From the NCBI GenBank assembly GCA_031265345.1, contig JAISCU010000245.1, positions 1 through 15,011 on the forward strand: a stretch of DNA of 15,011 bases, in the 5' to 3' direction. A program made the position numbers and the translations under genes. How positions within the stretch are numbered: the stretch's first letter is position 1; each line of letters starts with the position of its first letter. Positions 1 through 15,011 of this stretch are shown in pieces. The DNA is from Bifidobacteriaceae bacterium. GTDB lineage: Bacteria; Actinomycetota; Actinomycetes; Actinomycetales; WQXJ01. The notes below the pieces were generated by a model. That model was not told where the DNA came from, made no database searches, and saw only the letters and a list, made by a program, of their open reading frames with translations.

Positions 1-458
1 AGACGCCAACCCGTGTTCCTCCGCGCAACCGGCGCGCCGCTTGACCAGAAAGCGGTGCGGGTGGGTCCCATTTGGCGGCAAGGACTCGTCTTCGGGCATA
101 GACGCGGCGCGCGCCCCGACCGGGAAGTGGACCGGAGACTTGTTCGACCAGAAAGTCGTCTGGAGACTTTTTGGTTGAGCCGATCACGGCTCGGGAGGCC
201 GGGCGGAAAGTGGAATGGAGACCGGTTCGACCAGAAAGTCGTCTGGAGACTTTTTGGTTGAGCCGCTCGTGGTTCACGCGGCTGAGGTCGCGCCAGGGCT
301 GTTGCGATTCGGGTACTGCGGATTGCATGGTACTGTGGATTCAGCAAGAACGGGGGCTTAGTGGACAGCGCATGGCTTTTCGGGGGTGTAGCCTGGCAAT
401 GGCGCGGCCCCGGAGCACGCGGTCACCCAAGTCGCTGAGCGGAGCAGAGGGGCACACC
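1..458. other. Intergenic region upstream of the lipoprotein operon
   Basis: I see no convincing complete gene here. A + strand frame from base 3 reaches a stop at 42-44 and could be the basic tail of a gene entering from the left, but it is too short to judge. The stretch 124-265 holds a direct repeat listed separately. Between 266 and 458 there are loose -10-like hexamers (TACTGT at 331, TAGCCT at 389) and a TGGACA at 362, but no pair has acceptable spacing, so no promoter for the operon is called. Confidence 0.5.
124..265. repeat. Two direct copies of a hairpin-forming element, 83 bp apart
   Basis: Bases 142-182 and 225-265 are identical over 41 bp, and weaker similarity extends about 18 bp further upstream of each copy. 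In each copy ACCAGAAAGTC (147-157; 230-240) can pair with GACTTTTTGGT (165-175; 248-258) around a 7-nt loop, with one G-U pair in RNA. A second, mutually exclusive stem is CCAGA/TCTGG (148-152 with 159-163) followed shortly by five T. The copies sit about 200-320 bp before the first lipoprotein start. They may be regulator sites, a leader structure or an interspersed repeat. A shorter GACCAGAAA match is at 43 and another at 2829. Confidence 0.8.
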
Positions 459-1457
459 ATGAGACACCGCCGATCAGTGATCGGGCTAGTTAGCGCGGCC
501 GCGTTGGCGGGAGCCGCCCTGGGCGGTTGCACCGACGGCGGAGTCGCCACGCTACGCGGCAAGAATCCGGCTGAGTTGACTGAGATGGAACGCGCCAAGC
601 TGATGGCCGCGTGTCTCGCAGACGCCAGCATCGGCACCCGCGTCTATGCCGTTGGCGGAGACGACCACAAGCCGGAAGTCGAAATCGACACTGACCAGCC
701 GTACACGCTGAGCTTGACGCCGGACTACGGCGTGATCGGCTTCGGAGGCGAGACTTCGAGAGAACAGCAGATCTGGTATGACCGTTGGATCGAATTGACC
801 GCGAAATACGACCCGACAGCCGCCGTCGACTACGGTGGCACCGCCGCAGACGAGGACGCCGCCCACCACTCTGTGCCGTACCTGTTCATCGAGGACGAAG
901 ACCACAGCGAGACGCTGCAGAGGTGCCTCGACGAATCCCACTACGCACCACCGGACAGTTTCATCGATCCGGCAATCGAATTGGGCCAGAAGCGACTCGA
1001 CGCAGAGGCCACCGTGCGGTGGCTCGAGTGCGCCCGCGCGAACGGGTATCCCAATCTCAAAGACCCGGCGCCGCCGAAAGCCGATCAGTCCGAAACTTGG
1101 CCCAAGGCAGTCCTCCCAGCCGAGATCACCGAGGACGCTCTGCGCGCCCTCCTGGCGCGCTGCCCCAATTTCGACCCGGCGTACCGCGCGGCTGCCGATC
1201 AGGAGCGAACCGAACATCCGCGCGACTACACGACCGAGCCCAATTACACCGAGGGCATGCGCAAACTGGCCGAGAAGTACCCCGGATACATCGACCCGAA
1301 AATCGGGTTCGACGTGCCAGGCTACGACGGCCAGGCCTGGACCGAAGAGGCCGAGGCGGTCTCCGAAGCGGAACGCGAACGGCTCAGTCGACTCGAACAG
1401 ATTCTCGGTGGCGCCGCGGACGACTACTGGGAGCCCCAAATCCCGGAGAGCCGTTGA
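459..1457 (+). CDS. Cysteine-rich lipoprotein, paralogue 1 of 4 (lp1)
   Basis: Predicted secreted lipoprotein of 332 residues, function unknown. The signal peptide has a basic n-region (MRHRR), a hydrophobic core and a lipobox LGGC with the lipidated Cys at 24. Just after it comes the short VATL-type motif shared by the paralogues. The mature part has four cysteines at paralogue-conserved places: C52 (AACLADA), C156 (RCLDES), C191 (ECARANGYPNLKDP) and C235 (RCPNFD), which could form two disulfides. The C191 motif resembles the CMRxNGVPxFPDP signature I recall from actinobacterial lipoproteins beside HlyD/MacAB genes. A TDQPYT motif (78-83) and KYPGYIDPKIGFD near the C-terminus are also shared. 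ATG at 459 is chosen because it starts the signal peptide and follows GAGGGG (447-452). It is the first gene of the locus; lp2 starts 124 bp on. Confidence 0.87.
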   Translation: MRHRRSVIGLVSAAALAGAALGGCTDGGVATLRGKNPAELTEMERAKLMAACLADASIGTRVYAVGGDDHKPEVEIDTDQPYTLSLTPDYGVIGFGGETSREQQIWYDRWIELTAKYDPTAAVDYGGTAADEDAAHHSVPYLFIEDEDHSETLQRCLDESHYAPPDSFIDPAIELGQKRLDAEATVRWLECARANGYPNLKDPAPPKADQSETWPKAVLPAEITEDALRALLARCPNFDPAYRAAADQERTEHPRDYTTEPNYTEGMRKLAEKYPGYIDPKIGFDVPGYDGQAWTEEAEAVSEAERERLSRLEQILGGAADDYWEPQIPESR

Positions 1458-1481
1458 CATGTCATCCGCCCGTCTGGAGCA

Positions 1482-1499
1482 ATCATCCTCCGGGATGAT
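1482..1499. other. Small hairpin between lp1 and lp2
   Basis: ATCATCC (1482-1488) and GGATGAT (1493-1499) form a perfect 7-bp stem around a TCCG tetraloop, 25 bp after the lp1 stop. No T-tract follows, so it is not a classical intrinsic terminator. It could tune mRNA stability or relative expression of lp1 and lp2. Confidence 0.5.
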
Positions 1500-1581
1500 C
1501 CACAGGCCTATCAGCACAAATAAGGTGGCTGGCAGGGGGAGTTCTGAGCGCCCCACCGGCCTTAACGTGAAGGGGAAACCG

Positions 1582-2763
1582 ATGAGACTATCGAAGGCGC
1601 TGATCGTCGCCGCGGCCGTGGGAGCACTGGCTCTGGCGGGCTGCTCGTCCAAGAATCAAGTTGCCAGCTTGGGCGGGAAGGGCGAAGGCAAAGTCGAGGT
1701 CACTCAAGCCGAAGCAGCCAAGGACATGGTCGAATGCCTCCAAGAAGCCGACATCGAAGCATCCCTCGACGAGTGGGACGCCGAGAACGTCCGGTTCAAC
1801 CTGGACACAGACGAGCCCTACACCATGCGGATGCGGGACGGTTCCGGAATGATGAGCTCAGGCGCGAACGAAGCCGAATGGGAGGCGAACGAAAGACGTC
1901 TCAACGAACTCGCGTCCAAGTACGACCCGGACCTTCTTGAGACGTCCGTCGTGGTCGAGGGCGGCGGAGCCGTCGAGATGGGCGACGTCACGGTGCCGAT
2001 CGAAGACGGGGACGAACCGAGCGAGGAAGGGTCCGCCGAACCGGCCGAGTCCGATCCGTCCGCGAGCACCGCGCCAGAGCCCGAACCGGAACCAGATGAA
2101 CCCGAAGACGCCGAACCCACTGACATTCCCCAGGATTCAACCCCCTATTTGATCATCGGCGACCATGATTACACCGAGGCTTTTGTCAAGTGCCTCGATG
2201 AGACGGGTTACACCGAACCGGAATACAAGACCGATCCGAAGGAGGAAGTCGCCCAGAAGCAGAGGCAGCTCGACTCCACGATCGAGTGGATCAAGTGCGC
2301 CCGTGACAACGGCTATCCGAACATGAAGGATCCCGTTGCGGCAATCGCGGATGATTGGCAAACCAACCCGATGGCGGTCCTGCCCGGTGACATCACCGAG
2401 ACAGCTCTGCGCGAACTGTTGACCAAATGCACGAACTTCAACGAAGCCGATCACGAGGCCGCTGACAGGGAGACGATGGCCAGGTACGAGTCTGGCGACA
2501 TCCCGAACACCCGAGCGGGTTACGCCGAACTAGAAGCCGAAATCGCCAAGAAGTATCCGGGCTACATCGATCCGGCGATCGGGTTCGACTACCCGGGCTA
2601 CAACGGCGATTACACCAATATGACCGGCCAGGACGAAGGCCCGGACGCCGAAGCCCAATGGGAACGCCTCAACAAGCTCCAGGAAATACTGTGGGAGGCC
2701 CAGGAGGCCTACTCGGAGCGCATGCGGGACCAATGGGAAGAGGCTCAAGACACCGAGGAATAA
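1582..2763 (+). CDS. Cysteine-rich lipoprotein, paralogue 2 of 4 (lp2), with acidic linker
   Basis: Predicted secreted lipoprotein of 393 residues, the longest of the four paralogues. It has a clean lipoprotein signal (MRLSK, hydrophobic core, lipobox LAGC with Cys21), then VASLGG. The conserved cysteines are C52 (ECLQEAD), C204 (KCLDETGY), C239 (KCARDNGYPNMKDP) and C283 (KCTNFN). The TDEPYT motif is at 76-81 and KYPGYIDPAIGFD near the C-terminus. Residues about 139-187 form an acidic, Pro- and Ser-rich linker with PEPEPEP runs, much longer than in the other paralogues and placed between the two conserved blocks. The ATG start follows AAGGGG (1571-1576). A GTG at 1567 in frame would add five residues but has no better ribosome site. 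lp3 follows after 80 bp. Role inferred only from context: an envelope partner of the ABC transporter downstream. Confidence 0.87.
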   Translation: MRLSKALIVAAAVGALALAGCSSKNQVASLGGKGEGKVEVTQAEAAKDMVECLQEADIEASLDEWDAENVRFNLDTDEPYTMRMRDGSGMMSSGANEAEWEANERRLNELASKYDPDLLETSVVVEGGGAVEMGDVTVPIEDGDEPSEEGSAEPAESDPSASTAPEPEPEPDEPEDAEPTDIPQDSTPYLIIGDHDYTEAFVKCLDETGYTEPEYKTDPKEEVAQKQRQLDSTIEWIKCARDNGYPNMKDPVAAIADDWQTNPMAVLPGDITETALRELLTKCTNFNEADHEAADRETMARYESGDIPNTRAGYAELEAEIAKKYPGYIDPAIGFDYPGYNGDYTNMTGQDEGPDAEAQWERLNKLQEILWEAQEAYSERMRDQWEEAQDTEE

Positions 2764-2843
2764 TGCCGCCGCGTCCAGAAAGCCCTGGCTCGACCGATGG
2801 GCGCAGTAGAACGGATCGCAGAATCGACCAGAAACGGACCACA

Positions 2844-3980
2844 ATGACCAAGAGGGGCTGGATCACGCCAGGCGCCATGGCCGGCGTCCTCGTGATCGGA
2901 GCGGGGGCAGCCATCACTGCGACGGCCTGCACGGCGCAGGACGAGGGCCGCGTGGCGACACTCGACGGCGGCGAGAGCGGAAGTGGCAGCGTCGAAGAGC
3001 GAGCCGACCAGGCCGAGGCCACGCTTGAAATGGTCAAGTGCCTGCAAGAGGCCGGGATCTCCGAAGCCGTCGAATACGAGGCCGGCACCGACCAGGCTTC
3101 GTTCGGGATCGAGACGGACGAGCCTTACACCATGCGGGTCGACCAGACGGGAGCGAGTTACGACTTCGGCGGCGCGGACACTTCTGACGAGTCGGACCAG
3201 GCCGAATGGAAAGCCGTCCTACAACACTTGGAAGAACTGGCTTCCGCCTACGACCCGAGTCTGGCGACGGCATCGGACGCGGGCAGTGGCGAATCAGACA
3301 CAAACCCCGCCGCAGGAACGGCGCCACTGGTGTTGCCGGAAACCGAGCCCGACGACGGAGTGCCGCCGTACCTGTTCATAGGCGACCGCGACCACACCGA
3401 GGCGTTGACCGAATGCCTCGATGAGACGGGATACACAACGCCCGTGGCGCCGCCGTCCGATCCGGACCAGGAGTTGGCCGACAAACAATTGGCGCTGATA
3501 CCCACCCTGGCCTGGGCCGAGTGCGCCCGGGAGAACGGGTACCCGAACCTCAAGGACCCCGACCCGCCGGTCGCGAACGGCTGGAAGACCGGGATCTCGA
3601 TGGTCTTGCTGCCCACGAACATGACCGAGCAGGCGCTCAGGGACCTCATGGCGGCCTGCCCGAATTTCGACGAGGAAGCCACCCGGTCCTTGGACCACGA
3701 AATGGACGCCGCGACGGCGGACGGGTCGTGGAATGACGACGCGTCCCCGCTGTACCGCCAACTGTTGGAGAAGTACCCGACCGCCAATCCCCCCAGAATC
3801 GGCTTCGACCTGCCGGGATTCGGGCCGGACACAGGGGGCGGAGTCGTTCTGCCGGATTTCGAGTCCGCCGACGCGGAGACCAAGAACGTCATGCGGCTTC
3901 GGGATATCCTGCACGAACGTTTCAACGCCTACACCGATCAACGAATCGCGGAATTGAAAGAGATGGACCAAAATGACTAA
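2844..3980 (+). CDS. Cysteine-rich lipoprotein-like protein, paralogue 3 of 4 (lp3)
   Basis: Secreted protein of 378 residues, paralogous to lp1 and lp2. Conserved cysteines are C66 (KCLQEAG), C191 (ECLDETGY), C227 (ECARENGYPNLKDP) and C272 (ACPNFD), with TDEPYT and VATL motifs. The putative lipobox ATAC (Cys29) is atypical because position -3 is Ala rather than Leu or Val, so lipidation is less certain. The first 23 codons closely match the start of the next gene, the adaptor (MTKRGWIT against MTKKGWIT, then AGVLVIGAGAA in both), which suggests a duplicated or exchanged signal segment. The ribosome site is weak (CGGA at 2835). The stop TAA (3978-3980) lies inside the adaptor start: the genes overlap by 8 bp, so translation is probably coupled. 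Function unknown. Confidence 0.85.
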   Translation: MTKRGWITPGAMAGVLVIGAGAAITATACTAQDEGRVATLDGGESGSGSVEERADQAEATLEMVKCLQEAGISEAVEYEAGTDQASFGIETDEPYTMRVDQTGASYDFGGADTSDESDQAEWKAVLQHLEELASAYDPSLATASDAGSGESDTNPAAGTAPLVLPETEPDDGVPPYLFIGDRDHTEALTECLDETGYTTPVAPPSDPDQELADKQLALIPTLAWAECARENGYPNLKDPDPPVANGWKTGISMVLLPTNMTEQALRDLMAACPNFDEEATRSLDHEMDAATADGSWNDDASPLYRQLLEKYPTANPPRIGFDLPGFGPDTGGGVVLPDFESADAETKNVMRLRDILHERFNAYTDQRIAELKEMDQND

Positions 3981-5400
3981 GAAGGGCTGGATCACAGCAA
4001 GCGCCATCGCAGGCGTTCTAGTGATCGGGGCGGGGGCGGCCACTTGGTGGGGCGTCGCCCGGTCCCGCGACAATGACGAGGACACCAAGAAGGTCCGCAC
4101 CGCCACGGTGGAGCGCACGTCGCTGGCCTCCGGGGTGGAGATCATGGGCACTCTCGAGTACGGCACGGCCGAGGAACTGGCCGGCGCCACGGGGATCGTC
4201 ACCAAGGTCCCGGAGGCGGGCTCCACCCATCAGGCGGGCGAGCCGCTCCTGGAGATCGAGGGCAACCCGGTGTTCCTGCTGCACGGCGCGATTCCGCTGT
4301 GGCGGGACCTCGGCGCGGGCATGTCCGGCATCGACGTGGACACCCTCAGAGCCGCTCTGGTCGAGTTGGGTTACAGCGCCGGCAATACCGCCGCCGCCAC
4401 CCCGTACGATGCCGCTCTGGCAGGCGCTATCGACGCCATGTACGCGAAGGGCGGGTACCCAGCCCCTTCCACCAGGCCCGATTCCATCAAGGCCCGCGAC
4501 GAGGCGAACCAGGAGTTGGCCGCCGCCCGCGAGGCCTTGGCCGCCGCCGAACAGGCCCTGCGCCAAGCCCGCCAAGGCCCCGGCAAGAAGGATCTGACGG
4601 ACGCCAACAACGCCATCGCGGCGGCAAAGCGAGCGCTCAGCGCGGCCCAGGGCTGCACCGCCCAGCAACGGGCCGACAGCCCCGAACCGGGCGGCCCCTG
4701 CGACGTCGCCGCCGCCCGCGAGGCCTTGGATTCGGCCGAGGCGGGCAAGGCGGACCTGACCGCGCCGATGGACGCCTCGGCGGAATCGGCCGCCGTGGCG
4801 AGCGCCCAGACCTCCCTGACCGCAGCCCAGTTGAAAGCCGACCAGGCAGCCCTGTCCACGGTCGGATCGAAGGACATCCTGCTGATCCCGACCACCGAGA
4901 TGCGGGTGGACCAGATCAAGGCCAAGATCGGCCAGAGCGCCGAAGGCCCGGTGGTGACCTGGACCTCGACCACGCTCGCTGCCACGGCGGACTTGACCGA
5001 CTCGCAGCGCAAGCTGCTGGTGTCCGGCGCCGCGGTCGAGGTCGCCCTGCCGGACGGCACCATCGTGGCCGGGCTGGTCGCGGACATCTCCGCCGCCCGC
5101 CAGGATCAGAACACCGGCGAGATGCTCCCGGCCCGCGCCCGCATCGACATCGAGGACCAGGCCACGCTGGCGGGCAACGGGGTCAGCGGCGTGACCATCA
5201 CCATGATCGAGGAGGAGGCCGAGGGAGCACTGGTGGTGCCGGTCACCGCCCTGCTCGCCCTGTCCGAGGGCGGCTACGCCGTCGAGTTGCCGAACGGCAC
5301 TCTGATCGGCGTCGAGGTGGGGCTGATCCAGGACACCCGCGCCCAGATCATCCCCACCACCGGCGACCTCGAAGAGGGCGACGAGGTGGTGATCGCGTGA
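3973..5400 (+). CDS. MacA/HlyD-like periplasmic adaptor with peptidoglycan-binding-type domain
   Basis: Membrane-anchored adaptor (membrane-fusion-type) protein of 475 residues, probably bridging the ABC transporter to the cell wall or exported substrate. One N-terminal membrane segment (about 9-28) has no lipobox. A barrel/lipoyl-like part begins near residue 42 (VRTATVERTSLASG, later GIVTKVPEAGSTHQAGEPL). Residues 107-155 (IPLWRDLGAGMSGIDV, LGYSAG) look like the PG_binding_1-type insert usual in actinobacterial versions. Two Ala-rich helices (about 173-225 and 245-295) form a coiled-coil hairpin whose tip is bracketed by C228 and C243. The C-terminal barrel domains end in [12 protein letters not shown]. 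The ATG overlaps the lp3 stop by 8 bp; the TGA overlaps the GTG of the ATPase gene. The family usually works with MacB-type transporters; the cargo cannot be told from sequence. Confidence 0.9.
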   Translation: MTKKGWITASAIAGVLVIGAGAATWWGVARSRDNDEDTKKVRTATVERTSLASGVEIMGTLEYGTAEELAGATGIVTKVPEAGSTHQAGEPLLEIEGNPVFLLHGAIPLWRDLGAGMSGIDVDTLRAALVELGYSAGNTAAATPYDAALAGAIDAMYAKGGYPAPSTRPDSIKARDEANQELAAAREALAAAEQALRQARQGPGKKDLTDANNAIAAAKRALSAAQGCTAQQRADSPEPGGPCDVAAAREALDSAEAGKADLTAPMDASAESAAVASAQTSLTAAQLKADQAALSTVGSKDILLIPTTEMRVDQIKAKIGQSAEGPVVTWTSTTLAATADLTDSQRKLLVSGAAVEVALPDGTIVAGLVADISAARQDQNTGEMLPARARIDIEDQATLAGNGVSGVTITMIEEEAEGALVVPVTALLALSEGGYAVELPNGTLIGVEVGLIQDTRAQIIPTTGDLEEGDEVVIA

Positions 5401-6068
5401 CTATGGCCCATCTCGCGCTGCGCGAGGTGTCCAAGGTCTACCCCACCAAGCCGCCGCTCGCCGCCCTCAAGGATGTCAACCTCGACATCGAGCGGGGCGA
5501 GCTGGTGGCAGTCGTGGGGCCGTCCGGCTCCGGCAAGACCACTCTCTTGTCGCTGATGGGGCTGTTGGACACTCCGACGGACGGTGAAATCTGGATCGAC
5601 GGCGTCAACTCGGCCGCGCTCAGCGACGCCGGCCGTTCGCGCACCCGTTCCGACCAGGTCGGCTTCGTGTTCCAGCAGTTCTATCTGCTGCCCAGCCTGA
5701 CGGCCCGCGACAACGTCGCCTCGGGGATGCTCTATCGCGGGCTCCCGGCCGCCGAGCGCCGACAGCGGGCCGATGCCGCGCTCGACCGGGTCGGCCTGGC
5801 CGCGCGCGCGAAGCACCGGCCCGGCGAGCTCTCGGGCGGCGAGCAGCAGCGGGTCGCGATCGCGCGGGCCATCGCCAACGAGCCCGCCGTGGTGTTCGCG
5901 GACGAGCCGACCGGCGCGCTCGACCAGGCCTCCGGACGCCGGGTCCTCGAATGCCTGGTCGAAGCCAATCAGGGCGGCGCCACTGTCGTGGTCATCACCC
6001 ACGACCCCGGCCTGGCCGCGAACTTCGACCGCCAGATTCACGTGCTAGATGGCGAGGTGACGGGATGA
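5397..6068 (+). CDS. MacB/LolD-type ABC transporter ATPase
   Basis: Cytoplasmic ATPase of 223 residues that powers the FtsX-like permease encoded next. All motifs are present: Walker [10 protein letters not shown] (41-49), Q-loop with Q93 (VFQQFYLLP), signature LSGGEQQ (145-151), Walker B VVFADEP followed by the D-loop GALD (165-176) and the switch His202 (ITHD). The length is normal for the MacB/LolD class of stand-alone ATPases. The start is a choice: GTG at 5397 overlaps the adaptor stop (GTGA) and lies 7 nt after GAGGTGG (5383-5389), while the in-frame ATG at 5403 is 13 nt away, so GTG is preferred; the difference is two residues. The stop overlaps the permease ATG by 4 bp, indicating coupled translation in one operon. 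Confidence 0.95.
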
Positions 6069-7492
6069 GACTCCCCTTCCGCAAGAACCGAGGTCAGGCT
6101 GACCCGGCCCAGGACGGCCTGAGCATCGACGCGCTGCCCGGCGCGGACTTGGGGGACACCACCGAATACGCCGCCGATGCCGTGGTCCCCGGCTTCGGCG
6201 CGCCCGGCGGCGGTCCTTTGGGCGGCGGGGCGCCCGGCGGCGGCGCGCTGGGCGCCGGCAGCGCCGGGCGGCGCGGCCGGAACCGACCGGGCGGCCCGAA
6301 GCTGAAACGGCGCCGGATGTCCGTCCGCGACGTCTTCGCGACCGCCTTGCTGGGGCCGCGAACCCGACTCGTCAGGACTGGCCTGTCGGCGCTCGGAATA
6401 GCCATCGGCATCGCCGCCCTGGTGGCGTTGCAAGGTATTCCCGCCACGGTGCGGGCGGAGATGAAAGCCGAGATGGACCGGCAGGGCGCGAACCTGCTGG
6501 TGGTCTACCCCGGTGGCGCGGACCCGTGGGACATGTCGGCGGAGAAGACGCCGCTGCCGGAGACCGCCCCGGAAATGATCGCCCGCATCTCGCCGGTGCA
6601 GCATGTGCTCGCCCGGCGCGACCTGGTCGACGTGGGCGTGTACCGGAACAACTTCATCCCGGCGGGGCAATCAGGCTCGATCTCGGCGGCGATGGCGGAC
6701 GGCGACCTGCTGGGCGCGCTGAACGTGGAGTTGGCGGACGGCGCCTGGTTCGACGCGGCCTCGCGGGCGCTGCCGACGGTGGTGCTGGGCGACGGCGCGG
6801 CCCGTCGCCTTGGCGTCACTCCGGGCGAACGGATCTGGATCGACCGGCACTGGTGGGCTGTGATCGGCGTGCTGAACCGGTTGGATCTGGCCCCGGAGAT
6901 GGACTCGACGGCGTTCCTGGCGCCCGAATACGCCGGCGCGATGTACCCGGAGACGCCTATCGCCTCGATCTATGTGGCCTCCGAACCCGGCCAATCGGCG
7001 GCGGTGCGGCGGGTCATCCCGGAGACCACCAACCCAGCCGATCCGGAGGGCGTGGACGTCACGAGCCTGTCGGAGTACTACGAGGCGGGAGAGATGTTGG
7101 ACACGATGCTGATCTACTTGTCGCTGGGGTTGGGCGGGCTGTCGTTGCTGATCGGCGGGATCGGGATCGCTAACACCATGGTCGTGGCCGTGATGGAGCG
7201 CCGGGGCGAGGTTGGCCTACGGCGGGCGATGGGCGCGCGATCGGGCCAGATAGCGCTCCAGTTCGTGCTCGAAGCAGGTGTGATCGGGCTGATCGGCGGC
7301 ATTTTCGGGGTCGGGATCGGCGCGTACGCGACCTACATCTACGCCGCCCTGTCCTCGAGCGTGTTCGCGGTGCCCTGGTGGATAGTGGGCGCTGGCCCGG
7401 TGCTGTCCATCGTGATCGGCGCGATCGCCGGGCTCTACCCGTCGCTGAAAGCCGCCCGCCTCTCCCCGACCGTGGCCCTGCGAGCCGTCTGA
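6065..7492 (+). CDS. MacB/FtsX-type ABC transporter permease
   Basis: Inner-membrane permease of 475 residues with the MacB layout: one membrane helix (about 103-122), a large extracytoplasmic domain (about 125-345), then three helices (about 348-371, 405-427, 438-460). The FtsX-family signature follows helix 2: NTMVVAVMERRGEVGLRRAMGA. The C-terminus PSLKAARLSPTVALRAV is typical. Unlike the usual MacB, about 90 cytoplasmic residues precede helix 1, including a Gly/Pro-rich stretch (43-65) and a basic cluster (RRGRNRPGG, KLKRRR) ending at 84. The ATPase is a separate gene, as is common in Gram-positive bacteria. The ATG overlaps the upstream TGA (ATGA) and follows GAGGTGA (6054-6060). With the adaptor it forms a tripartite-like exporter or mechanotransmitter that has no TolC in this cell type. 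Confidence 0.94.
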   Translation: MRLPFRKNRGQADPAQDGLSIDALPGADLGDTTEYAADAVVPGFGAPGGGPLGGGAPGGGALGAGSAGRRGRNRPGGPKLKRRRMSVRDVFATALLGPRTRLVRTGLSALGIAIGIAALVALQGIPATVRAEMKAEMDRQGANLLVVYPGGADPWDMSAEKTPLPETAPEMIARISPVQHVLARRDLVDVGVYRNNFIPAGQSGSISAAMADGDLLGALNVELADGAWFDAASRALPTVVLGDGAARRLGVTPGERIWIDRHWWAVIGVLNRLDLAPEMDSTAFLAPEYAGAMYPETPIASIYVASEPGQSAAVRRVIPETTNPADPEGVDVTSLSEYYEAGEMLDTMLIYLSLGLGGLSLLIGGIGIANTMVVAVMERRGEVGLRRAMGARSGQIALQFVLEAGVIGLIGGIFGVGIGAYATYIYAALSSSVFAVPWWIVGAGPVLSIVIGAIAGLYPSLKAARLSPTVALRAV

Positions 7493-7523
7493 GCCTATGT
7501 GACCATGTGAGGCGGCTGCGCTG

Positions 7524-7619
7524 ATGATCCAGAAACCCGGCCAAGTTCGTCCGGATCGCCCCGACCGTCGCTTCGCGGATCGGCGGAACTTATCTGACCG
7601 AGCGAGGAGATCGCGTTGA
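7524..7619 (+). other. 31-codon upstream ORF duplicating the lp4 leader
   Basis: An ATG at 7524 opens a 31-codon frame whose TGA (7617-7619) overlaps the lp4 ATG by one base (TGATG). Its start, MIQKPGQVRPDR, resembles the lp4 start MVQEPGPARPVR, and a later RRNLSDR resembles RRTLSVR. At DNA level 7522-7559 and 7617-7654 match at about 30 of 38 positions, 95 bp apart, and a GAGG ribosome site precedes each. It is either a decayed duplicate of the lp4 5' end or a coupling leader ORF. Whether it is translated is unknown. Confidence 0.4.
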
Positions 7620-8665
7620 TGGTTCAGGAACCCGGACCTGCTCGTCCGGTTCGCGCAGTCCGTCCGGCCCGCAGAACCTTGTCGGTGCGTATCACGCCGA
7701 CCGCGCTGATGGTCTTGACCGTGGTCGCCGCGCTGACAGTTGGCGGCTGCGCTGGTGGCGGGGATGTGGTGTCGTTGGGCGGCGACGGCACCGCTGAGGC
7801 AACCGCTGGCGCCCACCAATACGAGAACGCCGTGGCGATGGCCGCGTGCCTGTCGGACGCGGGCGTACCGGCCGTGACCGTCAGGGCGGAAGAAGCGCCC
7901 GACCAGGCCTGGCTGGTCCTTGACACCCCGCATTCGCTCCAGAGCTTGTTGCCCGATGGGACGAGCATCTGGATGCAGTCCGCCGAATCGATGTCGCTCG
8001 ATCTTTCCAGCAAGGAAATCGATCAAGTGTGGGAAGTCCTCGACCAACACCCAGACTACGGCCAGCCGGTCGAGGGCCAGGCCGACCGGTACCATCCCTT
8101 CTTGATCATCGCCAGCACCGACTACACGCCCGAACTGGTCGAATGCCTCGACCAGACGGGATACTCCAATCCCGTCATCCCGCCCATCGACCCAGCCGAA
8201 GAGTTGGCGCAGAAGCAACTCCGGGCGGAGGCGTCCGCCCGATGGGCCCAGTGCGCCCGCGACAACGGCTTCCCGACTACCAAGGACCCCGCCGCGCCGA
8301 AGGCCGATCAGTTCCTGAGCGAACCCGCCGCCCTCCTGCCGGTCAACATCACAGAAACACAGCTGCGGGTTCTGTTTGAGACGTGCAGCCCCCTCGACAC
8401 CGAGGCCCAGGCCGCCCAGGACGCCGCCAAGAACGAACTCGGCGACAACGCCACCCAAGCCGAATGGGACCGCGTGGTTGAGGCCAACCCAGTCATCGAC
8501 CCGCTGATCGGCATCGACGCGCCGGGCTGTCGCGGGATCTGGGGCGAGATCGCCGATCCCGAGGCGGACGCCATCTACGACACCCTGCTCCGGATTCTGC
8601 ACGACTACCGGAACGCGGACGATCCCCTCCTCAAGAGCGTGCACGACTCCCGGACCCAAGGTTGA
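7619..8665 (+). CDS. Cysteine-rich lipoprotein, paralogue 4 of 4 (lp4), divergent
   Basis: Predicted lipoprotein of 348 residues, the most divergent member of the family. It carries an unusually long basic n-region of about 25 residues, then a hydrophobic core and lipobox VGGC with Cys44, then VVSLGG. The family cysteines are C77 (AACLSDAG), C176 (ECLDQTGY), C212 (QCARDNGFPTTKDP) and C256 (TCSPLD). An extra C304 (PGCRG) replaces the tyrosine of the PGY motif seen in the others. The TDxPYT motif is changed to LDTPHS. ATG at 7619 follows GAGGAGA (7604-7610); TTG at 7616 would add one residue. A shorter form from GTG at 7685 would give a standard signal peptide but has no ribosome site. It follows the permease by 126 bp, filled by the duplicated leader, so probably belongs to the same transcript. 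Confidence 0.85.
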   Translation: MVQEPGPARPVRAVRPARRTLSVRITPTALMVLTVVAALTVGGCAGGGDVVSLGGDGTAEATAGAHQYENAVAMAACLSDAGVPAVTVRAEEAPDQAWLVLDTPHSLQSLLPDGTSIWMQSAESMSLDLSSKEIDQVWEVLDQHPDYGQPVEGQADRYHPFLIIASTDYTPELVECLDQTGYSNPVIPPIDPAEELAQKQLRAEASARWAQCARDNGFPTTKDPAAPKADQFLSEPAALLPVNITETQLRVLFETCSPLDTEAQAAQDAAKNELGDNATQAEWDRVVEANPVIDPLIGIDAPGCRGIWGEIADPEADAIYDTLLRILHDYRNADDPLLKSVHDSRTQG

Positions 8666-9224
8666 GCCATCCTGAGGCCAGCGGAGCCCACCCCCGCCGG
8701 GCGGCGAGCCTCCCCGCGAAGCGATGCCAGCCCCATATGGCCGGGTACCAGCTCGCCTGACTCGCACCCGGAAGGCGACGAGATCGACAAATCCGCTCGC
8801 TCTCGATGATCAGCGGCCCAAGAGAAAGACAAATTCCCTGGCACTCGTGCGCGACATCCAGGAAATTCGTCTTTTCAGAGAACCTCGCGAAATCGACATC
8901 CAGGAAATTTGTCTTTCCGTCGGCGGCACTCGCGGCTCGGGAACACGAAACCCCAGGTCAGCGGTCCGCCCAAAGAAGGGCACGGTCCAAGAAAGACAAA
9001 TTCCCTGGCACTCGATAATCTGCGGCTCAATAGAAAGACAAATTCCCTGGCACTCGTGCGCGAAAGCTGGGGAATTTGTCTTTTCAGGCGGAGAATCACC
9101 ACGAATCGCATCGCGCGCCGACCAGCATCATGCGTTAGGCCGGGCGCGCCACCGCCAGGCGTCCGACCTAGCCCCGAACGAAACCGGCGGGACGCGGACG
9201 GGCCGACCGAGCGGCATCGTGCAA
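8666..9224. other. Convergent intergenic region, repeat-filled
   Basis: The gap between lp4 (+) and the PPK2 gene (-) holds no credible gene: open frames here are by-products of the repeat at 8781-9084. CCGGGT (8741-8746) and ACCCGG (8766-8771) could pair but with a 19-nt loop and no T-tract. No clear intrinsic terminator for either gene was found, so the repeat hairpins may serve as 3' structures for both. Confidence 0.5.
8781..9084. repeat. Array of 42-bp units in direct and inverted orientation (BIME-like)
   Basis: The core AGACAAATTCCCTGGCACTC occurs forward at 8823-8847, 8990-9014 and 9032-9056 (25-bp core, identical), with a decayed copy at 8781-8805 (19 of 25 match). The inverse form CCAGGAAATTTGTCTTT occurs at 8858-8875, 8900-8917 and 9067-9084 with small changes. 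Neighbouring same-orientation units are 42 bp apart and each forward-to-inverse pair is offset by 35 bp. The layout is F-F-R-R (8781-8917) then F-F-R (8990-9084), so each block can fold as a long hairpin. This resembles the mosaic arrangement of REP/BIME elements. No transposase is nearby in the window. Confidence 0.85.
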
Positions 9225-10094
9225 CTACGGCTTGGTCTTCTTGACGGGCTTACGCTCCAAGGCGGCGGCGACATCCGGGACGTAGTGGTTCTCGACGTCG
9301 CGCGGCGGCCGGTAGTAGTTCTGGCGCGGCGGGCGGTCGGGGATGGCGAGCGGCTCGGGCTCCAGGTGCTCGTAGGGAACCGAGGAGAGCAGGTGCGCGA
9401 TCACGTTGATGCGGGAGCGCTTCTTGTCCTCGGATTCGACCGTGTACCAAGGCGAGGTGACCGTGTCGGTGGCGAGGAACATGTCGTCCTTGGCCCGCGA
9501 GTACTCCTCCCAACGGGTGATCGCGGCCATGTCCATGGGGCTGAGCTTCCAACGCCTGAGCGGGTCGTCCAAGCGGTTGCGGAAGCGGCGCTCCTGCTCC
9601 ACGTCGCTGACGGAGAACCAATACTTGCGCAACATTATCCCGTCCTGGATGAGCAGGTCCTCGAACAATGGCGCCTGGCGCAGGAAGAGCGTGTACTGCT
9701 CCCGCGTCGAGAAGCCCATGACCTGCTCAACTCCGGCGCGGTTGTACCAGGAGCGGTCGAAGATAGTGATCTCGCCGGCGCTCGGCAAATGCTCTATGTA
9801 GCGCTGGAAATACCATTGGCCCTGCTCGCGCGGGGTCGGCTTGGGCAGCGCCGCGATATGGCAGTAGCGCGGGTTCAGGTATTGCGTGATACGGGCTATC
9901 GCGCTGCCCTTCCCGGCAGCGTCGCGCCCCTCGCAGATCACGATCAAGCGCTGCCCTTCCCGCCTGATCCATTCCTGCATGTTCACCAGTTCGGCCTGCA
10001 GGCGGTAGAGCTCCTTTTCATAGGCACGGGTTGAAAGCTTGGCGGGCTGCTGGGAGTGGGGTTCATGGTTGGGGATCGGCGGCGTTGCGTTCAT
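9225..10094 (-). CDS. ppk2: Polyphosphate kinase 2 (PPK2)
   Basis: Cytoplasmic enzyme of 289 residues that transfers phosphate between polyphosphate and nucleotides. The Walker A motif GRDAAGKGS is at 56-64, and the Walker B/lid segment FDRSWYNRAGVE at 112-123, preceded by KPTPREQGQWYFQRY (85-99). The sequence features YWFSVSD, RRFRNRLDDPLRRWKLSPMD and WYTVESEDKKRSRIN fit the class I, one-domain PPK2 (ADP to ATP or GDP to GTP). Nucleotide preference cannot be read with certainty. The ATG at 10094 has no Shine-Dalgarno site but lies 6 nt after a TACCCT -10-like hexamer, suggesting a leaderless mRNA. It is divergent from the gtrA-like gene and convergent with lp4, so it is probably transcribed alone. 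Confidence 0.95.
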   Translation of the reverse strand: MNATPPIPNHEPHSQQPAKLSTRAYEKELYRLQAELVNMQEWIRREGQRLIVICEGRDAAGKGSAIARITQYLNPRYCHIAALPKPTPREQGQWYFQRYIEHLPSAGEITIFDRSWYNRAGVEQVMGFSTREQYTLFLRQAPLFEDLLIQDGIMLRKYWFSVSDVEQERRFRNRLDDPLRRWKLSPMDMAAITRWEEYSRAKDDMFLATDTVTSPWYTVESEDKKRSRINVIAHLLSSVPYEHLEPEPLAIPDRPPRQNYYRPPRDVENHYVPDVAAALERKPVKKTKP

Positions 10095-10100
10095 GGATCA

Positions 10101-10106
10101 AGGGTA
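10101..10106 (-). promoter_or_regulatory. -10 element for a leaderless PPK2 transcript
   Basis: Read on the - strand, TACCCT fits the actinobacterial TANNNT -10 pattern and ends 6 nt before the ATG at 10094, so transcription would begin at or next to the start codon. The absence of a ribosome site supports this. No good -35 hexamer was found, so the call is tentative. Confidence 0.4.
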
Positions 10107-10124
10107 GTCCTGGGCATCCCGCTT

Positions 10125-10169
10125 GGAGCACGGCGTTCCGGAGCACGGCCTTTGGGGCACGGCCTTTGA
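10125..10169. repeat. Three imperfect 15-bp tandem units
   Basis: GGAGCACGGCGTTCC, GGAGCACGGCCTTTG and GGGCACGGCCTTTGA follow each other at 10125, 10140 and 10155 in the divergent PPK2/gtrA intergenic region. They lie just upstream of the PPK2 -10 and could be binding sites or simple slippage. The rest of the 232-bp gap has a 7-bp stem-loop at 10221-10242 (GGTCGCG/CGCGACC). Confidence 0.55.
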
Positions 10170-10307
10170 GGCCTCGCCGCCCCTGAGCATGACCGGGCCA
10201 CCGCGCGGCGGTGTTAGTGTGGTCGCGGCGCTTCGCGCGACCGGGCCGGGCAGCGCCTCGACAGGCAGGCCGACCCGACCGGCGCGCACTCGCCAACGAT
10301 TGTCGAC

Positions 10308-10313
10308 TAGATT
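10308..10313 (+). promoter_or_regulatory. Possible -10 hexamer before the gtrA-like gene
   Basis: TAGATT (10308-10313) fits TANNNT and lies 13 nt before the GTG start, with GAGGGGG (10316-10322) in between as ribosome site. An alternative is TAGTGT at 10215-10220, which would give a longer leader containing the 10221-10242 hairpin. Neither has a good -35. Confidence 0.25.
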
Positions 10314-10326
10314 CTGAGGGGGCCAC

Positions 10327-10929
10327 GTGGGAGTCGTCGAGGGGTTCTTCCACAAGGTGACCCGTTGGCCCTTCATCCGCCAGGTGCTGCTCTACGGGTT
10401 GTTCGGCCTCACCGCCGCAGGCGTCGACTTCGGCCTGTTCCGCCTCCTGCGTCAGACTGGGATGACGCTCTTGGTCGCGAACGTGGTCTCGGTCAACGTC
10501 GGCATCGCCATCAGTTTCGTGTGCAACGCCTTCCTCAACTTCCGCCGCACCGACACCCTGGCCCGGCGCGCGCTGACGTTCTTCTGCGTCGGCTGGGCCG
10601 GCCTGGCCCTGTCCTCGGCGATCCTGGCGGTCGGCGTCCAGCGCATGGACCTGGACGAGACGTGGGTCAAAGCGGCTTCCATCGTGGTCGTGGCGGCCTT
10701 CCAGTTCACCTTGAACAAGTTCGTCACCTTCCGGGTCGCCAAGAAATCTTTGCCCGATGCCCCACCCCACGGAATCTCCTCGCTCCGCCCGGATCCTCCG
10801 CGCGGGCCCCGGAACGCCCCCGCGCTCCCGACCGCTTTGCCCGACCCCGGCGGGGTTCCCGCCATTTCCACCAGCGCCGACGCCGGCGCCGCCGCCGTTT
10901 CCAACCCACCGCCGGGAGCTTGTCCATGA
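10327..10929 (+). CDS. GtrA-family membrane protein (polyprenyl-sugar flippase type)
   Basis: Small membrane protein of 200 residues. Four membrane helices (about 17-38, 47-69, 82-104, 114-131) and the family motifs are visible: YGLFGLTAAGVDFGLF in helix 1, CNAFLNFRRTD (66-76) after helix 2 and LNKFVTFR (129-136) after helix 4. GtrA proteins are thought to move polyprenyl-phosphate-linked sugars across the membrane. A Pro/Ala-rich tail (about 141-200) without predicted structure is longer than usual for the family and may be dispensable. The GTG start follows GAGGGGG with short spacing. The stop TGA (10927-10929) overlaps the ATG of the glycosyltransferase gene (ATGA), so the two are translationally coupled and probably act on the same sugar carrier. 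Confidence 0.9.
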   Translation: MGVVEGFFHKVTRWPFIRQVLLYGLFGLTAAGVDFGLFRLLRQTGMTLLVANVVSVNVGIAISFVCNAFLNFRRTDTLARRALTFFCVGWAGLALSSAILAVGVQRMDLDETWVKAASIVVVAAFQFTLNKFVTFRVAKKSLPDAPPHGISSLRPDPPRGPRNAPALPTALPDPGGVPAISTSADAGAAAVSNPPPGACP

Positions 10930-11696
10930 CTGACCGCATACCTGAACCCATGCCTGACCCCGTGGCCCACGAAGAACCGAAAGAACCTGCGGGCCAGGTG
11001 CTCTACGCCGTGATCCCGGCCTACAACGAGGCTGAGAACATCGAGGCGCTGGTCGCCGAATGGTTGCCGGTGATCACCGCCGCCGGGCCGGACGCGCGAC
11101 TGGTCGTCATAGACGACGGCTCCAAGGACGACACCCTGGAACTGCTGCGAGACCTGGAGCGGCGTTCCGGGGAGGGGTTGGTGGTCCTGTCGAAGCCGAA
11201 CTCCGGCCACGGCGCGACCCTGCTCCACGGCTACCGTTACGCCCTCGACCATGGGGCTGATTTCGTCTTCCAGACCGACTCCGACCGCCAGACCGTGCCC
11301 TCGGAGTTCCCGGCCTTCTGGGAGCTGCGGGACACCGCGGCGGCGGTCATCGGCTGGCGCCGCGGCCGGCAGGACGGTTTCTCCCGCCTGATCGTGACGA
11401 AGGTGCTGAAGCTCGTGGTCCGGATGGTCTTCCGGGTCTCCGCGCCGGACGCGAACTGCCCCTTCCGCCTGATGGCCGCCGGGCCCCTGCGCCAGGCCCT
11501 GGCCACCATCCCGCCCGGCCACAACCTCGCCAACGTGCTGGTCGTGGTGCGCCTGATCCAGCAGGGCCGCACGATCCGATGGATCCCCGTCACGTTCCGT
11601 CCCCGCCAGGGCGGCGTCAACTCGATCAACATCCCCAAGATCGTCGGGATCGGCCGCCGCGCCTTACGCGACTTCTGGACCCTCCGCCGCCGCTAA
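10926..11696 (+). CDS. Family 2 glycosyltransferase, DPM1-like
   Basis: Cytoplasmic glycosyltransferase of 256 residues, likely transferring a sugar from a nucleotide sugar to polyprenyl phosphate. GT2 fold motifs: VIPAYNEAENIEALV (29-43), VVIDDGSKDDT (60-70), GHGATLLHGYRYAL (94-107), the metal-binding DSD (118-120, in FQTDSDRQ) and GWRRGRQDGFSR. No membrane helices are seen, unlike GtrB proteins with C-terminal anchors, so it is closer to the short dolichol-phosphate mannosyltransferase type; the sugar is unknown. The ATG at 10926 overlaps the gtrA stop and has GGGAG at 10914-10918. The same open frame extends upstream over gtrA without biological support. The gene ends just before a repeat-rich convergent gap. 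Confidence 0.9.
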   Translation: MTDRIPEPMPDPVAHEEPKEPAGQVLYAVIPAYNEAENIEALVAEWLPVITAAGPDARLVVIDDGSKDDTLELLRDLERRSGEGLVVLSKPNSGHGATLLHGYRYALDHGADFVFQTDSDRQTVPSEFPAFWELRDTAAAVIGWRRGRQDGFSRLIVTKVLKLVVRMVFRVSAPDANCPFRLMAAGPLRQALATIPPGHNLANVLVVVRLIQQGRTIRWIPVTFRPRQGGVNSINIPKIVGIGRRALRDFWTLRRR

Positions 11697-11704
11697 ACCG
11701 GGGG

Positions 11705-11750
11705 CGGTTCCTCGCCTAGTCAGGGGACGGTTCCTTGCCTAGTCAGGGGA
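11705..11750. repeat. 23-bp tandem duplication (GGGGACGGTTCC-type)
   Basis: Bases 11705-11727 and 11728-11750 are the same 23-bp unit with one difference (CTCGCC against CTTGCC), followed by CAGACGCGAG. The GGGGACGGTTCC/GGGGACAG core resembles interspersed motifs I have seen around many bacterial genomes, sometimes linked to REP-associated tyrosine transposases. That link is from memory and not shown here. It lies 8 bp after the glycosyltransferase stop. Confidence 0.8.
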
Positions 11751-11895
11751 CAGACGCGAGCCATTACCCCCAGAATTGTGGCCCTTCGGCACAAGTGGCG
11801 ACGGCCCACCTTGTGCGGGTGGCTGACTTGCGAAAAGGCCCTATCGCGCCTGGTCAGCGTCCAGGCAAAACGGGGACGCCCCCAACTGGGGTTCC

Positions 11896-12374
11896 TGTCC
11901 GCAAATGGCTTCAACTGGCGGTCGGGCCGAGTTCCAGCCAATTGTGGACATCCGTGCCGGATGCCGCGTTGTCGGCAACCCGCGTTATCGCAGGTGGACG
12001 GGCCTGCGGCATCGGCGCACCTCCCAGCGGTTGTCCGCAAATGGCTTCAACTGGCGGTCGGGCCGAGTTCCAGCCAATTGTGGACACAGCCGCCCGATGC
12101 CGCGTTGTCGGCAACCCGCGTTATCGCAAGTGGACGGGCCTGCGGCATCGGCGCCCATCCCGGCGGTTGTCCGCAAATGACTTCAATTGGTGGCCCGGCC
12201 GAGTTCCAGCCAATTGTGGACACCCGTGCCGGATGCCGCGTTGTCGGCAACCCGCGTTATCGCAGGTGGACGGGCCGGCGGCATCGGCGCACCTCCCAGC
12301 GCTTGTCCGCAAATGGCTTCAATTGGTGGCCGAGCCGAGTTCCAGCCAATTGTGGACACAGCCGCCCGACGCCG
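11896..12374. repeat. 136-bp tandem repeat, three full copies and a partial fourth
   Basis: TGTCCGCAAATG marks the unit start at 11896, 12032, 12168 and 12304: an exact 136-bp period with few substitutions and no indels. The fourth copy ends near 12374, about 18 bp before the stop of the - strand membrane protein gene. Each unit has a 55-bp part bounded by imperfect inverted ends (TGTCCGCAAATGG and CCAATTGTGGACA) and an 81-bp part with a GTTGTCGGCAAC hairpin. Copies 1 and 3 share CCGTGCCGG where copies 2 and 4 have ACAGCCGCCC, so a 272-bp dimer may have been duplicated. Open frames across it on both strands reflect the period, not genes. The stretch 11751-11895 has no recognised feature. Confidence 0.93.
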
Positions 12375-12392
12375 TCGCCGCGGCATTCCCCG

Positions 12393-14066
12393 TCAGCGGC
12401 GGTCCCGAGCCCCGCGGAGCCGCGTCAAGCAGGCCCAGGCGGGCGCAGCCAAACAGAAGACCGCAGGCATGAACAGGTAGCGGTAGCGGGGCTGAACTTC
12501 GATGGCGAGGTGGATCAGCGCGTAGCCGGCTACGAAGCAGGCCAGGAACGTGGCCAGCGCGCCCCAGCGGCGGTCCCGGTTCAGAAGCACCACGCCCCAA
12601 GCGGCCATGAGGATGATCGGCAGGAACACCCCGCGCTCGCCCAGAACCAGGTAATGCCCCAATGTGTAGGTGCGCGAGTCCGGCAGCCGGTACTGGTCGG
12701 AGGCCCCGAACTGGGGCCAATAGAGATAGCGGGCGGACTCGTTGCGTGCCCACATGGAGTTGACCTGACGGGCCAAGACCCGGTGCCAAGTCTGCGGCAG
12801 TTGGCGGATGTCGCGTTCGAGGGCGGCGCGGGCGATCTGGCGGGCGTCCGGCTTGGGGATTGGATCGTAAGCGCCAATGTCGACCAGGTCCTGCCGCCCC
12901 TGGGCGGTGTTCCCCTGCAGACCGAAGACGAACTTCCATTCCGGGAGATTGTTGGAAGCCCCGGCGGGGTTGATGCCGCTGGCTTTGATCGCGCCGTCGG
13001 CGCCTGCGCCCACCAGGCCGTAGGCCGCCACGACCACAACCGCCGCCAGCGCGGACAGCCCCACCGGCCGCCAGCTCGACCGGGCGCCACGGCGCATGAC
13101 TGGCGCCAGAACCAGCGCCGCGACCAGCGCCGCCACGACCACCAACCCGGCCGGGCGGGCGAGGTTCCCCAAAGCCAGCAGCACGCCGCCCGCTGCCGCC
13201 AGCGCCCAGCCGCGCCAGTCACGCCAGGGTCGCGAGCGGCCCGCTGCCCTCGAATCCGACCCTGCCCGCCCGGCCATCAAGCCATCCGAGCCCGGCCCGG
13301 CAACCAATCCGTCCGAACCCGCCCCGGCCACCAACCCATCCGGACCCGACCCGGCCAGCAAGCCACGGGAACCCGACCAGGCCCCCAACCGCCCGACCCC
13401 GGTCAGCGCCACATAAGCCCCCAGATAGAGCAGGAAGGCCGACAGATGGTCATTCGTCAGCGCGCTCGCCTGCAGGTAGGCGCTGGGGTAGACAAGGTAG
13501 GCCACGGCGGCGAACAGCCCCGCCACCGCCGAACCTGTGATCTTCCGGCCGATCAGGTAGACCAGCAGGTTGGTCCCCGCCATGAAGACCGCCCCCGCCA
13601 CCAGCAGGGGAACCAGCGATCCGCCGGAGACTTTCAACATGAAGGCCTCGTAGATCGTGAACGGCGTCTGGTAGGCGAAGAAGTGCCAGTAGGCGGTGTC
13701 GGAGAAACTGAAGTCCCCTGCGTTGATCGCTTGGGCGCCTTGGTACATCATCAGGAAGTCGGACTGCTGCTCGGTCTCCAGGTGCAGCGCGAAAACGACC
13801 TTGACGGCGAAGAACACCACGAACAGCCCAACCGGCAGGACCCATTTCGGCAGCCGCGCGGATCGCCACACTCGCAGAATCGACCGGCCGACCAGCCTCC
13901 ACGCGACCACTCCGACGGCGAACGCCAGGGCCGCCGCGACCCACCACTTGGCGTAAACCCGGTAGTGGGTGAACCACACGGCGCCCAGCCCGATCGCGCA
14001 CAAGGCCCCGAACGATGCCAGCACCACGATCCAACGCACCGCGCGCCCCAGCCCCGAATCCGCCAT
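12393..14066 (-). CDS. GT-C type polytopic membrane glycosyltransferase-like protein
   Basis: Membrane protein of 557 residues with about ten hydrophobic segments. The first long loop has acidic residues (E97, E99, D103 in HLETEQQSDFLMMYQGA), the place where GT-C enzymes (GT39/ArnT-like) carry the catalytic or metal-binding acid. QPRYRYLF near the C-terminus is also typical of this group. Such enzymes take a sugar from a polyprenyl-phosphate donor and transfer it outside the membrane, so a link with the GtrA and GT2 genes is plausible though they lie on the other strand. Residues 234-270 are a Gly-rich repeat of about nine residues (GLVAGAGSD type) inserted between two hydrophobic segments. 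The ATG at 14066 is preceded by a GGGGGA ribosome site. The acceptor and sugar are unknown. Confidence 0.82.
   Translation of the reverse strand: MADSGLGRAVRWIVVLASFGALCAIGLGAVWFTHYRVYAKWWVAAALAFAVGVVAWRLVGRSILRVWRSARLPKWVLPVGLFVVFFAVKVVFALHLETEQQSDFLMMYQGAQAINAGDFSFSDTAYWHFFAYQTPFTIYEAFMLKVSGGSLVPLLVAGAVFMAGTNLLVYLIGRKITGSAVAGLFAAVAYLVYPSAYLQASALTNDHLSAFLLYLGAYVALTGVGRLGAWSGSRGLLAGSGPDGLVAGAGSDGLVAGPGSDGLMAGRAGSDSRAAGRSRPWRDWRGWALAAAGGVLLALGNLARPAGLVVVAALVAALVLAPVMRRGARSSWRPVGLSALAAVVVVAAYGLVGAGADGAIKASGINPAGASNNLPEWKFVFGLQGNTAQGRQDLVDIGAYDPIPKPDARQIARAALERDIRQLPQTWHRVLARQVNSMWARNESARYLYWPQFGASDQYRLPDSRTYTLGHYLVLGERGVFLPIILMAAWGVVLLNRDRRWGALATFLACFVAGYALIHLAIEVQPRYRYLFMPAVFCLAAPAWACLTRLRGARDRR
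13257..13367 (-). repeat. In-frame 27-bp repeat coding Gly-rich nonapeptides
   Basis: Units at 13341-13367, 13314-13340, 13287-13313 (27 bp each) and 13257-13286 (30 bp) encode RGLLAGSGP, DGLVAGAGS, DGLVAGPGS and DGLMAGRAGS. The array adds about 37 residues to a loop of the membrane glycosyltransferase. The multiple-of-three period keeps the frame, so copy number may vary between strains. Confidence 0.85.
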
Positions 14067-14138
14067 TGTGCTCCCCCACCAAAGATCTGAACGTCTCGTC
14101 GGACCGGCCGCGCCTGCCGCGCGCTGCCGTCCCCAAGC

Positions 14139-14144
14139 ACTCTA
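14139..14144 (-). promoter_or_regulatory. Possible -10 hexamer for the GT-C gene
   Basis: On the - strand TAGAGT lies about 72 nt upstream of the ATG at 14066 and fits TANNNT. No convincing -35 is seen. The same hexamer occurs on the + strand at 14384 before whiB1. Confidence 0.25.
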
Positions 14145-14342
14145 GCGGCCGCCCGGTCTCGACACGTCCATCCCGGCCCGTATGGCTCGCTTTCAGCGAA
14201 CAGATTCACGATGCCGTGCCGCCACTTCCCGAGCCCCACCGCCGCGCCACGCCCTGGGTTCCCGCCACCCGACCGTCATTTTGGGCCGTCAAAGCCGTTT
14301 TCACTATCAGCGGATTTGATTTCGGCGACACGCCCGAAAGAA

Positions 14343-14358
14343 TGTGGCGAACATCACA
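14343..14358 (+). promoter_or_regulatory. CRP/GlxR-type operator upstream of whiB1
   Basis: TGTGGCGAACATCACA matches the CRP-family consensus TGTGA-N6-TCACA at 9 of 10 specified positions. It lies 105 bp before the whiB1 start in a divergent intergenic region. In Mycobacterium tuberculosis whiB1 is known to be controlled by the cAMP receptor protein, which supports the call. It could also act on the divergent membrane protein gene. Confidence 0.5.
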
Positions 14359-14370
14359 TGCGGCAAAGTC

Positions 14371-14399
14371 TTGTCAAAATCGATAGAGTGTGTGAACCT
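14371..14399 (+). promoter_or_regulatory. Weak candidate whiB1 promoter
   Basis: TTGTCA (14371-14376) is one base from the -35 consensus. GAACCT follows after 17 nt, a poor -10. The better -10-like TAGAGT (14384-14389) has no -35 at the right distance. Its position 12 bp downstream of the CRP-like site would suit class I or II activation. Low certainty. Confidence 0.25.
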
Positions 14400-14420
14400 A
14401 TCTGACAGAAGTCATCAACA

Positions 14421-14435
14421 GTGCATCCCATGCAC
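14421..14435. promoter_or_regulatory. Perfect inverted repeat just upstream of whiB1
   Basis: GTGCAT-CCC-ATGCAC is a perfect 6-bp palindrome with a 3-bp centre, 17 bp before the AAGGAG ribosome site (14453-14458) of whiB1. It could be a repressor site or an mRNA hairpin in the 5' leader. Confidence 0.45.
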
Positions 14436-14463
14436 ACTGCAGTTCAAGCCTTAAGGAGTTCCA

Positions 14464-14712
14464 ATGGATTGGCGCCATGCCGCCGCTTGCCTGGACGAAG
14501 ACCCCGAGTTGTTCTTCCCCATCGGCAACACTGGACCGGCGTTGCTTCAGATCGAGGAAGCCAAAGCCGTTTGCGCGCGCTGCGACGTGGCGCCGTCTTG
14601 CCTCGAGTGGGCAATAAGCAACAACCAGGATTCGGGCGTTTGGGGCGGACTGTCGGAAGACGAGCGTCGTTCGCTCAAGCGGCGCAATGCTCGGGCACGG
14701 CGAGCGGTCTGA
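14464..14712 (+). CDS. whiB1: WhiB-family iron-sulfur transcriptional regulator, WhiB1-like
   Basis: Small regulator of 82 residues. The four cluster ligands C9, C37, C40 and C46 are in the family pattern (C-x27-C-x2-C-x5-C), followed by the turn GVWGGL (58-63) and a basic DNA-binding tail (RRSLKRRNARARR). The start MDWRHAAACLDEDPELFFP, NTGPALLQI and SEDERR closely follow WhiB1, an essential NO-sensitive 4Fe-4S protein that interacts with the primary sigma factor in mycobacteria, so WhiB1 is preferred over WhiB2, WhiB3 or WhiB7. ATG at 14464 is preceded by AAGGAG at 5-nt spacing. It is divergent from the GT-C gene. A CRP-like site and a palindrome upstream suggest cAMP-linked and local control. 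Confidence 0.95.
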   Translation: MDWRHAAACLDEDPELFFPIGNTGPALLQIEEAKAVCARCDVAPSCLEWAISNNQDSGVWGGLSEDERRSLKRRNARARRAV

Positions 14713-14765
14713 CCTGGGCTTCTACCTACATCACGAGCGGGAAGCGAAGCTCAGGGCATAACCCC

Positions 14766-14795
14766 TTGACGGGCCGCTAACAGTTCCGCTATGTC
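14766..14795 (+). promoter_or_regulatory. Candidate sigma-70-type promoter after whiB1
   Basis: TTGACG (14766-14771) and TATGTC (14790-14795) are separated by 18 bp and match the -35/-10 consensus at 5 and 4 of 6 positions. It points toward the five-codon ORF and terminator downstream. Transcription would start near 14802. Confidence 0.4.
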
Positions 14796-14896
14796 ACTCG
14801 TCCGCTTTCTGCCGGAGCTTAGCGCGCGTGGATAACGCCTGGATAACGCCCTGAACGGACCTCCGGCAAACTCCGAACACACGCAAAAGGAACACA

Positions 14897-14914
14897 ATGC
14901 GGTTGGCGGACTAG
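14897..14914 (+). CDS. Five-codon leader ORF (MRLAD), candidate attenuator peptide
   Basis: ATG-CGG-TTG-GCG-GAC-TAG is preceded by AAGGA (14887-14891) at an ideal 5-nt spacing and ends 30 bp before a strong terminator. Between them CGGT (14925-14928), GACCG (14933-14937), CGGTCG (14950-14955) and CGACCG (14969-14974) can pair 1-2, 2-3 or 3-4, as in ribosome-mediated attenuation. The MRL start matches the minimal motif known to stall ribosomes with macrolides (ErmDL-type leaders). So short an ORF can arise by chance, and the regulated gene would lie beyond the window; this is a hypothesis. Confidence 0.25.
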   Translation: MRLAD

Positions 14915-14944
14915 TTCTGCCGCACGGTTCGGGACCGATCCCAC

Positions 14945-14980
14945 AAAAACGGTCGCCGTCCAGGGCGACGACCGCTTTTT
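14945..14980. terminator. Intrinsic terminator, possibly bidirectional
   Basis: CGGTCG (14950-14955) pairs with CGACCG (14969-14974), extended inward by two pairs after one mismatch. AAAAA (14945-14949) and TTTTT (14976-14980) flank it, giving a T-tract on both strands. A competing register pairs GTCGCC (14952-14957) with GGCGAC (14964-14969). It may end the whiB1 transcript, end a - strand gene entering from the right, or act as an attenuator. Confidence 0.75.
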
Positions 14981-15011
14981 CAATCCCTCCACGAACCGCA
15001 CACGGGACCGC

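Follow-up and report, generated by a model that had tools for sequence, protein, structure and literature searches.

What do four related lipoproteins do around a single MacAB-like transporter, and do they belong to it? The question is raised by the 15,011-nucleotide stretch of Bifidobacteriaceae DNA analysed here (the window, meaning the whole stretch), in which seven genes lie head to tail on the + strand at 459-8665: three lipoprotein genes (lp1, lp2 and lp3), an adaptor gene, an ABC ATPase gene, a MacB/FtsX-type permease gene and a fourth lipoprotein gene (lp4). The reading favoured here, with a probability of roughly 0.4, is that the products of lp1-lp4 are accessory, ligand-capturing lipoproteins of a monoderm MacAB-like ABC exporter composed of adaptor, ATPase and MacB/FtsX permease. 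The lineage would be monoderm, judging by the titles of the MAGs, and the source organism is a probable termite-gut actinobacterium. A contig search with the four lipoproteins returned five loci, all from MAGs titled 'Bifidobacteriaceae bacterium', which are the nearest relatives; the bin names of these MAGs presumably denote termite-gut samples.

Gene layout and the lipoprotein family

The lp1 gene (459-1457, + strand) encodes a lipoprotein with five conserved cysteines, of which Cys24 lies in the lipobox LGGC; its AF2 model has a mean pLDDT of 78.5. After about 124 bp follows lp2 (1582-2763, + strand), a member of the same family with the lipobox LAGC and the longest acidic linker, whose best identity (46%) is to the upstream lipoprotein of genome G005. 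The third member, lp3 (2844-3980, + strand), begins about 80 bp further on, has the weak lipobox TATAC and lies directly 5' of the adaptor gene, with which it overlaps by 8 bp (3973-3980). The MacA/HlyD-type adaptor (3973-5400, + strand) has an anchor at the N-terminus and a region predicted to be helical. Orthologues of it were found, and it scored 19.3 bits against Pfam HlyD_3, under the cut-off of 22.2. Its structural model is of low confidence (mean pLDDT 45.4), with helices within 169-294 mostly at about 67-87 and nearly all else below 50.

The ABC ATPase gene (5397-6068, + strand) overlaps the adaptor gene by 4 bp (5397-5400) and has a GTG start, with an ATG at 5403 as a possible alternative. 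The protein passes Pfam ABC_tran (123.9 bits, cut-off 25), and its best NCBIfam models are MacB (210.4 bits) and LolD (208.8 bits), which are near-equal and each below its own cut-off. The MacB-like permease (6065-7492, + strand) passes Pfam MacB_PCD (72.4 bits, cut-off 27) and, with its C-terminal domain, FtsX (74.9 bits, cut-off 25.5). In this MacB-type system the ATPase is thus encoded by a separate gene, which overlaps that of the permease by 4 bp (6065-6068). About 126 bp 3' of the permease lies lp4 (about 7619-8665, + strand), a lipoprotein of a separate lineage that occupies the same position in G013. The preliminary description had placed four related lipoproteins around adaptor, ATPase and permease genes joined by overlaps of 8, 4 and 4 bp, and this layout was recovered with the genes at or near the positions proposed.

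Several other features were observed in the window. Just 5' of lp4, the segment 7525-7680 looks, by eye, as if the 5' end of lp4 had been duplicated and one copy had then decayed. The operon is flanked at 116-281 and 8781-9087 by intergenic repeats, both direct and inverted (83 nt, 98 nt and 93-nt arms), which look like dispersed REP-like elements. A PPK2 polyphosphate kinase gene (9225-10094; TIGR03707, 356.8 bits) adjoins the operon and is also present at loci L002, L096 and L100. A 136-bp tandem repeat (11896-12374; 3.5 copies, 90% matches) sits between a glycosyltransferase gene and an opposite-strand ORF at 12393-14066. The gene at 14464-14712, which we take to be WhiB-like, has a 99% identical counterpart in L002; an NCBIfam search gave no WhiB match for it.

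An 84-nt direct repeat of 83% identity is common to lp3 and the adaptor gene at their 5' ends (2830-2913, + strand, and 3959-4042). Because of this stretch the signal peptide of lp3 is adaptor-like, and it looks to have been copied from, or converted by, the membrane anchor of the adaptor, which suggests a recent local exchange between the two signal regions.

The four lipoproteins align end to end, with 40, 37 and 35% identity to lp1 for lp2, lp3 and lp4 respectively, and Cys24, 52, 156, 191 and 235 of lp1 are invariant among them. The motifs by which they had been assigned to one family are present with variants, namely CLDESHY in lp1, CTNFN in lp2, and CLDQTGY, CARDNGFPTTKDP and CSPLD in lp4. 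None of the four matched a Pfam or NCBIfam model above cut-off.

A profile was built from the window and related lipoproteins, and the lipoproteins were sampled in 80 fetched regions plus the window and loci L001, L002 and L004. In this sample 102 ORFs, the window's four included, scored above 100 bits; three of 105 scored below and were left out of the counts. The lipid-bearing cysteine is retained in 100 of the 102 and the four others in 101, 102, 102 and 101. Chance is therefore excluded as the source of the likeness among lp1-lp4. The same retention suggests that the four non-lipid cysteines form two disulfides, with a putative pairing of Cys52 with Cys156 and of Cys191 with Cys235. A lipobox-like signal was recognized by a pattern of our own in 95 of the 102, including lp1-lp4, a figure in which some matches lie in read-through upstream and could be false, and in which TATAC of lp3 passes only by a relaxed pattern. 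The window's proteins and the family thus combine a lipobox cysteine with a C[MA]RxNG...C module. The two regions compared differ in conservation: the information per column is 2.56 bits at 185-240 vs 1.16 bits at 91-140.

Linkage to the adaptor and its wider distribution

Of the 18 genomes of the family, 13 contain a full adaptor orthologue. In G015 only the start of an adaptor (first 50 residues, E 4e-7) is present at a contig edge, with two lipoproteins before it and a permease orthologue elsewhere in the genome. Together with the window, these make 15 loci. The upstream neighbour of the orthologous adaptor is a lipoprotein in 14 of them, with a gap of at most 345 bp (the largest in G009). 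In the exception, G012, about 1.9 kb upstream of the adaptor contains an apparent transposase sequence and no lipoprotein. Three upstream copies are present in the window, G016 and G017, two in G013, G003 (plus a truncated copy) and G015, and one in the remaining eight loci, where some contigs are cut (that of G002 starts just before the lipoprotein); fragmented contigs may hide some linkage. A downstream lipoprotein occurs on the same strand in the window and G013, and on the opposite strand in G017. The copy number of the lipoproteins varies and their position is constant. A multi-copy layout, as seen first in the window, recurs in relatives, and six of the 15 loci (the window included) have two or three upstream copies. 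The neighbourhood in L002 is the same with a single lipoprotein: lipoprotein, adaptor, ATPase and permease, then PPK2, glycosyltransferase and the WhiB-like gene. Identity between L002 and the window is 67% for the adaptor, 82% for the ATPase and 71% for the permease, and at most 38% for the lipoproteins.

Across the class, the adaptor profile matched 57 of 197 genomes at E 1e-10 (at most eight candidates scored per genome), and the lipoprotein profile matched four of 197 at E 1e-4 (at most ten candidates scored per genome), namely G002, G186, G145 and G059. The matches in the last three all lie just upstream of an adaptor match. That in G186 covers the C-terminal module (E 2.3e-7), and those in G145 and G059 are weak and N-terminal only (1-83, E 2e-5; 9-65, E 3e-5).

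The preliminary description had pointed to single lipoproteins with a CMRxNG-like motif beside such transporters in actinobacteria. This was borne out: an ORF with the motif C[MALI][RK]..[NHQ]G stands at 16 of 29 adaptor-profile loci, 14 of these ORFs having a lipobox, vs one of 57 control pieces (none with a lipobox), a comparison somewhat weakened because the control pieces were cut from related genomes, a set other than that of the test loci. At the other 13 of the 29 loci no motif ORF was found within about 1.5 kb. HHalign gave 97.4% over 53 columns for the window family against ten short proteins with two modules each, and 98.2% over 78 columns against two longer proteins, in both cases in the C-terminal module only. 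Eight distant lipoproteins searched against Pfam matched no lipoprotein-family model above cut-off; a NUC153 match in one of them spans ten residues only and looks spurious.

The actinobacterial CMRxNG loci resemble the window in having a C(M/A)RxNG...C module and a lipoprotein no more than about 1.5 kb from the adaptor. The twelve proteins compared are about 150-255 aa long, ten carry two similar modules, and each locus has one motif ORF. The window family differs in its greater length (about 330-390 aa), in a longer N-terminal half that lacks the CMRxNG motif and retains the cysteine pair 52/156, and in its up to four copies; the HHalign alignment is confined to the region of its C-terminal module. 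The single-lipoprotein arrangement looks common in actinobacteria. From the wider adaptor loci with a motif ORF and from the match in the C-terminal module, it is concluded that the ancestral arrangement was probably one lipoprotein before the adaptor, which was elaborated in the lineage of the window.

Divergence and unlinked copies

A careful tree was computed for 47 lipoproteins, 24 labelled as linked to the adaptor and 23 as others (the pair at L109 of G015 was labelled unlinked there). In this tree lp4 groups with the downstream lipoprotein of G013 (support 100/99). A single clade of the four window lipoproteins was rejected (p 0.001, for a group named after inspection of a quick tree), and a single clade of lp1-lp3 was not (p 0.38). 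The notion that lp4 is a recent copy of lp1-lp3 was accordingly discarded. The earlier view of four diverged copies stands, and lp4 represents a separate lineage of conserved position. Tandem copies occur in several lineages. The pair in G003 (99/94) and the triple in G017 (100/100) consist of copies that are each other's nearest; arrays therefore grew more than once, which suggests repeated tandem amplification.

The adjacent lipoprotein diverges much faster than the transporter genes. Mean pairwise identity is 37% for the adjacent lipoprotein (13 loci), vs 59% for the adaptor (14 loci), 76% for the ATPase (14 loci) and 65% for the permease (12 loci). Distances between adjacent lipoproteins track those of the adaptor (Spearman 0.59, 78 non-independent pairs), as is expected from shared descent alone.

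Lipoprotein matches (E 1e-5) were found in 17 of the 18 family genomes, with 0 to 29 in each among the matches listed, these numbers being match stretches and not genes. An internal stop is present in four of the lipoprotein matches listed. In the sample, 76 of the 102 lipoproteins lie away from this adaptor and 26 are linked, the two of G015 (L109) being counted as linked. This unlinked share is probably a lower bound, because many weaker matches in at least G003 and G006-G008 lie outside the sample. Four genomes (G008, G010, G014 and G018) have no clear transporter orthologue. In the last three, the lipoprotein matches among those listed number 0, 1 and 1 in some order. In G008 there are 29 match stretches among those listed, no adaptor match and a weak permease match; it may use the lipoproteins without this transporter, or be an incomplete MAG.

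Some unlinked lipoproteins adjoin other ABC genes. An ABC ATPase and two unnamed proteins stand beside them in L004, L111 and L123, with one of these seen in L053; in L132 and L141 the neighbour is a permease with two FtsX stretches. Two more kinds of cysteine-bearing, lipoprotein-like proteins were seen near unlinked lipoproteins, clusters c10 (L112, L114, L122 and L149) and c23 (L140, L150 and L159), of which c10 resembles by eye the ORFs beside the adaptors in L171 and L181.

The proposal that the paralogues are specialised partners of this pump thus fared unevenly. Their adjacency to it holds in 14 of the 15 loci; an exclusive partnership does not, because the preliminary description's own ground for refutation, taken literally, applies: the paralogues occur mostly away from the transporter (76 of the 102 sampled), and G008 has its 29 stretches with no adaptor match. 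The lipoproteins are therefore not solely the partners of this pump.

Roles considered for the lipoproteins

In the capture reading given at the outset, each lipoprotein would be anchored at the outer face of the membrane through its lipidated cysteine. The conserved C-terminal module (Cys191...Cys235 of lp1, CARxNGYP...CPNF) would probably provide a constant contact or the core fold. Ligands, for instance membrane-active peptides or other compounds of the envelope, would probably be bound by the N-terminal domain (Cys52...Cys156), which varies more. Ligands would be captured near the membrane, as NisI captures nisin, and driven away by the transporter through mechanotransmission. Tandem copies would broaden the range of ligands, and copies elsewhere in the genome may act alone or with other ABC exporters. 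Capture is favoured by the lipoprotein upstream of the orthologous adaptor in all but one of the 15 loci, by the position of all three class-wide matches besides G002, and by the excess of motif ORFs and lipoboxes at adaptor-profile loci over controls. It is also favoured by the near-absence of lipoprotein matches from three of the four genomes that lack a clear transporter orthologue, by the low identity of the adjacent lipoprotein relative to the transporter proteins, by the greater conservation of the C-terminal columns and by the repeated growth of arrays. The large number of unlinked copies speaks against it.

Precedents also favour ligand capture. The Spr0693-0694-0695 system of Streptococcus pneumoniae and YknXYZ with YknW of Bacillus are monoderm MacAB-like systems described as tied to peptide protection (PMC5768738; PMC5985334). 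Both resemble the window in combining an adaptor, a separate ATPase and a MacB-like permease, and differ in that the available text of these sources describes no lipoprotein array; YknW is a membrane protein by description, unlike the lipoproteins of the window. In lantibiotic immunity, the surface lipoprotein NisI stands with the ABC exporter NisFEG (PMC4828448). The likeness considered here is one of arrangement, and no lantibiotic genes were noticed within the window. LanFEG belongs to a different ABC type.

The main alternative, though less likely, is that the lipoproteins are cargo, with the MacAB-like machine extracting or releasing lp1-lp4 and the scattered paralogues as its substrates, in the manner of Aat or Lol, and pushing them into the cell wall or past it by way of the adaptor tube. 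A good precedent is the Aat system (AatPABCD), which combines MacAB- and Lol-like parts and is described as secreting two proteins of 18% identity, with acylation shown for CexE (PMC7943197). Like LolCDE it is MacB superfamily machinery, and its acylated proteins are encoded near or off the transporter. According to the same source, the distance of the cargo gene exceeds 1 kb in slightly more than half of cases and is below 1 kb in slightly less than a quarter (PMC7943197). The frequent distance of Aat cargo genes much resembles the situation of the lipoproteins here, a lone transporter among many scattered lipoproteins is consistent with a single machine that handles many cargoes, and the ATPase scores almost equally against the MacB and LolD models. 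However, Aat and LolCDE are systems of diderms that include an outer-membrane protein or LolA, neither of which was noticed within the window; genes encoding a channel of the outer membrane or an acyltransferase like AatD were not noticed there either. The lipoproteins of a monoderm are outside already, G008 has many match stretches and no adaptor match, and a motif lipoprotein beside many separate actinobacterial transporters fits a subunit better. The abundance of unlinked copies tells against cargo as well.

It is unlikely that the lipoproteins are general envelope lipoproteins independent of the transporter, with adjacency inherited through the operon and tandem copies arising by birth-and-death drift. 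In favour of this are the unlinked majority, the truncated copy that adjoins the G003 array, the internal stops and the occurrence of lipoproteins beside other ABC genes at a few loci, because of which no single partner is needed. Against it, linkage persists in 14 of the 15 loci despite strong divergence, distant homologues stand at the same place, and the five cysteines are retained in nearly all copies. The suggestion that the lipoproteins prolong the adaptor outside the cytoplasm as a ring or tube and so replace an outer-membrane channel is very improbable; no result here speaks for such a hetero-oligomeric substitute.

As a tentative picture for monoderm actinobacteria, one MacAB-like transporter may serve a diversified repertoire of lipoproteins that share an unchanging docking module and differ in the outer domain. 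These would have multiplied repeatedly at the transporter locus and spread through each genome in tens of copies, and would act either as capture receptors that can replace one another or as surface cargo for export. Whereas the version with one lipoprotein looks common in actinobacteria, in this group the family has multiplied beside the pump and elsewhere in the genomes. It is unusual for one lipoprotein family to combine repeated amplification at a locus with expansion genome-wide. The role of MacAB-type adaptors in bacteria without an outer membrane is posed as a question in PMC5985334. A lipoprotein family that stands beside such transporters and has expanded in one lineage offers a handle on these monoderm adaptors: the adjacent lipoprotein is a candidate subunit, receptor or cargo that can be put to the test, and the diversified repertoire offers a way to infer the range of ligands.
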